From contig JAEFAE010000001.1 of assembly GCA_016291135.1 (NCBI GenBank), positions 124,001 to 188,000 on the forward strand: a DNA stretch of 64,000 bases. Reading direction: 5' to 3'. The stretch's first letter is position 1. Every line of letters starts with the position of its first letter. The DNA comes from Bacteroidales bacterium. Lineage in GTDB: Bacteria > Bacteroidota > Bacteroidia > Bacteroidales > F082. Below, one piece after another: positions 1-64,000 of the stretch. The position numbers and the translations under genes are program-made. The notes under the pieces were generated by a model. That model made no database searches, was not told the DNA's origin, and saw only the letters and a program-made list of their open reading frames with translations.

Positions 1-2
1 GG

Positions 3-161
3 GTGCGGCGGCGACTGCCTTCCCAGAAAAAGTTCTCGCTCAAGCAGCTGCTTCCTCGGCTTAAAAACATAGAATCCACCCAAGGAACAGGGAAAACCAT
101 AGGATGCGCCATTGCCATCGTCCTCTTCCTGCTGATTGGCAGTGTAGCCGCCATGTTATAA
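3..161 (+). CDS. C-terminal end of an unidentified membrane protein (partial)
   Basis: The window opens inside a plus-strand reading frame that ends at the TAA at 159-161. The visible 52 residues are a basic stretch rich in Arg and Lys, followed by a hydrophobic segment of about 20 residues (IGCAIAIVLFLLIGSVAAML) that runs to the stop. This looks like a C-terminal transmembrane helix with the basic flank on the cytoplasmic side. It converges on mtnN with only 13 bases between the stops. The family cannot be recognised from so little sequence, and the frame is judged real mainly from its tidy ending and hydrophobic pattern. Confidence 0.45.
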   Translation: MRRRLPSQKKFSLKQLLPRLKNIESTQGTGKTIGCAIAIVLFLLIGSVAAML

Positions 162-174
162 ATGGGGAACCGTT

Positions 175-930
175 TTAAAGCAGCCTCATGAGCTCGCTGA
201 TGATGGCCCGTGAATAGGCGTTGGCCACCTCCACGATGAACTTGTTGAAGTCGATGCGGGCGTTGTGGTCCGCCGTGTCGCTGATGGTACGGATCACCGT
301 GAACGGCACGCCGAACTCCAGGCAGACCTGCGCCACGGCGGCCCCTTCCATCTCGACACACTGAATCCCAGGCAGGAAACCAAGGATCTCCTCCCGTTTC
401 TCATCGCTGTTGATGAACTGGTCGCCCGAAGCGATGTCGCCATAAACCAACTTGGGCGCTAGGTTGAAGTCCTTGACCGCCTGCTCGCCCACCATCTTCT
501 CCACGCCCCGTTCCAGCAAGTTCGTGACCGCCTTACCGGCCAACTCCGTAAGTACCGGATCGCTGTCCACATAGATGCGGTTGAGCAGCGGAAGTTCGAA
601 ACGCGAGATCATGGGACGGGCATCCAAGTCGTGCTGGACCAGCCGTTTGGAGATGACGATATCGCCCACTTTCAAGCCATCCGCCAAGGCACCGGCCGTC
701 CCAATGAAGAACAGATCGGTCACGCCAAACTCCTGGACCATCAACGTAGCGGTGATGGTGGCAGCTACTTTGCCCCACTTGGAGAAAGCCACCACACAGG
801 CGATGCCGTTGATCTTGCCCACGACGAACTCGCGGTTCCCCATGGTGACAACGGTTTTGTTTTGCAAGAGGGCTTTCACCTCGTCAATCTCCTGGGCCAT
901 CGCACCCAAAATGCCAATCGTACGATCCAT
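175..930 (-). CDS. mtnN: 5'-methylthioadenosine/S-adenosylhomocysteine nucleosidase
   Basis: The protein hydrolyses methylthioadenosine and S-adenosylhomocysteine to adenine and the thioribose or ribosylhomocysteine, recycling by-products of SAM-dependent reactions in the cytoplasm. The 251-residue length fits the MTAN family. The N-terminus carries the IGILGAM signature with a nearby Glu (AQE). The VEMEGAA motif holds the Glu that binds the ribose, and the TISDTAD motif holds the catalytic Asp. The ATG at 930 (MDRTIGILG) was chosen because the eight residues upstream in the open frame are not family-like. A TAGTTTTG box at 952-959 lies just upstream on the same strand. The gene diverges from the LOG-family gene at 996. 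Confidence 0.95.
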   Translation of the reverse strand: MDRTIGILGAMAQEIDEVKALLQNKTVVTMGNREFVVGKINGIACVVAFSKWGKVAATITATLMVQEFGVTDLFFIGTAGALADGLKVGDIVISKRLVQHDLDARPMISRFELPLLNRIYVDSDPVLTELAGKAVTNLLERGVEKMVGEQAVKDFNLAPKLVYGDIASGDQFINSDEKREEILGFLPGIQCVEMEGAAVAQVCLEFGVPFTVIRTISDTADHNARIDFNKFIVEVANAYSRAIISELMRLL

Positions 931-951
931 GATATTTCTATTTTGAACATG

Positions 952-959
952 CAAAACTA
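952..959 (-). promoter_or_regulatory. Bacteroidota -7 box (TAGTTTTG) for mtnN
   Basis: TAGTTTTG on the minus strand matches the TAnnTTTG consensus and sits 22 bases before the mtnN ATG. It forms a divergent pair with the plus-strand box at 972-979. Confidence 0.6.
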
Positions 960-971
960 CACGAAAAAACC

Positions 972-979
972 TATCTTTG
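972..979 (+). promoter_or_regulatory. Bacteroidota -7 box (TATCTTTG) for LOG-family gene
   Basis: TATCTTTG is the commonest form of the Bacteroidota sigma-A -7 element in this window. It lies 16 bases before the ATG at 996, implying a very short leader. Confidence 0.7.
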
Positions 980-995
980 CAAAAATTTACCCTTT

Positions 996-1595
996 ATGAA
1001 GAAGATCTGTATCTTTTGTGGCAGCAGCATGGGCTTTGATCCCGTGTATCGCGAGAAGGCCACCGAGCTGGGACATGCCATGGCCGACCGCGATTGCGAG
1101 CTGTTGTATGGTGGAGGCAGTGTAGGATTGATGAAAATCATCGCCGACGTGATGATGGAGCGGAAATGCAAGGTCATCGGCACCATCACCAGCCATCTAA
1201 TGGACATGGAGGTCGGCTACAACGACATCGACGAGCTCATCGTAGTGGATTCGATGGCCGAGCGGAAAAAACTCCTGGAGGATATGGCCGACGGCTTCAT
1301 TGCCATGCCAGGCGGACTGGGCACCATGGACGAGTTCTTCGAAGCCTTTGTGCTGAGCCAGCTACGGGTCTTCGACAAGCCCGTGGCGCTCTATAACGTG
1401 AACGGCTTCTACGACGACATCATCCGGTTCATCGACCATTCCGCCAAGGAAGGTTTCATCCGGAAAGAACATGCCTATAACCTCATCGTCGATGACGACC
1501 CGAAAGCGCTGCTGGAGAAGATGGAGCGGTTTCAGCCGACCGACGTGAAGAAGTGGGTCGTGGAGATTAAGGAACAAGTGCAAAACGGAAAATAA
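996..1595 (+). CDS. LOG family protein (nucleoside 5'-monophosphate phosphoribohydrolase)
   Basis: This 199-residue protein belongs to the LOG/TIGR00730 Rossmann family, which cleaves the N-glycosidic bond of cytokinin-type or other nucleoside monophosphates. The N-terminus has the family pattern ICIFCGSSMG. The diagnostic PGGxGTxxE motif is present near residue 105 as PGGLGTMDEFFE. Many bacterial members are annotated as lysine decarboxylases, which is a historical error. The substrate here is not known; AMP or a modified adenosine monophosphate is the usual guess. It is divergent from mtnN, another adenine-releasing enzyme, which makes a link to purine salvage plausible but unproven. Confidence 0.9.
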   Translation: MKKICIFCGSSMGFDPVYREKATELGHAMADRDCELLYGGGSVGLMKIIADVMMERKCKVIGTITSHLMDMEVGYNDIDELIVVDSMAERKKLLEDMADGFIAMPGGLGTMDEFFEAFVLSQLRVFDKPVALYNVNGFYDDIIRFIDHSAKEGFIRKEHAYNLIVDDDPKALLEKMERFQPTDVKKWVVEIKEQVQNGK

Positions 1596-1642
1596 ATCTT
1601 GAAATCAGAAATCTTGAAATTAGAAATCCAGAAATCTTGAAA
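1593..1642. repeat. Degenerate short direct repeats in intergenic DNA
   Basis: Three imperfect copies of a roughly 16-19 base AT-rich unit (AAATCTTGAAATyAGA and variants) fill most of the 53-base gap between the LOG gene and the deaminase fusion. No promoter box is visible here, so the downstream gene may be read from the 972-979 promoter. Confidence 0.5.
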
Positions 1643-1648
1643 TAAAAA

Positions 1649-2677
1649 ATGATCATCATTGGCATTACGGGGACGCTGGGCGCTGGGAAGGGCACCATCG
1701 TCGATTATCTGGTGAAAGAAAGAGGGTTCGTACATTATTCGGTACGGGCTTTTATCGCCGAGGAGATTGAAAAGAAAGGACAGGAAGTGAATCGCGACAC
1801 GCTGACCGCCATGGGCAACGAGCTACGCGCCAACCATTGTCCGAGTTACATCACCGACCAGCTCTTTGAGCGGGCCAAGGCCAACGGCAAGAACGCCGTC
1901 ATCGAGAGCGTGCGTACCCCGGGCGAGATCGCCTCGCTCCGTCAGAAAGGGGAGTTCTACCTCTTCGCCGTCGATGCCGACCGCAAGATCCGCTACGACC
2001 GCATCTACCTGCGCGGCTCCGAGACCGACCATGTCAGCTTCGAGACCTTCGTCGCCAACGAGGAGCGCGAGATGACCGCCACCGACCCCAACAAGCAGAA
2101 CCTCGGCGAGTGCATCCGGCAGGCCGACTTCGTGTTCATGAACGACGGCTCCATCCCCGAGCTGCACCAGCAGGTGGAAAAGGTGTTGATGCAACTGCAC
2201 GTCCGTCCTTCGTGGGACGACTATTTCCTGAACCTCGCCGACACCGTGAGTGAGCGCGCCACCTGCGACCGTGGCCGTAGCGGCTGTGTCATCGTCAAGG
2301 ACAAGCAGATCCTGGTAACCGGTTATGTGGGATCGCCCAAGGGCCTTCCCCATTGCGACGACGTGGGCCATCTCTTCCGCAAGACCATCCACGAGGACGG
2401 CTCGGTGACCCAGCACTGCGTCCGCACCGTCCACGCCGAACAGAACGCCATCTGCCAGGCGGCCCGCAGGGGCATCGCCCTGGACGGCAGCACCTTGTAT
2501 TGCCGCATGACCCCCTGCCGCACCTGCGCCATGCTCATCATCAACTGCGGCATCGTGCGCGTGGTGTGCGAACGCCGCTATCACGACGGCGCCGAAAGCG
2601 AGGCCATGTTCAAGCAAGTGGGCATCGAGCTCGTCTATAAGTACGACGAGGTGCAGCAATACGAAGGACAGAAGTGA
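1649..2677 (+). CDS. P-loop nucleotide kinase-like / dCMP deaminase fusion protein
   Basis: This 342-residue protein has two domains. Residues 1-180 form a P-loop kinase-like domain with a Walker A motif GTLGAGKGT (8-16) and a mostly helical lid-like region, resembling dephospho-CoA or nucleoside monophosphate kinases. Residues 185-342 are a zinc-dependent deoxycytidylate deaminase domain with the catalytic HAE at 262-264 and the zinc ligands in PCRTC (289-293). The deaminase would make dUMP from dCMP, feeding thymidylate synthesis. A dCMP deaminase behind a P-loop domain is also the layout of the yeast enzyme Dcd1. The function of the kinase half is unknown; it could be regulatory or phosphorylate a nucleotide. 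The deaminase call is secure. Confidence 0.88.
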   Translation: MIIIGITGTLGAGKGTIVDYLVKERGFVHYSVRAFIAEEIEKKGQEVNRDTLTAMGNELRANHCPSYITDQLFERAKANGKNAVIESVRTPGEIASLRQKGEFYLFAVDADRKIRYDRIYLRGSETDHVSFETFVANEEREMTATDPNKQNLGECIRQADFVFMNDGSIPELHQQVEKVLMQLHVRPSWDDYFLNLADTVSERATCDRGRSGCVIVKDKQILVTGYVGSPKGLPHCDDVGHLFRKTIHEDGSVTQHCVRTVHAEQNAICQAARRGIALDGSTLYCRMTPCRTCAMLIINCGIVRVVCERRYHDGAESEAMFKQVGIELVYKYDEVQQYEGQK

Positions 2678-2765
2678 CACGCTTCTAAAAAAGATGGTAA
2701 CTCAGGCCGAGTATTACCCCATCCTTTCTTGCAGGGCTTCGAAGATGCCGTTGCGTATCTTGCGG

Positions 2766-4424
2766 CTACACTTTTTTTCCGACAAAGCGGACGATCACGC
2801 CCAACACCGCCAGGGCGATCAGGAAGGCCACCCACGAAGGCAGTCCCAAAGCCGTCGGTAACACGCCCAACAGCATCGCCACGCCACCCACGGTGAGCGC
2901 GTATGGCATTTGTGTCCTGACATGCTGCAAGTGATTGCAACTCGAGGCCAAGGAACTCATGATGGTAGTGTCGGAGATGGGCGAGCAGTGGTCGCCCATA
3001 ACGGCGCCGGCCATCACCGAGGCCACCACGTTGTAGAACAAGGGCATCGTGGCCTCCATGGTGAGCCCCTGCTCCTGAGAGAGCAGCCACGAGGCAGGAA
3101 GGATCAAGGGATAGAGGATGGCCATGGTACCCCAGGAGGTGCCCGTGGAGAATCCGATCAGGGCTGCCAGCAGGAAGGTCAGCACCGGCACGACGACGGG
3201 CGACAGCGACCATTGCAGCAGCAGCTGTGAGACAAACTCAGCCGTATGCATATCCTTGGTAACCAGAGCGATGGACCAGGCCATGGTCAAGATGAGCACT
3301 GCATTGAACATCGACTTGAAGCCCTCTACCATCTCCTCCATCACCTTGGCGAAGGTGAGGGTGCCGCGCCACAAGGTCATAAAAATGGCCGTGATCATCG
3401 ACAGCAGGGAGGCCCAAAGCAGCGCCTTGTACGAGTTGGCTGCCCCGATGGTAGCGGAGAGCTTGGAGAAGAAACCCGCGCCGGCATCGTGCCACACCGA
3501 AGCATCGTAGCCCGTGACAATCAGTCCAATGACAGTTCCAAAGATCAATACCAACAAAGGGATCAAGGCATCCACGATATGGGCGGGACGGGCCACCTGA
3601 CCCACCTGGTCTGTCTCCATGGACGACCGTTGGCGGGCGAGCCGCTCGGCCTTCAGCATCGGGCCGTAGTCGCGTCCGCTGAGGATGAGCATCAGTACGA
3701 AACCCAGGGTCAGAAACGGATAGAAGCTGTAAGCCAAGGAGTTGAAGAAGACAGAATAGGCCGAGGCCTCCAGTCCGATGACGTTGATGCCGTCCTGGAT
3801 ATAGCTCAGCTCGGCGCCGATCCAGGTGGTCACAAAGGCCACGGCCACCACGGGCGCCGAAGTGGAATCGACGATATAAGCCAGCTTCTCACGCGACACC
3901 TTCAGCTTGTCGGCGATGGGACGCATGGTATTGCCCACCACCAAGGTGTTGGAATAGTCGTCGAAGAAGATGCAGAGGTCCATGAAGAAGGTCATCAGTT
4001 GGCCTGAGCGAGGGCCTCTGGCACGACGCGACAGCCAGTTGACCACCCCCTGCATGCCGCCGTTGGCGGTGATGATGCGCACCATGCCGCCGATGAGCAG
4101 CGTGAAGATGATGATGAGCACATGGTCGGCATCGAAGAGAGAGCCTGCCACGTAGGCGTCGACCACGCGGAGGGCGCCGCCGCCGAGGGCGGCGGCGGGA
4201 CTCGCCCCACCATACAAGGCCATCAGGAAGGTACCCGTCAGGATGCCCACAAACAGCGAGGAGATGACCTCCTTGATCAACAGGGCCATCACGATGGCCA
4301 CCAGCGGCGGCAACACCGACATCCAAAGCGGCATGGGTCCTTGGACGGGGCCCAACACATAGAGCAGCCCCAGCAGCAACGCCACGGCGACCAAGCCGAT
4401 CAACCAACCGATTCTTCGTTTCAT
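2766..4424 (-). CDS. nhaC: Na+/H+ antiporter, NhaC family
   Basis: This 552-residue integral membrane protein has about a dozen hydrophobic helices. Signature stretches include the DDYSNTLVVG region and the GTSWGT and GDHCSPISDT motifs, typical of NhaC-type antiporters that exchange cytoplasmic Na+ for H+. The ATG at 4424 was chosen over a TTG at 4433. A TATCTTTG box at 4442-4449 lies upstream. The C-terminus is odd: the frame stops after GKKV at an A7 run. One base fewer in that run would extend the protein by about 20 plausible residues to a stop at 2714 (see findings). Confidence 0.92.
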   Translation of the reverse strand: MKRRIGWLIGLVAVALLLGLLYVLGPVQGPMPLWMSVLPPLVAIVMALLIKEVISSLFVGILTGTFLMALYGGASPAAALGGGALRVVDAYVAGSLFDADHVLIIIFTLLIGGMVRIITANGGMQGVVNWLSRRARGPRSGQLMTFFMDLCIFFDDYSNTLVVGNTMRPIADKLKVSREKLAYIVDSTSAPVVAVAFVTTWIGAELSYIQDGINVIGLEASAYSVFFNSLAYSFYPFLTLGFVLMLILSGRDYGPMLKAERLARQRSSMETDQVGQVARPAHIVDALIPLLVLIFGTVIGLIVTGYDASVWHDAGAGFFSKLSATIGAANSYKALLWASLLSMITAIFMTLWRGTLTFAKVMEEMVEGFKSMFNAVLILTMAWSIALVTKDMHTAEFVSQLLLQWSLSPVVVPVLTFLLAALIGFSTGTSWGTMAILYPLILPASWLLSQEQGLTMEATMPLFYNVVASVMAGAVMGDHCSPISDTTIMSSLASSCNHLQHVRTQMPYALTVGGVAMLLGVLPTALGLPSWVAFLIALAVLGVIVRFVGKKV

Positions 4425-4441
4425 ATTCACCAAAATCGGGC

Positions 4442-4449
4442 CAAAGATA
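4442..4449 (-). promoter_or_regulatory. -7 box (TATCTTTG) for nhaC
   Basis: TATCTTTG on the minus strand lies 17 bases before the nhaC ATG. Confidence 0.65.
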
Positions 4450-4491
4450 AAGATTTTTCACAAAGAGCGGCCGAGAATCTTTTTAACAATG

Positions 4492-4499
4492 TATCTTTG
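4492..4499 (+). promoter_or_regulatory. -7 box (TATCTTTG) for the 4541 gene
   Basis: TATCTTTG lies 41 bases before the ATG at 4541. It forms a divergent promoter region with the nhaC box. Confidence 0.7.
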
Positions 4500-4540
4500 C
4501 AGCACAAATATATAAACAACCTTCACAACAACCTCCAAAC

Positions 4541-5383
4541 ATGAAAAAAATAGCCCTGTTACTCGCCTGCATCGTGAGCCTCTGTTGTTTTACCCGTTGT
4601 GTGGACAACATGGACGACCTGCTGGCCCAAAAGCCGGAAATCGCCTTCCTCAACGAAGAGGGATACTGCCATGCCGATGGCAACTACTATGTCGGCACCG
4701 AAATCGAATTCAAGGTCCAAGCCATGCCCAACGCCACCAGCGAGAGCCCCTTGGTCGCCTTCAACTTCTCCATCGTCGACCTCAACGGCAACAGCCTGGT
4801 CGATGAGTCGGCTACCGTCACCACCGACACCCTCCTGGTCACCAAGTCGTTCCAATGCCAAAAAGAAGGGACCTACGTGGTCACGGCCACCGTCACCGAC
4901 TCCCTCGGAAAGGTCAACGCCGCCGAGCTGCGCATCACCTTGGTCGACCCCAATGCCGGAGAAATCGGCCGCTATGAAGGCTATGTGAACATCGCCGGAG
5001 ACGTGGTCTTCGACACCCTGTTGCCGCAACAACAGCTCGACCTGGACAGCCTCTTCGCCCGGGTGGTCCTTAGCGAGGGCAGTGCTCCGGACGAGGTAGT
5101 CGCCATCGTGGAGATCGAGGGAGCGCCCTATTCCCTGACATGTCATCAGCAAGACGGCCAACTCATCATGGACGAGATCCACCTGACCCGCGTACTGACA
5201 GACCTGAACAACCTGGAGCTGCATTTCACCATCGACATGGTCGGCACCTTGGATGGCGACCGCTTGCAGATAAGCGGCCCCGTGACAGGAACAGGCGAAT
5301 TGAACCTGTTGCTCCTGCGGGTCCATGCCACGATGTCGGGTCAGATCGACGGAACCCTGGAACGGGTGCAGGAGGAGCAATAA
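4541..5383 (+). CDS. Putative exported lipoprotein with an Ig-like domain
   Basis: This 280-residue protein starts with a signal peptide (MKKIALLLACIVSLCC...) whose Cys-rich end (CCFTRC) could supply a lipidated cysteine, though the lipobox is not canonical. Residues 35-130 look like a PKD/Ig-like beta sandwich, with YVVTATVTDSLG as the typical last strands. The rest is beta-rich with Leu/Asp-rich strands. No family was recognised. The gene is monocistronic: it has its own TATCTTTG promoter and ends before a hairpin that also terminates the opposing tRNA gene. Export to the envelope is a fair inference; function is unknown. Confidence 0.75.
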   Translation: MKKIALLLACIVSLCCFTRCVDNMDDLLAQKPEIAFLNEEGYCHADGNYYVGTEIEFKVQAMPNATSESPLVAFNFSIVDLNGNSLVDESATVTTDTLLVTKSFQCQKEGTYVVTATVTDSLGKVNAAELRITLVDPNAGEIGRYEGYVNIAGDVVFDTLLPQQQLDLDSLFARVVLSEGSAPDEVVAIVEIEGAPYSLTCHQQDGQLIMDEIHLTRVLTDLNNLELHFTIDMVGTLDGDRLQISGPVTGTGELNLLLLRVHATMSGQIDGTLERVQEEQ

Positions 5384-5402
5384 GCGCCAGCCATAAACAA
5401 AA

Positions 5403-5429
5403 AAACAGCACTGCTGAGCAGTGCTGTTT
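5403..5429 (-). terminator. Rho-independent terminator downstream of the initiator tRNA
   Basis: A perfect 12-bp stem (AAACAGCACTGC / GCAGTGCTGTTT) with a 3-base loop is followed on the minus strand by a run of T. It lies just beyond the tRNA 3' end and could also stop plus-strand transcription from the 4541 gene. Confidence 0.8.
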
Positions 5430-5434
5430 GGAAG

Positions 5435-5506
<72 letters not shown>

Positions 5507-5521
5507 TCAAGTTTCAGGCTG

Positions 5522-5529
5522 CAAAGATA
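5522..5529 (-). promoter_or_regulatory. -7 box (TATCTTTG) for tRNA-fMet
   Basis: TATCTTTG on the minus strand ends 16 bases before the first tRNA base, consistent with a short 5' leader. Confidence 0.65.
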
Positions 5530-5577
5530 CACCATAAATTCATACACCGCAAGTATTTTATCGATTTTTTTCAAAAT

Positions 5578-6459
5578 ATGAACCATAAAGCAGGATACGT
5601 CAACATCATCGGACGCCCCAATGTAGGCAAGTCCACCCTGATGAACCAACTCGTCGGGGAGAAGATTTCCATCATCACCTCCAAGGCCCAGACCACCCGG
5701 CACCGCATCCTGGGCATCGTCAACGGCGACGACTTCCAGATCGTGTTTTCCGACACCCCGGGCATCATCAAAGACCCCGCCTACAAGATGCACGAGATCA
5801 TGAACCAGTTCGTCAACGTGGCCTTGATCGACGCCGACCTGATCTTGTTTGTGGTGGACATCACCGACAAGAAGGTGGAGGAAAAGACCGTCGAACGGCT
5901 GAAAGCCACCGACATCCCCGTGTTTGTCCTCATCAACAAGATCGACCTGTCCAACCAAGAAGGTGTGGAACAGGCCGTGCAGTATTGGGAGCAGGCCTTG
6001 CCCAACGCCACCGTGTTTCCCGTGTCGGCCCAACACAACGCCAACGTGCAGCATGTGTTCGAGCAGATCCTGACCAAGCTACCTGAATGCCCGCCCTATT
6101 TCCCCAAGGACGAGCTCACCGACAAGTCGATGCGTTTCTTCATCACGGAGATCATCCGGGAGAAGATCTTGCTCAACTACCAACAGGAGATCCCCTATTC
6201 CGTTCAGGTGGAAGTGGATTCCTACGAGGAGAGCGACCACCGCATCCACATCCGTGCCTCGATCTACGTGGCCCGCGACTCCCAGAAAGCCATCATCATC
6301 GGAAAGGGCGGCAGCGCCATCAAGAAACTCGGCATGCAGGCCCGCGCCGACATCGAAGAGTTCACCGGCAAAAAGATCTTCCTGGAGCTCTACGTCAAAG
6401 TCGACAAGGACTGGCGCGACAACGAACAGGAGCTGAAACGCTTCGGCTACGAGGCCTAA
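5578..6459 (+). CDS. era: GTPase Era
   Basis: Era is a 30S ribosome-assembly GTPase that binds the 3' end of 16S rRNA. The 293-residue length is normal. The G1 motif GRPNVGKS is at residues 12-19, DTPG (G3) near 60, NKID (G4) near 119 and SAQ (G5) near 151. The C-terminal KH RNA-binding domain has its GKGGSAIKKLG loop around residues 240-251. It is followed 82 bases later by der, its double-GTPase relative, which has its own promoter. No clear TAnnTTTG box was found upstream of era. Confidence 0.97.
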   Translation: MNHKAGYVNIIGRPNVGKSTLMNQLVGEKISIITSKAQTTRHRILGIVNGDDFQIVFSDTPGIIKDPAYKMHEIMNQFVNVALIDADLILFVVDITDKKVEEKTVERLKATDIPVFVLINKIDLSNQEGVEQAVQYWEQALPNATVFPVSAQHNANVQHVFEQILTKLPECPPYFPKDELTDKSMRFFITEIIREKILLNYQQEIPYSVQVEVDSYEESDHRIHIRASIYVARDSQKAIIIGKGGSAIKKLGMQARADIEEFTGKKIFLELYVKVDKDWRDNEQELKRFGYEA

Positions 6460-6514
6460 TCGTTCCGAAAGGGAAAGGCTTCAGTGAAATCCATTTAAAA
6501 AAACAAAAAATACG

Positions 6515-6522
6515 TATCTTTG
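6515..6522 (+). promoter_or_regulatory. -7 box (TATCTTTG) for der
   Basis: TATCTTTG lies 19 bases before the der ATG, in an A-rich intergenic stretch after era. Confidence 0.7.
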
Positions 6523-6541
6523 CAGCCAAAAAGAAGAAGCC

Positions 6542-7849
<1,308 letters not shown>

Positions 7850-7897
7850 GAACAATACAACGAACCACCGCTACAAACGACAAAAAGACTACAATAT

Positions 7898-8323
7898 ATG
7901 TATAGATTACTATTAAAGACCATCCCCCTGTGCCTCGTACTGATGCTCAGCGCCTGCAAGCAACAAATCAAGGAAAAGGTAGTGAGCTACTATGAGAACG
8001 ATCAACCCGCAAAAGTCCATCACATCGACCGTCATGACCAAGTGATCTGGGAGGTGGAATACTATGAAGACGGCGCCGTCAAGATGGAAGGCGGCATGAA
8101 GAACGGCAAGCGCGAAGGGGAATGGAAAGCCTATTTCCAGGATGGCAAGGTCCAAAGCGAGGGCATTTTCAGGAACGGGCTGCGCACCGGCAAGGCCACC
8201 GTGTACCATCCCAATGGCAACCTCTATATGGAAGGCTTCTACAAGGAAGGCCACCACTGCGGGAAATGGACCTACTACGACGAGCAGGGCTATGTCGTGA
8301 AAAACGTGGATTACGGCGAGTAA
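7898..8323 (+). CDS. MORN-repeat (YwqK-like) lipoprotein
   Basis: The 141-residue protein has a lipoprotein signal peptide ending in the lipobox LSAC. It is followed by four or five MORN_2-type repeats of about 22 residues with the pattern G-x-x-x-N-G-x-x-x-G-x-W or similar (for example MKNGKREGEW and FYKEGHHCGKW). Such repeats form beta-hairpin ladders and are common in Bacteroidota surface or periplasmic proteins. They are often auto-named YwqK antitoxin, a name that has no support here. No promoter box was seen, so it is probably read through from der. It converges on the S4-domain gene with no gap. Confidence 0.85.
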   Translation: MYRLLLKTIPLCLVLMLSACKQQIKEKVVSYYENDQPAKVHHIDRHDQVIWEVEYYEDGAVKMEGGMKNGKREGEWKAYFQDGKVQSEGIFRNGLRTGKATVYHPNGNLYMEGFYKEGHHCGKWTYYDEQGYVVKNVDYGE

Positions 8324-8713
8324 TCAAAGGTCGTCCTTCATCTTCTCGATCATCCTACGCTCCTTCTTGGTGGGTCGTCCGGCACCCCGGTCGCGATACT
8401 CACCCTTGTAGGCATGCATGAACTCAATGCGTTCGTATTCCTCCGGAGGCGTCAGGTCGTCGTATACCTCGGGCACCTGTTTGGCGGCGACACGGTTCTT
8501 GATGACCGTCTTCACCCGAACCACCTTGTGCAGCTGTTCGATCTGCACCTGAATCACGTCGCCTTCCTTCACCTCACGTGAAGGCTTGACGGTGGTGTCG
8601 TTGATCTTCACCTTACCCCCCTTGATGGCCTCTGCCGAGAGGGCGCGGGTCTTGAACAGGCGGGCCGCCCACAGCCATTTGTCCATACGGACGATGTTTT
8701 CTTCGTTGTTCAT
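8324..8713 (-). CDS. S4-domain RNA-binding protein, Hsp15-like
   Basis: The 129-residue protein has an N-terminal S4 domain (VRMDKWLWAARLFKTRALSAE...) of the kind found in the ribosome-recycling heat-shock protein Hsp15 (HslR), which binds stalled 50S-nascent chain complexes. The tail is Lys/Arg-rich (GRPTKKERRMIEK). The ATG at 8713 was chosen because the 31 upstream residues of the longer frame are not S4-like and overlap pyrC. It is the last gene of a minus-strand run after pyrC, 13 bases downstream of it. Confidence 0.9.
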   Translation of the reverse strand: MNNEENIVRMDKWLWAARLFKTRALSAEAIKGGKVKINDTTVKPSREVKEGDVIQVQIEQLHKVVRVKTVIKNRVAAKQVPEVYDDLTPPEEYERIEFMHAYKGEYRDRGAGRPTKKERRMIEKMKDDL

Positions 8714-8726
8714 CGTTACAATAGGA

Positions 8727-10079
8727 TTATCGGTCAAAAACGAGCCGTTCGCCACGGCTTTCCTCATGAAACACCCCCTGCTCATACACCAGGTTGCCGT
8801 TGACAAAGGTGTGGGTCACACGACAAGGGGTCTGGACGCCTTCGTAGGGGGTCCAACCGCATTTGGAGCATTCCTCCTTACCGGAAATGGCATGAGGGGC
8901 ATCCATATCAACCAATGCCAGATCGGCATGATAGCCTTCACGGATAAAGCCCCTGCGGTCGATTTGATAGAGAATGGCCGGATGGTGGCACATCAGCTGT
9001 ACCAGTAAAGGCAGGTCGAGCCCTCCCTCGTGCAGGAGGCACGCCATCACTTCCAAGGAATGCTGGATGGACGGGAAGCCCGATTTACTGGTGAAATAGT
9101 CTCCGGTAAGCTTCTCCTCCAGCAGATGCGGCGCATGGTCGGTGCCGATGGTGTCGATCAAACCGGATCGCAACGCTTCGAGCAAGGCCTGCCGGTCCCA
9201 TGACGCCTTGATGGCCGGATTGCACTTGATGGAAAAGCCCAAGGTCTCATAGCTATGGTCATCGAACCACAAATAATGCGGACAGGTCTCCGCCGTGATC
9301 CGTTTCTCCTTCAAAGGAAGATCGTTCCTGAACAGGGACAACTCCTTGCGGGTGGAGATGTGCAACACATGCAGCCTTGCGCCGAACTTCTCGGCCATGT
9401 CGACCGCCTTCGACGACGATCGGTAACAGGCTTCGGTGGTGCGGACAAAGGGATGGATGCTAGCGTCCGGGATGACTTCGCCTTTGGCTACCAAATCCTT
9501 GCATCGCACCGTGTTGGCGTGGATGGTCTGCTCGTCTTCGCAATGGGCCGCGATAAGGCAGGGCGACTCCCTGAACAAACGGACCAAGACCTCGTTCTTG
9601 TCGACCAGCATGTTGCCCGTGCTACTGCCCATGAAGAGCTTGATGCCACAGACCGTTTTCGGGTCGGTCCGGACCACCTCGTCGAGGTTGTCGTTGGTGG
9701 CGCCCAGGTAAAACGAATAGTTGGCCAGGGATTTCGCTGCGGCGAGGTCGAACTTCTGTTGCAACAACGCCTGGGTGGTGGTTTGCGGCACCGTGTTGGG
9801 CATGTCCATGAAGGACGTCACGCCGCCGGCCACGGCGGCGTGACTCTCCGTACCGATGTCGGCCTTGTGTGTCAGGCCCGGCTCACGGAAATGCACATGC
9901 TCGTCGATGATCCCTGGAATCAGGTAACGGCCCGTGCCGTCGATCACCGTGGCGGAACCCGGGTCGAAGGCCTCGCCCTCATGCACGATGCGAGCGATCA
10001 TGCCGTCCGAAACGAAGACACTGGCCAAGAAAGTCTTGCCTTCGTTGACCAGTGTCGCATTTTTTATCCAATAATTCAT
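8727..10079 (-). CDS. pyrC: Dihydroorotase
   Basis: The enzyme closes carbamoyl-aspartate to dihydroorotate, the third step of pyrimidine synthesis. The 450-residue product is a class I, amidohydrolase-fold dihydroorotase. The zinc-binding DEHVHFR motif lies at residues 59-65, and AETCPHYL and the GTDHAPH motif with its catalytic Asp are further on. The ATG at 10079 (MNYWIKN) was chosen; the open frame runs 84 codons further, but only as a shadow of the upstream gene. The start overlaps the stop of the glycosyltransferase gene by 4 bases (ATGA), indicating translational coupling. Confidence 0.95.
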   Translation of the reverse strand: MNYWIKNATLVNEGKTFLASVFVSDGMIARIVHEGEAFDPGSATVIDGTGRYLIPGIIDEHVHFREPGLTHKADIGTESHAAVAGGVTSFMDMPNTVPQTTTQALLQQKFDLAAAKSLANYSFYLGATNDNLDEVVRTDPKTVCGIKLFMGSSTGNMLVDKNEVLVRLFRESPCLIAAHCEDEQTIHANTVRCKDLVAKGEVIPDASIHPFVRTTEACYRSSSKAVDMAEKFGARLHVLHISTRKELSLFRNDLPLKEKRITAETCPHYLWFDDHSYETLGFSIKCNPAIKASWDRQALLEALRSGLIDTIGTDHAPHLLEEKLTGDYFTSKSGFPSIQHSLEVMACLLHEGGLDLPLLVQLMCHHPAILYQIDRRGFIREGYHADLALVDMDAPHAISGKEECSKCGWTPYEGVQTPCRVTHTFVNGNLVYEQGVFHEESRGERLVFDR

Positions 10080-10816
10080 GCTGTCTTGCGTGGTTTGATT
10101 TTGCCAGTCAGTCCCCTCCAGCGCAGGTTGATCACGCCGAAGACCGCCTCTCGGAAGATGCCCTTGCTCATCTTCGATTGGCCTTCGCGCCGGTCGGTGA
10201 AGATGATGGGCACCTCCTCGATCTTGAAACCGAGCTTCCAGGCCGTGTACTTCATCTCGATCTGGAAGGCGTAGCCCACGAACTTGATCCGGTCGAAGTC
10301 GATGGTCTCGAGCACCTTGCGGGTGTAGCATACGAAGCCCGCCGTGGTGTCGCGCACCTTCATGCGGGTGATGAAACGCACGTAGGCCGAGGCATAGTAC
10401 GACATCAGCACCCTGCCCATGGGCCAGTTGACCACGTTGACGCCCGTCTTGTAGCGGGAGCCTACCGCAAGGTCGGCCCCTTGGGCGCAGGCGTCGTGCA
10501 GGCGGGCCAGGTCATCGGGGTTGTGGGAGAAGTCGGCGTCCATCTCGAACACATACTGGTAGTCGCGTTCGAGGGCCCATTTGAAGCCCGTGATGTAGGC
10601 CGTCCCCAGTCCCAACTTGCCGGGACGTTCCAGTAGGAACAGCCTGTCAGAGAACGTACCCATCAAACCCTTGACAATGTCGGCCGTCCCATCGGGACTG
10701 TTGTCGTCGATGATCAAGACGTCGAAGGCCATCGGCAAGTCGAACACATACCGGATGATCTTCTCGATGTTCTCTTTTTCCTTATAGGTGGGAATGATGA
10801 CTAAGTTCTCTGACAT
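10076..10816 (-). CDS. Polyprenol monophosphomannose synthase-like glycosyltransferase (GT2)
   Basis: This 246-residue GT-A glycosyltransferase matches the Dpm1-type family, which transfers a hexose from a nucleotide sugar to a polyprenyl phosphate at the cytoplasmic membrane. It begins with the IIPTYKEKENI pattern, has the DDNSPDGT motif near residue 37-44 and the metal-binding DAD (EMDADFSH) about residue 92. There is no C-terminal membrane domain, as in soluble Dpm1. The sugar and acceptor are not proved. It sits 12 bases after the large DUF5689 lipoprotein gene and overlaps pyrC, so all five genes from 16203 to 8324 may be one transcript. Confidence 0.88.
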   Translation of the reverse strand: MSENLVIIPTYKEKENIEKIIRYVFDLPMAFDVLIIDDNSPDGTADIVKGLMGTFSDRLFLLERPGKLGLGTAYITGFKWALERDYQYVFEMDADFSHNPDDLARLHDACAQGADLAVGSRYKTGVNVVNWPMGRVLMSYYASAYVRFITRMKVRDTTAGFVCYTRKVLETIDFDRIKFVGYAFQIEMKYTAWKLGFKIEEVPIIFTDRREGQSKMSKGIFREAVFGVINLRWRGLTGKIKPRKTA

Positions 10817-10828
10817 GGAGGTTGCGTT

Positions 10829-13591
10829 TTATTCTTTTTCTTTGACAATGACATTCTTGATTTCCCAAGTGGCGGATGCGCCGTCGGCACTGATGTACTT
10901 GAAGGCGATGCGCATGTCGGCACCCCTGAGGTTCATCGGGATGGGCAGCTCGCCTGAGCTGACATACTGCCATTTCACAGTAGGATGGTTCACGCCGGTG
11001 ATCTCCGCTTTAGGATATTGGACAGGATCATTACCCGGGCCGTAATCTCCAAGCACCCACACGGTGTAATAGCCTTCTTCCACACCGACACCCATGCTCT
11101 GCTCCGGCCCCCTGGCATGATCAAAGACCAGCACGGGGTTGGTGGCGTTCGAAAGGTCGAGCGAAGGCGAGATCAGCCAATCCTCGTTGGCGTAGGAGAC
11201 GTCATCTGCATAACCTGACATCACCGCACCGTATCTGTTATCGAAACGCCACTCCTGCTCACCCTCGGTCGAATACGTGATGAAGGCACCGAAGCTGTTT
11301 TCGGTCAACAAGGTCTCGTTGAGATAGACCGTTCCAGTGGGCGTCGGAGGCTCGCTGCCTTCCAGTACGAAATCTTCATACTGGCCGTTGCTGTCGCGCA
11401 AGCCGGCTTGGCCAAAATAGGTGCGAAGATTGCCATACACGGCGAGGAGCTTCCCGAGGTTCTCAGGATGGTCTTTCAGGTTGACATCGGTACGCAAGGG
11501 TTTGCCGGCAGGCAGGTTGACGAAGAGGCACTGGGTGATCTCATGGCAGTTGGGATCGTCGGCAATGACCACGTTGGTGGCACTGTCGAAAGGTCCGTTC
11601 CAAAGGACATCGCCATTGCTGGACACCGAAGAGGTACCGTTGATGACGGCACCCACGATGTAGCCGCGCACCCAAGCCATCACGGTGTTCTCAGGATGAT
11701 TCTGATGGTCGGGGTTCTGGTTTCCGATACCGGCAGCCACATTGTAAGGATCGTCGAAAGTGCCGCTACCTTCACCTTCACCCGGTCCCGGAGGTGGAGG
11801 CGTCGGGCCGCCACCGGCCTGTCCTTCCTGGACGGTGATGTTCTTGATCTCAAACGTACGGGAACCGTTGGACGTGGAGAGGAACTTGACCGCCACCGTC
11901 ACCGTCTGTCCGATAAACTGATCCAGGCTGGCTTCCTTGTCGGTGAAGGTCCATGCATTGCCGGTGGAGTTGTTCTCAATCTCATCCATCACCGGAGTCC
12001 AATAAGCCGTTCCGGGATCGGCATCCCATACATAGTCGGTGGAGACCAACAGCTTGACATCCCCGGCCATGGGTGCGTTGTATTTGGCAGCATAGTTCAA
12101 GACCACCTTGGCATGCTCCACGCCTTCGATCTTCACCGGTGAGGAGATCAGCCAGTCTTCGTTGTCATTGTCCGTGCCACCTGAGCCACCTTCATGTCCG
12201 GAGATCCAGGCGGATTCGTATTTGATGGTCCACGTTTGGGGACCCAACACATTCTTGGTGATGTACGTGCCAAACTCGGAAGCAAAGGATTGGCTGTAAG
12301 GCATGTTCTGCACCTCACCACCCGGGTTCGGGCCGGGAGGCGGGGTCGGGCCGTTGCCTTCCTGCAGGGCCATGCTTTGCACCTCGATGGTACCGGCCTT
12401 CGCATCGGTGGAGACGTATCTGACGGCCACGCGTACGGTGTCGCCAACAAACTCCGACAGATCAAGGGTGGTTTGGGCGAAGGTGTTCCAGTCGGAACCG
12501 GAAACCCACGAGGCAGGCACTTGCTTCCAAACGACCTCATTCGGATTGCCCGACACGTACTCGGAGGACACCTGGATGGTGATGTCGTTGTCGAGGTTGC
12601 TGAAGTAACGGGCAATGTAGGACATCGTCAGCGAGGCGCCGTTGACGCCCACCAGGTTGACCGGAGCGGAGATCAGCCAGTCCTCATTGGCATAGTTGAC
12701 CGAGTTCTCAAAGCCCGTCATCTTGGCGGTGCTGTAGTCGATGACCCACTTTTGGGCACCCATCACATCGTAAGTGGAATACGTGCCGAAGTTGGAGGCA
12801 AACGACTGGAAGTACGGCAGGTTATGGACCTGCTCCTCGTCGTCGTCGTCACCGCCGCCCGGGTTGTAGCCCTCGAATTCAAGCTCCTTGGCGGAACGGA
12901 TATAGAGCTGCCAGGTCTGGTTGTACACCGCAGCGATGGCCACCAGGTTGCCCGGTCCCTTGGGGAGGTAGTCCTTGGCAAAGTTGGCATAGTTGCTGGT
13001 GCGGACGATGACGCTCTTGGAGAGGTCGTTGGGATCGACCAAAGTACGGTTGCCATAGCCCGTGGGGTCGGCAAAGGTACCCTCGTCGGTGAACATCACG
13101 TTCTTCAGTTTGACCAAACCGCCCAGATACTTGCCGGCAAGGACGTCGGCGATGGTGGCCTCGGCAGGCTCGATGGGCTTGTCGTTGGCCAGGATGACGA
13201 TGTGGCCGTCCGCCTCGAAGTTCGAGAGTTGCGGCAGCCCGTTGTACAAGGCGTAGGTCACGTCTTTCAGATAGACACGGACCGAGTCGCCGATGCGCAC
13301 GCCGCTGGTGGCATTCAGGTAAAGCTCGATTGCCTTGCCCGAAGCACGGTCTTGGAGGAAGGCAGCCTTGTAGAGGTTGCCCGACTTCTCGTCAGCGGTA
13401 ATGATACCATACACGGAGGCGTCTTCGTTGAACACCGTACCCGATTCCATGTTCAGGATGTTTTCAATGGTGTAAACCTCACCAACCGGCAACACATTGA
13501 TGGGAGGCCTGTCATATTCTTTCTTGCAGGAGCTGAAAAGCAAGCCCATCAAGGCAAGAAGAAGAAAACTGTTTTTAACGATTCGTTTCAT
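10829..13591 (-). CDS. Large DUF5689 / choice-of-anchor J surface lipoprotein
   Basis: The 920-residue lipoprotein has signal peptide plus lipobox FSSC (Cys22). Domains in order: DUF5689, an OB-like DUF often next to secreted nucleases (about 30-240); an acidic Gly/Asp linker; choice-of-anchor J domain 1 (255-410); a Pro/Gly linker; anchor J domain 2 (427-590); a Pro-rich linker; a DUF6359-like OB domain (610-745); and anchor J domain 3 (755-918). All three anchor J domains share an xxNEDWLIS motif, which is the repeat signature. It lies between the TonB-dependent receptor and the GT2 gene. A surface substrate-binding or nuclease-partner role is inferred from context; no catalytic site was seen. 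Confidence 0.85.
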   Translation of the reverse strand: MKRIVKNSFLLLALMGLLFSSCKKEYDRPPINVLPVGEVYTIENILNMESGTVFNEDASVYGIITADEKSGNLYKAAFLQDRASGKAIELYLNATSGVRIGDSVRVYLKDVTYALYNGLPQLSNFEADGHIVILANDKPIEPAEATIADVLAGKYLGGLVKLKNVMFTDEGTFADPTGYGNRTLVDPNDLSKSVIVRTSNYANFAKDYLPKGPGNLVAIAAVYNQTWQLYIRSAKELEFEGYNPGGGDDDDEEQVHNLPYFQSFASNFGTYSTYDVMGAQKWVIDYSTAKMTGFENSVNYANEDWLISAPVNLVGVNGASLTMSYIARYFSNLDNDITIQVSSEYVSGNPNEVVWKQVPASWVSGSDWNTFAQTTLDLSEFVGDTVRVAVRYVSTDAKAGTIEVQSMALQEGNGPTPPPGPNPGGEVQNMPYSQSFASEFGTYITKNVLGPQTWTIKYESAWISGHEGGSGGTDNDNEDWLISSPVKIEGVEHAKVVLNYAAKYNAPMAGDVKLLVSTDYVWDADPGTAYWTPVMDEIENNSTGNAWTFTDKEASLDQFIGQTVTVAVKFLSTSNGSRTFEIKNITVQEGQAGGGPTPPPPGPGEGEGSGTFDDPYNVAAGIGNQNPDHQNHPENTVMAWVRGYIVGAVINGTSSVSSNGDVLWNGPFDSATNVVIADDPNCHEITQCLFVNLPAGKPLRTDVNLKDHPENLGKLLAVYGNLRTYFGQAGLRDSNGQYEDFVLEGSEPPTPTGTVYLNETLLTENSFGAFITYSTEGEQEWRFDNRYGAVMSGYADDVSYANEDWLISPSLDLSNATNPVLVFDHARGPEQSMGVGVEEGYYTVWVLGDYGPGNDPVQYPKAEITGVNHPTVKWQYVSSGELPIPMNLRGADMRIAFKYISADGASATWEIKNVIVKEKE

Positions 13592-13635
13592 TTTATGTGA
13601 TTTTTATTTTCAATTATCGATAATCAATTTCCAAA

Positions 13636-16203
13636 CTACTTCCTGATGATCAGGTTGATGAAGAAGTTCGTTCCGAACATGTAGGAATACTTCGACGGGA
13701 ACAGTTCCGGGTCGTTGGCGTTGAAACGCAGCTGATCGTATCCGTAAAGCACGATGTTCTTGTTGTTCAGGAGGTTGTTGACACTCACCGTAATCAAGCC
13801 ATAGTAGCCGCGATATCTGCGGGAATAGCCAGCAAAGAAGTCCAGCGTGAAGGCAGGCTTGATCGGCTTTTGGTTGATGATGTCCTCAAGACGGCCGTCG
13901 CCCTCGGCATAGTGGGAAAGGCCAAACTCGGTATGGTTGTAGGGATTCACGTCGAAATACATGTTCCCCATATAGTTGGCGTTAAGGCTGACCCACCAGT
14001 TCTTGGGGTCGTTGTAACGGATGCCCAGCGAGCCCACCGTTTCGGGGCCGTTGGCCACGTGATAGTTCTTCAGATAGACCGTCTCGTCCAAGATATAGGC
14101 CTCGGCGTTGTTGTCGTCATACACCGAGAAGGTGGGGCGGCTGGCGTAGGTATGGACGCCGTTACCGAAGGCACCCTGCAAGGTGATGGTCGGGGTGACC
14201 TTGTATTCGGCACCCAGTTCCACGCCGATGCTGTGCTGTTCCACGCCGGTCATGACGAAGTTGACAAACTCACTCTTGTAAGTGCTGCCACCCGATTCCG
14301 ACGAGCCGATATAGACGTTCTCGCAATAGAAGCTGCGGTTCCAGACCAGGTTCTTGTAACGGGTGTAGTATCCGGTGGCGCGAAGCTTGAAGACCGGGGT
14401 GCGGAAGGTATAGCTCAGGTCGCCCGAGAGGATGCGTTCGCTCTTCAGGTTGTCCGACACCAGGGTGTTGCGGGTACGAGGCGAGGTATAGATGTCGCGG
14501 AACTGCGGGGCTTTCGACATGTAGGCGCCATTGAACACGATGTGGTTGCGGCCGTTGATGGCGTAGGTGACACCTCCCTTGACACTGGGATCGAAGAAGT
14601 TGTTTTTGCCGGAGTCGCCGTAGGAATCGTTCGGGAAGGCACCGTTCTTGAACAGGCCCGTGCGCCAGATCTGTGTGAAAGAGGCCTGGGCACCCAGGTA
14701 GAAGTCGAAGTTGCCGGCCAGGTAGTTCACTTGGTTCCAAAGGGTGACATGGTTGCGGTTCGCATAATAGTTGTAGTTGATGATATCGCCCACGTAGGCC
14801 ACATGGTTCGGATGGTTCAGGTCCACCTGGCATTCATCGGTCTCGAGGTTCTCGGCGTACTTGTTGATGTCGTAGTAGAAGTCGCCGCCCAGCAGATCGT
14901 TGACCATCTCATAGTAATGCGTTCTGGAGATTCCGAAGCTGAGACCGCCGGTCAGGTGCAGGTTGGGCGCAAACTCATGCGAGAAGAAGGTGGAGGCGCC
15001 GTATTGCAGCTTGTCGTAATGGCGTTCGGCCAGGATGTATTTGGAGGACCATCCGGAGATGGTGTGGCTCGGCAGGCCATCAGCATTGAAGACGGTGCCG
15101 AGATGGCTCATGTTGGCTGCATACAAGGCATCCCAGTTGATCTGGGTCACCGTGGGATCGCGGTTGATCCAAGCCTGTTCCAGGGCTTCAATCTCGACGG
15201 TGCCATGGCCATGTTCGCGGAGGTAGCTCGGCAGGTTGCGGTAGTAGTCCGGACGCGGGTCCTTGGCTTCGCCCCACTCCAGGGAGGTCTGTCCGGCCTT
15301 GCCTGCGAAAAGGAAGGCGGAGGTGGTAAACGAAGTCGCTTGGGTCGGGTTCCAGTACCAGGTCAGCTGGGCCATCGGTTGGTGATAGGTGCTCACCCTG
15401 GCGTTGCGGATCACCTGCTTCCCGTTGGGCAAGGTTTGATAGCCCCAGTTGGGATTGTAGTAGTTGGTACCGACCAGGTCGTAAGCCTCTTGGACCACCG
15501 GAGCGGAGCCGCCCCGCTGCGAGGGAGCGCCGAAGAAGGTGAAGTTGAGGCTATGCTTCTCATTGATCTTCTTTTCCGCTGCCAGGAAGTAACCGGCGGC
15601 CTCATAGAAGGTGCCCTCCGTGTAGCCCTCGCCGGCGTACCGTCCGCTGGCCAGCGCCATCAGGTACCAGCCTCTTCCGATCTCGCCCGTGCCGATGGAG
15701 GCCGTGACGCGGTGGTTGTAGGAACGGTTGGAGATGGAATAGCCCAACGAGACCTGCTTGCGATACTGGGAAGCCCGGGTGGAGTAGTTGGTCAGTCCGC
15801 CGATGGCACCGAAGCCCGCATCGGTACGGCCCAATCCCTCGACGATCACCGAATTGCGCATGGCGTCGTTCAGGCCGCCCCAGTTGGAGTAGACCGGACG
15901 CCCTGTCTCCGGGTCGTTCATCAGGATGCCGTTGATCATCACATCGGAATACTTGTTGTCGTTGCCGCGAATGCGATAACGGAGCGAGCCGAAGTTGTAG
16001 GCGGCAATGGAGTTGAAGACATCGCGCGACGAATGCAACAAGGTCGAAGCATCGTTCACCGAGGTCGAAGTCTCATCAAAATCGGAGTCCAACAGGATGA
16101 CCGTCGGCACCTCCAGATTCTGATTCACTGTCGTGTCTGCCGTCTGGGCAGCAAGCCTGGCACAAAGCAAGGTCGCGACAGCTAATAGTAATACTTTCCT
16201 CAT
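13636..16203 (-). CDS. TonB-dependent outer-membrane receptor
   Basis: This 855-residue protein has a signal peptide (cleavage near LAAQ), an N-terminal plug domain (about 40-160, with FGSLRYRIRG and VEGLGRTDAGFGAIGG) and a long beta-barrel of alternating aromatic strands ending in a C-terminal aromatic-rich strand (FFINLIIRK). It lacks the carboxypeptidase-like N-terminal extension seen in SusC and in the second receptor of this window. It is the first gene of the minus-strand run and has a TATATTTG box at 16252-16259. Its neighbours, a DUF5689 lipoprotein and a secreted phosphoesterase-type nuclease, suggest uptake of a nucleic-acid or phosphate-ester product. The ligand is unknown. Confidence 0.92.
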   Translation of the reverse strand: MRKVLLLAVATLLCARLAAQTADTTVNQNLEVPTVILLDSDFDETSTSVNDASTLLHSSRDVFNSIAAYNFGSLRYRIRGNDNKYSDVMINGILMNDPETGRPVYSNWGGLNDAMRNSVIVEGLGRTDAGFGAIGGLTNYSTRASQYRKQVSLGYSISNRSYNHRVTASIGTGEIGRGWYLMALASGRYAGEGYTEGTFYEAAGYFLAAEKKINEKHSLNFTFFGAPSQRGGSAPVVQEAYDLVGTNYYNPNWGYQTLPNGKQVIRNARVSTYHQPMAQLTWYWNPTQATSFTTSAFLFAGKAGQTSLEWGEAKDPRPDYYRNLPSYLREHGHGTVEIEALEQAWINRDPTVTQINWDALYAANMSHLGTVFNADGLPSHTISGWSSKYILAERHYDKLQYGASTFFSHEFAPNLHLTGGLSFGISRTHYYEMVNDLLGGDFYYDINKYAENLETDECQVDLNHPNHVAYVGDIINYNYYANRNHVTLWNQVNYLAGNFDFYLGAQASFTQIWRTGLFKNGAFPNDSYGDSGKNNFFDPSVKGGVTYAINGRNHIVFNGAYMSKAPQFRDIYTSPRTRNTLVSDNLKSERILSGDLSYTFRTPVFKLRATGYYTRYKNLVWNRSFYCENVYIGSSESGGSTYKSEFVNFVMTGVEQHSIGVELGAEYKVTPTITLQGAFGNGVHTYASRPTFSVYDDNNAEAYILDETVYLKNYHVANGPETVGSLGIRYNDPKNWWVSLNANYMGNMYFDVNPYNHTEFGLSHYAEGDGRLEDIINQKPIKPAFTLDFFAGYSRRYRGYYGLITVSVNNLLNNKNIVLYGYDQLRFNANDPELFPSKYSYMFGTNFFINLIIRK

Positions 16204-16251
16204 ATTTATTTAATTCATTTATACCAAATAGAATGGCTCGAAGTTAAAATG

Positions 16252-16259
16252 CAAATATA
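16252..16259 (-). promoter_or_regulatory. -7 box (TATATTTG) for the TonB-dependent receptor
   Basis: TATATTTG on the minus strand lies 49 bases before the receptor ATG, in an AT-rich divergent region shared with the nuclease gene. Confidence 0.65.
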
Positions 16260-16306
16260 GGAATTATCCCTTAAAAATTTCTCTTTTTAAAAAATAATTA
16301 TTTTCC

Positions 16307-16314
16307 TATCTTTG
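16307..16314 (+). promoter_or_regulatory. -7 box (TATCTTTG) for the secreted nuclease
   Basis: TATCTTTG lies 25 bases before the ATG at 16339. The two boxes are about 50 bases apart back to back, so the receptor and nuclease genes could be jointly controlled. Confidence 0.7.
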
Positions 16315-16338
16315 CCGTGTTAAAAGCAAAACTTCGTT

Positions 16339-17388
16339 ATGAAAAGGATCATTGTTTGGATGATGGCCGCCTTGGCCCTATTCCTCAACTTGAAAACCGC
16401 CGTTGCCCAGAAAGAGCACGCATACAAGATCAGCCTGGTCGGCTTCTACAACCTGGAAAACCTCTTCGACACCATCGACGACCCGCTCACGAACGATGAG
16501 GAGTTCCTGCCCGATGGGGCCAACCAGTGGAACACAGAGAAATACATGGCCAAACTGCACAACATGGCGTATGCCATCTCGACCATCGGACTGGACTATA
16601 CCCCCGACGGTGTTGCCGTTCTCGGTCTCTCTGAAATCGAGAACCGCCATGTGCTTGAGGACCTGGTGGCCCAGCCCGAGATCGCCGCACGCAACTACCA
16701 GATCGTACACTACGACTCTCCGGACCGGCGTGGCGTGGATGTGGCCATGCTCTACAACCCCAAGTATTTCACGGTGACCGGCTCCAAGTCGTATAGGACG
16801 GTGATCCCCGGCGAGCCTGACTTCATCACCCGCGACCAGTTGCTGGTATCCGGCCTCTTCGACGGCGAGCCGATGCACTTCATCGTGATGCACTGGCCTT
16901 CGCGGTATGGTGGCGAAAAGCGTTCCATGCCTGGCCGCTTGGCTGCCGCTGCGCTATGCCGTCACATCGCCGACTCGCTGATGGCCGACGACGCCAATGC
17001 CAAGGTAGTCATGATGGGCGACCTGAACGACTATCCCACCAACAAGACGATCACCAAGCACCTCCGTGCCACAGGGTATCTGAAGGGATTGAAAGAAGGT
17101 GAGTTCTTCAACCCGATGTACGACCTGCACATGAACGGCATCGGCACCAACTACTATAGCGACGTTCCCGGCGTGCTCGACCAGACCATCATTACCCCGG
17201 GACTGTTTCCTACCGACTACAGCACCTACCAGTTCAAGAACGCCATGGTCCACAACAAGGAGTTCCTGAAGCAGCACGGCGGCCGCTACAACGGCTTCCC
17301 CTTCCGAACCTTCGGCAGCGGCGTTTGGATGGGCGGCTACAGCGACCACTTCCCTGTGTACCTAATCTTATTGAAGAAGGTAGAATAA
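16339..17388 (+). CDS. Secreted endonuclease/exonuclease/phosphatase family protein
   Basis: The 349-residue protein has a signal peptide (cleavage near AVAQ, residue 23-24) and the EEP fold. NLENLF at the N-terminus and LSEIEN provide the metal-binding Glu, MGDLND lies near residue 226 and the SDHFPV motif with the catalytic His is near the C-terminus. EEP enzymes cut phosphodiesters (DNase I-like) or phosphomonoesters, so the substrate could be extracellular DNA, RNA or a phospholipid head group. It is divergent from the receptor/DUF5689 pair and ends in a strong terminator. The GFYNLENLFDT opening is typical of Bacteroidota secreted members. Confidence 0.9.
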   Translation: MKRIIVWMMAALALFLNLKTAVAQKEHAYKISLVGFYNLENLFDTIDDPLTNDEEFLPDGANQWNTEKYMAKLHNMAYAISTIGLDYTPDGVAVLGLSEIENRHVLEDLVAQPEIAARNYQIVHYDSPDRRGVDVAMLYNPKYFTVTGSKSYRTVIPGEPDFITRDQLLVSGLFDGEPMHFIVMHWPSRYGGEKRSMPGRLAAAALCRHIADSLMADDANAKVVMMGDLNDYPTNKTITKHLRATGYLKGLKEGEFFNPMYDLHMNGIGTNYYSDVPGVLDQTIITPGLFPTDYSTYQFKNAMVHNKEFLKQHGGRYNGFPFRTFGSGVWMGGYSDHFPVYLILLKKVE

Positions 17389-17393
17389 ACATT

Positions 17394-17420
17394 AAGCGCC
17401 TCCGAAGAGGCGCTTTTTTT
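17394..17420 (+). terminator. Rho-independent terminator after the nuclease gene
   Basis: A 9-bp perfect stem AAGCGCCTC / GAGGCGCTT with loop CGAA is followed by a run of seven T. It starts 6 bases after the stop codon. Confidence 0.93.
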
Positions 17421-17454
17421 GATTCCTTTCGATCTGCACAAAAACCTATAGACC

Positions 17455-19578
17455 ATGAAAAACACGATCTTCCTCTGCTTTGCGATGCTGCTGTTTGCCG
17501 CTTGCAACCAACAACGCCCCGAAGCCAACTACGACATCATCCCGCAACCCAAAGAGGTGAACCTCAACGATGGAAAGCCTTTCATGATCATCGCGAGCAC
17601 GGCGGTTTACTACGAAGCCGGACTCCAGCGCGAGGCGCTGTTCCTCAGCGAATATGTCAACGACCTGCTGGGCTACGGGCTGGAGGTGCGCGAATACCAA
17701 GGCCAATCCAACGGCATCGTACTCCAGGTGGCGAAGGAAAACTTCGATCAGGCGGAGGCCTACCAAATCGACATCACGCCGAAGCAAGTACATATAACTG
17801 GCGCCGATGCCGCCGGTGTGTTCTACGGCATCCAAACCCTTCGGAAGAGCCTGCCTATCGCTTCTTCCGAGAAAAAAATGCCCGTCTTCCTACCCTGCGG
17901 CACCATTCGCGACTGGCCCAACTTCGGCTACCGCGGCATGCACCTCGACCCCTGCCGGCATTTCATACCACTTGATTCAGTGAAAGTGTATATCGACATG
18001 TTGGCCATGCACAACATGAACCAGTTCCATTTCCACCTCAGCGAGGACCAAGGATGGCGCATCGAGATCAAGAAATACCCTGAACTCACACAGATCGGTG
18101 CCTATCGCGATGGCACCGTCATCGGTCATAACGGCAACCTCTATGACACCATCCGCCACGGCGGTTTCTATACCCAAGACGAACTCCGCGACCTCATCCA
18201 ATACGCTGCGGAGCGTCACATCAACATCATTCCGGAGATCGATCTGCCCGGACACATGCAGGCGGCCTTGGCCTGCTATCCCCAGCTGGGTTGCACAGGC
18301 GGTCCCTACGAGGTGTGGAAACGTTGGGGTGTGTCGGAAGACGTGCTCTGCGCAGGCAATGAGGAAGCCATGCGATTCGCCGAGGATGTGCTCAACGAGG
18401 TGATGGACCTCTTCCCCTCGCCCTACATCCACATCGGTGGCGACGAGTGCCCGAAGGTACGTTGGGAGCAATGCCCGAAGTGCCAAAAGAAGATCAAGGA
18501 ACTCGGCATCAAAGGCGATGAGCGTTTCTCGAAAGAAGACTACCTGCAGAGCTATGTGATGAACCGCATGGCGAAGGCGGTCGAGGCACGCGGCCGTCGC
18601 GTGATCGGCTGGGACGAGATCCTGGAAGGCAACGTCTCCGAAACCGCCATCATCATGAGCTGGCGTGGCACCGAAGGCGGCATCGAGGCAGCCCGCAAGG
18701 GTCACGACGTGATCATGGCCCCTTCGTCGCACTTGTATTTCGACTACTACCAGAGCGAGGACATCGCCAGCGAACCAATGTGCATCGGCGGCTACCTGCC
18801 CGTGGAGCGGGTGTACGCGTTCCAGCCCCTGCCCGAAGTGCTGACACCCGAGCAACAGCAACACATCATCGGCGTGCAAGCCAACATCTGGACCGAATAC
18901 ATCGCCCATTTCTGGCATGTGCAGTACATGGCCCTGCCGCGTATGGAAGCCTTGACCGAGATCCAATGGAACAACCCCCAGGAGCGCGATTTCGACGCTT
19001 TTGTGGAGCGTTGCCGCAAGATGACACAATTCTACGACCTTTATCACTATACTTACGCCAAGCACATCTTCAACCCACAGGTCTGGGCCGATACGGTAGA
19101 GACAAACCTAGCCACCCGCAAACCCATCACCCTGCGCCAGGCACCCGCGGAGAAATACACCTACGAGGGGGCCGGCGTGCTCAACGACGGCAACCTGGGA
19201 CGTGGCGCCTACAACTCCGGCAAATGGCTGGGATTCTGCGGCGATCCCATGGATGCTGTCATCGATCTGGAACAACCCGCTGCCATCAAGCAGGTGCGTT
19301 TCCACGCCCTTACCAACAAAGGAGCCTGGATTTACAATCCGAGTCAGGTAAAGGTACTGGTGTCAGACGATGGCGAGAACTTCCGCGAAGTGGCACATAA
19401 AGACATCCCGATCTCCACTTGGGAAGACCGGGATGGCATCTTTGCCTACGAAGTGGCTTTTGAACCGGTCACGGCCCGATTCGTCGAGGTATGTGTCCGC
19501 GGATTCGACCTTCCTGAAGACCATAGTGGCTACGGCAATCCGGCCTGGATCTTCGTGGACGAGCTCGAGGTCAACTAA
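17455..19578 (+). CDS. Beta-N-acetylhexosaminidase, GH20, lipoprotein
   Basis: The 707-residue exo-enzyme removes terminal GlcNAc or GalNAc from glycans. A lipobox (FAAC, Cys17) anchors it to the envelope. The GH20 N-terminal domain lies at about 25-160 and the TIM barrel at 160-510, with the conserved HIGGDECPK motif whose D330-E331 pair is the catalytic dyad. A C-terminal F5/8-type (discoidin) carbohydrate-binding domain covers roughly 575-705. No clear TAnnTTTG box was found in the 34 bases between the preceding terminator and the ATG. It converges on the SGNH hydrolase gene. Likely substrates are host mucin or chitin-derived glycans. Confidence 0.95.
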   Translation: MKNTIFLCFAMLLFAACNQQRPEANYDIIPQPKEVNLNDGKPFMIIASTAVYYEAGLQREALFLSEYVNDLLGYGLEVREYQGQSNGIVLQVAKENFDQAEAYQIDITPKQVHITGADAAGVFYGIQTLRKSLPIASSEKKMPVFLPCGTIRDWPNFGYRGMHLDPCRHFIPLDSVKVYIDMLAMHNMNQFHFHLSEDQGWRIEIKKYPELTQIGAYRDGTVIGHNGNLYDTIRHGGFYTQDELRDLIQYAAERHINIIPEIDLPGHMQAALACYPQLGCTGGPYEVWKRWGVSEDVLCAGNEEAMRFAEDVLNEVMDLFPSPYIHIGGDECPKVRWEQCPKCQKKIKELGIKGDERFSKEDYLQSYVMNRMAKAVEARGRRVIGWDEILEGNVSETAIIMSWRGTEGGIEAARKGHDVIMAPSSHLYFDYYQSEDIASEPMCIGGYLPVERVYAFQPLPEVLTPEQQQHIIGVQANIWTEYIAHFWHVQYMALPRMEALTEIQWNNPQERDFDAFVERCRKMTQFYDLYHYTYAKHIFNPQVWADTVETNLATRKPITLRQAPAEKYTYEGAGVLNDGNLGRGAYNSGKWLGFCGDPMDAVIDLEQPAAIKQVRFHALTNKGAWIYNPSQVKVLVSDDGENFREVAHKDIPISTWEDRDGIFAYEVAFEPVTARFVEVCVRGFDLPEDHSGYGNPAWIFVDELEVN

Positions 19579-19591
19579 TCGGCCTGTCCAA

Positions 19592-20269
19592 TCACTGCTG
19601 TAACGCTTCCTTAATCGCCTTTAACGCCAAACCCTCCATCAGGTAATAGGTGTCGGGATTGGGGTGGCAGCCGTCCTCACTGAGGTTTTTGGGAAAGCCC
19701 ATGTCTTCATCAGCGAGTGCTGAATGATAATCCACATAGACCAAGTGGTTCGCTTCGGCGTAGGCTTTCAGCTCCTTGTTAATGGCAACGATGGTTTGGG
19801 CGGCGTCTTTGACCTCAGGCCTCCAAACAAAAGCTTTACATGGCGGGATGGAGCTGATGATGGGAATGATGCCGTTTGCTTGAGCCAACGTACACATCGA
19901 AATCACATTCTTCACTACTTGTTCGGGAGCCGTCCAATAGTCGTTAAGCGCCACATCGTTGGTACCCGCCATGATGACCACCGCCTTCGGATGGAGGTCG
20001 ATGACATCCGACTGGAACCGCACGAGGATATGGGCAGAGGTCTGTCCTCCGATCCCTCTACCACAATAGTTGTGGTCCTTGAAAAACTCGGGATGGTACA
20101 TCGCCCAAATCTCGGTGATGGAATTCCCGATGAAGACCACTTCGGGGAAAGCCTTATCGGATATTATCCGCTCGTTATCAGCCTTATAGTCGTTGAAACG
20201 AAACCAATCTTGGGAATAGCCGAACATGGATAGTGTCAAGAGCATGAGCATCATGATGGTTTTTTTCAT
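19592..20269 (-). CDS. Secreted SGNH/GDSL hydrolase
   Basis: The 225-residue protein has a signal peptide (cleavage near GYSQ) and the SGNH esterase/lipase fold. Block I is IGNSIT with the nucleophile Ser50, the oxyanion Gly is in GRGIGGQT, block III is GTND with Asn104, and the catalytic Asp-His pair is DGCHPN (Asp199, His202). It resembles platelet-activating factor acetylhydrolase-like and sugar O-acetyl esterases of Bacteroidota. Next to a GH20 hexosaminidase it may deacetylate glycans, which is inference from position. A near-consensus -7 box (TTACTTTG) is visible at 20288-20295 on the same strand. Confidence 0.9.
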   Translation of the reverse strand: MKKTIMMLMLLTLSMFGYSQDWFRFNDYKADNERIISDKAFPEVVFIGNSITEIWAMYHPEFFKDHNYCGRGIGGQTSAHILVRFQSDVIDLHPKAVVIMAGTNDVALNDYWTAPEQVVKNVISMCTLAQANGIIPIISSIPPCKAFVWRPEVKDAAQTIVAINKELKAYAEANHLVYVDYHSALADEDMGFPKNLSEDGCHPNPDTYYLMEGLALKAIKEALQQ

Positions 20270-20307
20270 AGTATGGTGTATTAGTCACAAAGTAAAAAAT
20301 TAATACG

Positions 20308-20315
20308 TATCTTTG
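20308..20315 (+). promoter_or_regulatory. -7 box (TATCTTTG) for the small membrane protein
   Basis: TATCTTTG lies 17 bases before the ATG at 20333 and is the main reason for accepting the short gene that follows. Confidence 0.65.
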
Positions 20316-20332
20316 CCAAAAATCCATTTGAC

Positions 20333-20611
20333 ATGACCACAGCAGTTTATTATTGGATCCTCGCCGCCGTCCTGGCCATCCTCCTCTTCATCATTGGTAG
20401 CACCATCAAGAAACAAGGCAAGCGACTCGAATGGATCGGTTGGCTGAGCATCCCTTTGGCTGCCGCGCTGCTCATCGCAGTGTTATTGGGGATCCGCAGC
20501 TGCCGCAGCGACCGACTTGAGAAAGGTCTCAGCCACTGCACCAGGCAAGTCATCACGGAGGATGGAGATCGAAGTGTCGCTAGTTGGACGGAACAGAACA
20601 AAGGTGTGTAA
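20333..20611 (+). CDS. Small two-helix membrane protein of unknown function
   Basis: The 92-residue product has two strong hydrophobic helices (about residues 6-23 and 36-54) joined by a basic loop (KKQGKRLEW), then a polar tail. A TATCTTTG box 17 bases before the ATG supports real expression. The last 43 codons (20483-20611) overlap, tail to tail, with the 3' end of the zinc-ribbon protein gene on the other strand. The tail has no family-like look, so the natural product may end earlier and a frameshift or recent loss of a stop codon is possible. No family recognised. Confidence 0.6.
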   Translation: MTTAVYYWILAAVLAILLFIIGSTIKKQGKRLEWIGWLSIPLAAALLIAVLLGIRSCRSDRLEKGLSHCTRQVITEDGDRSVASWTEQNKGV

Positions 20612-21550
20612 GTCCTCTGGTTCTTCAGTCTTGATGATTCTAAAATCCTCCGCCACATCATAACGGCATTTCCCATGATCGAATAGGAAGACGTATTGTC
20701 CTTCCCCTTGATTGCCTATTCCAGATACCTCCCTGTCGAAATGCCAAACGATTGTTTTCCCATCGCCATTAAAGATTAAGGTATCCGCCTCATGGACAAA
20801 ACACCCTGAATGGGGTGCTGGGGGCGGCGTACCTGGATCGGGAGGAAGGTTGATGTGCTTGCAGCCACTGAAAAGGGCGACAATGATTGCGATAATCAGC
20901 GAAATGATAAAGATGGCGACAATGCAACCACCACGGCCTTTCTTTTTCGCTTGAGGCTGGCCCCCTTGGGGAGAAGCAGGTCTTTGTTGATACTGGGATT
21001 GAGGCGGTTGGGTACCACCACGAGGCGGCTGAGGCCTTTGGTAACCTCCTTGCGGCTGAGCACCTCGTGGCGCTTGGTAGGCTCCCTGAGGCTGCTGATA
21101 ACCGCCTTGGGTCTGCTGATAACCGCCTTGGGTCTGCTGATAACCGCCTTGGTTCTGCCGATAACTGCCTTGGGTCTGCTGATAACCGCTTTGGTTCTGC
21201 CGATAACTGCCTTGAGATTGCTGATACCCCCCTTGGGGAGCGCCGGTAGGTGGAGCTTGGCGCTGTGGACCCGCGTTGGGCTGAGGTTTAGGAGCTTCCC
21301 AAGTGGAAAGCACCACTTCTCCGGCGACGGCCGAGGCCATCACCCCCTCCCCTTCCTGAGGCGCGGACACGGGCTCCTGAGGGCGCTGCTGATACGGCGG
21401 CACCTGAGGGCGCTGCTGATAAGGCGGCTCCTGAGGTGGTTGTTGATAGGGTTCTTGCGGTCTTTGAACCTCTGGTGTTTTTAAGCCACAACGGGGACAG
21501 AACCTTGCCTCGTCATCCAGTTGGGCACCGCAATTAGAACAGTATTTCAT
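20483..21550 (-). CDS. Zinc-ribbon membrane protein with Q/G/Y-rich repeats
   Basis: The 355-residue protein starts with a zinc ribbon (CxxC-x10-CxxC, Cys4/7/18/21). A Pro/Gln-rich stretch follows, then about seven tandem 7-residue repeats of the GGYQQTQ / GSYRQNQ type (about 108-160), an Arg/Pro/Gln-rich stretch and a basic KKKGRGG. One transmembrane helix (about 210-230) precedes a C-terminal domain of about 120 residues. Positive charge before the helix implies the ribbon and repeats are cytoplasmic and the C-terminal domain is exported. The low-complexity repeats look like a flexible or phase-separating linker. It starts 3 bases after the stop of the giant protein A gene and is the last gene of the operon. 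No known function. Confidence 0.8.
   Translation of the reverse strand: MKYCSNCGAQLDDEARFCPRCGLKTPEVQRPQEPYQQPPQEPPYQQRPQVPPYQQRPQEPVSAPQEGEGVMASAVAGEVVLSTWEAPKPQPNAGPQRQAPPTGAPQGGYQQSQGSYRQNQSGYQQTQGSYRQNQGGYQQTQGGYQQTQGGYQQPQGAYQAPRGAQPQGGYQRPQPPRGGTQPPQSQYQQRPASPQGGQPQAKKKGRGGCIVAIFIISLIIAIIVALFSGCKHINLPPDPGTPPPAPHSGCFVHEADTLIFNGDGKTIVWHFDREVSGIGNQGEGQYVFLFDHGKCRYDVAEDFRIIKTEEPEDLHTFVLFRPTSDTSISILRDDLPGAVAETFLKSVAAAAADPQ
21084..21239. repeat. 21-bp tandem repeats inside the zinc-ribbon gene
   Basis: About seven copies of a 21-base unit (plus strand CTGCTGATAACCGCCTTGGG with variants) encode the GGYQQTQ heptads. Copies alternate between two subtypes (GGYQQTQ and GSYRQNQ), suggesting duplication of a two-unit block. 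In-frame copy-number change by slippage is expected. Confidence 0.85.
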
Positions 21551-21553
21551 AGC

Positions 21554-24500
21554 TTATAGATATGGATTAATTTCTTCAATGACATTCGTGCATTCATTCA
21601 CCACTTCTTCGAGGGTAGTACCGTATTTGCTCATCAGCACATTACGGGCCTGTTGCAAGGAGAGCTGTTTCACATCCGGGGGCGGCGGGGTCCCGACGGC
21701 TTCCAGAATCTTAATCTTCTCATAGAGGACACTGTAGTCTTTAGGGGCAACGCCCTTCACATTGAGCGCGTGGATACGTGGGTCGAGGATACGCTTGAAC
21801 TCCTTGACGTTCATACGCACCCCTTCCTTGACCAGCTCTTCGCCATAGCCCATCACATGCTTGGCCTCTTCCACCATACCCGCGTTGAACAGCTGTTCGG
21901 CCTGCGCTCTGCACGACTTGCCCTGATTGAGCCAGAATTCGCACTTGTACTTGACGGTATTGGCCACCTTCTTTGGATCGATGAGTGGGTTCGTCTGCAT
22001 CCCCTTGTCAATAATGTTTTTAAGGTCCTGACCGAACGACTCCAGTCCCTTCTCGCCGTTCACCACGGCCTGGTCGAACTTCCTCAAGGTCTTGATGGCT
22101 TCCTGCATATCATCGGGCATGTAGCCATAGTGGTATTTGTTGAAGGCTTCCGCGTAGGCTTCCTCCATCATGGACTCCTCGATGTCGACCCAGGTCTTGG
22201 TCTCCTCATTCCACACCTGGTACGTGACGTCGCGGTCGGCACCGATCTTCGTGCCTTCAAAAAGGTCTCCACCGGCATTGGACGAAGCCCCCTTCCAGGC
22301 TCTCACATTCTTGGGTTCCACCTTGAGACGGTTGGAAAGGATATCGATGGTGAGCGGATCCACTTCGTCATAAATCTTCTGGATGTTATGGTTGAAGTTG
22401 GCACGGAGCAGATCCGACTCGCTTTGGCGGAGGAGGTTCTGTGCGGCCTTGTTGCCTTGCAGGGCAAGGGTGGCACGACGCATCTGTTCAGGCGTAGCCG
22501 TGGGATCGTTCATCACCCTCTTGAAGTTTTCAAGAATCTTCTCGGCATCCTGCTTCGCCCATTTGGCGCATTCCTCGTTGAACTCCGAGCTGCCAAAGCG
22601 GATGACATCGTCTCCTCCTTCCTCTATGGTCTGCTTGATGGCTTGGTTGGCTTTTATGGCAGCGTCTCTCCGGATGTTCTTCACCTTGCTTCCTGCCTCC
22701 TTGACCTTGTCACCCAATTGTTTCGTGTTAAATACAGAAGGTTTAGAGAGACCCTGGGACACTTCCTTGCTCTTCTGAGCTCCTGAGACAGCTTCCTTGA
22801 TTTTTTCATAGCCGTCTTTCAAGCTTTTGATGCCTTTTTTGTTGGCATAATCCATAAGCTTGCCTTTACCCCAATTGATAGCTTTACCGCCCACATAGAA
22901 GACACCTTCCCAAAACACCACTTCCGAGCTCACCGTAGCGAAGCCTTTGAAAGCACTGTCGCCGCCCTTGTCAACATAATCCTTCAGTTTGACGAGGCCG
23001 CTTGCTGGGGTAAACACCAGTTCGGAGGCACCAGCGGTGAAGAATCCAAGTGCGATTCGGGCTCCCAGGAAGGTCCACGTCTTCTCCATCTTGCCGTATG
23101 TAGTCACAAAAGCGTCCAGGTTCTCGTCGGCAGCGGTCCAAGCAGGCGTCCAGGCCGCATCATTCACAAAATAACTGCCCATCTTACCCGAGCAGTAGTC
23201 ATTGAAAACCTTCATGACCTTTTGATAATCAGGCTCGTAAAAACCAAACTCGTTACTATAGCCCTCCACCATGGCATTTACCTTATAATAGAAAGGCATC
23301 AATTCGGCGAATTTCGGATCGAATGCTATTTTCGATCTCAAGTCGAGCAACTGCTCGTATTTTCGTTCATCCTCGTGAAGCACCCTATTGTATTCCCGAT
23401 TGTCGGAGATGTCACGATAAGGTTGTGAGATGATGGGGACGATGATGGAATCCTCGTACATCTTGTTCTGATAAGTCACCTTGACAGTTACCTTTGCCTT
23501 GGCACGGTTAGGCGGAAGAAGGCCACCCCCACAGGAATGGATGACACCTCTAACGGTATTGTCACTATTGACGCCCAACAGATCAAAACGGAAGTTCATC
23601 AAAGCACAGGGTGAAGCCACCTGATTACCGAATTTGTCAACGAAAAGCATACTGCCTTCTGCCACGTCTTCGAAAATAAATATCGGATCGCTATCAGGGA
23701 TAACACTTTTGATTTGTCCACTGGTCTGGTCTTCTGCAACAAGTTTGAAAGTGGCTTGGCTCTCACCCCACTTCTTACGTCCATTGGGATTGGTGGCAAG
23801 AGTCTCGCTATCAGAGCTGCTGTAATAGTCCACCAGATAAGCCTTGAGGGCGTGGACAAAGAGGCTCACGCCAAGGAAGATCCGATAAAGATCGATCTCA
23901 GCAGTGAGGGGCTCTTCCCGGTTGGCAAGTTTCACTGAGATTTTGCAGGTAAAGCATTGGGCGTCGCCTCCGATGGGTTTCTCCTTTGACTTCACTCCAC
24001 TTTCGGTGACATTGATGCGGAACTTGAGCGGGTTTTCTCCATTGGGCTCAGTCTGTGCCTTAAAGAATTGAGCACCTCTTTCGTCAATGGTCACCTGTAC
24101 ACTCGACACCATTCCCGAGTAATTGACGATCTGGAACTCCATGAACTCGGTCTTCCCCTCTCCTGCGGCGAAGGTAAGGGCTTCGCCAATGATGATCTCA
24201 GGAGCACCCATCACCTTGAAAACCACATGGTTGATCAAGGCTCCACCAGGCCAGATGAAGACCATGCGCACGCTGGCTTCTTCAAACGTATCGTTACTCG
24301 GTTCTTGGGTGGCAACTACATCGGCCGATTTGTATTTCTCCCCCATTCTGACATTGCTGACTCTACAATTACTCTCGGCGGTGATTTGTATCTTGGAGGT
24401 CAGGTCATTTCGCTCTATCTTACGTCCTTCGCAGGTGATTTCCTCAATTCTCACACCGATAGTCTGAGGTGGGTCGTTTGCAACCAACGTATCGCCAAAG

Positions 24501-25240
24501 TTCTTGTACAGAATCATGCGATAGGTGCTGTGCGGCGGTTCCGACTCTTCTTGTGGCTCCTGCTTCTTAGGCTCTTTATTACCTTTCGTTTTGTTTTTAC
24601 CCTTGCTGCCTTTTGTTATTGCAATTGCCGCTCCCCCAGCGACAAGTCCACCAACAACGATGAACCCCCATGGTATTTCAGGACCTTCTTGCTCGCCGGG
24701 ATCTGGGGACACAGGCGTAATCACTTCCTTTACTTCTCCAATATAGGTGTAAACGTAGGAGACCGCCTTACATACCTTATTCAAATCATCATCTAGATAA
24801 AAAGGCCATAGATTTATATTTAATATTTCTCCACTTTTTAAATCCAGCTGTTCAAAATTTGAATTGCTGCTGTAGGTGACCAAGAAACCATCGTCGCCTC
24901 CCCATAAGTTTATCCCGCGGTCAAGCCTAGGCAGCCAAATGCTTCCCCAAAAACCATACGACAGATCCGAATCCCACTTCTGCTCGGTGAAGGGTATCTT
25001 GATTTTTTCTTCGTCTCCAAGTGCGATCTTGCTGGGCGGATCTTGCCATGAAAAAGACAACACCGAACAAGATGCGCTGTTTTGCGACACCACCCAATCT
25101 CCTTCGGGTTGACCGACATAAGGATTTCCCCTGAATTCGACATGATCCAGCACCCAATAACCCTGGTTGTTGTTCTCCGCCTGCATTCCAAGGGCCGAAA
25201 CGAACAATAGTATTAAAAGAGGAAGACGTTTTATATTCAT
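21554..25240 (-). CDS. Giant secreted/membrane protein A, paralog of the 25249 gene, unknown function
   Basis: The 1228-residue protein has a signal peptide (1-21) and an N-terminal exported region (22-185) with a Trp/Gly-rich GYWVLDHVEFRG motif. A PGEQEGPEIPW motif precedes a transmembrane helix (about 190-209), followed by a Lys-rich stretch. Residues 240-610 are beta-rich and Ig-like. A helical segment (610-720) and a hydrophobic stretch with small residues (722-790) come next. The C-terminal helical part (835-1228) holds a conserved GASS...GADRDVT stretch (984-1006). Positive-inside logic puts the region after the helix in the cytoplasm. No catalytic family recognised. Gene B lies 8 bases upstream and the zinc-ribbon gene 3 bases downstream, so one operon is likely. 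Confidence 0.85.
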   Translation of the reverse strand: MNIKRLPLLILLFVSALGMQAENNNQGYWVLDHVEFRGNPYVGQPEGDWVVSQNSASCSVLSFSWQDPPSKIALGDEEKIKIPFTEQKWDSDLSYGFWGSIWLPRLDRGINLWGGDDGFLVTYSSNSNFEQLDLKSGEILNINLWPFYLDDDLNKVCKAVSYVYTYIGEVKEVITPVSPDPGEQEGPEIPWGFIVVGGLVAGGAAIAITKGSKGKNKTKGNKEPKKQEPQEESEPPHSTYRMILYKNFGDTLVANDPPQTIGVRIEEITCEGRKIERNDLTSKIQITAESNCRVSNVRMGEKYKSADVVATQEPSNDTFEEASVRMVFIWPGGALINHVVFKVMGAPEIIIGEALTFAAGEGKTEFMEFQIVNYSGMVSSVQVTIDERGAQFFKAQTEPNGENPLKFRINVTESGVKSKEKPIGGDAQCFTCKISVKLANREEPLTAEIDLYRIFLGVSLFVHALKAYLVDYYSSSDSETLATNPNGRKKWGESQATFKLVAEDQTSGQIKSVIPDSDPIFIFEDVAEGSMLFVDKFGNQVASPCALMNFRFDLLGVNSDNTVRGVIHSCGGGLLPPNRAKAKVTVKVTYQNKMYEDSIIVPIISQPYRDISDNREYNRVLHEDERKYEQLLDLRSKIAFDPKFAELMPFYYKVNAMVEGYSNEFGFYEPDYQKVMKVFNDYCSGKMGSYFVNDAAWTPAWTAADENLDAFVTTYGKMEKTWTFLGARIALGFFTAGASELVFTPASGLVKLKDYVDKGGDSAFKGFATVSSEVVFWEGVFYVGGKAINWGKGKLMDYANKKGIKSLKDGYEKIKEAVSGAQKSKEVSQGLSKPSVFNTKQLGDKVKEAGSKVKNIRRDAAIKANQAIKQTIEEGGDDVIRFGSSEFNEECAKWAKQDAEKILENFKRVMNDPTATPEQMRRATLALQGNKAAQNLLRQSESDLLRANFNHNIQKIYDEVDPLTIDILSNRLKVEPKNVRAWKGASSNAGGDLFEGTKIGADRDVTYQVWNEETKTWVDIEESMMEEAYAEAFNKYHYGYMPDDMQEAIKTLRKFDQAVVNGEKGLESFGQDLKNIIDKGMQTNPLIDPKKVANTVKYKCEFWLNQGKSCRAQAEQLFNAGMVEEAKHVMGYGEELVKEGVRMNVKEFKRILDPRIHALNVKGVAPKDYSVLYEKIKILEAVGTPPPPDVKQLSLQQARNVLMSKYGTTLEEVVNECTNVIEEINPYL
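22392..22729. repeat. Near-identical patch shared with gene B (copy 1)
   Basis: These 338 bases align without gaps to 26081-26418 with 7 mismatches by eye (about 98% identity), far above the level of flanking coding DNA. It covers the segment from before GSSEFNEECAKW to NIRRDAAIKANQ in the protein. Confidence 0.9.
22881..23136. repeat. Second near-identical patch shared with gene B (copy 1)
   Basis: These 256 bases align without gaps to 26573-26828 with about 12 mismatches by eye (about 95%). They encode the hydrophobic segment around residues 705-790 of protein A. Confidence 0.88.
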
Positions 25241-25248
25241 ACGGAGGT

Positions 25249-28200
25249 TTATAGGTATGGATTCACTTCTTCAATGACATTCGTGCATTCATTCACCACT
25301 TCTTCGAGGGTGGTACCGTATTTGCTCATCAGCACATTACGAGCCTGTTGCAAGGAGAGTGGCGTCACATCCTTGGGGGGCGGTGTGCCGACGGCTTCCA
25401 GCACCTTGATCTTTTCATAGAGCAGGCTGTAATCCTTTGGCGCGACACCCTTCACGTTAAGGGCCTGAATACGCGGATCAAGGATACGCTTGAACTCCTT
25501 GACATTCATACGGACGCCTTCCTTGACCAACTCTTCGCCATAGCCCATCACATGCTTGGCTTCCTCAACCATTCCAGCGTTGAAGAGCTGCTCGGCCTGA
25601 GCCCTGCACGACTTGCCTTGGTTGAGCCAGAAGTCGCACTTGTACTTGACAGTCTTGGCCACTCGCTCTGGATCGATGAGTTTGTTCGTCTGCATTCCTT
25701 TATCAATAATGTTTCTAAGGTCCTTGCCGAATGACTCAAGGCCAGTCTCGCCGTTTACCACGGCCTGGTCGAACTTCCTCAATGTCTTGACGGCCTCCTG
25801 CTGGTCTTTCGGCATAAATCCATAGTGATATTCGGTGAAAGCATCGGCGTACGCCTGTTCCATGATGTCTTCCCGGATGTCAACCCACTTGCCGTCCTTG
25901 CGCACTTGGAAGGTAACGTCACGGTCTGCTCCGATCTTTTTACCATAATAAAGGTCGCTGCTGGCATTGGAGGAGGCACCGTCCCAAACTCTGATATCGT
26001 CTTTGTTCACGCCAAGGCGTGCCGCCAGTTCTTCTATGGTCAATTGGTCGGCCTCTTGATAGATCTTTTTCAGATTCGCATTGAAGTTGGCACGGAGCAG
26101 ATCCGACTCGCTTTGACGGAGGAGGTTCTGCGCGGCCTTGTTGCCTTGCAGGGCAAGAGTGGCGCGACGCATCTGTTCAGGCGTAGCCGTGGGATCGTTC
26201 ATCACCCTCTTGAAGTTTTCAAGAATCTTCTCGGCATCCTGCTTCGCCCATTTGGCGCATTCCTCGTTGAACTCCGAGCTGCCAAAGCGGACGACATCGT
26301 CTCCTCCTTCCTCTATGGTCTGCTTGATGGCTTGGTTGGCTTTGATGGCAGCGTCTCTCCGGATGTTCTTCACCTTGCTTCCCGCCTCCTTGACCTTGTC
26401 ACCCAATTGTTTCGTGTTGACGGTAGGTGGCTTCACAAGGCCTTTGGAGACATTTTTGCTCTTTTCGGCGCCGAAGATCATCTCCTTGATCTTGTCATAT
26501 TTTGTTTTCAGCTTGTCCGTAAGTCCAATCTTATCGGAAAAGCTTTTGAGTTTGCCACCGGCCCATTTCATGGCTTTACCGCCTACATAGAAGACGCCTT
26601 CCCAAAACACCACTTCCGAGCTCACCGTAGCGAAGCCCTCAAAAGCACTGTCACCGCCCTTGTCAACATAATCCTTCAGTTTGACGAGGCCACTTGCTGG
26701 GGTAAACACCAGTTCGGAAGCACCAGCGGTGAAGAATCCAAGTGCGATTCGGGCTCCCAGGAAGGTCCACGTCTTCTCCATGTTGCCGTACGTAGTAATA
26801 AAAGCGTCCAGGTTCTCGTCGGCAGCGGACCAGGTGGGCGTCCAAGCGGCTTGGTTCACAAAATAATAACCGATCTTCCCCGATACATAGTCTTGATAGA
26901 TCTTTTTAATCTTCTGGTAATCAGGCTCATAGAATCCAAATTCTTGACTATAACCTTCTACCATGGCATGCACCTTATAGTAAATGGGCGTTAAATAGGC
27001 AAACTTGGGATCCCAGGCAATCTTCGATCGGATGTCAACCAACTGCTTGTACTTCTGATCGTCCTCATGAAGCACCCTGCTATATTCCCGATTGTCGGTA
27101 ATGTCGCGATACGGCTGAGAAATGATGGGGACCTCTACCGAATCCGAGTAGCTCTTGTTTTGGTAGCTCACCGTGATGGTCACTTTGGCCTTGGCACGAT
27201 TCGGCGGGAGCAATCCGCCGCCTCGGGATCGGAAGACGCCCCGGACCGTGTTGTCTTCGTGGATCGTCACCAAATCGAACTTGAAGTTCATCAGCTGGCA
27301 AACCGAAGCAATCAGGTTCCCCTCCTTGTCGGCAAACATCATGCTGCCTTCCTGAATATCCTCAAAGGTAAACACCGGATCGCCGTCGGGAATGACACTC
27401 TTGATCTGTCCGTTCCGCTGGTCCTCGACGACGAGTTTGAAGGTCACTGCACTCTCGCCCCATTTCTTTCGGGTATTGGGACCCATGGGGAGCCGCTCGC
27501 TTTTCCAGTTGCTGTCATATTCCACCAGATAGGCCTTGAGGGCGTGGACAAAGAGGCTCACGCCGAGGAACATCCGATAGAGGTCAAACGAGGCGTAAAC
27601 AGGGTCCTCCTGGTCGGCAAGCTTCACCTCCACCTTGCAGGTAAAGCGCTGGGCATCGCCTCCGATGGGTTTCTCGGAGGGCTTGACACCGCATTCGGTG
27701 ATGTTGATGCGGAACTTGTAGGGGTTTTCACTGTTAGGTTCCGTCTGTGCCTTAAAGTATTGGGCACCCCTTTCGTCAATGGATACCTGCACCCCCGACA
27801 CCGTTCCCGAGAAATTGACGATTTGGAACTCCATGAACTCGGTCTTCCCATCGCCAGCGGCGAAGGTAAGGGCTTCTCCTATGACGATTTCGGGAGCACC
27901 CATCACTTTGAATATCACATGGTTGATCAGCACCCCATGGGCACCTCTAAAGACAAAGCGCACCTTGGCTTGTCCCAACTGTCCTTCTCTGGGAGCCTCT
28001 TTGGCGGTCACGCCAGCTGCCATGTACCGGCCCCATCTTCCGACATTGCTGAGGGTACAGTTTTCCTCATCCCAAATGGAAATCTGGGCAGTGAGGTCAT
28101 CGCGGTCGTAGGTATAGCCTTCCGGCGTAATCTCCTCGATCCTTGCTCCTACCATACGTGGTTTTTCTCCCACGACAAGGGTATCGCCAAAGTCCTTATA

Positions 28201-29277
28201 CATCACCATCCGGAAACGGCTGGGTGCTTTTGCCACCGGCTCTTCGGGTTGTTCTTTTGCTGCCGGCTTGTTTTTGCCTTTCTTGTTCTTGCTTTTAGCA
28301 ATGGCCACACTTCCGCCAACCAAAACGGTTCCACCAACGATAAAACCCCATGGGATCTCGGGGCCTTCCTGCTCCCCTGGATCAGAAGAAGCCGTTGTAG
28401 TCGTCTCGATCAATCCCCCTTCAGGAACGTAGGTGTAATGATACACGTACATCCAGCCATAGTTCTTTCTAAGGGCCCTGGCATCTTGTCCATCAAAGGC
28501 CTTGTTGTTAACACCCTCTTTTACACTATGAAAATCGTAATGGGCAAAGATGGCGATATCCAAGGTACACAGTTTATCGTCAGGAATCGCTTCTGAGCCA
28601 AAGGTCGGTTGCATATAGTCATGTCCACCCATCATCAAGATGTCCGAACCTGCCGAAAAGTCTTGGTTCAAGAAACCTTCTTCGTGGACCCACTCTTTTT
28701 CGAAATATTGTTCACTCCAGTCGTAAGGCCACATCTGGATGTTACGCTGCTTCTGCCCTCTTTTGCCGTAAGCAATCGCCTCTCCAAAGACGGACCACGG
28801 ACAGTATTCATAATAGACAGGATCCGAATCGAAAGATTCATCTCCCTGGGGGATGAGCTCTACCTGGCGGTTACGCTTCTTTGTTTTTAGACAGCTTTTA
28901 CTATAGGGGATCACCGCCCGATGCTCCTGTCCGACGGGGATTTTATCGGGTGGGTCGTTCCATGTAACGGTGCATTCCTCACAAGAAGCATGGTTCTTTT
29001 TCACCGACCAGTCGCCGTAGAAAGGCTTTGCCTTGGACTCGGGGACACTTTCCCCATACGGCCAGTAGTTCATGTCGTCAATCATGTTGGAGCCCACCAT
29101 CAAATGGTAGCCCCTGACTTCGCTGTTCGTCAGCACCCAGTAGCCCCTGTCGGGGAATGGCTCATGCACCCATCGCTTCTCGCCATTGGATCCTGTCCCA
29201 ATTTTCCAAAGCTGTGCGCTTGAAGAACCCGCCATTACGACAAGAACCAGCGCAAGAAGGTATCGCATCTTGTTCAT
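25249..29277 (-). CDS. Giant secreted/membrane protein B, paralog of the 21554 gene, unknown function
   Basis: The 1342-residue protein has the same plan as protein A: signal peptide (1-21), a longer N-terminal exported region (22-300) with GYWVLTNSEVRG and many Trp/Tyr, the EQEGPEIPWGF motif and a transmembrane helix (306-328). A Lys-rich stretch, the beta-rich region with MYKDFGDTL, a hydrophobic segment and the C-terminal helical domain with GASS...GADRDVT (about 1100-1122) follow. The two differ most in the N-terminal exported part and in a linker before NTKQLGDKVK, and are almost identical over parts of the C-terminal half. It is the third gene of the operon, 12 bases after the 29290 gene. 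No known family or enzyme motif was recognised. Confidence 0.87.
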   Translation of the reverse strand: MNKMRYLLALVLVVMAGSSSAQLWKIGTGSNGEKRWVHEPFPDRGYWVLTNSEVRGYHLMVGSNMIDDMNYWPYGESVPESKAKPFYGDWSVKKNHASCEECTVTWNDPPDKIPVGQEHRAVIPYSKSCLKTKKRNRQVELIPQGDESFDSDPVYYEYCPWSVFGEAIAYGKRGQKQRNIQMWPYDWSEQYFEKEWVHEEGFLNQDFSAGSDILMMGGHDYMQPTFGSEAIPDDKLCTLDIAIFAHYDFHSVKEGVNNKAFDGQDARALRKNYGWMYVYHYTYVPEGGLIETTTTASSDPGEQEGPEIPWGFIVGGTVLVGGSVAIAKSKNKKGKNKPAAKEQPEEPVAKAPSRFRMVMYKDFGDTLVVGEKPRMVGARIEEITPEGYTYDRDDLTAQISIWDEENCTLSNVGRWGRYMAAGVTAKEAPREGQLGQAKVRFVFRGAHGVLINHVIFKVMGAPEIVIGEALTFAAGDGKTEFMEFQIVNFSGTVSGVQVSIDERGAQYFKAQTEPNSENPYKFRINITECGVKPSEKPIGGDAQRFTCKVEVKLADQEDPVYASFDLYRMFLGVSLFVHALKAYLVEYDSNWKSERLPMGPNTRKKWGESAVTFKLVVEDQRNGQIKSVIPDGDPVFTFEDIQEGSMMFADKEGNLIASVCQLMNFKFDLVTIHEDNTVRGVFRSRGGGLLPPNRAKAKVTITVSYQNKSYSDSVEVPIISQPYRDITDNREYSRVLHEDDQKYKQLVDIRSKIAWDPKFAYLTPIYYKVHAMVEGYSQEFGFYEPDYQKIKKIYQDYVSGKIGYYFVNQAAWTPTWSAADENLDAFITTYGNMEKTWTFLGARIALGFFTAGASELVFTPASGLVKLKDYVDKGGDSAFEGFATVSSEVVFWEGVFYVGGKAMKWAGGKLKSFSDKIGLTDKLKTKYDKIKEMIFGAEKSKNVSKGLVKPPTVNTKQLGDKVKEAGSKVKNIRRDAAIKANQAIKQTIEEGGDDVVRFGSSEFNEECAKWAKQDAEKILENFKRVMNDPTATPEQMRRATLALQGNKAAQNLLRQSESDLLRANFNANLKKIYQEADQLTIEELAARLGVNKDDIRVWDGASSNASSDLYYGKKIGADRDVTFQVRKDGKWVDIREDIMEQAYADAFTEYHYGFMPKDQQEAVKTLRKFDQAVVNGETGLESFGKDLRNIIDKGMQTNKLIDPERVAKTVKYKCDFWLNQGKSCRAQAEQLFNAGMVEEAKHVMGYGEELVKEGVRMNVKEFKRILDPRIQALNVKGVAPKDYSLLYEKIKVLEAVGTPPPKDVTPLSLQQARNVLMSKYGTTLEEVVNECTNVIEEVNPYL
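26081..26418. repeat. Near-identical patch shared with gene A (copy 2)
   Basis: Partner of 22392-22729; see that entry. The offset between the copies is constant at 3689 bases over the patch. Confidence 0.9.
26573..26828. repeat. Second near-identical patch shared with gene A (copy 2)
   Basis: Partner of 22881-23136, at a constant offset of 3692 bases. The roughly 150 bases between the two patches are clearly more divergent, so identity rises and falls in blocks. Confidence 0.88.
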
Positions 29278-29289
29278 GGCTCGGGCTAT

Positions 29290-29928
29290 TTAGTGTTTCA
29301 AATTCGGACAATGCGACTTGATGAAATCCAAGACAAAGTCATAATCCTCGTCGGTAACATACACCTGGTTCCTGTCGAGCAGCTGGTTCACTTTGATGGT
29401 GTGAAGCCAACGACGACCGCGCACGCGACGTACATTCTTGAAGTTGGAGACACTGGGGGTTTTCGCCATGGAGAGCATGCCTGCACCGGCCACACTGGGA
29501 CGTTTGGCAAAAAGGCCTACAAGAAAAGTCAGAAAACCCAGTTTTAGCGCTTTGTTTGACTGCTCGTTCAGTTGGAGGTGTTTCACCGAATGCTCATCCA
29601 TCTCAAAACGGGCCACATAGCTCCCACCGAAAAGGGCATTCAAGATCGCTGCGCTAATAATGGTCAGGACGAAGAAAATGCCTAATACCACACCCGTCAC
29701 CTTTAACATCATAATGGCTCCGTCAAAGTTATGATCTTGAATATAAAAAATCAAACCGAAGACCAGGATCATCGCCAGCGAAACGTAAAAGAAGATCTTA
29801 AACACCGTGATCATAATGACCGGGTTCTTGATCATATTCAGTTCATATCTCCAGCGGTATTTCCCGTCCTGGCAGAGGCGGACTTCCGCTCCTCGATAAT
29901 CGTTAGGGGCAAGGGGTTCTGTTTTCAT
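29290..29928 (-). CDS. Two-helix membrane protein with PH-like C-terminal domain (paralog 1)
   Basis: The 212-residue protein begins with a soluble segment holding the motif DGKYRWRYELNMIKNP. Two transmembrane helices (about 38-58 and 75-100) follow, then a C-terminal domain of about 105 residues with the FEMDEHSVKHLQ, VRRVRGRRWLHTIKVN and NQVYV..DYDFVLDFI motifs. That pattern looks like YcxB-type bacterial PH domains, which read the membrane surface, but this is inference by eye. It is about 45-50% similar to the next gene by inspection, so the pair arose by duplication. It precedes giant protein B by 12 bases. Function unknown. Confidence 0.8.
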   Translation of the reverse strand: MKTEPLAPNDYRGAEVRLCQDGKYRWRYELNMIKNPVIMITVFKIFFYVSLAMILVFGLIFYIQDHNFDGAIMMLKVTGVVLGIFFVLTIISAAILNALFGGSYVARFEMDEHSVKHLQLNEQSNKALKLGFLTFLVGLFAKRPSVAGAGMLSMAKTPSVSNFKNVRRVRGRRWLHTIKVNQLLDRNQVYVTDEDYDFVLDFIKSHCPNLKH

Positions 29929-29960
29929 AAGGCAATGGTATTATTGTTTATAATTGTTCA

Positions 29961-30593
29961 TTATTTTGCATTCGTACAATGCTTCCTGATGAAGTCATAG
30001 ACAAAGTCAAAGTCCTTGTCGTGAACATAGACTTGATTCCTAAATAGCCGCTGATTGACCTTGATCAAGTCTCTCCTGCGATAGGCCTTGATCCGACGCA
30101 CCTTGGAATAGACCGAGGTGCTTTTGTTGTTCGCAGCAGCCAACATCCCTGCTCCCATAGCGGTCGGACTTTTGGCCGCGGCACCCACCAAAGCGGTAAG
30201 CAACCCGATCAATTCCCCTTTCTCCACTTGTCGCGGCATCTGGATGTGTGCGATCTCATTTTCATCCATCTCAAAGAGGACGACGTACTTGCCACCATGA
30301 ATAAAGGAAACCAACAACACTCCAAGGAATGTCAAGACAGCGAACCCACCCAGGGCAATCAACGCCCCTTTTGCCATGTCCCAAAGGCCGGCCCAATCTC
30401 CATGAATCCCATAGAGGATGGTGCCGAAGATGGCGAAACCAATGAGGATGATGTAAAAAAAGATTTTGTAAACCGTCAGGAAAATCGTGGGGTTGGTGAT
30501 CATGTTCATCTCATAGATCCAACGGTATTTCCCGTCATTGCAAAGCCTAACCTCATTTCCTTGGTACTGGCTGTCATCCAAATAGCCTTTCAT
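29961..30593 (-). CDS. Two-helix membrane protein with PH-like C-terminal domain (paralog 2)
   Basis: The 210-residue protein shares the plan of its neighbour: an N-terminal DGKYRWIYEMNMITNP motif, two membrane helices (about 36-58 and 73-98), then a C-terminal domain with FEMDENEIAHIQ, VRRIKAYRRRDLIKVN and NQVYVHDKDFDFVYDFI. It is the first gene of the five-gene operon. No TAnnTTTG box was found in the 81 bases upstream, so it may be read through from murF-alr on the same strand. Function unknown; the PH-like reading is tentative. Confidence 0.8.
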   Translation of the reverse strand: MKGYLDDSQYQGNEVRLCNDGKYRWIYEMNMITNPTIFLTVYKIFFYIILIGFAIFGTILYGIHGDWAGLWDMAKGALIALGGFAVLTFLGVLLVSFIHGGKYVVLFEMDENEIAHIQMPRQVEKGELIGLLTALVGAAAKSPTAMGAGMLAAANNKSTSVYSKVRRIKAYRRRDLIKVNQRLFRNQVYVHDKDFDFVYDFIRKHCTNAK

Positions 30594-30674
30594 AGCACTT
30601 TGTTTTTTTTAACACTTGGTTTGTTCTAGTTATAGTTTTCTCTCCTATCCTCAGCCATGGCTTGATAGCAGCTT

Positions 30675-33143
30675 TTATTCTTGATAATAGACACGTTTCA
30701 CGCGTTGTGAGATGCGGGTCATCACCTCGTAGGGGATGGTCTGGCAGGCCTTGGCTATGTCGCCAATCGGATGCTCCGCGTCGAAGACCACCACAGTGTC
30801 GCCTTCCTGGGCCTCCACCCCGGTGAGGTCGAGCATACACATATCCATGCAGATGTCGCCGATAATGGGCACCGGCTGGTTGTTGATATAGAACTTGGCG
30901 TTGCCGTTGCCGAGCAACCTCGAGAGGCCGTCGGCATAGCCAATAGGCACAATGCCAATCCGCATGTCGTGCAACGCGCGGCCATGGCGGTTGTAGCCGA
31001 TGCTGTCACCTGCCGGCACTTCCTTGATCTGGTTGATGGTGGTCTTGAGCGACACCACGGTCTCCAAGACGTCTTCGTCCTGCTTGCAGGTGGGTACTCC
31101 ATAGAGGCCGATACCCAGACGCACCATGTCGAACTGGTATTGGGTGAAGCGGGTGATTCCCGCGGTGTTGAGGATGTGGCGCAACACCTTGTACGGGAAG
31201 GCATCGACGATCATCTGGCTACCCTGCTCGAACACCTTGATCTGACTCATCGTGAAGTCGTCCTCATCGGGGTTGTCGGCGGTGGCCAGGTGGGAGAACA
31301 CGCTCCGCACGTGGATCAGCGGGTTGGCCTGGATGCGGCGGATCAGCTCGGGAAGTTCCTTCAGCGAGAAGCCCAGGCGGTGCATGCCGGTGTCGAGTTT
31401 CACATGGACGTTGAGCGGGAGCGTGACGCCCGTCACCTCGAGCGCCCGTTCAATGAGCTCCAGGTTGCGGAAGCTGAACACCTCCGGCTCCAGGTGGTAT
31501 TTGATGATGTTGTCGTAGCTGTTGATCTCGGGACTCATTACCATGATGGGCAGGGTGATGCCGGCACGGCGCAGTTCGACGCCCTCGTCGGCAAAAGCCA
31601 CCGTCAGGTAGTCGGCCCGGTGGAACTGCAAGATGTTCGACACCTCGTAGTTGCCACTGCCATAGCCGAAGGCCTTCACCATCACCATGATCTTGGTTTC
31701 GGGTTTGATCAGCGAACGGTAGTGGTTGAAGTTGTTGACCAAGTGGTTGAAGTTGATCTCCAGCACGGTCTCATGCGCCTTCTCCTGCAGCTCCATACCG
31801 ATCTGCTCGAACTCGAAGGCACGTGCACCCTTGAGCAGGATGGTCTGGTTGCGGAACTGTGAGAAGGGGAACCGTTGCATGAAGTCGTTGACATCGTCGA
31901 AGAACCGGCTGTTCTGCGGAAACTGTCTGGCTTGCCGCGAGATGGCAGGGCCGATGCCGACAAGCATGCCGACGCCCTTCTCATGGATGAGTTCGGCGAT
32001 GGCCCCGTAGAGCTCCCGTTCATCGCGACCGCTCTCCAGGATGTCGGAGAGGATGAGCACCTTCTCCTTGTGCTGTTGCTGCTGGTTCATCACGTCGAGG
32101 GCGATGGACAGGGAGTTGACATCGGAATTGTAATAGTCGTTGACGATGGTGCAGTTGTTGATGCCCGCTTTGATCTCGAGGCGCATGGCGATGGACGACA
32201 TGCCCAGGAGCCGTTGGGCCAGCACCTGAGGATCCATCTTCATCTCCAGACAGACCACAATGCAATGGATGGCATTCTCCACCGAAGCGTCGTCCACAAA
32301 GGGAATGACAAACGTCATGGGCTCGTTCCGGACCACCAGCGACAAAGTGGCGAACTTGCCTTGTTTCTGCACGTCGGCGACATAGACGGGGGCCTCCTTG
32401 AACTTGCGGCTCCAAGGCAGCAGCCGCACTTTCTTGCCCAGGTCCGCCCGAAGGATCACCTGCTGGATGTCGTAGTAATCCATGCAATAGACCAAGGCCT
32501 CCGCCTGCGTGAACAGGTTGAGTTTCTCCCCTGCCTTCTGCATGTAGCTGATGAAATTCTCCTCATGGGCCTGTCCGATGTTGGTGAACACGCCCAGGGT
32601 AGGCTGGATGATCTTCTGCAAGGCACCCATCTCGTTGGGTTTGGAGATGCCCGCCTCGAAGATGCCCAGCTGGTGGGTCTCGTTCATCTGCCACACCGAC
32701 AGGGGCACGCCCACCTGCGAGTTGTAACTCTTGGGACTCCGCACGAGATGGAAGTCGGGGCTCAGCAGTTGGGCTAGCCATTCCTTGACGATGGTCTTGC
32801 CGTTACTGCCCGTCAGGCCGATTACCGGGACGTGGAACCGGCTCCGATGATGGGCAGCCAGCTGTTGCAGGGCTTTCAAGGTGTCTTGCACCAACACAAA
32901 TCCCGCCTCCGGAAAGTCTCCTTCCGGGACATGGTTGACCACGAAGGCGCGAACGCCTTTCTGATAGAGGTCTCCAATATATTTATGACCGTCGTTGCGA
33001 TGGCTGACCAAGGCGAAAAAGAGGGTCTGACGACCCGCCATCACCTGCCGGCTGTCGATGAGCAGGTCTTGAATCATCCGGTCGTCGAGGCACCCTGCCC
33101 ACTGGCCATCAATCACTTCAACGATTTCACTTAATGCATACAT
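30675..33143 (-). CDS. murF-alr: Bifunctional UDP-MurNAc-tripeptide:D-Ala-D-Ala ligase / alanine racemase
   Basis: This 822-residue fusion is typical of Bacteroidota. Residues 1-450 are MurF, which adds D-Ala-D-Ala to the UDP-MurNAc-tripeptide; GLTGSNGKT is the ATP-binding loop and NDYYNSDVNSL a family motif. Residues 455-822 are alanine racemase, which supplies D-Ala. The PLP lysine lies in MVKAFGYGSG (about residue 490), and the second catalytic Tyr is expected in the IGYNRHG region. The protein links D-Ala supply and use in peptidoglycan synthesis. It follows ackA and a small conserved gene on the minus strand. Length and both active sites look intact. Confidence 0.95.
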   Translation of the reverse strand: MYALSEIVEVIDGQWAGCLDDRMIQDLLIDSRQVMAGRQTLFFALVSHRNDGHKYIGDLYQKGVRAFVVNHVPEGDFPEAGFVLVQDTLKALQQLAAHHRSRFHVPVIGLTGSNGKTIVKEWLAQLLSPDFHLVRSPKSYNSQVGVPLSVWQMNETHQLGIFEAGISKPNEMGALQKIIQPTLGVFTNIGQAHEENFISYMQKAGEKLNLFTQAEALVYCMDYYDIQQVILRADLGKKVRLLPWSRKFKEAPVYVADVQKQGKFATLSLVVRNEPMTFVIPFVDDASVENAIHCIVVCLEMKMDPQVLAQRLLGMSSIAMRLEIKAGINNCTIVNDYYNSDVNSLSIALDVMNQQQQHKEKVLILSDILESGRDERELYGAIAELIHEKGVGMLVGIGPAISRQARQFPQNSRFFDDVNDFMQRFPFSQFRNQTILLKGARAFEFEQIGMELQEKAHETVLEINFNHLVNNFNHYRSLIKPETKIMVMVKAFGYGSGNYEVSNILQFHRADYLTVAFADEGVELRRAGITLPIMVMSPEINSYDNIIKYHLEPEVFSFRNLELIERALEVTGVTLPLNVHVKLDTGMHRLGFSLKELPELIRRIQANPLIHVRSVFSHLATADNPDEDDFTMSQIKVFEQGSQMIVDAFPYKVLRHILNTAGITRFTQYQFDMVRLGIGLYGVPTCKQDEDVLETVVSLKTTINQIKEVPAGDSIGYNRHGRALHDMRIGIVPIGYADGLSRLLGNGNAKFYINNQPVPIIGDICMDMCMLDLTGVEAQEGDTVVVFDAEHPIGDIAKACQTIPYEVMTRISQRVKRVYYQE

Positions 33144-33155
33144 ACGGTTACGAAT

Positions 33156-33710
33156 TCAATGCTCCATGATTCCTTTCCAGCGATATCCCAGCCGTTCCAG
33201 TTCGAGCGAAGCGCCGATCTGGTACATCACCTTGACGGTGCGGGCGTAGACATAAAAAGCCCGCGGGCTCTGCGGCTCGATGTTTTCATGACGGATAAAG
33301 CCAATGGCGGTCGTGGCGAGGGAACGCAGGAGTTCCTCCATGCGGGTGGTCTCCTCGCTTTCGAGGGGAATGCCGAGGATGTGTTGGACGATGTGCTCGT
33401 CCATGTCGTCGAATCCCCGTTTCCCATGAAGGCGTCCGTAGGGATAGTAACGGAACGTCTCCCAATCCTGATCCCACCATTTGGCGACCGCCATGCCGAG
33501 GTAACCCGCCCAGGCTACCGACACGGTGGGATAGTCGGTGATCAGCTTCATGGCATCGGCCATGTAGTCAGGCGCATAGTCGGTCCAACGCAGGTCGATG
33601 TCCTCCGAACGGAGGAGCTGACCCGTTAGGGTCCCGTTCTGCCGGCAAACCCGGATCAGCTCCTCGCGCAGATGATCTTCGAAGTTGTTATAATAGACCG
33701 AGTCGTCCAT
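33156..33710 (-). CDS. Conserved hypothetical protein
   Basis: The 184-residue soluble protein is Trp/Tyr/Glu-rich (WTDYAPDYMADAMKLI, WAGYLGMAVAKWWDQDWE) and predicted mostly helical, with no signal peptide or membrane segment. The ATG at 33710 was chosen; the frame extends two codons to a GTG that would overlap the ackA stop. It sits 2 bases after ackA and 12 bases before murF-alr, so co-transcription is likely. No family was recognised. Confidence 0.85.
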   Translation of the reverse strand: MDDSVYYNNFEDHLREELIRVCRQNGTLTGQLLRSEDIDLRWTDYAPDYMADAMKLITDYPTVSVAWAGYLGMAVAKWWDQDWETFRYYPYGRLHGKRGFDDMDEHIVQHILGIPLESEETTRMEELLRSLATTAIGFIRHENIEPQSPRAFYVYARTVKVMYQIGASLELERLGYRWKGIMEH

Positions 33711-33712
33711 GA

Positions 33713-34915
33713 TCACACCACCAGGTTGAAGGTGTCTTTGGCAATCACGAATTCCTCGTCGGTGGGATAGACCACCACGGTGACCTTGGAGTCGTCGGTG
33801 GAGATGACGCCTGCCTCGCCGATGAGTTCCTTGTTGGCCCGGTGGTTGAGCTTGATGCCGAGGAACTCCATGTCCTCGAGGATGGCCTCACGCATGAACC
33901 AGGCGTTCTCGCCGATGCCTCCGGTCATGACCAGCACGTCGGCGCCGTTCATCACCGCCATGTAGGCGCCGATGTACTTCTTCACCCGATGCGCGAACAT
34001 GTTGAAGGCGTAGGTGCAGCGCTCATCGCCCGCTTCCTTGCCGGCACGGACGTCACGCATGTCCTGCTTGTCGCCGGTGATGCCCACCAAACCCGACTTC
34101 TTGTTGACGAGGGTGTTCATCTCCTTGGTGGTAAAGCCTTCCTTGTCCATGATGTACATGAAAGCGCCCAGGTCGAGGTCGCCTGTGCGGCTGCCCATGA
34201 CCAAGCCTTCGACCGGGGTGAAGCCCATGGAGGTCTCCACCGACTGGCCATACTGCACGGCTGCGATGGAAGCACCGCTGCCCAGGTGGCAGGTCACGAT
34301 CTTGCTCTTCTTCCAGTCCTTGTCGACAAAGGCAGCCGCCTTTTCGGCAACGAACTTATGGCTGGTGCCGTGGAAGCCATAACGGCGCACGCGATACTTC
34401 TCGTAGTACTCGTAGGGAAGGGCATAGAGGTAGGCCTCGGGCGGCATGGTGCTGTGGAACGAAGTGTCGAACACAGCGACCATCGGGATGCCGGGAAGCA
34501 CCTCCTCCATGGCATGGATGCCCTGGAGGCTGCCCGGGTTGTGCAAGGGAGCCAGGTCGCAGAGCGACTCGATGCCCTCGATCACCTTGGCGTCGATGCG
34601 GACGCTCTTCGGGAAGAGCTCTCCGCCGTGGGCCACACGGTGGCCCACGGCGCCGATTTCCTTCAGGTCTTTGATGACACCCATCTTGGGATCAACCAAG
34701 GCCTTGAGCACCAGCTTGATACCCTCGGTATGGTTCGGGATCGGCAACTGCTCGTAGTATTTCTCGCCGTTGTATTTATGGGTGAACTCGCCCATTTCGA
34801 GTCCGATGCGCTCCAACAGGCCCTTGGCCATCAGATGGGCGCGGTCGGCGTTTTCCATGTCCAGCAGCTGGTATTTGATGGAGGAGCTGCCGCAATTCAG
34901 CACTAATATCTTCAT
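33713..34915 (-). CDS. ackA: Acetate kinase
   Basis: The enzyme makes ATP from acetyl phosphate and ADP, giving acetate as a fermentation product. The 400-residue protein begins MKILVLNCGSSSIKYQ, the family N-terminal signature. VAVFDTSFH and GFHGTSHKFV give the catalytic Asp and His, and MTGGIGEN is the C-terminal adenosine-binding motif. The ATG at 34915 was chosen over an in-frame TTG two codons upstream. It lies 26 bases after pta, forming the classical Pta-AckA acetate pathway. Confidence 0.97.
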   Translation of the reverse strand: MKILVLNCGSSSIKYQLLDMENADRAHLMAKGLLERIGLEMGEFTHKYNGEKYYEQLPIPNHTEGIKLVLKALVDPKMGVIKDLKEIGAVGHRVAHGGELFPKSVRIDAKVIEGIESLCDLAPLHNPGSLQGIHAMEEVLPGIPMVAVFDTSFHSTMPPEAYLYALPYEYYEKYRVRRYGFHGTSHKFVAEKAAAFVDKDWKKSKIVTCHLGSGASIAAVQYGQSVETSMGFTPVEGLVMGSRTGDLDLGAFMYIMDKEGFTTKEMNTLVNKKSGLVGITGDKQDMRDVRAGKEAGDERCTYAFNMFAHRVKKYIGAYMAVMNGADVLVMTGGIGENAWFMREAILEDMEFLGIKLNHRANKELIGEAGVISTDDSKVTVVVYPTDEEFVIAKDTFNLVV

Positions 34916-34941
34916 AGTCAATAATTTTCGTATTTATGTTT

Positions 34942-35952
34942 TTAGTTTTTCTGGGCGATGGCTTGGTTGCAGGTGATTGCGACCAGTTTGTAAACATCGT
35001 CAATGGAGCAGCCACGGCTGAGGTCGTTGCAGGGCTTGGCTAAGCCTTGGAGCACAGGGCCCACGGCCTCGGCGCCGGCCAGACGCTGCACCAGCTTGTA
35101 GGCGATGTTGCCCACCTCGAGGCAGGGGAACACGAGGGTGTTGGCCTTGCCGGCGACGGGGCTGCCCGGAGCCTTGCTGGAACCCACCGAGGGCACAATG
35201 GCGGCATCGGCCTGGAGCTCACCGTCGAGTACGAGGTCGGGACGGCGTTCCTTGGCAATGCGGGTGGCTTCAATAACCTTGTCGACCACTTCATGCTTGG
35301 CGCTTCCCTTGGTGGAGAAGCTCAAGATGGCGGTGACAGGATCGATCTTGGCAATGGCCTTGGCCGTGTCGGCGGTGCAGATGGCGATCTCGGCCAGCTG
35401 CTCGGCCGTCGGCATAGGAGTCACCGCACAGTCGGCGAACACCATGCGTCCGTCGGTGCCGTAAGGGCATCCCTCGGGCAGGAACATGGTGAAGGCGCCG
35501 CTGACGCAGCTCACGCCCGGAACGGTCTTGATGATCTGAAGGGCAGGACGGAGCATGTCGCCCGTGGTGCTGCGGGCACCGCTGACGAGGCCGTCGGCTT
35601 CGCCGGCCTTGACCAGCAGGATGCCGAGGTACATGAAGTTCTCCGCCAAGTCGCTGGCCTGCTCGGGGGTCATCCCCTTGGCCTTGCGGATCTCATAGAG
35701 CAGATCGGCGTATTTTTGTTTGTCAGGATTGTTCTTCGGGTCGATGATACGGGCCTTCCCGATGTGCTGGAGGCCGAACTCAGCGGTCATCTCCTTGATT
35801 TTCTCGGCAGGACCGATGAGGATGATGTCGGCGACACCGTCTGCGAGGAGGCGGTCGGCGGCTTTCAAAGTACGGGGTTCGTCACCCTCGGGAAGCACAA
35901 TGCGCTGCTTGTGGGCTTGGGCATTGGCGATGATTTCTTGCATTAAATCCAT
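34942..35952 (-). CDS. pta: Phosphate acetyltransferase
   Basis: The enzyme converts acetyl-CoA and phosphate to acetyl phosphate, which AckA then uses. The 336-residue protein is the short, single-domain form without the N-terminal P-loop/DRTGG domains of the E. coli enzyme. Signatures are GLVSGA, the SFSTKGSAKH region and the VAGKANTLVFPCLEVGNIAYK pattern, in which the Ser and Arg residues bind CoA and phosphate. A TAAATTTG box at 36012-36019 lies 60 bases upstream. Confidence 0.96.
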   Translation of the reverse strand: MDLMQEIIANAQAHKQRIVLPEGDEPRTLKAADRLLADGVADIILIGPAEKIKEMTAEFGLQHIGKARIIDPKNNPDKQKYADLLYEIRKAKGMTPEQASDLAENFMYLGILLVKAGEADGLVSGARSTTGDMLRPALQIIKTVPGVSCVSGAFTMFLPEGCPYGTDGRMVFADCAVTPMPTAEQLAEIAICTADTAKAIAKIDPVTAILSFSTKGSAKHEVVDKVIEATRIAKERRPDLVLDGELQADAAIVPSVGSSKAPGSPVAGKANTLVFPCLEVGNIAYKLVQRLAGAEAVGPVLQGLAKPCNDLSRGCSIDDVYKLVAITCNQAIAQKN

Positions 35953-36011
35953 GATAGCTTGTTTGTTTATAAGTTGATTGTAGATTTGTTGTTCCGATGT
36001 TTTTAGCTTTG

Positions 36012-36019
36012 CAAATTTA
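36012..36019 (-). promoter_or_regulatory. -7 box (TAAATTTG) for pta-ackA
   Basis: TAAATTTG on the minus strand fits TAnnTTTG and lies 60 bases before the pta ATG. It is part of a divergent promoter region. Confidence 0.55.
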
Positions 36020-36041
36020 AGAATAATCCATCAATATTTTA

Positions 36042-36049
36042 TACTTTTG
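36042..36049 (+). promoter_or_regulatory. -7 box (TACTTTTG) for the DUF4271 gene
   Basis: TACTTTTG lies 21 bases before the ATG at 36070. Confidence 0.6.
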
Positions 36050-36069
36050 CAGTCTGAAATTTTATCACC

Positions 36070-36885
36070 ATGCCCGACCATCCGTTCATCAACTACTGGA
36101 ACCCTTCCCCAGCGCCCGCCGACACGCTGTTGTCTGCCGACACGCTCTGTGGCGACAGCCTGGTGCCCGGGTTCATCACCACCGGATTCGAAGGCATCAT
36201 CAACCCGATTGTCCGGGTCACCCACGAGGTGTTGGCAGGGTGGAACCTGATCGTACTGGGCGCCGTCCTACTCCTCGTTGTAATCAACAAACAGCTGTAT
36301 CCCAGACAGTTCCGTCAGATCCTGGCGGTTCCTGGCGGCGTGGCGCACACCAACCAGCTGCTTCGTGAATGGACGCCCTCACGGAGTTTCATCGGCTTTT
36401 CCTTTTTGGTGTCGTATGCCGTGGTGATGGCGCTGTTCGTGCAAAAGGCCTGCGTGGTCTTTTCGCGCGACGTGTCGGCCTACAACGGATTCCGGGTCTT
36501 CAGCATCATCCTGGCTTGTGTTGCAGGATGGATCCTGGTGCGCCATCTGATCCTGATATGGATGGCCTGGCTCTTCCACGAGAAGGAAGTGTTGCCCCGC
36601 CAAAGCACCGTACAGCTTTCCTCAGCCACCCTTGTCCTGCTGGTGATCCAGCCCATCCTTTGGTTGGTACTCTACACCCCCAACTCCATCTTCATCTGGG
36701 CAGGCATCGGCATCGTGTTTGCCGGAGCCCTGTTACGGGTCATACTACAATTTATTGAAACAAGACTTTTTTCGAAAATGCCTTCGTTTTATATTTTTTT
36801 GTATTTTTGCACCCTCGAAATCGTACCGATGACACTACTCCTTGTCGCAGGCCTTCGCTACTTTGCCCATCAGCCTGTGATTTAA
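36070..36885 (+). CDS. DUF4271 membrane protein
   Basis: The 271-residue protein has a short soluble N-terminus and about seven transmembrane helices. It belongs to DUF4271, a family found almost only in Bacteroidota, where it typically sits next to hemD as here. No enzymatic motif is visible. The position suggests a link to tetrapyrrole or envelope functions, but nothing in the sequence shows it. The last part of the gene carries a TATTTTTG box (36802-36809) that could drive hemD. Confidence 0.85.
   Translation: MPDHPFINYWNPSPAPADTLLSADTLCGDSLVPGFITTGFEGIINPIVRVTHEVLAGWNLIVLGAVLLLVVINKQLYPRQFRQILAVPGGVAHTNQLLREWTPSRSFIGFSFLVSYAVVMALFVQKACVVFSRDVSAYNGFRVFSIILACVAGWILVRHLILIWMAWLFHEKEVLPRQSTVQLSSATLVLLVIQPILWLVLYTPNSIFIWAGIGIVFAGALLRVILQFIETRLFSKMPSFYIFLYFCTLEIVPMTLLLVAGLRYFAHQPVI
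36802..36809 (+). promoter_or_regulatory. Internal -7 box (TATTTTTG) that could drive hemD
   Basis: TATTTTTG lies inside the end of the DUF4271 gene, 87 bases before the hemD ATG, after an unusually T-rich coding stretch. It may give hemD-rnpA-yidD independent expression. Confidence 0.45.
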
Positions 36886-36896
36886 ACAGTTATCTA

Positions 36897-37661
36897 ATGA
36901 AGATCAAAAACATTCTGGTATCCCAACCGCAGCCTACCGATATCACGAAAACACCGTATGGCGACCTGATGAAGAAATACAGCGTGAACTTCACGTTTGA
37001 GAAATTCATCAAATTGGAAGGAGTCACTGCCAGCGAACTCAGACAAGAACACATCAAGCTTCCGGAATATACCGCCATCATCCTCTCCAGCCGCAATGCG
37101 GTGGACCACTTCTTCAGGGTGGCCAAGGAGATGCGCTATGCGGTGCCGGAGACGTTGAAATACTTCTGCATCAACGAATCCACCGCCCTGTACCTCCAGC
37201 GTTACGTGCAGTATCGCAAACGCAAGGTTTTCCATGGGAACCAGACCTTTCCCGACCTGCTGGAGATCATCAAGAAGCACAAGGACGAGAAATACCTCTA
37301 CTGCTGCTCCGACATCAGTTCCGACGCCACCACCGACATGTTGACCGCCGCCAAGATCAATTTCACCAAGGCGGTGCTGTTCCGCACGGTCTCGGCCGAC
37401 GTTACCAAGACCATCAAGATCGCCGACTACGACATGCTGGTGTTCTTCAGCCCCGCCGGAATCGAGTCACTCAAAGCCAACTTCCCGAAATTCAAGCAGA
37501 AAGAGGTCGCCATCGGCGGCTTCGGCGAGGCTACCTGCCAAGCCATCGTGGATGCCGGGTTCAAGCTTGACTTCCATGCGCCCACCGAAACCGCCCCTTC
37601 GATGACCATGGCCATCGAGGAGTTCATCGCCGCGGAAAACAAGAAGAACAAGAAGAAGTAG
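36897..37661 (+). CDS. hemD: Uroporphyrinogen-III synthase
   Basis: The enzyme cyclises hydroxymethylbilane to uroporphyrinogen III, the branch point to haem and sirohaem. The 254-residue protein has the two-lobed HemD pattern. The first lobe starts MKIKNILVSQPQP and has IILSSRNAVDHFFR; the second has LYCCSDISSDATTDML, and FFSPAGIESLKANF and AIGGFGEATCQAI follow. The ATG at 36897 fits the family N-terminus; the upstream 30 codons of the frame overlap the DUF4271 gene. It sits 11 bases after DUF4271 and 13 bases before rnpA. Confidence 0.92.
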   Translation: MKIKNILVSQPQPTDITKTPYGDLMKKYSVNFTFEKFIKLEGVTASELRQEHIKLPEYTAIILSSRNAVDHFFRVAKEMRYAVPETLKYFCINESTALYLQRYVQYRKRKVFHGNQTFPDLLEIIKKHKDEKYLYCCSDISSDATTDMLTAAKINFTKAVLFRTVSADVTKTIKIADYDMLVFFSPAGIESLKANFPKFKQKEVAIGGFGEATCQAIVDAGFKLDFHAPTETAPSMTMAIEEFIAAENKKNKKK

Positions 37662-37674
37662 CCGTTGGCGTCGA

Positions 37675-38076
37675 ATGGAGGGCTTCCCGAAATACGAACG
37701 GATCTGCAAGGAAAACGACATCCAGTCCCTTTTCGACCAAGGGGCTGGATTTTCGTGTTATCCCTACCGGGTGGTGTATCGGTTCCGTCCTGTCGGCGAC
37801 CTTCCCCCGACCTGCCGACTGTTGCTGTCCGTCTCCAAGAAACGCTTCCACCACGCCATCAAACGCAACCGTGTCAAACGCCTGATTCGCGAAAGCTGGA
37901 GAAAAAACAAGGCCCCCCTCTGCGAAATCTGCCAAAGGGATACTATTTCACTGGATGTTGCGTTAGTGTACCAGGCCACCGTCATCCACACGTATCCCGA
38001 AATGATGGGCAAGACCGCCAAAGCCGTCAAGGAAGTCGTTCGCCGCTATGAAAAAGAGATTCAGACCACTCACTAA
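37675..38076 (+). CDS. rnpA: Ribonuclease P protein component
   Basis: RnpA is the protein cofactor of RNase P, which trims tRNA 5' leaders. The 133-residue protein carries the family signature [21 protein letters not shown] (about residues 52-72), rich in Arg and Lys for RNA binding. It starts 13 bases after hemD and its 3' end overlaps yidD by 29 bases, a common arrangement of rnpA with yidD. Confidence 0.95.
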
Positions 38077-38278
38077 ACTCCTCATCGGACTGATCCGGTT
38101 GTACCAGATCACCCTTTCGCCTTGGCTTGGCGGCGCCTGTCGCTACACCCCCACCTGCTCCAACTACGGCATCCAGGCCTTGGAGAAGTATGGGGCCTTC
38201 AAAGGCAGCTGGCTCACCCTCAAGCGGGTGCTGTCGTGCAATCCTTGGGGCGGGAGCGGGTATGATCCGGTGCCATGA
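38048..38278 (+). CDS. yidD: Membrane protein insertion efficiency factor YidD
   Basis: The 76-residue protein has the YidD pattern: an N-terminal amphipathic helix ([17 protein letters not shown]), then [15 protein letters not shown] and a C-terminal [12 protein letters not shown]. It helps YidC insert membrane proteins. It overlaps rnpA in a different frame. The 121 bases after its stop hold a GC-rich palindromic intergenic repeat before the protease gene. Confidence 0.95.
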
Positions 38279-38329
38279 AACAATAGAAGACAAAAACAGA
38301 ACTAAAAAACGAAATACAAAAAAGGAAGC

Positions 38330-38385
38330 ACCCCGGAGGGGTGCCCTGTCGGTAACCACGGGGTTGACCCGAGGGAAACCCCTGG
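38330..38385 (+). repeat. REP-like palindromic intergenic repeat, copy upstream of the protease gene
   Basis: About 56 bases built from short palindromes (CCCCGGAGGGG, and GGGGTT...AACCCC-type arms). It matches the reverse complement of 44311-44369 with only a few differences. It ends 14 bases before the ATG of the S41 protease gene, so it lies in the 5' leader. Confidence 0.85.
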
Positions 38386-38399
38386 AAAAAAGAAAAACT

Positions 38400-40079
38400 A
38401 TGGCCTATAAACGTTTTATCATTGCGTTGTTTTCATTGCTGTTGCCCGTGATGGCAATCGCGCAGGAGAAACAGAACAACTTCGAGATCTCGAAGAGCAT
38501 CGACATCTACAACAGCCTGATGCGGGAACTCAACCTGAACTACGTGGACGAGATCAATCCCGGCGAGCTCAACGAGACCGCCATCGACGCCATGCTCAAG
38601 GAGATGGACCCCTATACGGTGTTCATCCCGGAGTCGGAAATCGAGAACTACAAGCTGATGACCACCGGCGAATACGGCGGCATCGGCGCCCTGATCCAAT
38701 ATGACGGCGAATATACCCGCATCTCCGATCCCTACGAGGGCTGGCCCGCCCAGAAAGCTGGCCTTCAGGCAGGCGACGCCATCCTCTCGGTCAACGGCGT
38801 GGACACCCGACTGAAACCGACCGATCAGGTGAGCGAGCTCCTCAAGGGACAACCCGGCACCGAGGTAACCCTGAAGATCCGGCGCTATGGGGTTGACAAG
38901 CCCATCGAGAAGACCCTGAAACGCGAGAAGGTCAAGATCGACAACATCCCCTATTCCACCGTGTTCGACAACGGCATCGCCTACCTCTCGCTGAGCGGAT
39001 TCACCCGCGAGGCCGGCAAAGAGCTGAAAGAGAAGCTGGTGGCCATGAAGAAAGACCATGTCCTCAAGGGGGTGGTCATCGACCTGCGTGGCAACGGCGG
39101 CGGCCTCCTCAACGAGGCCGTTGATATCGTCAACCTCTTCATCCCCAAGGGGAAACCCGTCGTCTCGATGAAAGGCAAGACCCCGACGGCCTGCAGCCTG
39201 CACAGCACCAACAACGAACCGGTCGACGAGCAAGTGCCCCTGGCCATCCTGGTCGACGGCGCCTCCGCCTCCGCCAGTGAGATCGTCTCCGGCGCCATCC
39301 AAGACTACGACCGCGGCGTGATCATCGGCCAACGCACCTTCGGCAAGGGCCTGGTCCAAAACATCCTGCCCCTGTCGTACAACACGCAGATGAAAGTCAC
39401 CGTGGCCAAGTACTACATCCCCAGCGGACGCTGCATCCAGGAAATCGACTACTCCAAGAAACGGAAAGCGGAGCAAGGAGCCGACACACTCCATGCCCAA
39501 ACCACCACCACCCTGAACGCTCAGGACACCCTCGGCAAGCCGTTCACCACGGCGGCCGGACGTACCGTCTACGAAGGCCACGGCATCATGCCCGACGTCA
39601 AGGTGGATCTCCCGAAGTATGCCACCGTCACCGCCTATCTCTATGCCAAGAACTACATCTTCGACTACGCCACCAAATTCGCCCACGAGCATGCCTCCAT
39701 CGCACCGGCCAACGAGTTCAAGATCGACGACGCCACCTACAACGACTTCATGAAGTTTGTGAAGGACAAGTCGTTCTCTTACACCACCGAAAGCGAGAAA
39801 GTGCTGGAAGACCTGAAGAAGTGTGCCGAGGCGGAAGGCTACCTGGAGAGCATCAAACCCCAGATGGAAAGCCTTGAGAAGCAGCTGAAAGCCGACAAGG
39901 AGAACGACCTGCTCAAGAACCGCAAGGACATCGAGGAGCTGCTGCGTCTGGAGATCGTCGGACGTTACTACTACCAAGTCGGCCGCATCGTCGCCTCCCT
40001 CCAACATGACGAAGACCTGAACGAGGCCTTCAACATCCTCCTCGACAAGAAACGCTACGAATCCATCCTGAAGCCGTGA
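38400..40079 (+). CDS. S41 family C-terminal processing peptidase
   Basis: The 559-residue periplasmic protease has a signal peptide (cleavage near AIAQ), a short N-terminal helical segment and a PDZ domain (about 85-165, with GGIGALIQYDG). The S41 core has LVDGASASASEI with the nucleophile Ser and RTFGKGLVQ with the catalytic Lys. A helical C-terminal extension of about 150 residues follows. The ATG at 38400 was chosen because the upstream frame runs through yidD and the repeat. It overlaps the next gene by 4 bases (GTGA). Ctp-type enzymes process envelope proteins; the target here is unknown. Confidence 0.93.
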   Translation: MAYKRFIIALFSLLLPVMAIAQEKQNNFEISKSIDIYNSLMRELNLNYVDEINPGELNETAIDAMLKEMDPYTVFIPESEIENYKLMTTGEYGGIGALIQYDGEYTRISDPYEGWPAQKAGLQAGDAILSVNGVDTRLKPTDQVSELLKGQPGTEVTLKIRRYGVDKPIEKTLKREKVKIDNIPYSTVFDNGIAYLSLSGFTREAGKELKEKLVAMKKDHVLKGVVIDLRGNGGGLLNEAVDIVNLFIPKGKPVVSMKGKTPTACSLHSTNNEPVDEQVPLAILVDGASASASEIVSGAIQDYDRGVIIGQRTFGKGLVQNILPLSYNTQMKVTVAKYYIPSGRCIQEIDYSKKRKAEQGADTLHAQTTTTLNAQDTLGKPFTTAAGRTVYEGHGIMPDVKVDLPKYATVTAYLYAKNYIFDYATKFAHEHASIAPANEFKIDDATYNDFMKFVKDKSFSYTTESEKVLEDLKKCAEAEGYLESIKPQMESLEKQLKADKENDLLKNRKDIEELLRLEIVGRYYYQVGRIVASLQHDEDLNEAFNILLDKKRYESILKP

Positions 40080-41653
40080 ACTGGCGCGAGAAGACACGGC
40101 ATTACGAGCCAGCAGCCTGGTTCCTCGGCCTGGCCATGATGGCGGCAAGCCTCACCCTGTCGCCTTTCATGATGAGCGTCTCCCAGTTTTTCCTGTTGGC
40201 CGTGTGGCTCTTCATGGGCGATCCCGTCCGCGACAAGTTGCACCGTTTCTTCCACAATCCGATCGCAATCGTAGTCATTTCAATCTATTTATTGCATTTA
40301 ATAGGCCTCGCCTACACCGAGAACTACGGCAACGCCCTCAACGACCTGCGGGTCAAGCTACCCCTGATCACCTTCCCCCTGCTACTCGCCTCGGTGAAGC
40401 CCCTGGAGCAACGCACCCTCGACCTGGTGCTGCTCGTCTATGTACTCGCCGTGCTGGTCGCCACCGTCATCAGCTTCAGCGCCTACCTGAGACACGACTA
40501 CGACGACATCCGCGACATCTCACGCTTCATCAGCCACATCCGTTTCTGCCTGAACATCGTGCTTGTGATGGGCATCATCGGCTATTACCTGTTCACCCGC
40601 CGAGGCCATTGGCTGGAAAAGGGGGTGCAGGTCGTCCTGCTCGCCTGGTTTGCCTGGCAACTCTACCTCTTCGAGTCCATCTCGGGCTACCTCGCCTTCC
40701 TTGGCCTGGTAGCCGCAACGGTGGTGTTTCTCTTTTTCCGCAAGGTGAAAAGCCGCGGCTGGCGATGGGCGGGAATCATGGTGCTCATCGCAGCGCCCTT
40801 GGCCGCCGGGTTATGGCTCCATCACACGGTCTCGCAGATGCTCCGGGTGGAACCCGTAGCCCTCGACACCCTCGACCGGAAAACCGCCCTGGGCAACGAC
40901 TATTGGCACGACACGGTCTGCTTCCCGGTGGAAAACGGCCAATATGTGGGACTGTATTTCTGTCGGCCTGAGATGAGGGATGCCTGGAACCGACGTAGCG
41001 CGCTCGCCTACGACGGCACCACCCACAACGGGGAGAACCTGGAAGCCACCCTGGCCCGCTACCTCACCTCCAAAGGGCTCCGTAAAGATGCCGAGGGCGT
41101 GGCCGCCCTCAGCGAACAAGACATCCATAACGTGGAACAGGGCGTCGCCAACTACGTCAGCTGGAGCCATCCCGGCGTCTATGCCCGGCTGGCCTCCACC
41201 CTGTTCGAATACAGCCAATACCGACGGCTGAACAACCCCAATGGCGGCTCGCTCTCCCAACGCATCGAATACACCCGCGCCTCCCTGTACCTGATCCGCC
41301 AGCATCCGCTGTTCGGCGTGGGCACCGGCGACCTGGCCGACGCCTACCGCAACGCCTACGACGAGATCCACTCGCCCCTGGAGCCACAATACCGGCACCG
41401 GGCCCACAACCAGTACCTGGCCATCACGGTTGCCTTCGGCCTCATCGGCCTGGTCGTATTCGGGTTGGCCTTGCTGCTCCCTTATCTGACCGGACGACGC
41501 CACCGCAGCTACCTTTATACGGTCTTCCTCGTCATCGCGCTGCTATCCATGCTGCCTGAAGACACCCTTGAGACCCAAGCCGGGGCTTCCTGGTTTGCTT
41601 TTTTCAATTCTTTGTTTATCTTTGCATCCAATAAATGGAAGGATCCTTCCTAA
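40076..41653 (+). CDS. O-antigen ligase family membrane protein
   Basis: The 525-residue protein has about 11-12 transmembrane helices with a large periplasmic loop in the middle. It carries the Wzy/WaaL-type motif HNQYLAI after a GVGTGDLADAYRNAY stretch, as in O-antigen ligases and polymerases. It would join or polymerise surface polysaccharide. The start is a GTG overlapping the protease stop (GTGA). The periplasmic loop (about residues 240-410) is longer than in many WaaL proteins. Ligase against polymerase cannot be decided here. Confidence 0.85.
   Translation: MNWREKTRHYEPAAWFLGLAMMAASLTLSPFMMSVSQFFLLAVWLFMGDPVRDKLHRFFHNPIAIVVISIYLLHLIGLAYTENYGNALNDLRVKLPLITFPLLLASVKPLEQRTLDLVLLVYVLAVLVATVISFSAYLRHDYDDIRDISRFISHIRFCLNIVLVMGIIGYYLFTRRGHWLEKGVQVVLLAWFAWQLYLFESISGYLAFLGLVAATVVFLFFRKVKSRGWRWAGIMVLIAAPLAAGLWLHHTVSQMLRVEPVALDTLDRKTALGNDYWHDTVCFPVENGQYVGLYFCRPEMRDAWNRRSALAYDGTTHNGENLEATLARYLTSKGLRKDAEGVAALSEQDIHNVEQGVANYVSWSHPGVYARLASTLFEYSQYRRLNNPNGGSLSQRIEYTRASLYLIRQHPLFGVGTGDLADAYRNAYDEIHSPLEPQYRHRAHNQYLAITVAFGLIGLVVFGLALLLPYLTGRRHRSYLYTVFLVIALLSMLPEDTLETQAGASWFAFFNSLFIFASNKWKDPS
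41617..41624 (+). promoter_or_regulatory. -7 box (TATCTTTG) for cdd
   Basis: TATCTTTG inside the end of the preceding gene lies 41 bases before the chosen cdd ATG. It is too close to the in-frame ATG at 41635 for a normal leader, which favours the later start. Confidence 0.6.
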
Positions 41654-41664
41654 AAGGCGATCAC

Positions 41665-42156
41665 ATGAAGAAACAACAATTCATTTCGGACTACACGGTT
41701 TACCAGGACGAAAACGAGCTGGCCACCCACACCGCCGCCGATGCCGAGCTGCTTCGGATGGCGCATGAGGCTACCGACCATGCCTACGTCCCCTACTCGA
41801 AATTCCATGTAGGTGCCGCCGTTCGTCTGGAGAACGGCGTCGTCCTGAAAGGATGCAACATCGAGAACGCCGCCTATCCCAGCGGCCTGTGCGCGGAACG
41901 GGTGACCCTCTTTGCAGCGCAAGCCCAGTATCCCGACGTTGCCGTGGAGGCCATTGCCGTCACGGCACGATCCGAAAACACCGAGGTCACGGAACCCGTC
42001 GCCCCCTGCGGTGCCTGCCGTCAGGTGATGGTGGAGACCGAGCAACGGTCGGGGAAACCCATGCGGATCATCTGCCAAGGCCATACCGGACCGGTGTTCG
42101 TATTCGAGGGCGTGGAGACCCTGATGCCCTTTATTTTCCTAACCAAGTTCCTTTGA
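41665..42156 (+). CDS. cdd: Cytidine deaminase
   Basis: The 163-residue homotetrameric-type enzyme deaminates cytidine and deoxycytidine to uridine forms for pyrimidine salvage. The catalytic Glu lies in CAERVTLFAA and the zinc Cys residues in that motif and PCGACRQ. Substrate contacts are in FHVGAAV and NIENAAYP. The ATG at 41665 (MKKQQFISDY) was chosen over 41635 because of the promoter position. GtrA follows 41 bases later. Confidence 0.95.
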   Translation: MKKQQFISDYTVYQDENELATHTAADAELLRMAHEATDHAYVPYSKFHVGAAVRLENGVVLKGCNIENAAYPSGLCAERVTLFAAQAQYPDVAVEAIAVTARSENTEVTEPVAPCGACRQVMVETEQRSGKPMRIICQGHTGPVFVFEGVETLMPFIFLTKFL

Positions 42157-42196
42157 CAACCGCCTCTAAGCATCAGGCCAAGCAAACCCATCAGCC

Positions 42197-42583
42197 ATGC
42201 ATCCTTTGCTATTGAAGTTCTTGAAATTCGGCGCCGTAGGCTTCTCGGGCGTTTTGGTGAATTTCGGGGTGACCTGGTTTTTCAAAGAGGTTTGCAAGCT
42301 GAACAAATACGCCAGCAACATCCTGGGCTTTGTGGTCGCTGCCACCACCAACTACCTGCTCAACCGCTGGTGGACCTTCCAGAGCACCAATGCACAGGTA
42401 GGGACGGAATACGCCAAGTATTTCCTGGTGTCCATCGTCGGCTTGGGTATCGACACCCTGACGGTCTATCTGCTCCACAGCAAACTGAAATGGAACTTCT
42501 ACCTCAGCAAGGTCTTCGCCATCGGCGCCGCCACGCTGTGGAATTTCTTCGGAAACCTGTTGTTCACCTTCGCCCAGGTTTAA
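42197..42583 (+). CDS. GtrA family membrane protein
   Basis: The 128-residue protein has four transmembrane helices and the GtrA signature (FLKFGAVGFSGVLVNF, NYLLNRWWTF). GtrA proteins are thought to flip polyprenyl-phosphate-linked sugars for cell-surface glycosylation. A GT2 partner of the Dpm1 type exists in this window at 10076, but not nearby. It is the last gene of the run before the repeat-rich region. Confidence 0.88.
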   Translation: MHPLLLKFLKFGAVGFSGVLVNFGVTWFFKEVCKLNKYASNILGFVVAATTNYLLNRWWTFQSTNAQVGTEYAKYFLVSIVGLGIDTLTVYLLHSKLKWNFYLSKVFAIGAATLWNFFGNLLFTFAQV

Positions 42584-42609
42584 CTTTTCAAGGTTTATAT
42601 AACAGAGGC

Positions 42610-42780
42610 GAACCCTAGCTTAGCGAAGTGTCCCAACGGCACTACGCAACTCCCTTCGGTCCGTTGCTGATGTGCCTTTTGGGACACCTCGCACGCTTAC
42701 GGGTCCGCCAGGGATCCCCAACGGAAACACGCGACCCCTATCGGTCGGGGTTTTAACCCCGGTCGTAGTGAGGCATTTCC
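42610..42780 (+). repeat. Palindromic GC-rich intergenic repeat region
   Basis: The gap between gtrA and the PAS gene, running just into the PAS 3' end, contains a hairpin with a 9-bp outer stem GTGTCCCAA (42628-42636) / TTGGGACAC (42679-42687) and an inner GGCAC/GTGCC. CCCTATCGGTCGGGG-type palindromes follow. It resembles a REP element or a transcription terminator pair rather than coding DNA. Confidence 0.75.
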
Positions 42781-43091
42781 TCGGGCAGGATGATCGAAAA
42801 CTCCACCAACCCTGCCGGGGTAGTCTTGGCATCGTCATCGTACCAAGGGGTCTGATAAATCAGTTTCTTCTTCCCTTTTTTCGAAATCGTATAGACGTTC
42901 GACACATTCGCCGCCAGCATGTGGCAGATCATCTCCCACGACTTGGGGTTGTGGCACTGCTCCAGGTTACGGCCACGGGCGTCGCCGTTCACGTCGATGG
43001 AGCTGTCGTTCTGATAGATCACGTTGCCGTCCTTGTCGCTGACCGTGACGGCGATGTTGATTCCCTTGAAAAAATCCATCATTTTAATCAT
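42753..43091 (-). CDS. Single-domain PAS protein
   Basis: The 112-residue cytoplasmic protein is one PAS domain (INIAVTVSDKDGNVIYQND at the N-terminus, GLVEFSIILPEEMPH at the end). It belongs to a family of small stand-alone PAS proteins with a conserved NVYTISKKGKKKLIYQTPWY core. No output domain is attached, so it may bind a cofactor or act with a partner. The ATG at 43091 is used, though 43082 and 43079 also fit. It lies between two palindromic repeat arrays. Confidence 0.85.
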   Translation of the reverse strand: MIKMMDFFKGINIAVTVSDKDGNVIYQNDSSIDVNGDARGRNLEQCHNPKSWEMICHMLAANVSNVYTISKKGKKKLIYQTPWYDDDAKTTPAGLVEFSIILPEEMPHYDRG

Positions 43092-43109
43092 CTGTTTTTC
43101 TGTTTTACT

Positions 43110-43285
43110 ATTCCCTATTGGTACCCCGTAGGGGTCTTCTATTGGTTAACAACCCTGTAGGGGTTTTCTATTGGTACCGAACCCCTGCGGGGTTCCCTGT
43201 CGGTAGCCCAGGGTATCACCCTGGGATGGTTTATGTTGGTCATCAACCCCATAGGGGTTTGCTGTTGGTATCCTAGGGCAACACC
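43110..43285 (+). repeat. Cluster of tandem palindromic intergenic repeats (about five units)
   Basis: Several degenerate units of about 25-35 bases follow one another, each with an AACCCCxTAGGGGTT- or CCCAGGGTATCACCCTGGG-type palindrome joined by a TATTGGTA / TGTTGGTA spacer. The cluster lies between the PAS gene and the DUF4249 gene; its last unit supplies the final four codons and stop of the DUF4249 gene. Confidence 0.85.
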
Positions 43286-44265
43286 CGGGGACCGTTGTCA
43301 GATAAATCGACGGTAAAGGTGACCGCCTCGCCCTGGGCACCGACCACGCCCACCCCATGCTGCACGTTTGAATAGACCTGGGTAGGCTCCGTGAACCATC
43401 CCAGCAAACCGTCATCGGTATTGTGATAGGTGTTGTAAGACTTCTCGAAACGATAAAAGTGTTCATCTACCTGCGATACACTGACTATAAAAGGTTCGGG
43501 GACGTAACCTTCGTAGGCGTAATAACGGGTTCTGAAGGTGACCGAGTAACGCGTCCCGTCGAAATAGGCGTCGTTAAACAGATTGTAAGGGCCACGCCCG
43601 TAATAGTCGCTCTGTCCAAACAAATCGTCCACATGAACGATGTTCATGAAATCGGTAAACACCGGGTCGTTGGACGTGAAGCCATCCAGCCCCTCTTGGC
43701 CGAACAGATTATAGAAATCCTTCCCGGACGGGTCGTCGATCTCCAAAGCGAAATAGACGGTGCGGTCGCCATCGCTGGTTTCATCGATTCGGATGGTATC
43801 GAAGCGGATCACCTGGGGCGTCAACGGCATCTTGGTCTCCGCCACCGCAGGCTCGTCGAACTCGCTAGAGCGCACCTCGAAACGGAGGGCATCGCCCGCC
43901 TGCAGCAAGTAGGTCCCCTCACAATAGACGAAGGCATAGCTCAACTCTTCCGTGATCTCCCCTGTCATCCAGTTCTCAGAGGAGACGTAAGTACACGAAT
44001 CGCTCACCCGAAGCGACTCCTTGAAGGCACCATTCACATAGAGATCCACCGCCACGTCCTTGACCCGAAAGTCATGCTCCACATCGATGTAGAAAGAACT
44101 CTTCTCCACCGACAGCCGGGCAGGTTCCCCGACATGCTGCAAGCCGTTCACCACCAGCAGCGGTTCCGGGGCGATGTCATCGTACGGGATCTCTTTCTCA
44201 CAGGCGGCCAAGCCCGCCATCATGATAACGATTGCTATGATTGGGATGTATTTCATGTTTTTCAT
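43273..44265 (-). CDS. DUF4249 lipoprotein, partner of the TonB-dependent receptor
   Basis: The 330-residue protein has a lipobox (GLAAC, Cys22) and the DUF4249 pattern (LLVVNGLQHVGEPARLSVEKS). DUF4249 lipoproteins are typically encoded beside a carboxypeptidase-regulatory-domain TonB receptor, as here, and are thought to sit on the receptor at the outer membrane. The last codons (RVLP, then TAG) lie in an adjacent repeat unit, so the true C-terminus may have been changed by repeat insertion. The start is the ATG at 44265, 162 bases from the receptor stop, with another repeat in that gap. Confidence 0.88.
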   Translation of the reverse strand: MKNMKYIPIIAIVIMMAGLAACEKEIPYDDIAPEPLLVVNGLQHVGEPARLSVEKSSFYIDVEHDFRVKDVAVDLYVNGAFKESLRVSDSCTYVSSENWMTGEITEELSYAFVYCEGTYLLQAGDALRFEVRSSEFDEPAVAETKMPLTPQVIRFDTIRIDETSDGDRTVYFALEIDDPSGKDFYNLFGQEGLDGFTSNDPVFTDFMNIVHVDDLFGQSDYYGRGPYNLFNDAYFDGTRYSVTFRTRYYAYEGYVPEPFIVSVSQVDEHFYRFEKSYNTYHNTDDGLLGWFTEPTQVYSNVQHGVGVVGAQGEAVTFTVDLSDNGPRVLP

Positions 44266-44271
44266 TATTTC

Positions 44272-44369
44272 AAGGGTTTCCCTGCGGTCAACCCTACGTT
44301 GTTATTTTGTCCCAGGGGTTTCCCTGCGGTCAACCCCGTGGCTACCGACAGGGCACCCCTACGGGGTGG
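44272..44369 (-). repeat. REP-like palindromic repeat, two tandem copies
   Basis: A half copy (44272-44299) and a full copy (44311-44369) of the unit whose plus-strand form starts CCCAGGGGTTTCCCTGCGG. The full copy is the reverse complement of the element at 38330-38385. It fills most of the gap between the DUF4249 and receptor genes. Confidence 0.85.
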
Positions 44370-44427
44370 GGTTATAATTATTATTTGTTTTTCAATCCTT
44401 TTGTTTCTTCTTTCTGACTTCTTAAAA

Positions 44428-46887
44428 CTACCATTTGTATTGCCAACTGAGGGTCGGGATGATCGGGAAGATACAGATCTGCCGCAAGGTCTTGGACATC
44501 TTGTATTCCCCTGTTTCGGGATAATAGGTCTCATATTGGCGCGGGAACACGACAAAGGGGTTGTTGTGGTTCAAGGTGTTGTAAACGTTGATGCTGAAGA
44601 TGCGTTCGCAGTGCTTCTTCTGCTTGTGGAAGTTGACCACCAGGTCGAGCCGTTGGTAGCTGTTGTAACGGTAGTTGTTCCGCCCTTCGATGTGATTGAG
44701 GGAATACGGATAATAGGTATCGACATAGCCGACGCCCAACCCGTGGTAGCCCTGCAACGGCAGCGTGGCACAGTTGCCCGAGCTGTAGATCCAGGTGGCG
44801 CCCACGTCGATGTGGTCGTTGATGTCATACATGACGACGATGTTCAGGTCGTGACGGCGGTCGTACTTGGCAGGAAACACCCGACCGAAGTTCAGCTCCT
44901 GTCCCGGACGGTCGAAGAGACGGTTGGCATGGGCCCAGGTGTAGCCCACCCAGCCCGTGAGCTTGCCCACCTGTTTGTGGGCAAACAACTCGATGCCATA
45001 CGACCAGCCGTCGCCCATCACCACCTTGTCCTGCCAGTCACTCTGGTCGAGGGTGAAGAACGAAGCGCCGTCCTTGTATTCCATCACGTTGTTCATCCGC
45101 TTGTAATAGCCCTCGATGGAGAATTCGAAGCCCTTCCAGTCGTAGAAGCCGCCCAAGGCCACCTGATGGGCCTTCATCGGGATGACATGGCCTGTGACCG
45201 ACACCCAGAGGTCGGTGGGCAGGCTGATGGCGTTGCTCGAGAGCAGGTGGATGTATTGGCTCATGGCCGCATAGCCCGCCTTGATGGAGAAGTCTTCCGT
45301 CACCAGGGCGCGCAGGCTCACGCGGGGCTGCAGGCTGTGATAGGTGTGACGGTCCACGCTGAAGGTGGAATAATGCAGTCCCGCATTCAGCTTGAAGAAG
45401 TTGTTGATGCTCCAGTTGTCCTCCACGTAGAGGTCGGTCTCCAAGGCACGGATACGCGCGTCGTTGGTCGTGCTGTCGAACACGTACCCCTCTTGTCCGT
45501 TTTCCGTATCCGCCACGTGGATGGCCGTGGTGGTGGGCCTATAGGTATGATACGTGAGGTTCGACCCGAACTTCACGTCATGGTCGTCGAAAGGCTTGTA
45601 GTCGAAGTCGGCCTTGGCGCTGAGGTCATAGATCCCTGAGTTCATATCGAGGCCCAAGGTCTCCGAATAGCTCGACTCCGTATATTGGGTCTGGCTCGTA
45701 TAACCCGCGCCCATGCTGTGACGGTATTGGGTATAGGCCCCCGTGAGGTTCATGAAGAGGTTGGGCTGGATGATATGGTTCCAGCGCAGGGCGGCCACCC
45801 GGTTACCCCATTTCCAGTCCATGTTCAAGCGCTCAAAACTGTTCGTCAGTCCATGAGAATAACTGTCGTATTCATCTCGATATTTGATATTGGCATACAC
45901 CTTGTCATCGCCCGAGTAGATGCTAAGGAACAAGCGGTCTTTGTCGGAGAACTTATGGTTCACCTTCAGGTTAAGGTCATAAAAATAATAACCCGCCCAG
46001 GCGGTGTTCCTTCCCGTCTCGGTCTGTTGTTTCACCAGGATATTGACCAAGGGCGCCGTGATGAAGTCATAATAGGTACGCCGGAACGAGAGGTTGAACG
46101 AAGTCTTGCCTTTGATGATGGGGCCTTCCACGTTCACCTTCGAGGCGATCAGGCCGATGCTGGCGTTGCCGTGGTACTCGTACATGTCGCCGTCTTTCAT
46201 GCGCACATCGACCACTGAGGAGAGCCTGCCCCCGAAACGGGCCGGGAAGCTCCCCTTGTAGAGCGTGACGTTCTTGATGGCATCCGAGTTGAAGGCCGAG
46301 AAGAAACCTGCGGCGTGGTTCACGTTGTAAAGCGGCACGCCGTCCAACAGGATTAGGTTCTCGTCGGGACCCCCGCCGCGGACGTACATGCCCGCCGACC
46401 CTTCCGTGCCCGACTGCACGCCCGGCAACAGCTGCAAGGCCTTGATGACGTCGCTCTCGCCGAACAAGGCGGGCACCTTCTTCAGCTGCAGCACGGGCAG
46501 CTCGATGGCACTCATCTGGGTGCCTTTCACGTTGCTCTCCATGGCCCGTGCCGTCACCGTCACCTCGTTGATCTGGTTCGACTGTGCCAAGGCCATATTG
46601 ATGACCGTGTCGCCATGCAACTCGATGACCGCCTCGTAGGGTTCATAGCCCACAAAGGAGGCCCGCAACCGGACCCGCCCATCGACCAGTTTGAGCGTAT
46701 AATACCCGAAATTGTTCGTCACTGAGCCTTTCATGGTATTGGCGTCATACACCGATGCTCCCAACAAGGTCTCTTGGCTCTTGGCATCGGTGACGTAGCC
46801 GCTGATGGTATGGGACTGGGCCCAAAGCGTGCCCAAAGGCAGCAACGCCAATAGGAATGAAAGGAAAAGTGTTTTTCGTAATTCCAT
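44428..46887 (-). CDS. TonB-dependent receptor with carboxypeptidase-like N-terminal domain
   Basis: This 819-residue outer-membrane receptor has a signal peptide (cleavage near LWAQ), a carboxypeptidase regulatory-like beta-sandwich (about 25-110, with TISGYVTDAKSQETLLGASV) and a plug domain (120-230, with LPGVQSGTEGSAGMYVRGGGPDEN). A beta-barrel follows, ending in an aromatic strand (PTLSWQYKW). It pairs with the DUF4249 lipoprotein. The ATG at 46887 (MELRKTL) was chosen; an in-frame ATG two codons upstream (46893) is possible. The ligand is unknown. A weak TATGTTTA box is visible at 46921-46928 on the minus strand. Confidence 0.92.
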   Translation of the reverse strand: MELRKTLFLSFLLALLPLGTLWAQSHTISGYVTDAKSQETLLGASVYDANTMKGSVTNNFGYYTLKLVDGRVRLRASFVGYEPYEAVIELHGDTVINMALAQSNQINEVTVTARAMESNVKGTQMSAIELPVLQLKKVPALFGESDVIKALQLLPGVQSGTEGSAGMYVRGGGPDENLILLDGVPLYNVNHAAGFFSAFNSDAIKNVTLYKGSFPARFGGRLSSVVDVRMKDGDMYEYHGNASIGLIASKVNVEGPIIKGKTSFNLSFRRTYYDFITAPLVNILVKQQTETGRNTAWAGYYFYDLNLKVNHKFSDKDRLFLSIYSGDDKVYANIKYRDEYDSYSHGLTNSFERLNMDWKWGNRVAALRWNHIIQPNLFMNLTGAYTQYRHSMGAGYTSQTQYTESSYSETLGLDMNSGIYDLSAKADFDYKPFDDHDVKFGSNLTYHTYRPTTTAIHVADTENGQEGYVFDSTTNDARIRALETDLYVEDNWSINNFFKLNAGLHYSTFSVDRHTYHSLQPRVSLRALVTEDFSIKAGYAAMSQYIHLLSSNAISLPTDLWVSVTGHVIPMKAHQVALGGFYDWKGFEFSIEGYYKRMNNVMEYKDGASFFTLDQSDWQDKVVMGDGWSYGIELFAHKQVGKLTGWVGYTWAHANRLFDRPGQELNFGRVFPAKYDRRHDLNIVVMYDINDHIDVGATWIYSSGNCATLPLQGYHGLGVGYVDTYYPYSLNHIEGRNNYRYNSYQRLDLVVNFHKQKKHCERIFSINVYNTLNHNNPFVVFPRQYETYYPETGEYKMSKTLRQICIFPIIPTLSWQYKW

Positions 46888-46956
46888 ATGCATGCTAAAA
46901 ACAGAAAAATGATCGTTATATAAACATAGCAAGCAGTGTTTTATTGTGAAAAAACG

Positions 46957-46964
46957 TATATTTG
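46957..46964 (+). promoter_or_regulatory. -7 box (TATATTTG) for the LptF/LptG gene
   Basis: TATATTTG lies 17 bases before the GTG start at 46981. Confidence 0.6.
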
Positions 46965-46980
46965 CACATAATCTCACCGA

Positions 46981-48462
46981 GTGAAAAAGCTATACCGACT
47001 CATATTAAAATCCTTTCTCGGCACGTTTGTCTTCACCTTTTTTGTGGTGATCTTTGTGCTGTTGATGCAGTTTTTATGGGTCTACGTGGATGATCTTGTT
47101 GGCAAAGGACTGTCATTCAAGATCTTATCCGAGCTGTTTTTCTATGCTTCCCTCTCCTTTGTCCCCATGGCCCTCCCCCTGGCCATCCTATTGGCCTCCA
47201 TCATGTGTTTCGGCGACCTCGGCGAGCACTACGAGCTGGTGGCCATGAAAGCCTCGGGCATCTCCATCTGGAGGGTCATGCGCCCCTTGGTCATTCTCTC
47301 GGTGATGCTCAGCGGCTTGGCGTTCGTCTTCTCCAACAGCATCAACCCGGTGGCCACCCTCAAGTTCAAGACCCTGCTCTTCGACGTCCGCAAGCAAAAG
47401 CTGGCCTTCGACATCAAGGAGGGCGTGTTTTACAAGGACATCGAGAACTATGTGATCTACGTGGACCACAAGGGCGAAGACGGCAGCACCATCTATGGCG
47501 TGAAGATCTACGACCACTCCGACCGCGAGGGAGAGAACAAGATCATGGTGGCCGACTCCGGCATCATGTCGCTCAGTCCCAACCAACGCGCCATTGTCTT
47601 TTCCCTATACAACGGATTCAACTATGTGGAAGACAACTCCAACAAGGAGACCTTCCGCAAGAACCGTCCCTTCGAGCGCATGTCGTTCCGCGAGGAGCAG
47701 ATCCGGTTCAGCCTCGAGAGCTTCGACCTGACCCGCTCCAACGAGGAGATGTACAAGGGCTACCAAGCCATCATGAACACCCATCAGCTCAGCACCGCCC
47801 TCGATTCACTCGAGAAACGCTACGACGACCGCCAGCAGACCTTCGCCACCAGTTTCCAGCGAAGGCTCTCCCATTATGAGAAGATCCAAACGGACAACAT
47901 CCAAACGGACAACATCCAAACGAATAACATCCAAACGGATAGCATCCGACACGCAACGTCTAACGCTCCCCTCGAATGGCCCTTGGCGAACCATCTGGAC
48001 CCCGCCACGCGCACCAATGTGCTGGAAACCGCCATCGCCAACGCCCGCAACGCCAAGGAAAACGTCTCGTTCAACAAGCAGGACCTCAACGCCCAGCAAC
48101 TCAACATCAAACGCCACCGCAAGGAATGGCACAAAAAGTTCACCTTGAGCTTTGCCTGCCTGATCTTCTTCTTTATCGGAGCGCCCTTGGGCACCATCAT
48201 CCGCAAAGGCGGGCTGGGGCTTCCCGTGGTGATCTCCGTGCTCTTCTTTGTCATCTACTACATTGTCTCCACGGTAGCGGAGCGCATGGCCGAATATGGC
48301 GACCTGAACATGTTCCTCGGGGTTTGGCTCTCTTCGCTGATCCTCTTCCCCATCGGCTTGTTCCTGACCTTCAAGGCCACCAGCGACTCCACCCTGCTCG
48401 ACGGAGACAGCTGGAAAAAGTTTTTCCGCAACCTGTTCCACCGCAAAAAAGCCTTGTCATGA
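46981..48462 (+). CDS. LptF/LptG family LPS export permease
   Basis: The 493-residue YjgP/YjgQ-family protein has three N-terminal transmembrane helices, a periplasmic beta-jellyroll and a C-terminal group of three helices, as in LptF and LptG, which extract LPS from the inner membrane with LptB. The start is GTG at 46981 (MKKLYRL). Residues 302-321 are an in-frame array of IQTDN repeats from a 15-base tandem repeat, absent from the usual family pattern. The stop overlaps the next gene by 4 bases (ATGA). Whether it is the F or G paralog cannot be told here; lptB itself lies at 57242. Confidence 0.9.
   Translation: MKKLYRLILKSFLGTFVFTFFVVIFVLLMQFLWVYVDDLVGKGLSFKILSELFFYASLSFVPMALPLAILLASIMCFGDLGEHYELVAMKASGISIWRVMRPLVILSVMLSGLAFVFSNSINPVATLKFKTLLFDVRKQKLAFDIKEGVFYKDIENYVIYVDHKGEDGSTIYGVKIYDHSDREGENKIMVADSGIMSLSPNQRAIVFSLYNGFNYVEDNSNKETFRKNRPFERMSFREEQIRFSLESFDLTRSNEEMYKGYQAIMNTHQLSTALDSLEKRYDDRQQTFATSFQRRLSHYEKIQTDNIQTDNIQTNNIQTDSIRHATSNAPLEWPLANHLDPATRTNVLETAIANARNAKENVSFNKQDLNAQQLNIKRHRKEWHKKFTLSFACLIFFFIGAPLGTIIRKGGLGLPVVISVLFFVIYYIVSTVAERMAEYGDLNMFLGVWLSSLILFPIGLFLTFKATSDSTLLDGDSWKKFFRNLFHRKKALS
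47884..47943 (+). repeat. 15-bp tandem repeat inside the LptF/LptG gene
   Basis: Four copies of ATCCAAACGGACAAC (the third and fourth slightly changed), followed by a degenerate fifth. The unit length is a multiple of three and encodes IQTDN, so copy changes keep the reading frame. Confidence 0.92.
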
Positions 48463-49676
48463 AGCTATTGCTCCTCTGCAACAAATCCCCATATCCGGCC
48501 TTCGAAGGAGGGCCCATGGCCATGAACAGCATCGTTACCGGATTGCTGGAAGCCGGACACAAGGTCAAGATCCTGGCCGTCAACAGCAAGAAGTTCAATG
48601 TCCGTCCCGAGGACATCCCCGAGATGTATCGGCAAAAGACCGGCATCGAGCTGATCGATGTGGACCTGAAGGTGCGTCCCCTGAAAGCCTTCGCCAACCT
48701 GTTCACCTCCAAGTCGTACCATGTGGAGCGCTTCATCTCCAAGGAATTCAACAACCGGCTGATCGAGGTGCTCAAAGCCGACCTGTACGACGTGGTCCAA
48801 CTGGAGACTCTCTACATGGCCCCCTATATCGACACCATCCGGAAATACTCCAAGGCCTCCATCGTGCTGCGCGCCCACAACGTGGAGCACCTGATCTGGG
48901 AACGGGTGGCCAAGGGCACGCGCTTCTTCCTGAAAAGAGCCTATATCAACCACTTGGCCAAGACCCTTCGCCGCTACGAGCTGACGGCCATCGACCAGGT
49001 GGACGGCATCGCCGCCATCACCCGCAAGGATGCCGCCTATTTCCGAAAATACTGCGCCACGCCCACCATCGACATCCCCTACGGTGTCTATCCCGAAGAC
49101 TTCCATCCCAACTACGAAGTCGCTGAAAAGCCTCAGTTCTACCATATCGGCTCCATGAACTGGATGCCCAACGAAGAAGGCATCCGCTGGTTCATCAACG
49201 AATGCCTCGAGGCGGTGGTCGCCAAGGTGCCCGACTTTGTCTTCCACCTGGCCGGTCGCAACATGCCTGCCTGGCTCCAACACCTGAAGAACCCACACAT
49301 CGATGTCATCGGCGAAGTTGCCGACGCCAAGGAGTTCGTGGCCAACCACGACGTGGCCATCGTGCCGCTGCTCTCCGGCAGCGGCATCCGCATCAAGATC
49401 ATCGAGTCGATGGCTTTGGGCAAGACCGTCATCACCACCCAGGTGGGGGCCGAGGGCATCCTCTTCGACGAGGACATCCATCTGATCATCGCCGAGAACA
49501 AAGCGAAGATGGCCGAGGCCATCCGGCGCATCCACGAGAATCCTGCCATCGCGACGGAGATCGGCAAGGCGGCCCGCAAGCTGGTCGAGGAAGTGTATGA
49601 CAACCGCAAGATCACCGGCCGCCTGCTCCTCTTCTACGAACAGATCAAACCCGCATCGAAAATCACCTTTGTCTGA
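48459..49676 (+). CDS. Glycosyltransferase, GT4 family
   Basis: The 405-residue GT-B enzyme has an N-terminal lobe with the KSPYPAFEGGPMAMNSI pattern of nucleotide-sugar transferases. The C-terminal lobe has IPYGVYPEDF, the GSGIRIKIIESMALGKTVI motif and a TTQVGAEGI stretch typical of GT4. The start ATG at 48459 overlaps the permease stop by 4 bases; the open frame upstream is a shadow of the permease gene. It probably builds a surface polysaccharide or LPS outer core together with the next gene. The sugar donor is unknown. Confidence 0.92.
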   Translation: MKLLLLCNKSPYPAFEGGPMAMNSIVTGLLEAGHKVKILAVNSKKFNVRPEDIPEMYRQKTGIELIDVDLKVRPLKAFANLFTSKSYHVERFISKEFNNRLIEVLKADLYDVVQLETLYMAPYIDTIRKYSKASIVLRAHNVEHLIWERVAKGTRFFLKRAYINHLAKTLRRYELTAIDQVDGIAAITRKDAAYFRKYCATPTIDIPYGVYPEDFHPNYEVAEKPQFYHIGSMNWMPNEEGIRWFINECLEAVVAKVPDFVFHLAGRNMPAWLQHLKNPHIDVIGEVADAKEFVANHDVAIVPLLSGSGIRIKIIESMALGKTVITTQVGAEGILFDEDIHLIIAENKAKMAEAIRRIHENPAIATEIGKAARKLVEEVYDNRKITGRLLLFYEQIKPASKITFV

Positions 49677-49678
49677 CC

Positions 49679-50851
49679 ATGAAAATATTCATACTCCTCC
49701 CCCGCATCCCCTATCCGCTCGAGAAAGGCGACAAGCTCCGGGCCTACTACCAGATCAAGCAGTTGTCGAAAAACAACGAGATCGTGCTGTGTGCCCTCAA
49801 CGACGACGGTAAGGTGGATGAGCAGCGGGCGTTCCAGGCCCTGCAGCCTTATTGCAGCTCCATCAACTTCATCAAGCTGTCGAAGCCGGGCATCCTCTTC
49901 GGACTGCTCCGCGCCTTCTTCAAGGGGCTGCCCCTGCAATGCGGCTATTTCTACCACCGCAAGGCTGCCCGCAAGGTCGACGCCCTCATCCAGAAGCACC
50001 AGCCCGACTTCCTCTTCGGGCAGTTGCTCCGTGTGGCGGAGTACCTACGATACAAAGACCTCCCGAAAGCCCTCGACTACCAGGATGTGTTCTCTTATGG
50101 CATGAAACGTCGTCGCGACATCGCAGGACCGCTTGCCAAGCCGATCTACAACATGGAATACCAACGCCTGTGCCGCTACGAGACCGCCATCTTCGACGAT
50201 TTCGACGTGAAGGCCATCATCAGCGAACCCGACCGCGAACTCATCCCGCATCCCAAGAAGAACGAGATCCTGATCGTTCCCAACGGCGTGGATCACGACT
50301 ATTTCAAGCCCCAGCAGCAAGCAAAGAAATACGATATCGTGTTTACAGGCAACATGAGCTACGCCCCCAACGTGAATGCCGTGGAATACCTCGCCAACGA
50401 GATCCTGCCCCTGGTATGGAAACGACTGCCCGAGGCCCGGATGTATATCGCCGGCGCCAACCCCGACCCCAAGGTGAAGAAGGTGGCCTGCGACCGCATC
50501 CTCGTCAGCGGCTGGCTCGACGACATCCGCGACGCCTACGCGCAAAGCCGCGTCTTCATCGCCCCGATGCGCATCGGAACAGGCTTGCAGAACAAGCTGT
50601 TGGAAGCCATGTCGATGGGCTTGCCCGCCATCACCTCACCGCTGGCCAACGCCTCGTTGGGCGCCCAACCCGATGTGGAGATCCTGGTGGGCGGGGATGC
50701 CGAAACCATGGCACAGCATCTCATCACCCTGCTGACCGACCAGGAAAAGGCCCAACGTCTGGCCCAAGCGGGCTTCGACTTCACGAACCGCGTGTACGAC
50801 TGGGGGACCTCCACAGCCGTCCTGGAGTCGGCCATGCAGGCTTATCTATAA
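49679..50851 (+). CDS. Glycosyltransferase, GT4-like
   Basis: The 390-residue GT-B enzyme is related in plan to its neighbour: an N-terminal RIPYPLEKGDKLRAYYQIKQ motif, then VPNGVDHDYFKP, the FTGNMSYAPNV stretch and the MRIGTGLQNKLLEAMSMGLP donor-binding motif. It starts 2 bases after the preceding gene, so the two act in the same transcript. The product is likely a sugar chain on LPS or a capsule. Substrates are not determined. Confidence 0.92.
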   Translation: MKIFILLPRIPYPLEKGDKLRAYYQIKQLSKNNEIVLCALNDDGKVDEQRAFQALQPYCSSINFIKLSKPGILFGLLRAFFKGLPLQCGYFYHRKAARKVDALIQKHQPDFLFGQLLRVAEYLRYKDLPKALDYQDVFSYGMKRRRDIAGPLAKPIYNMEYQRLCRYETAIFDDFDVKAIISEPDRELIPHPKKNEILIVPNGVDHDYFKPQQQAKKYDIVFTGNMSYAPNVNAVEYLANEILPLVWKRLPEARMYIAGANPDPKVKKVACDRILVSGWLDDIRDAYAQSRVFIAPMRIGTGLQNKLLEAMSMGLPAITSPLANASLGAQPDVEILVGGDAETMAQHLITLLTDQEKAQRLAQAGFDFTNRVYDWGTSTAVLESAMQAYL

Positions 50852-50878
50852 CCACTGAATTCCAATAACAATACTATT

Positions 50879-52555
<1,677 letters not shown>

Positions 52556-52577
52556 TTTGGAATTCCCGTTTTTTTGC

Positions 52578-52585
52578 TATTTTTA
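52578..52585 (+). promoter_or_regulatory. Near-consensus -7 box (TATTTTTA) for the 52632 gene
   Basis: TATTTTTA differs at one base from TAnnTTTG and lies 46 bases before the ATG at 52632. Confidence 0.35.
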
Positions 52586-52631
52586 CACTTCCATTATTAA
52601 TCAATTCATTACTAACTAAAAACTATTACTG

Positions 52632-53147
52632 ATGGAAGCAAACAAAATTTACAAAAACGTGATGATTTTAGGCATCGCTGGTGCTGTGGGTGCGCTTTTC
52701 AACATTCTTTTAGGTTGGCTCGGTAACATCTGTGATTTGGCAGTCGTCGCCGGATTCATGGGGATGTATGCCAGACTCAACGACCTGATTGAAAAGGATG
52801 CCGAGGACGCTGCCTCCTTAAAGAAACTTCAACTCGGTGCATTGCTCTACATCGTGGGCCTCGGTGTCAGGATGATCCCCGTCATCGGATGGATTGCCGG
52901 TCCTATCGTTCTGATTGTTGCTTTTGTGTTTATGCTCCTTGGCTACATGGCACTGAAAAAGTCGGAGACCTTCCCGTACAAAAATGCTATGGGACTCCCC
53001 TTCATCGCTGCCATTCTCGGTGTTGTCGCCGCTATCTTCAAGATCATCCCTGTGGTCGGCACCACCATCGGCAACATCCTGCTGATTGCCACATTTGTCC
53101 TCTTGCTTGTTGGTTGGAAGAAAGCCACAGGCCCCGTTACTGAGTAA
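52632..53147 (+). CDS. Small polytopic membrane protein, unknown
   Basis: The 171-residue protein has about five hydrophobic helices joined by short loops, with a charged loop (DLIEKDAEDAASLKKLQ) and a basic C-terminus. No family was recognised. It may pair with the DUF805 protein that follows 25 bases later, since both are small membrane proteins of similar age and base composition. Confidence 0.75.
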   Translation: MEANKIYKNVMILGIAGAVGALFNILLGWLGNICDLAVVAGFMGMYARLNDLIEKDAEDAASLKKLQLGALLYIVGLGVRMIPVIGWIAGPIVLIVAFVFMLLGYMALKKSETFPYKNAMGLPFIAAILGVVAAIFKIIPVVGTTIGNILLIATFVLLLVGWKKATGPVTE

Positions 53148-53172
53148 CATCTATTTTTAAATAATCATTATC

Positions 53173-53535
53173 ATGAACGAATTTATTGCTGTAGCAAAAC
53201 ACGTATTTTTAAAGAACTACGTCAATTTTGAAGGCCGCGCTGGCCGTAAGGAATTTTGGTATGCTTTCTTGTTCAGCTTTGTCGTAAGCTTCATTTTGGG
53301 ACTGTTTGGCAAAGTTGGCGCCATCCTAAGCGCTATTTGGTCGCTCGCCATTTTGCTCCCCACCCTGGGCGTTGGGTGCCGTCGTTTGCACGACATCAAC
53401 AAACAGGGTTTGTTCCTGCTGCTTGCCCTCATCCCGATTGCCGGTATCATCATCCTCATCGTATGGTGGGCCCAGGAAGGTGACAAACAAGAGAACCAAT
53501 ACGGTCCTGTGCCGGAAGACGTTAAACCTGAATAA
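53173..53535 (+). CDS. DUF805 membrane protein
   Basis: The 120-residue protein fits DUF805 (YhaH-like): a soluble N-terminus with FEGRAGRKEFWYA, then four hydrophobic helices and a GVGCRRLHDINKQG motif. The family role is unknown. The gene ends before a strong terminator. Confidence 0.9.
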   Translation: MNEFIAVAKHVFLKNYVNFEGRAGRKEFWYAFLFSFVVSFILGLFGKVGAILSAIWSLAILLPTLGVGCRRLHDINKQGLFLLLALIPIAGIIILIVWWAQEGDKQENQYGPVPEDVKPE

Positions 53536-53558
53536 TTTACGTGTTTAATGGCAAAAAA

Positions 53559-53585
53559 AAGCCTCGCGTTTGCGAGGCTTTTTTT
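53559..53585 (+). terminator. Bidirectional Rho-independent terminator
   Basis: A 9-bp stem AAGCCTCGC / GCGAGGCTT with loop GTTT has an A-run before and a T-run after. It separates the DUF805 gene from the convergent DUF4296 gene and can stop both strands. Confidence 0.93.
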
Positions 53586-53931
53586 ATTGTTTCACCTTCT
53601 CGAACCGATTCACCACCGAATCCATGATCTGTTCCAATACCGCGGGTTGGTAGGAGTAATAGGCCATGTTCTCCTTGAAGAGGCTGTCGGTGAGGCCATA
53701 GTGATCAAACACCTGTCTGTAATAGTCTTCGGCCAGACCGGCATCGGGTTCGCCCTGCGCCTGTTTCTGCTTCAGCATGGCCTCAATCAGATAGACATCC
53801 GTCATCACGTCGACCATCTGTTGCTCCGTAAGCAACAACTCGGGCTTCTTGACCTGTTCACGATGGCCACAGCACACGACGGCTCCCGCGAGCAGCAGCA
53901 TCAGCAATAAGGGTTGGAAACGGCGCATCAT
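53584..53931 (-). CDS. DUF4296 lipoprotein
   Basis: The 115-residue lipoprotein (Cys-rich lipobox AVVCC, about residue 20-21) fits DUF4296, a Bacteroidota family. It is helical, with LLTEQQMVDVMTDVYLIEAML and a YYRQVFDHYGLT motif. Its role is unknown. It starts 4 bases after the recQ stop and is probably in the recQ transcript. Its stop lies in the shared terminator. Confidence 0.88.
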   Translation of the reverse strand: MMRRFQPLLLMLLLAGAVVCCGHREQVKKPELLLTEQQMVDVMTDVYLIEAMLKQKQAQGEPDAGLAEDYYRQVFDHYGLTDSLFKENMAYYSYQPAVLEQIMDSVVNRFEKVKQ

Positions 53932-53935
53932 TGGA

Positions 53936-56140
53936 TCAGTTCCCTACATCCGACATGAACTTGATACGCATCAGGCGCACTTCCTGCTCGCTGTATTCGT
54001 CTTCGCCAAGCTCCCGAAGGGCCGCCTCCACATTGTCGGACTCCGCCTCCTGGAAATAGTCGAGGATGTCTTCCTGATGATAGATGTCGATGTTGTCCTC
54101 GATGTAGTAATTCAAGTCGAGACGGGTGCCCGACGAGACGATGCTTTCGATCTCCGACAGCAACTCGTCGAACGACAGGCCTTTGCCGTAGGCGATGTCC
54201 TCCAAGGGGATACGCTTGTCGATGTTCTGGATGATGCTGATCTTGAGGGCCGACTTGTTCACCACCGATTTGACCACCATGTCGTTGGGCCGGGTGATGT
54301 CGTTTTCTTCCACATATTCCTTGATCAGCTTGATGAACGGCTCACCAAACTTCTCCGCCTTGCCGGCACCAACACCCGCGATCTGGGTCATTTCTTCCTT
54401 GGTGATGGGGTATTGGATGGCCATGTCTTCGAGCGAGGGATCCTGGAAGATGACAAATGGCGGCAGGTTGTTCTGCTTGGCGATGGTCTTGCGCAAGTCC
54501 TTGAGCATGGTGAACAGGGTACGGTCGGTGCCGCTGTCCTTGCTCATCCCCATGGCGAGGGCCTCGGCTTCCTCGTCGTCGCCGCCTTCATAGTCATGGT
54601 CTTTGACCAGCATGACCGAATACGGTTTCTTGATGAAGTCCTTGCCTTCCTTGGTGATCTTCAGCACCCCATAGTTCTCGATATCCTTGCTCAGGAACTT
54701 GTGCACGAGGGCCTGTCGGATGACGGCGGTCCAATATTTCTCGTCGTGGTCGCCACCCGCTCCGAAGAACTCGTTGTTCTCCTGCTTGGCAGCCTTGATG
54801 TCGCCCGTGAGCTTGCCGTTGAGCAGCTCGGCAATATGCTTGGTCTTGAACAGTTGCTTGGTGTCGACCACTGCCTCGAGGACCATCTTGATGTCCTCCT
54901 TGCCGTCGAACTTCTCCTTCGGGAAACGGCAGTTGTCGCAGGAGCCGCAGTTCTCCTTCTCGTATTCCTCGCCGAAATAGTGGAGCAACAGCCGGTGGCG
55001 GCACACCGCCGACTCGGCGTAGGTCACCGTTTCGTTGAGCAGCTCCCTGGCGATCTCCTGTTCGGCCACGTTCTTGCCCTTGTTGAACTTCTCCAGCTTG
55101 TGGATGTCCTCGTAGTCATAGAAGGCGATGCAGTTGCCCTCGCCTCCGTCGCGGCCGGCACGGCCGGTTTCCTGATAGTAGCCCTCGAGGCTCTTCGGGA
55201 TATCGTGGTGGATCACGAAACGGACGTCCGGTTTGTCGATGCCCATGCCGAAGGCGATGGTAGCCACGATGACGTCCACCTCCTCCATCAGGAACTTGTC
55301 CTGGTTCTCCTTGCGGGTCTGGCTGTCGAGTCCGGCATGGTAAGGCAAGGCACGAATGCCGTTCACCACGAGGGTCTCGGCCAGCTCCTCCACCTTTTTA
55401 CGGCTCAGGCAATACACGATGCCCGACTTGCCTGGATTCTGCTTGATGTATTTGATGATATCCTTGATGACATCCTTGGTCTTGGGCCGCACTTCGTAAT
55501 ACAGGTTCGGCCGGTCGAACGAAGACTTGAACACCTTGGCGTCCATGATCTCCAGGTTCTTCATGATATCTTGCTGCACCTTCACCGTGGCGGTGGCCGT
55601 CAGGGCGATCACGGGCAGCTCAGGTGAAATGGCGTTGATGATGGGACGAAGTCGGCGGTATTCCGGACGGAAGTCATGCCCCCATTCGGAGATGCAATGC
55701 GCCTCGTCGATGGCCACAAAGGAAATCTTCAACGTCTTCAAAAACTCGACCGTCTCGTCTTTCGTAAGGGACTCAGGCGCCACATAGAGCATTTTGGTCT
55801 TGCCGCTCTTGAGGTCCTGTTTCACCTCCAACAGCTCCGCCTTCGACAGCGAGGAGTTCATTACATGGGCGATGCCGAGATCGGCACCGAAATTACGGAT
55901 CATGTCCACCTGGTTCTTCATCAACGCAATGAGGGGAGAAACCACGATGGCAGTTCCTTCCTTGACCAAGGCGGGTAATTGGTAACAAAGCGACTTGCCA
56001 CCGCCTGTGGGCATCAGCACGAAGGTGTTGGTGCCGGCGAGAACACTCTTGATGATGGCTTCCTGGTTCCCCTTGAACTGGTCAAACCCGAAAACTTCCT
56101 TCAAAAGCTTGTGGATGGAGGCCTCTTCTTTTTTTGCCAT
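53936..56140 (-). CDS. recQ: ATP-dependent DNA helicase RecQ
   Basis: RecQ unwinds DNA from 3' to 5' in recombination and repair. The 734-residue protein has the helicase motifs in order: PTGGGKSLCYQLPA (Walker A), DEAHCISEWGHDFRPEY, ALTATAT, then YCLSRKK, ATIAFGMGIDKPDVRFVIHHD and QETGRAGRDG. A zinc-binding RQC region (CRHRLLLHYFGE...CGSCDNC) and a C-terminal HRDC domain follow. The ATG at 56140 was chosen; the longer frame upstream runs into the divergent kdsD promoter. It is divergent from kdsD, as in many Bacteroidota. Confidence 0.96.
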   Translation of the reverse strand: MAKKEEASIHKLLKEVFGFDQFKGNQEAIIKSVLAGTNTFVLMPTGGGKSLCYQLPALVKEGTAIVVSPLIALMKNQVDMIRNFGADLGIAHVMNSSLSKAELLEVKQDLKSGKTKMLYVAPESLTKDETVEFLKTLKISFVAIDEAHCISEWGHDFRPEYRRLRPIINAISPELPVIALTATATVKVQQDIMKNLEIMDAKVFKSSFDRPNLYYEVRPKTKDVIKDIIKYIKQNPGKSGIVYCLSRKKVEELAETLVVNGIRALPYHAGLDSQTRKENQDKFLMEEVDVIVATIAFGMGIDKPDVRFVIHHDIPKSLEGYYQETGRAGRDGGEGNCIAFYDYEDIHKLEKFNKGKNVAEQEIARELLNETVTYAESAVCRHRLLLHYFGEEYEKENCGSCDNCRFPKEKFDGKEDIKMVLEAVVDTKQLFKTKHIAELLNGKLTGDIKAAKQENNEFFGAGGDHDEKYWTAVIRQALVHKFLSKDIENYGVLKITKEGKDFIKKPYSVMLVKDHDYEGGDDEEAEALAMGMSKDSGTDRTLFTMLKDLRKTIAKQNNLPPFVIFQDPSLEDMAIQYPITKEEMTQIAGVGAGKAEKFGEPFIKLIKEYVEENDITRPNDMVVKSVVNKSALKISIIQNIDKRIPLEDIAYGKGLSFDELLSEIESIVSSGTRLDLNYYIEDNIDIYHQEDILDYFQEAESDNVEAALRELGEDEYSEQEVRLMRIKFMSDVGN

Positions 56141-56175
56141 GACTGCACAATGTTGGTTAATCAAAACTTTTAACG

Positions 56176-56183
56176 TATCTTTG
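56176..56183 (+). promoter_or_regulatory. -7 box (TATCTTTG) for kdsD-lptB
   Basis: TATCTTTG lies 76 bases before the kdsD ATG at 56259. Confidence 0.6.
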
Positions 56184-56258
56184 CAAGGTTGAATACGTTT
56201 TCGCTCCATACAAAGTTATATAAATAAGTTGGTATGCGGCAAGAAAAAAACAAAAAAA

Positions 56259-57224
56259 ATGCGCTCTTTTGAAGAAATACAGCATATTGCGGCTCAAGTA
56301 ATTGAAAATGAGTCAAATGCGATTAAAAACATCCTTCCGTTGCTCAATGAGGATTTCGCGCGCACGGTCCATTTGATGTTGGACTGCAAGGGCAACATCG
56401 TCTTTTCAGGCATCGGCAAGAGCGCACTCATCGCGCAGAAAATCGTCGCCACGATGAATTCCACGGGCACCTCCTCCATGTTCATGCATGCGGCCGACGC
56501 CATCCACGGCGACCTGGGCATGCTCCGCGAACAGGATGTGGTGGTGGTGCTCTCGAAAAGCGGCGAGACGCCTGAGATCAAGGTGTTGGTGCCGCTGGTC
56601 AAGCTCCGCGGCAACCCCATCGTGGCCATCGTCGGCAACCGCGACAGCTACCTCGCCAGGCAGGCCGACTGTCTGCTTGACGTCACCGTGGAACAGGAGG
56701 GCTTCCCCGACAACCTCGCCCCCACCTGCAGCACCACCGCCCAGCTGGTCATGGGCGACGCCCTCGCCTTGGCGCTCATGAAATGCCGTGGCTTCTCCAC
56801 CCAAGACTTCGCCAAGTTCCATCCCGGCGGCGCCTTGGGCAAGCAGCTCTACCTCCGGGTGAGCGACCTCTACAAGAACAACGAGAAACCCGAAGTCGGT
56901 CCCGACGACGCGCTCACCCAGGTCATCATCGAGATGACCCGCAAACGCCTGGGCGCCGCCGTGGTCACCGAAGAAGGCCGGCTGAAAGGCATCATCACCG
57001 ATGGCGACCTGCGCAGAATGCTGCTCAAACACCCCGACATCGAACATGTGAAAGCCAAGGAGATCATGACCCCCGACCCCAAGACCATCGGCGAGGACGA
57101 CCTCGTGGCCGACGCCTTGCACAAGATGCGGGCCAACAGCATCACCCAGCTTCCGGTACTCAAGGATGGGCAGTATGTGGGCGTGATCCACCTGCACGAC
57201 ATCCTCAAGGAAGGCATCTTTTAA
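56259..57224 (+). CDS. kdsD: D-arabinose 5-phosphate isomerase (KpsF/GutQ family)
   Basis: The enzyme isomerises ribulose 5-phosphate to arabinose 5-phosphate, the first step toward Kdo for LPS. The 321-residue protein has an SIS sugar-isomerase domain (about 1-195; [20 protein letters not shown] and SKSGETPEI) and two CBS domains (200-321). The ATG at 56259 was chosen over a TTG ten codons upstream. It is followed 17 bases later by lptB, so LPS synthesis and export genes are linked. Confidence 0.94.
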
Positions 57225-57241
57225 CCGAACACGGACATACC

Positions 57242-57979
57242 ATGAAACTCTGGACACAGCAACTGATCAAGAAATACAAGCAACGCACCGTGGTCAACGA
57301 GGTGAGCGTTGAAGTGAGCCAAGGTCGCATCGTAGGCCTGCTGGGTCCCAACGGGGCCGGCAAGACCACCACCTTCTACATGATCGTAGGCCTGATCAAG
57401 CCTTTCTCAGGCAAGGTGTTCCTCGACGACCGGGAGATCACCGGCGAGCCCATGTACAAACGGGCCCAGAACGGCATCGGTTACCTGGCCCAGGAAGCCT
57501 CCGTGTTCCGCCAGATGAGCGTGGAAGACAACATCCACTCCGTCTTGCAGTTCCAGAAAGGCCTGAGCCGTGCCCAACAACGTGAAAAGCTGGAGTCGCT
57601 CCTCGACGAGTTCGGCTTGCAGCATGTCCGCAAGAGCAAAGGCATCCAGCTGTCGGGCGGCGAGCGACGCAGGACCGAGATCGCCCGCGCCCTGGCCGTC
57701 GACCCCAAGTTCATCCTGCTCGACGAGCCCTTCGCCGGCGTCGACCCCATCGCCGTGGAAGACATCCAACGCATCATCGTCAAGCTGACCGAGAAGAACA
57801 TCGGGGTGCTCATCACCGACCACAACGTCCACGAGACCCTGTCGATCACCGACTACGACTACATCCTTTCCGACGGCAAGGTGCTGAAGGAAGGCAAACC
57901 CGAGGACCTGGCAGAAGACCCGGAGGTGCGCGACGTGTATCTCGGGCACAACTTCGAATACAAGAAAAAGGTGTTTTAG
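57242..57979 (+). CDS. lptB: LPS export ABC transporter ATP-binding protein LptB
   Basis: LptB is the ATPase that drives LPS export from the inner membrane with LptF/G. The 245-residue protein has Walker [10 protein letters not shown], the family pattern [18 protein letters not shown], the signature [15 protein letters not shown] and Walker [13 protein letters not shown]. It follows kdsD in an operon and converges on pssA with 4 bases between the stops. The matching permease is probably the 46981 gene. Confidence 0.96.
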
Positions 57980-57983
57980 GCCG

Positions 57984-58688
57984 TCAACGGTAGCACAGCA
58001 CCGACAGCAGCACATACAACAGCAGGATGAAAGGCAGCGCCACCAGCCGGAACACGGCGAGGCCCGCCACCGCTGCAATCAGGAAGATCCAGCGGATCTC
58101 GTTCCCTTTCCAACGCATCGACTTCACCTTGAACGAGAAGAAAGGACGGTTGCATACCATCATCACGGAGAACAGCACCACCATGCCCAAGCAGAGATAA
58201 GGGTTCAGCACCGGTTGTCCCAACAGACCCAACTGCCAGAATGCCAACGGCAACGAGGCCATGAACAGGGCCATGGGCGGAGTGGGCAACCCGATGAACG
58301 AAGTGGTTTGCCGGTCGTCCACGTTGAACTTGGCAAGCCGGACCGCAGCGAACACCGGAAGCAGGAAAGCCAGGCAGGCAAACAGGGAGACCGTACCCAG
58401 CGGCCAGATCGGATGGGCCATCCCTTCGACCATCATCCGGTACATGATCATCCCGGGCGCCACCCCGAACGAAACCACGTCCGAGAGCGAATCGAGGTCG
58501 GCACCGATGGGCGAATGCGCATCGAGCAAGCGGGCAGCGAACCCGTCGAAGAAGTCGAAGAGCCCGGCAGCAAAGATCATCAACGAGGCGGCCACCGGCA
58601 TCCCCGAACAGGAGAACAGGATGGAGAGGCAGCCCGAGAGCAGGTTGCAGCAGGTAATGGTGTTGGGAATATGGTATTTCAGTCTCAT
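57984..58688 (-). CDS. pssA: CDP-diacylglycerol-serine O-phosphatidyltransferase
   Basis: The enzyme makes phosphatidylserine, the precursor of phosphatidylethanolamine. The 234-residue membrane protein has the CDP-alcohol phosphotransferase motif D-G-x2-A-R-x8-G-x3-D-x3-D (in DGFAARLLDAHSPIGADLD) near residue 46 and about eight helices. The start overlaps the preceding stop by 4 bases (ATGA), so it is coupled to the beta-helix gene, an unusual pairing. Confidence 0.94.
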   Translation of the reverse strand: MRLKYHIPNTITCCNLLSGCLSILFSCSGMPVAASLMIFAAGLFDFFDGFAARLLDAHSPIGADLDSLSDVVSFGVAPGMIMYRMMVEGMAHPIWPLGTVSLFACLAFLLPVFAAVRLAKFNVDDRQTTSFIGLPTPPMALFMASLPLAFWQLGLLGQPVLNPYLCLGMVVLFSVMMVCNRPFFSFKVKSMRWKGNEIRWIFLIAAVAGLAVFRLVALPFILLLYVLLSVLCYR

Positions 58689-60271
58689 TTTACCGCTTTC
58701 ATTACATGATGACAGTGTTGCCCTGTGACTTCGATCAGGTAAAGTCCCGGCGCAAGCCGCTCCGCCAGGGTACCGACGGGTAGTTCCACCCGACCTGCGG
58801 CACAGGGCACCAAAGGTTGATCGGCCACGAGGCGACCGTCGAGGGAACAGACCCTTACATTCAAGGCATCGGGGGCCTCGATCCATAGGCACACCCGGCT
58901 GTCACGCTCGAGGGGGTTCCCCATGAGGAAAGGCTCGACCGCCAAGGGCGATTCATCGACCGCGGCGGGCGAATACTCGTAAGGACCCAGGTCGACACGC
59001 CGGTTGGCGAGCCGCGGCAGGCCATCCAGGTCGAAGCCCTCCAACAGGTCCTGGGGGGTCAACACCTTGCCGGCATCGCGGCAGGGACTCGCCTCGGTGA
59101 GCCGAAAGTCGTTGTGTTCCGGATCCACAAAAAGGGGATCCCCGTCGATTACGTCCTCGAAGACCTGAATGAAATCCCCAGACATGATCTGGGTCAGGCC
59201 GCCTTCGACCAAACAGTTGCGGAACTCAGGAACGTAGTCTTCGTAGGTCCACACCCACATCTGCACCGTGTCTAAAGCGAACCCTGCTTCCTCTATAGGA
59301 TAGTTTCCACAGACGATGCAGTTGGCCAGCTTGGGCGCACTTTCCTGATGGAAGAAGATGCCATTGCAGTTGACGCCTTCCGATTGGTTTCGGGTAACTG
59401 TGACATTATAGATCTCGGGCGATGCGGCCGCCAGGGCAAACCCACCGGCAAAATGTCCTGCAAAGTTGTCATGGAAGAGGAGGTTCGACATGCGACAGTA
59501 TTTGTCGTTGCAACGCATCAGATACATGCCGCCGCCATTGAGGCCGATGTTCTCGGAAAACACCGAGCGATCGAGCACCAAGGAGCAGCTGTCGAGTGCC
59601 AAGGCACCCCCGATACAGGTGGGGCCGTAGTTGTTTTGGAACGTGTCCTCCTTCAAGGTGACGTCGCTCCTAAGGAAACTCGCGCCGCCGCCATACATGG
59701 CGTAGGTACCGTCACCCGAATAGACCTTGTTTCCTTCCATGCGGGAAGCATGCATCCTGAATTCGGCATCCCGGGCATAGACCGCACCGCCCCGGTCGCG
59801 GGAGAAGTTGCATCGCAGGGTGCTATGGTCGATGTCGACCTGGCCTCCCTCTACGTGGAAAGCACCTCCTTCCCGATCCTTGGCATCGGAAGCCTTGCCA
59901 TATTCGACCACACAGTAGTCGAGCTGCACCGTGCCACAGAGCACCTGGAAGCCATTCCATCCTCCATCGGGGGAATCGTATTGGTAGAAGCCCGTCGTGT
60001 CGGCCACGGTAAAGACGATGCTGTCTGCAGCGGTACCCAAGGCAGTAAAGGTGCAACTTTTCTCCACGGCGATATGGTAAAAGCCGTCGAACAGCACCAA
60101 GGTGCCCGGTTGCACCGACAGCGACTCCTGCACCTGGACGTCACCGGTCACCAACACGGTATCGGCGTCCCACAGGCCGCTTTGGAGACCTTTGACTGAC
60201 ACCTTCTGGCCTTGGGTCGTCAGGGAACACACCATTATTAATAATAGGAAAAGCGTTGAACATTGTTTCAT
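58685..60271 (-). CDS. Secreted right-handed beta-helix protein with T9SS-type C-terminal domain
   Basis: The 528-residue protein has a signal peptide (cleavage near TQGQ) and a right-handed parallel beta-helix with many short repeats (GGAFHVEGGQVDIDHSTLRC, GGALALDSCSLVLDRSVFSE, GGGMYL..). A C-terminal segment of about 75 residues ends in VCSLDGRLVADQPLV...LAPGLYLIEVTG, a T9SS type A sorting domain pattern. This suggests export by type IX secretion and surface attachment. Beta-helix proteins often bind or cleave polysaccharides; no catalytic residues were identified. A TATCTTTG box lies at 60296-60303. Confidence 0.88.
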   Translation of the reverse strand: MKQCSTLFLLLIMVCSLTTQGQKVSVKGLQSGLWDADTVLVTGDVQVQESLSVQPGTLVLFDGFYHIAVEKSCTFTALGTAADSIVFTVADTTGFYQYDSPDGGWNGFQVLCGTVQLDYCVVEYGKASDAKDREGGAFHVEGGQVDIDHSTLRCNFSRDRGGAVYARDAEFRMHASRMEGNKVYSGDGTYAMYGGGASFLRSDVTLKEDTFQNNYGPTCIGGALALDSCSLVLDRSVFSENIGLNGGGMYLMRCNDKYCRMSNLLFHDNFAGHFAGGFALAAASPEIYNVTVTRNQSEGVNCNGIFFHQESAPKLANCIVCGNYPIEEAGFALDTVQMWVWTYEDYVPEFRNCLVEGGLTQIMSGDFIQVFEDVIDGDPLFVDPEHNDFRLTEASPCRDAGKVLTPQDLLEGFDLDGLPRLANRRVDLGPYEYSPAAVDESPLAVEPFLMGNPLERDSRVCLWIEAPDALNVRVCSLDGRLVADQPLVPCAAGRVELPVGTLAERLAPGLYLIEVTGQHCHHVMKAVK

Positions 60272-60295
60272 GGCAAATTAGGATGGTATCTTTTG

Positions 60296-60303
60296 CAAAG
60301 ATA
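60296..60303 (-). promoter_or_regulatory. -7 box (TATCTTTG) for the beta-helix gene
   Basis: TATCTTTG on the minus strand lies 24 bases before the ATG at 60271. It forms a back-to-back pair with the queA box. Confidence 0.7.
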
Positions 60304-60317
60304 GAAAAAAGAAATCG

Positions 60318-60325
60318 TACTTTTG
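60318..60325 (+). promoter_or_regulatory. -7 box (TACTTTTG) for queA
   Basis: TACTTTTG lies 14 bases before the queA ATG at 60340, so the leader would be very short. Confidence 0.6.
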
Positions 60326-60339
60326 CAAAAAAATCTGGG

Positions 60340-61554
60340 ATGACAGACATCAAAGACATCGCCATCGAAGCGTACGACTACCCCTTGCCCGAGGAGCGCA
60401 TCGCCAAGTATCCCTTGGCTGAACGCGACGCCTCGAAGCTCCTTGTGTATCGCGGGGGCGCCATCCAAGCCTCGCAGTTCAGGCACATCGGCGACTTCCT
60501 TCCCGAGAAAGCGCTGCTGGTCTTCAACGAGACCAAGGTAATCCGGGCCCGGCTCCAGTTCCAAAAAGAGACCGGGTCTCATATCGAGATTTTCTGCCTG
60601 GAGCCGGACGACGACTATCAGGTTGCCTTCAGCAGCCCCTCCCCAGTCCGATGGAAGTGCTTGGTGGGTAACTCCAAGCGTTGGCGCGAGGGCACGCTCC
60701 GGATGTCGCTCAACGCCGACGGCCAGGCCGTGACCCTGTACGCCGACCGGGTGGCCCGCAACGACCAGTATTCCGAGATCGTCTTTTCATGGACGCCAGC
60801 GGAACTGCCCTTCGCCACCATCCTGGACGCCGCTGGGGAGATTCCCCTCCCTCCCTACCTGAACCGCGATGCCGAACCCGAAGACCGTAACCGTTATCAA
60901 ACCGTCTTCGCCCGTTACGACGGCTCGGTGGCCGCCCCGACGGCAGGGCTCCATTTCACACGCCCCCTGCTCGAACAACTCCAGGCCAAGGGTTTCGAAC
61001 TCGACGAGGTGACTCTGCATGTAGGCGCTGGCACCTTTCGCCCCGTCGCCACCGAGACCATCGGCGAACACACCATGCATTCGGAGACCATCATCGTGCG
61101 TCGTTCCTTGATCGAACACCTGATCCAGCATCTCGGCGACGATATCATCCCGGTAGGAACCACCAGCACTCGTACCCTGGAGAGTCTCTACTGGCTGGGC
61201 GTGATGCTGGCAGAACAGGGAAATGCCCTTCGCCCGCTTCATGTCGGACAATGGTTCCCCTACGAGGACCGGCCGGACCTCCCCACCCGAGAGGCATTGG
61301 AGCAACTCTTGCGTTATCTCGACCTCCACGGGTTGACCCGTCTGGAGGCCAGCACCGCGCTGATGATCGCTCCCGGCTACCGGATGCGGGTCATCACCGG
61401 ACTGATCACCAATTTCCACCAACCAAAAAGCACCCTGCTCCTCTTGGTTTCGGCCTTGATCGGGGATCGCTGGAGAGACGCCTACCGCTTTGCGCTGGAC
61501 CACGGATTCCGGTTCCTGAGCTATGGCGACAGCTGTTTGTTTTTACCCTCGTAA
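60340..61554 (+). CDS. queA: S-adenosylmethionine:tRNA ribosyltransferase-isomerase
   Basis: QueA transfers and rearranges the ribosyl group of SAM onto 7-aminomethyl-deazaguanine in tRNA, giving epoxyqueuosine. The 404-residue protein has the family patterns LPEERIAKYPLAERDASKLL, FNETKVIRARL, GLHFTRPLL, EVTLHVGAGTFRPV and VGTTSTRTLES. It is longer than the E. coli enzyme, as is common in Bacteroidota. The ATG at 60340 was chosen because the upstream frame crosses the promoter. Confidence 0.95.
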   Translation: MTDIKDIAIEAYDYPLPEERIAKYPLAERDASKLLVYRGGAIQASQFRHIGDFLPEKALLVFNETKVIRARLQFQKETGSHIEIFCLEPDDDYQVAFSSPSPVRWKCLVGNSKRWREGTLRMSLNADGQAVTLYADRVARNDQYSEIVFSWTPAELPFATILDAAGEIPLPPYLNRDAEPEDRNRYQTVFARYDGSVAAPTAGLHFTRPLLEQLQAKGFELDEVTLHVGAGTFRPVATETIGEHTMHSETIIVRRSLIEHLIQHLGDDIIPVGTTSTRTLESLYWLGVMLAEQGNALRPLHVGQWFPYEDRPDLPTREALEQLLRYLDLHGLTRLEASTALMIAPGYRMRVITGLITNFHQPKSTLLLLVSALIGDRWRDAYRFALDHGFRFLSYGDSCLFLPS

Positions 61555-61605
61555 AAAAATTTTTTATTTTTTTTGAAAGATTTTGCGGTTTGGTACGGAT
61601 ATTGT

Positions 61606-61613
61606 TATTTTTG
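61606..61613 (+). promoter_or_regulatory. -7 box (TATTTTTG) with upstream TTTG for the 61669 gene
   Basis: TATTTTTG lies 55 bases before the ATG. A TTTG at 61582-61585 is 20 bases upstream, fitting the usual spacing of the Bacteroidota -33 element. Confidence 0.65.
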
Positions 61614-61668
61614 CAATCGAAACAACAAAACAAAATTCAAATTCATTAACCTATAAAAATCTAGCATT

Positions 61669-62325
61669 ATGAAAAAAGCATTAGTACTCGGTGTCATGGC
61701 TCTCTTCGCCATCAACATGATCGCAAACGCACAACCTGGAACAAGAACCGCAGCTCCTTCGAACGCCAACCAGGAAGTCCAAAAAAATGAAAAGACCGCC
61801 AAAGGTGGCGATGGAGTGGTCAAAGCCAATCCGGAAGTGATTAAACTCAACCAAGCCAAGCCCGCTACCAAGCCCAATGGTCCTGAAGCCAAGACTGCAA
61901 CGCCCCCTGTCGTGAAAGAAAGCAGAACAAACGTGAATGCTGCCGCCGCTACCCAAAGCACTGACAACACGACTCCCAAGACCACCGTTGTGAAAACCAG
62001 CAAGAACAACATGGGCGCAGCCGCCAACACCCAAAGCGCTAGCGACGCCACTGCTCCCAAGACCACTGTGGTAAAAGAAAGCAAGAACAACATGGGCGCT
62101 GCCGCCAACACCCAAAGCGCTAGCGACGCCACTGCTCCCAAGACCACCCTTGTGAAAGAAAGCAAGAACAACATGGGCGCTGCCGCCAACATCAACCAAG
62201 CCGCAGGCAAAACCAACCTTAGCACCGCCAGCAGCAACGATCACAAACTCAATCTGAAGCCCAAGACCCTCAAGGTCAAGAAAGACACTCCCCAGACTGC
62301 CCAACCCGGAAAGGTCAACAGATAA
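61669..62325 (+). CDS. Secreted protein with 27-residue tandem repeats
   Basis: The 218-residue protein has a signal peptide (cleavage near ANAQ) and is otherwise low-complexity: rich in Ala, Asn, Thr, Lys and Pro, with no hydrophobic core. The middle is about three copies of a 27-residue unit (TTVVKESKNNMGAAANTQSA and following residues). It is likely disordered and periplasmic or secreted; the Lys/Ala/Pro content resembles cell-wall- or polyanion-binding spacers. No family was recognised. It ends before a strong terminator. Confidence 0.8.
   Translation: MKKALVLGVMALFAINMIANAQPGTRTAAPSNANQEVQKNEKTAKGGDGVVKANPEVIKLNQAKPATKPNGPEAKTATPPVVKESRTNVNAAAATQSTDNTTPKTTVVKTSKNNMGAAANTQSASDATAPKTTVVKESKNNMGAAANTQSASDATAPKTTLVKESKNNMGAAANINQAAGKTNLSTASSNDHKLNLKPKTLKVKKDTPQTAQPGKVNR
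61978..62200 (+). repeat. 81-bp tandem repeat inside the 61669 gene
   Basis: Copies start at 61978, 62059 and 62140 (period 81 bases; the third is partial). The last two copies are almost identical over about 55 bases. A degenerate earlier unit is visible near 61900. The period keeps the reading frame. Confidence 0.92.
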
Positions 62326-62346
62326 TCAACACGAACAACGATAAAA

Positions 62347-62374
62347 AAAGCAGGCCGATGAGCCTGCTTTTTTT
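62347..62374 (+). terminator. Rho-independent terminator, bidirectional
   Basis: A 9-bp stem AAAGCAGGC / GCCTGCTTT with a 6-base loop (CGATGA), an A-run before and a T-run after. It separates the 61669 gene from the convergent polyprenyl synthetase gene. Confidence 0.9.
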
Positions 62375-63344
62375 ATTTCTCCCTGCCCGAGAGCAGTTCC
62401 ATATACCTCCGGAGGTGTCGTTTGTTTTCCTCCGGGACCTGAACTGCATCGAGGCAGGCGGACGCCTGTCGCTCATAAGCGGCCATCGCCGATTCCGTCA
62501 CTTGCTTGACGCCAAGGCGGTCATAGAGCGCCAGCACGGCGGCCACCTTTTCCTGAGGATCGATCGGCACTTGGCCGGAGTAGAGCGATAGCAAGCGTTC
62601 CCGATCCATTGGGCCAGCCAGCTCCAAGGCGCGCAGGTAGAGGTAGGTCTTCTTGTTTTCCACGATGTCGCCCCCCGTGACCTTGCCAAAGACCGACACA
62701 TCGCTGTAGCAGTCGAGGATGTCGTCCCAGAGTTGGAACGCCATGCCATGGGCGATGCCGAAGTCGTAGAGATGCCGCTGGTCTTCCTCGCCAGCGCCTG
62801 CGACGACCGCCCCCATCTGCAGGCTGGTCGCCAACAACACGGCGGTCTTCAACCGGATCATCTCCAGGTATTCGGGGATGGACACAGACGCCCGATGCTC
62901 GAACTCGAGGTCGTATTGCTGGCCCTCACACACCTCCCGCAACACCTTCACCAACAAGGCGGTCGTATCGAGCGCCTTGGGCGTGCGCATGACAAACTCA
63001 AAGGCCCGGATCAGGGCGGCGTCGCCCGAAAGGATGGCTGTGTTGGTGTTCCATTTCTTATAGACCGTCGCCATGCCGCGGCGCAACGGGGCCTGATCCA
63101 TGATGTCGTCGTGGATCAAGGTGAAGTTGTGTGCCGTTTCCAAGGCCAAGGCGGGGTATTTCGCCGCCTCGACATCGCCTCCGAAGAGGTCGCAAGCCAG
63201 CAGACAGAGCATGGGACGCAGACGCTTGCCCTTCTGCAATACGGTATAGGCGACCGGGGCATAGAGCCCTTCGGGCTGGCCGCCGAAATCGGCGGAGGCG
63301 ATGAAGGCGGCCATTTCCTGTTGTAACTGTTGTATCTTTTCCAT
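62373..63344 (-). CDS. Polyprenyl (trans-isoprenyl) diphosphate synthase
   Basis: The 323-residue all-helical enzyme elongates allylic diphosphates with isopentenyl diphosphate, giving a quinone side chain or other prenyl lipid. The first Asp-rich motif is DDIMD (FTLIHDDIMDQAPLRRG), with GKRLRPMLCLLA upstream. The second is DDILD in AFQLWDDILDCYSD. The ATG at 63344 was chosen. Chain length cannot be read. The final codons lie in the terminator region. Confidence 0.94.
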   Translation of the reverse strand: MEKIQQLQQEMAAFIASADFGGQPEGLYAPVAYTVLQKGKRLRPMLCLLACDLFGGDVEAAKYPALALETAHNFTLIHDDIMDQAPLRRGMATVYKKWNTNTAILSGDAALIRAFEFVMRTPKALDTTALLVKVLREVCEGQQYDLEFEHRASVSIPEYLEMIRLKTAVLLATSLQMGAVVAGAGEEDQRHLYDFGIAHGMAFQLWDDILDCYSDVSVFGKVTGGDIVENKKTYLYLRALELAGPMDRERLLSLYSGQVPIDPQEKVAAVLALYDRLGVKQVTESAMAAYERQASACLDAVQVPEENKRHLRRYMELLSGREK

Positions 63345-63348
63345 AGCA

Positions 63349-63356
63349 CAAAAATA
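63349..63356 (-). promoter_or_regulatory. -7 box (TATTTTTG) near the polyprenyl synthase start
   Basis: TATTTTTG on the minus strand lies only 4 bases before the ATG, so either the transcript is nearly leaderless or another promoter is used. Confidence 0.35.
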
Positions 63357-63390
63357 GTGGTTTTTTTGGTGCGATATTTGCATGGTGAAT

Positions 63391-63398
63391 TATTTTTG
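63391..63398 (+). promoter_or_regulatory. -7 box (TATTTTTG) for the 63416 gene
   Basis: TATTTTTG lies 17 bases before the ATG at 63416. Confidence 0.6.
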
Positions 63399-63415
63399 TT
63401 TCAACACCAAGCACC

Positions 63416-64000
63416 ATGAAAAAAATCTTGCTTCCCCTTTCCCTGATGGTCGTCGTGCTGGCCACCTCCTGCAACACGACCCGAAAACTCTATGAAGCCC
63501 AACAATACGACCAAGTGATCCAACGCGAGGCGCCCAAGGTTTGCGAGGGGCGGATCAACCCCAACATGATCGGCCTGATCGCCGCCTCCTACCACCGCGC
63601 CAACCAGGCCGACCACGAGCGGATCCAGGCCCTCAAGGCCTCCGGGCAACCCGAGGTCTGGCCCGAGATCTACGAACGATTCTGCAGCATGAAGGGCCGC
63701 AACCAAGCCTTGGCCTGCTTCCCGAAACAGGTGAAAAACGACATCCAATATACCACGCTCCAGCTCGACGAGGAGCTGAAAGCCGCCCAAAACAAGGCCG
63801 AGGCCTACCTGACGGCCAAAATCAGCCAAACCCTCGACGGCACCCAGCCCGACCTGGAGGAGATCGACCGCATGATCCGGAGGCTCCAAGACCTCAATCC
63901 GGAAAACACCCGCCTCAACGAGTTCAAGGTGCGCTCGCTGGCCAAACGCTACGGCGACCTCTCCCGCATCATGCACGTCGATGTCGTGAAACAGCAGGTG
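63416..64000 (+). CDS. Lipoprotein with helical repeat-like region (partial, runs off the window)
   Basis: The frame is open from the ATG at 63416 to the window end, giving 195 visible residues. The lipobox is ATSC (Cys19). The rest is helical and resembles tetratricopeptide-type pairs (for example LYEAQQYDQVIQREAPKV and TLQLDEELKAAQNKAEAYL). No family was recognised; envelope attachment is inferred from the lipobox. It is divergent from the polyprenyl synthase gene. Confidence 0.8.
   Translation, partial: MKKILLPLSLMVVVLATSCNTTRKLYEAQQYDQVIQREAPKVCEGRINPNMIGLIAASYHRANQADHERIQALKASGQPEVWPEIYERFCSMKGRNQALACFPKQVKNDIQYTTLQLDEELKAAQNKAEAYLTAKISQTLDGTQPDLEEIDRMIRRLQDLNPENTRLNEFKVRSLAKRYGDLSRIMHVDVVKQQV

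What the first reader, a model, noticed from the sequence alone, without database searches (positions are those of the whole stretch)
20483..30593. Five-gene operon of giant paralogous membrane proteins, PH-like membrane proteins and a zinc-ribbon prion-like protein
Genes at 30593, 29928, 29277, 25240 and 21550 run head to tail on one strand with gaps of 32, 12, 8 and 3 bases. The parts are two duplicated two-helix proteins with PH-like tails (DGKYRW motif), two giant paralogs (1342 and 1228 aa) with a signal peptide, exported N-terminal domain, one membrane helix and a long beta-rich/helical remainder, and a CxxC zinc-ribbon protein with GGYQQTQ heptads and a membrane anchor. Two duplications plus tight spacing suggest a membrane-spanning complex. 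I recognise no known system. The gene set is seen; a joint function is inference.
Basis: partly seen in the sequence, partly recalled or inferred. Interest (0 to 1): 0.85.

Follow-up and report, generated by a model that had tools for sequence, protein, structure and literature searches.

The report
Uncharacterised membrane gene module across phyla
Five neighbouring genes in a gut bacterium belong to a gene set, found together in several unrelated bacterial groups, that seems to build a machine across the cell membrane with an enzyme-like part of unknown function inside the cell.

Summary
The five-gene operon is real and its coordinates are exact. It is one copy of a conserved module. In 33 giant-gene loci with enough flank, a PH protein lies within 2.5 kb in 22, a separate zinc-ribbon gene in 28, both in 21. 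PH-giant pairs, at most two genes apart, occur in Bacteroidota, Actinomycetota, Bacillota and a Verrucomicrobiota-phylum genome. The small proteins fold as a PH domain split by a membrane hairpin. The window's giants reach no curated Pfam or NCBIfam cut-off and no PDB sequence. Their last 320 residues form a confident domain whose D1118, D1120, K1213, K1260, E1253 and R1256 are near-invariant in a 98-row alignment, like an active site. New here: the zinc-ribbon protein carries a motif, A[PS]xxxGE[FV][VT]LxxWxxP, that goes with the giant rather than with PH. Best reading: an exchangeable envelope-spanning module in which exported domains signal to a cytosolic enzyme-like domain, with the zinc-ribbon protein docked on the giant. 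The module is shown; catalysis, docking and signal are inferred. Nucleotidyltransferase, toxin and defence readings were tested without support.

The parts
29961..30593 (-). PH protein a (210 aa): PH fold split by a two-helix membrane hairpin
   Evidence: ORF; model (mean pLDDT 81.7); PH/FERM/PTB matches
29290..29928 (-). PH protein b (212 aa), paralogue of a (49% identity over residues 7-210 of a)
25249..29277 (-). Giant A (1342 aa): exported N-terminal domain, one membrane helix, long cytosolic part, C-terminal enzyme-like domain
28300..28356 (-). Membrane helix of giant A (residues 308-326), lysine-rich after it
   Evidence: 87 of 89 family members scored have more K/R after than before the helix
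25252..26223 (-). C-terminal enzyme-like domain of giant A (residues 1019-1342)
25918..25926 (-). D-R-D (residues 1118-1120); both aspartates in 96 of the 96 rows with a residue there
26131..26370 (-). Tract of A (residues 970-1049) nearly identical in DNA to giant B (98 and 97.5% in two windows): gene conversion
21554..25240 (-). Giant B (1228 aa), paralogue of A with a shorter, diverged exported domain
24614..24670 (-). Membrane helix of giant B (residues 191-209)
21560..22534 (-). C-terminal enzyme-like domain of giant B
   Evidence: G000:C43:145560-146534, E 3.5e-108
20483..21550 (-). Zinc-ribbon protein (355 aa): N-terminal zinc ribbon, low-complexity linker, membrane helix, exported C-terminal part
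   Evidence: side of the membrane inferred
21290..21337 (-). Conserved linear motif (residues 72-87, GEVVLSTW core) in the linker of the zinc-ribbon protein
20870..20926 (-). Membrane helix of the zinc-ribbon protein (residues 209-227)

Best explanation
An exchangeable, envelope-spanning protein module. The giant sits in the inner membrane with its variable N-terminal domain outside and about 1000 residues inside, ending in a conserved domain that is probably an enzyme (two-aspartate DxD site, a third acidic residue, invariant lysines and an E-x-x-R-x-x-x-K stretch, as expected for metal-assisted phosphoryl or nucleotidyl transfer). The zinc-ribbon protein also spans the membrane; its cytosolic linker carries a short motif that docks on the giant. 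The PH protein is a membrane-embedded adaptor. Something outside the membrane is sensed by the exported parts and changes the activity of the inner domain. Shown: gene set, cross-phylum linkage, topology signature, near-invariant residues, motif tied to the giant. Inferred: catalysis, docking, sensing, direction of signal.
For: Linkage in 33 usable loci: PH 22, separate Zn gene 28, both 21. PH at most two genes from the giant in L070 and L072 (Coriobacteriaceae and Eggerthellaceae record titles), L079 (Acetoanaerobium) and L136 (phylum of the Verrucomicrobia genome). Conserved site in a 98-row alignment, rows with a residue counted: D1118 96/96, D1120 96/96, K1213 97/97, K1260 97/97, E1253 94 E + 3 D of 97, R1256 94/97, D1170 90 D + 7 E of 97. 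Domain pLDDT about 90 or more over most of it. Topology: 87 of 89 scored. Motif in 38 of 62 Zn ORFs, 37 of 42 loci with one; in 500 shuffles mean 0.33, maximum 3 of 62. Motif-bearing Zn protein in 36 of 58 giant loci, 0 of 11 PH-only loci, and 5 giant loci with the motif but no PH found. Giant and PH distances correlate over 33 loci, r 0.57, 0 of 5000 permutations. The exported domain is among the least similar parts of A versus B. One Zn-ribbon relative carries an OmpA domain after its hydrophobic stretch, fitting an exported C-terminus.
Against: No fold match for the enzyme-like domain, though a 613-residue model is a poor query for one domain. No activity data. Of 33 usable giant loci 11 lack a nearby PH and 5 a nearby separate Zn gene by the scan used. 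One relative of the domain (L140) seems, by eye, to have lost the DxD. The motif could bind something other than the giant. The 11 PH-only loci come from one genus (10 genomes), and 6 of the 11 hold no zinc-ribbon ORF besides the PH gene in which the motif could have been seen. Many giant loci are close relatives and some are cut by contig ends, so the Fisher and Mantel values overstate independence.
Confidence: 0.5

Rival explanations
1. Polymorphic-toxin-like conflict protein: the C-terminal domain is a toxin, the helical part before it a pre-toxin region, the small proteins trafficking or immunity partners.
For: Large modular proteins with an exported N-terminus and tandem copies (12 of 55 loci hold two or more giant ORFs, two of them, L058 and L061, looking like one interrupted gene) with gene conversion. 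A relative (L103, 876 aa) with the multi-membrane N-terminal part found in Acetoanaerobium ends differently. A small gene of one cluster (156-173 aa) follows the giant directly in L049, L051 and L059 and two genes later in L066, so a partner gene is not excluded there.
Against: The C-terminus is the conserved part, not the variable one. In L137, L138 and L139 the domain lies inside large proteins, not at the end. The charge pattern puts it in the cytosol. In the parts of the neighbourhood listing I saw (one search was cut) no small gene other than the Zn gene follows the giant generally. The KGGDS resemblance I saw by eye in L103 was not found by a profile.
Confidence: 0.2
2. Structural linker: the giant is a non-catalytic beam joining envelope and cytoplasm, with PH and zinc-ribbon proteins as clamps; the invariant residues hold the fold.
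For: Very long protein whose modelled half is mostly helical; PH fold similar to adaptor PH/FERM domains; no enzyme family detected (families shown).
Against: Among the positions at 90% or more in the domain, charged residues (D, D, D, D, K, K, K, E, R, R) dominate, which is more typical of an active or ligand site.
Confidence: 0.17
3. Anti-phage or abortive defence system.
For: Patchy: giants in 3 of 100 relatives, own genome included, and spread across phyla. One slot in one genus carries alternative cargo. Weak PADLOC rows for the giants (Cas10b, E 0.0062 and 0.0099, about 90 residues) are read as noise.
Against: No strong PADLOC match for the five proteins (best E 0.0048, in the low-complexity Zn protein). 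Of 103 neighbouring proteins scanned (103 of 201 that met my distance and length limits), six PADLOC models matched one member each at E 1e-5; the 25 of 81 Pfam families shown are mostly ordinary metabolic or transport families. No match to giant A in 50,697 phage records.
Confidence: 0.08

Closest known systems
TcaA-type zinc-ribbon membrane proteins (NF053815; S. aureus TcaA)
   Same: N-terminal zinc ribbon, then membrane helix and exported part (layout of TcaA recalled; the passage of PMC10611510 that I saw says only 'zinc ribbon domain-containing protein', 454 residues)
   Different: 11.8 bits against a cut-off of 550; the window protein has a long linker with the conserved motif and giant partners
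Bacterial PH domains (PF03703/DUF304 and others)
   Same: PH fold with membrane helices
   Different: No Pfam family for the two window proteins and no PH family among the 25 of 34 families shown for 47 members; the membrane hairpin is inserted after the first strand of the fold
Peptide-binding PH/PTB domains (kindlin, TBC1D23 PH)
   Same: Top fold matches (first 12 Foldseek rows E 0.03-0.09; VIA)
   Different: Weak E-values; split by a membrane hairpin; peptide binding untested
AbiEii-type nucleotidyltransferases (PF08843)
   Same: An x[AST][TS]GN loop followed by DxD on a strand and a third acidic residue, by eye (AbiEii motifs recalled)
   Different: Profile comparison with 5 AbiEii proteins at background level, close to reversed-alignment and PH controls
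Polymorphic toxins
   Same: Large multi-domain proteins with exported N-terminus
   Different: Conserved rather than variable C-terminus; no general immunity-like gene seen

Membership tests
TcaA family (NF053815) | score above the curated cut-off (550 bits) | tested here: not met
   11.8 bits, residues 1-34 only
Zinc-ribbon domain (PF13240) | score above the gathering cut-off | tested here: met
   36.3 bits vs 25
PH fold | seven strands and a C-terminal helix in a confident model | tested here: met
Bacterial PH Pfam families | Pfam match | tested here: inconclusive
   0 families for either window PH protein; none among the 25 of 34 families shown for 47 members
Nucleotidyltransferase (AbiEii) | profile similarity over the catalytic core | tested here: inconclusive
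   hhalign probability 0.13 and 0.23%, controls 0.07-0.31%; only 5 AbiEii proteins in the profile; no NTase family among the 25 of 27 shown
Nucleotidyltransferase fold | structural match of the isolated domain | tested here: inconclusive
   not listed for the 613-residue model; domain not folded alone
Polymorphic toxins | variable C-terminal toxin domain after a conserved body | tested here: not met
   the C-terminal domain is the conserved end in the 98-row alignment: D1118 and D1120 in 96 of 96 rows with a residue
Polymorphic toxins | immunity gene directly downstream | tested here: inconclusive
   a zinc-ribbon gene, nothing, or in L049, L051 and L059 a 158-aa gene of one cluster follows the giant; immunity function not testable
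Known anti-phage defence systems (PADLOC) | clear match to a PADLOC model | tested here: not met
   best E 0.0048 (14.4 bits, Zn protein), giants 0.0062 and 0.0099 (Cas10b model); PADLOC gives no cut-off here

The most novel reading that the evidence does not exclude
The C-terminal domain of the giants is a new enzyme family (metal-dependent phosphoryl or nucleotidyl transferase) at the end of a transmembrane sensor, controlled by a zinc-ribbon partner that docks through a linear motif: an undescribed transmembrane signalling device shared by four bacterial phyla and found mostly in gut and rumen genomes.
Probability: 0.22. Interest if true: 0.85.

Novelty: categorically new. Interest (0 to 1): 0.62.

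Why it matters
A conserved gene set with no named family for its main protein, an active-site-like residue cluster kept across phyla and a short docking motif give concrete handles on a piece of bacterial envelope biology that the libraries searched do not name. If the domain is an enzyme, its product and trigger would be a new signalling or modification reaction in rumen and gut bacteria. Five literature searches listed no paper that by title or abstract start describes it; passages of two papers were read.

Full report
OBSERVATION. Upstream lies a fused murF-alr gene (30675-33143; Pfam Mur ligase and alanine racemase), downstream a GDSL lipase/acylhydrolase (19592-20269). The genome is an unnamed assembly of 2.62 Mb in 60 contigs; giant A has no other match there than itself and B.

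WHAT THE FAMILIES ARE. Of the five, only the zinc ribbon of the last gene reaches a Pfam cut-off; NCBIfam and PADLOC give weak rows only. A database search with giant A returned 116 relatives, itself included, down to 24% identity, all without a precomputed Pfam domain; 21 diverse giants shared no Pfam family (at most two members in one) and had no PDB sequence match. The PH protein has 1650 relatives at E 0.001, 120 listed, some of them with an added zinc ribbon.

THE MODULE IS REAL. A scan of public genome contigs gave 53 loci. Record titles name Bacteroidales, Bacteroidia, Bacteroidaceae, Prevotellaceae, Coriobacteriales, Coriobacteriaceae, Eggerthellaceae, Lachnospiraceae, Clostridiales, Ruminococcaceae and one Verrucomicrobia; many titles name rumen, other ruminant gut or RUG assemblies. 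A plasmid-collection record of Acetoanaerobium noterae gave another locus. With six-frame profiles, 33 loci (window and L079 included) had at least 2.5 kb upstream and 1.5 kb downstream: PH within 2.5 kb in 22, a zinc-ribbon ORF other than the PH gene in 28, both in 21. An earlier count from automatic ORF picks gave 15, 19 and 13 of 30. The 11 usable loci without PH are L038, L040, L041, L060, L069, L071, L073, L074, L076, L077 and L078. Without a separate N-terminal zinc-ribbon ORF are L040, L060, L074, L078 and L079 (L079 has one with the ribbon at the C-terminus). In the Clostridia loci L073, L076 and L077 a zinc-ribbon protein with several hydrophobic stretches stands before the giant, and in L079 a similar stretch begins the giant itself (L073 and L079 are linked by BLAST through L103; L076 and L077 by eye). 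A genome of the Verrucomicrobia phylum has PH (E 3e-8), a 138-aa gene and a 2233-aa giant in a row. Giant and PH distances over 33 loci correlate (r 0.57, 0 of 5000 permutations); shared descent of the hosts contributes to this.

EXCHANGE AT ONE SLOT. Of 100 relatives searched (60 of the window's genus, own included) the PH gene is in 16 and giants in 3 (own genome counted in both). After murF-alr the slot holds: two PH, two giants, Zn (window); PH, one giant, Zn (L026); PH, two giants, Zn (L027); a 916-aa zinc-ribbon membrane protein and PH (L096); or PH without giant or Zn gene (L100). I infer that the PH gene is the resident and the rest is cargo. The domain is rare elsewhere: 1 of 395 genomes drawn from the phylum (the window's own), 2 of 398 in the phylum of the Lachnospiraceae locus (centre included), 6 of 288 in the phylum of the Verrucomicrobia locus (centre included).

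GIANTS. 83 of 89 scored giants have an N-terminal hydrophobic segment and 87 of 89 have more K/R after the membrane helix than before (27 of 116 were not scored): N-terminus out, about 1000 residues in, by the positive-inside rule. The C-terminal half of A (730-1342) was modelled at mean pLDDT 82.6, with about 90 or more over most of 1010-1342. Fold searches gave no convincing match; the tool warns that a 613-residue model can hide a single domain. In the 98-row alignment A4, D1118 and D1120 are 96/96, K1213 and K1260 97/97, E1253 94 plus 3 D of 97, R1256 94/97, D1170 90 plus 7 E of 97, T1122 89/96, D1186 92/95 (rows with a gap left out). Such charged invariance suggests an active or ligand site. 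The same domain also occurs inside large proteins of Verrucomicrobia-phylum genomes (L137-L139, E 3.5e-21 to 6.4e-16) and in a 452-aa protein where the DxD seems lost by eye (L140).

DOCKING MOTIF. The linkers of the zinc-ribbon proteins are low-complexity and look poorly conserved, except for one stretch: A[PS]xxxGE[FV][VT]LxxWxxP. G and W are fixed by the search pattern; of 38 hits, E is present in 37, A five before G in 37, P three after W in 29. The pattern is in 38 of 62 zinc-ribbon ORFs and in 37 of 42 loci with such an ORF; in 500 shuffles the mean is 0.33 and the maximum 3; in other ORFs over 100 aa 11 of 2881; in giant ORFs 5 of 78; in PH ORFs 0 of 42. It occurs in Bacteroidales and in L067, L070 and L072 (Coriobacteriales, Coriobacteriaceae and Eggerthellaceae records). 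The zinc-ribbon proteins of L073, L075, L076 and L077 (Clostridia) lack it in the form sought. With a slightly stricter pattern it is in 36 of 58 giant loci (cut loci included), 0 of 11 PH-only loci, and in 5 giant loci in which no PH was found (L038, L041, L067, L069, L071; L067 is cut close upstream). Only 5 of the 11 PH-only loci have a zinc-ribbon ORF beyond the PH gene, so the negative side is thin. The motif therefore goes with the giant, and the simplest reading is that it binds the giant's cytosolic part.

HOW IT LIKELY WORKS. Exported domains on the giant and on the Zn protein sense something beyond the inner membrane; the PH protein anchors or bridges at the inner face; the Zn protein docks through its motif; the C-terminal domain carries out a reaction, probably phosphoryl or nucleotidyl transfer judging by the residue set. 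Every step after topology and linkage is inference.

RIVALS. Toxin: the C-terminus is conserved, the domain also lies mid-protein, and no general immunity-like gene is seen, although a 158-aa gene of one cluster follows the giant in L049, L051 and L059. Defence: no strong PADLOC match, neighbours mostly housekeeping (six PADLOC models, one member each, among 103 proteins scanned of 201 eligible; 25 of 81 Pfam families seen), no phage match for giant A. Structural beam: not excluded. Nucleotidyltransferase: pattern by eye, profile test at background.

LITERATURE. Searches (terms there) listed nothing on this gene set. I read passages of PMC10611510 and PMC3581485; for all other papers only the search listing was seen.

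Noticed in passing
L096:8068-10815 (-), L038:276-3158, L018:1176-2738: Alternative zinc-ribbon membrane proteins beside PH genes (L096, L018) or in a giant locus (L038) carry an exported stretch ending in HFS, which recalls the self-cleaving ZU5/FIIND motif (recalled; no such Pfam match).
   Followed up: partly
L104:1106-1966 (-): Zinc ribbon, hydrophobic stretch and OmpA domain in one protein near a PH gene.
   Followed up: partly
L103:4062-6689 (-): 876-aa relative of the multi-membrane N-terminal part of the clostridial giants with a different C-terminus, next to a zinc-ribbon PH gene.
   Followed up: partly
window 60292-60329: Bacteroidota-type promoter pattern (recalled) on both strands of the same site; 8 such matches in the window against 0.82 expected.
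   Followed up: no
window 29724-29755 (-): A match to the same promoter pattern inside PH gene b; may be chance or an internal promoter for the giants.
   Followed up: no
window 20333-20611 (+): 92-aa ORF on the opposite strand with two hydrophobic stretches by eye, overlapping the 3' end of the zinc-ribbon gene.
   Followed up: no
genome of L069 (G104), loci L105-L107: One Bacteroidaceae genome holds four copies of the enzyme-like domain on four contigs; one giant overlaps the start of a zinc-ribbon PH gene.
   Followed up: partly
L066:14439-15617, L044:14503-15681: Secreted proteins of about 393 aa in giant operons that match only the giant's exported N-terminal domain.
   Followed up: no
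L049:4029-4505, L051:6578-7054, L059:1211-1687, L066:15655-16125, L052:7219-7740: A cluster of small genes (156-173 aa, lipoprotein-like start by eye in L066) that follows the giant directly in three loci; function unknown.
   Followed up: no
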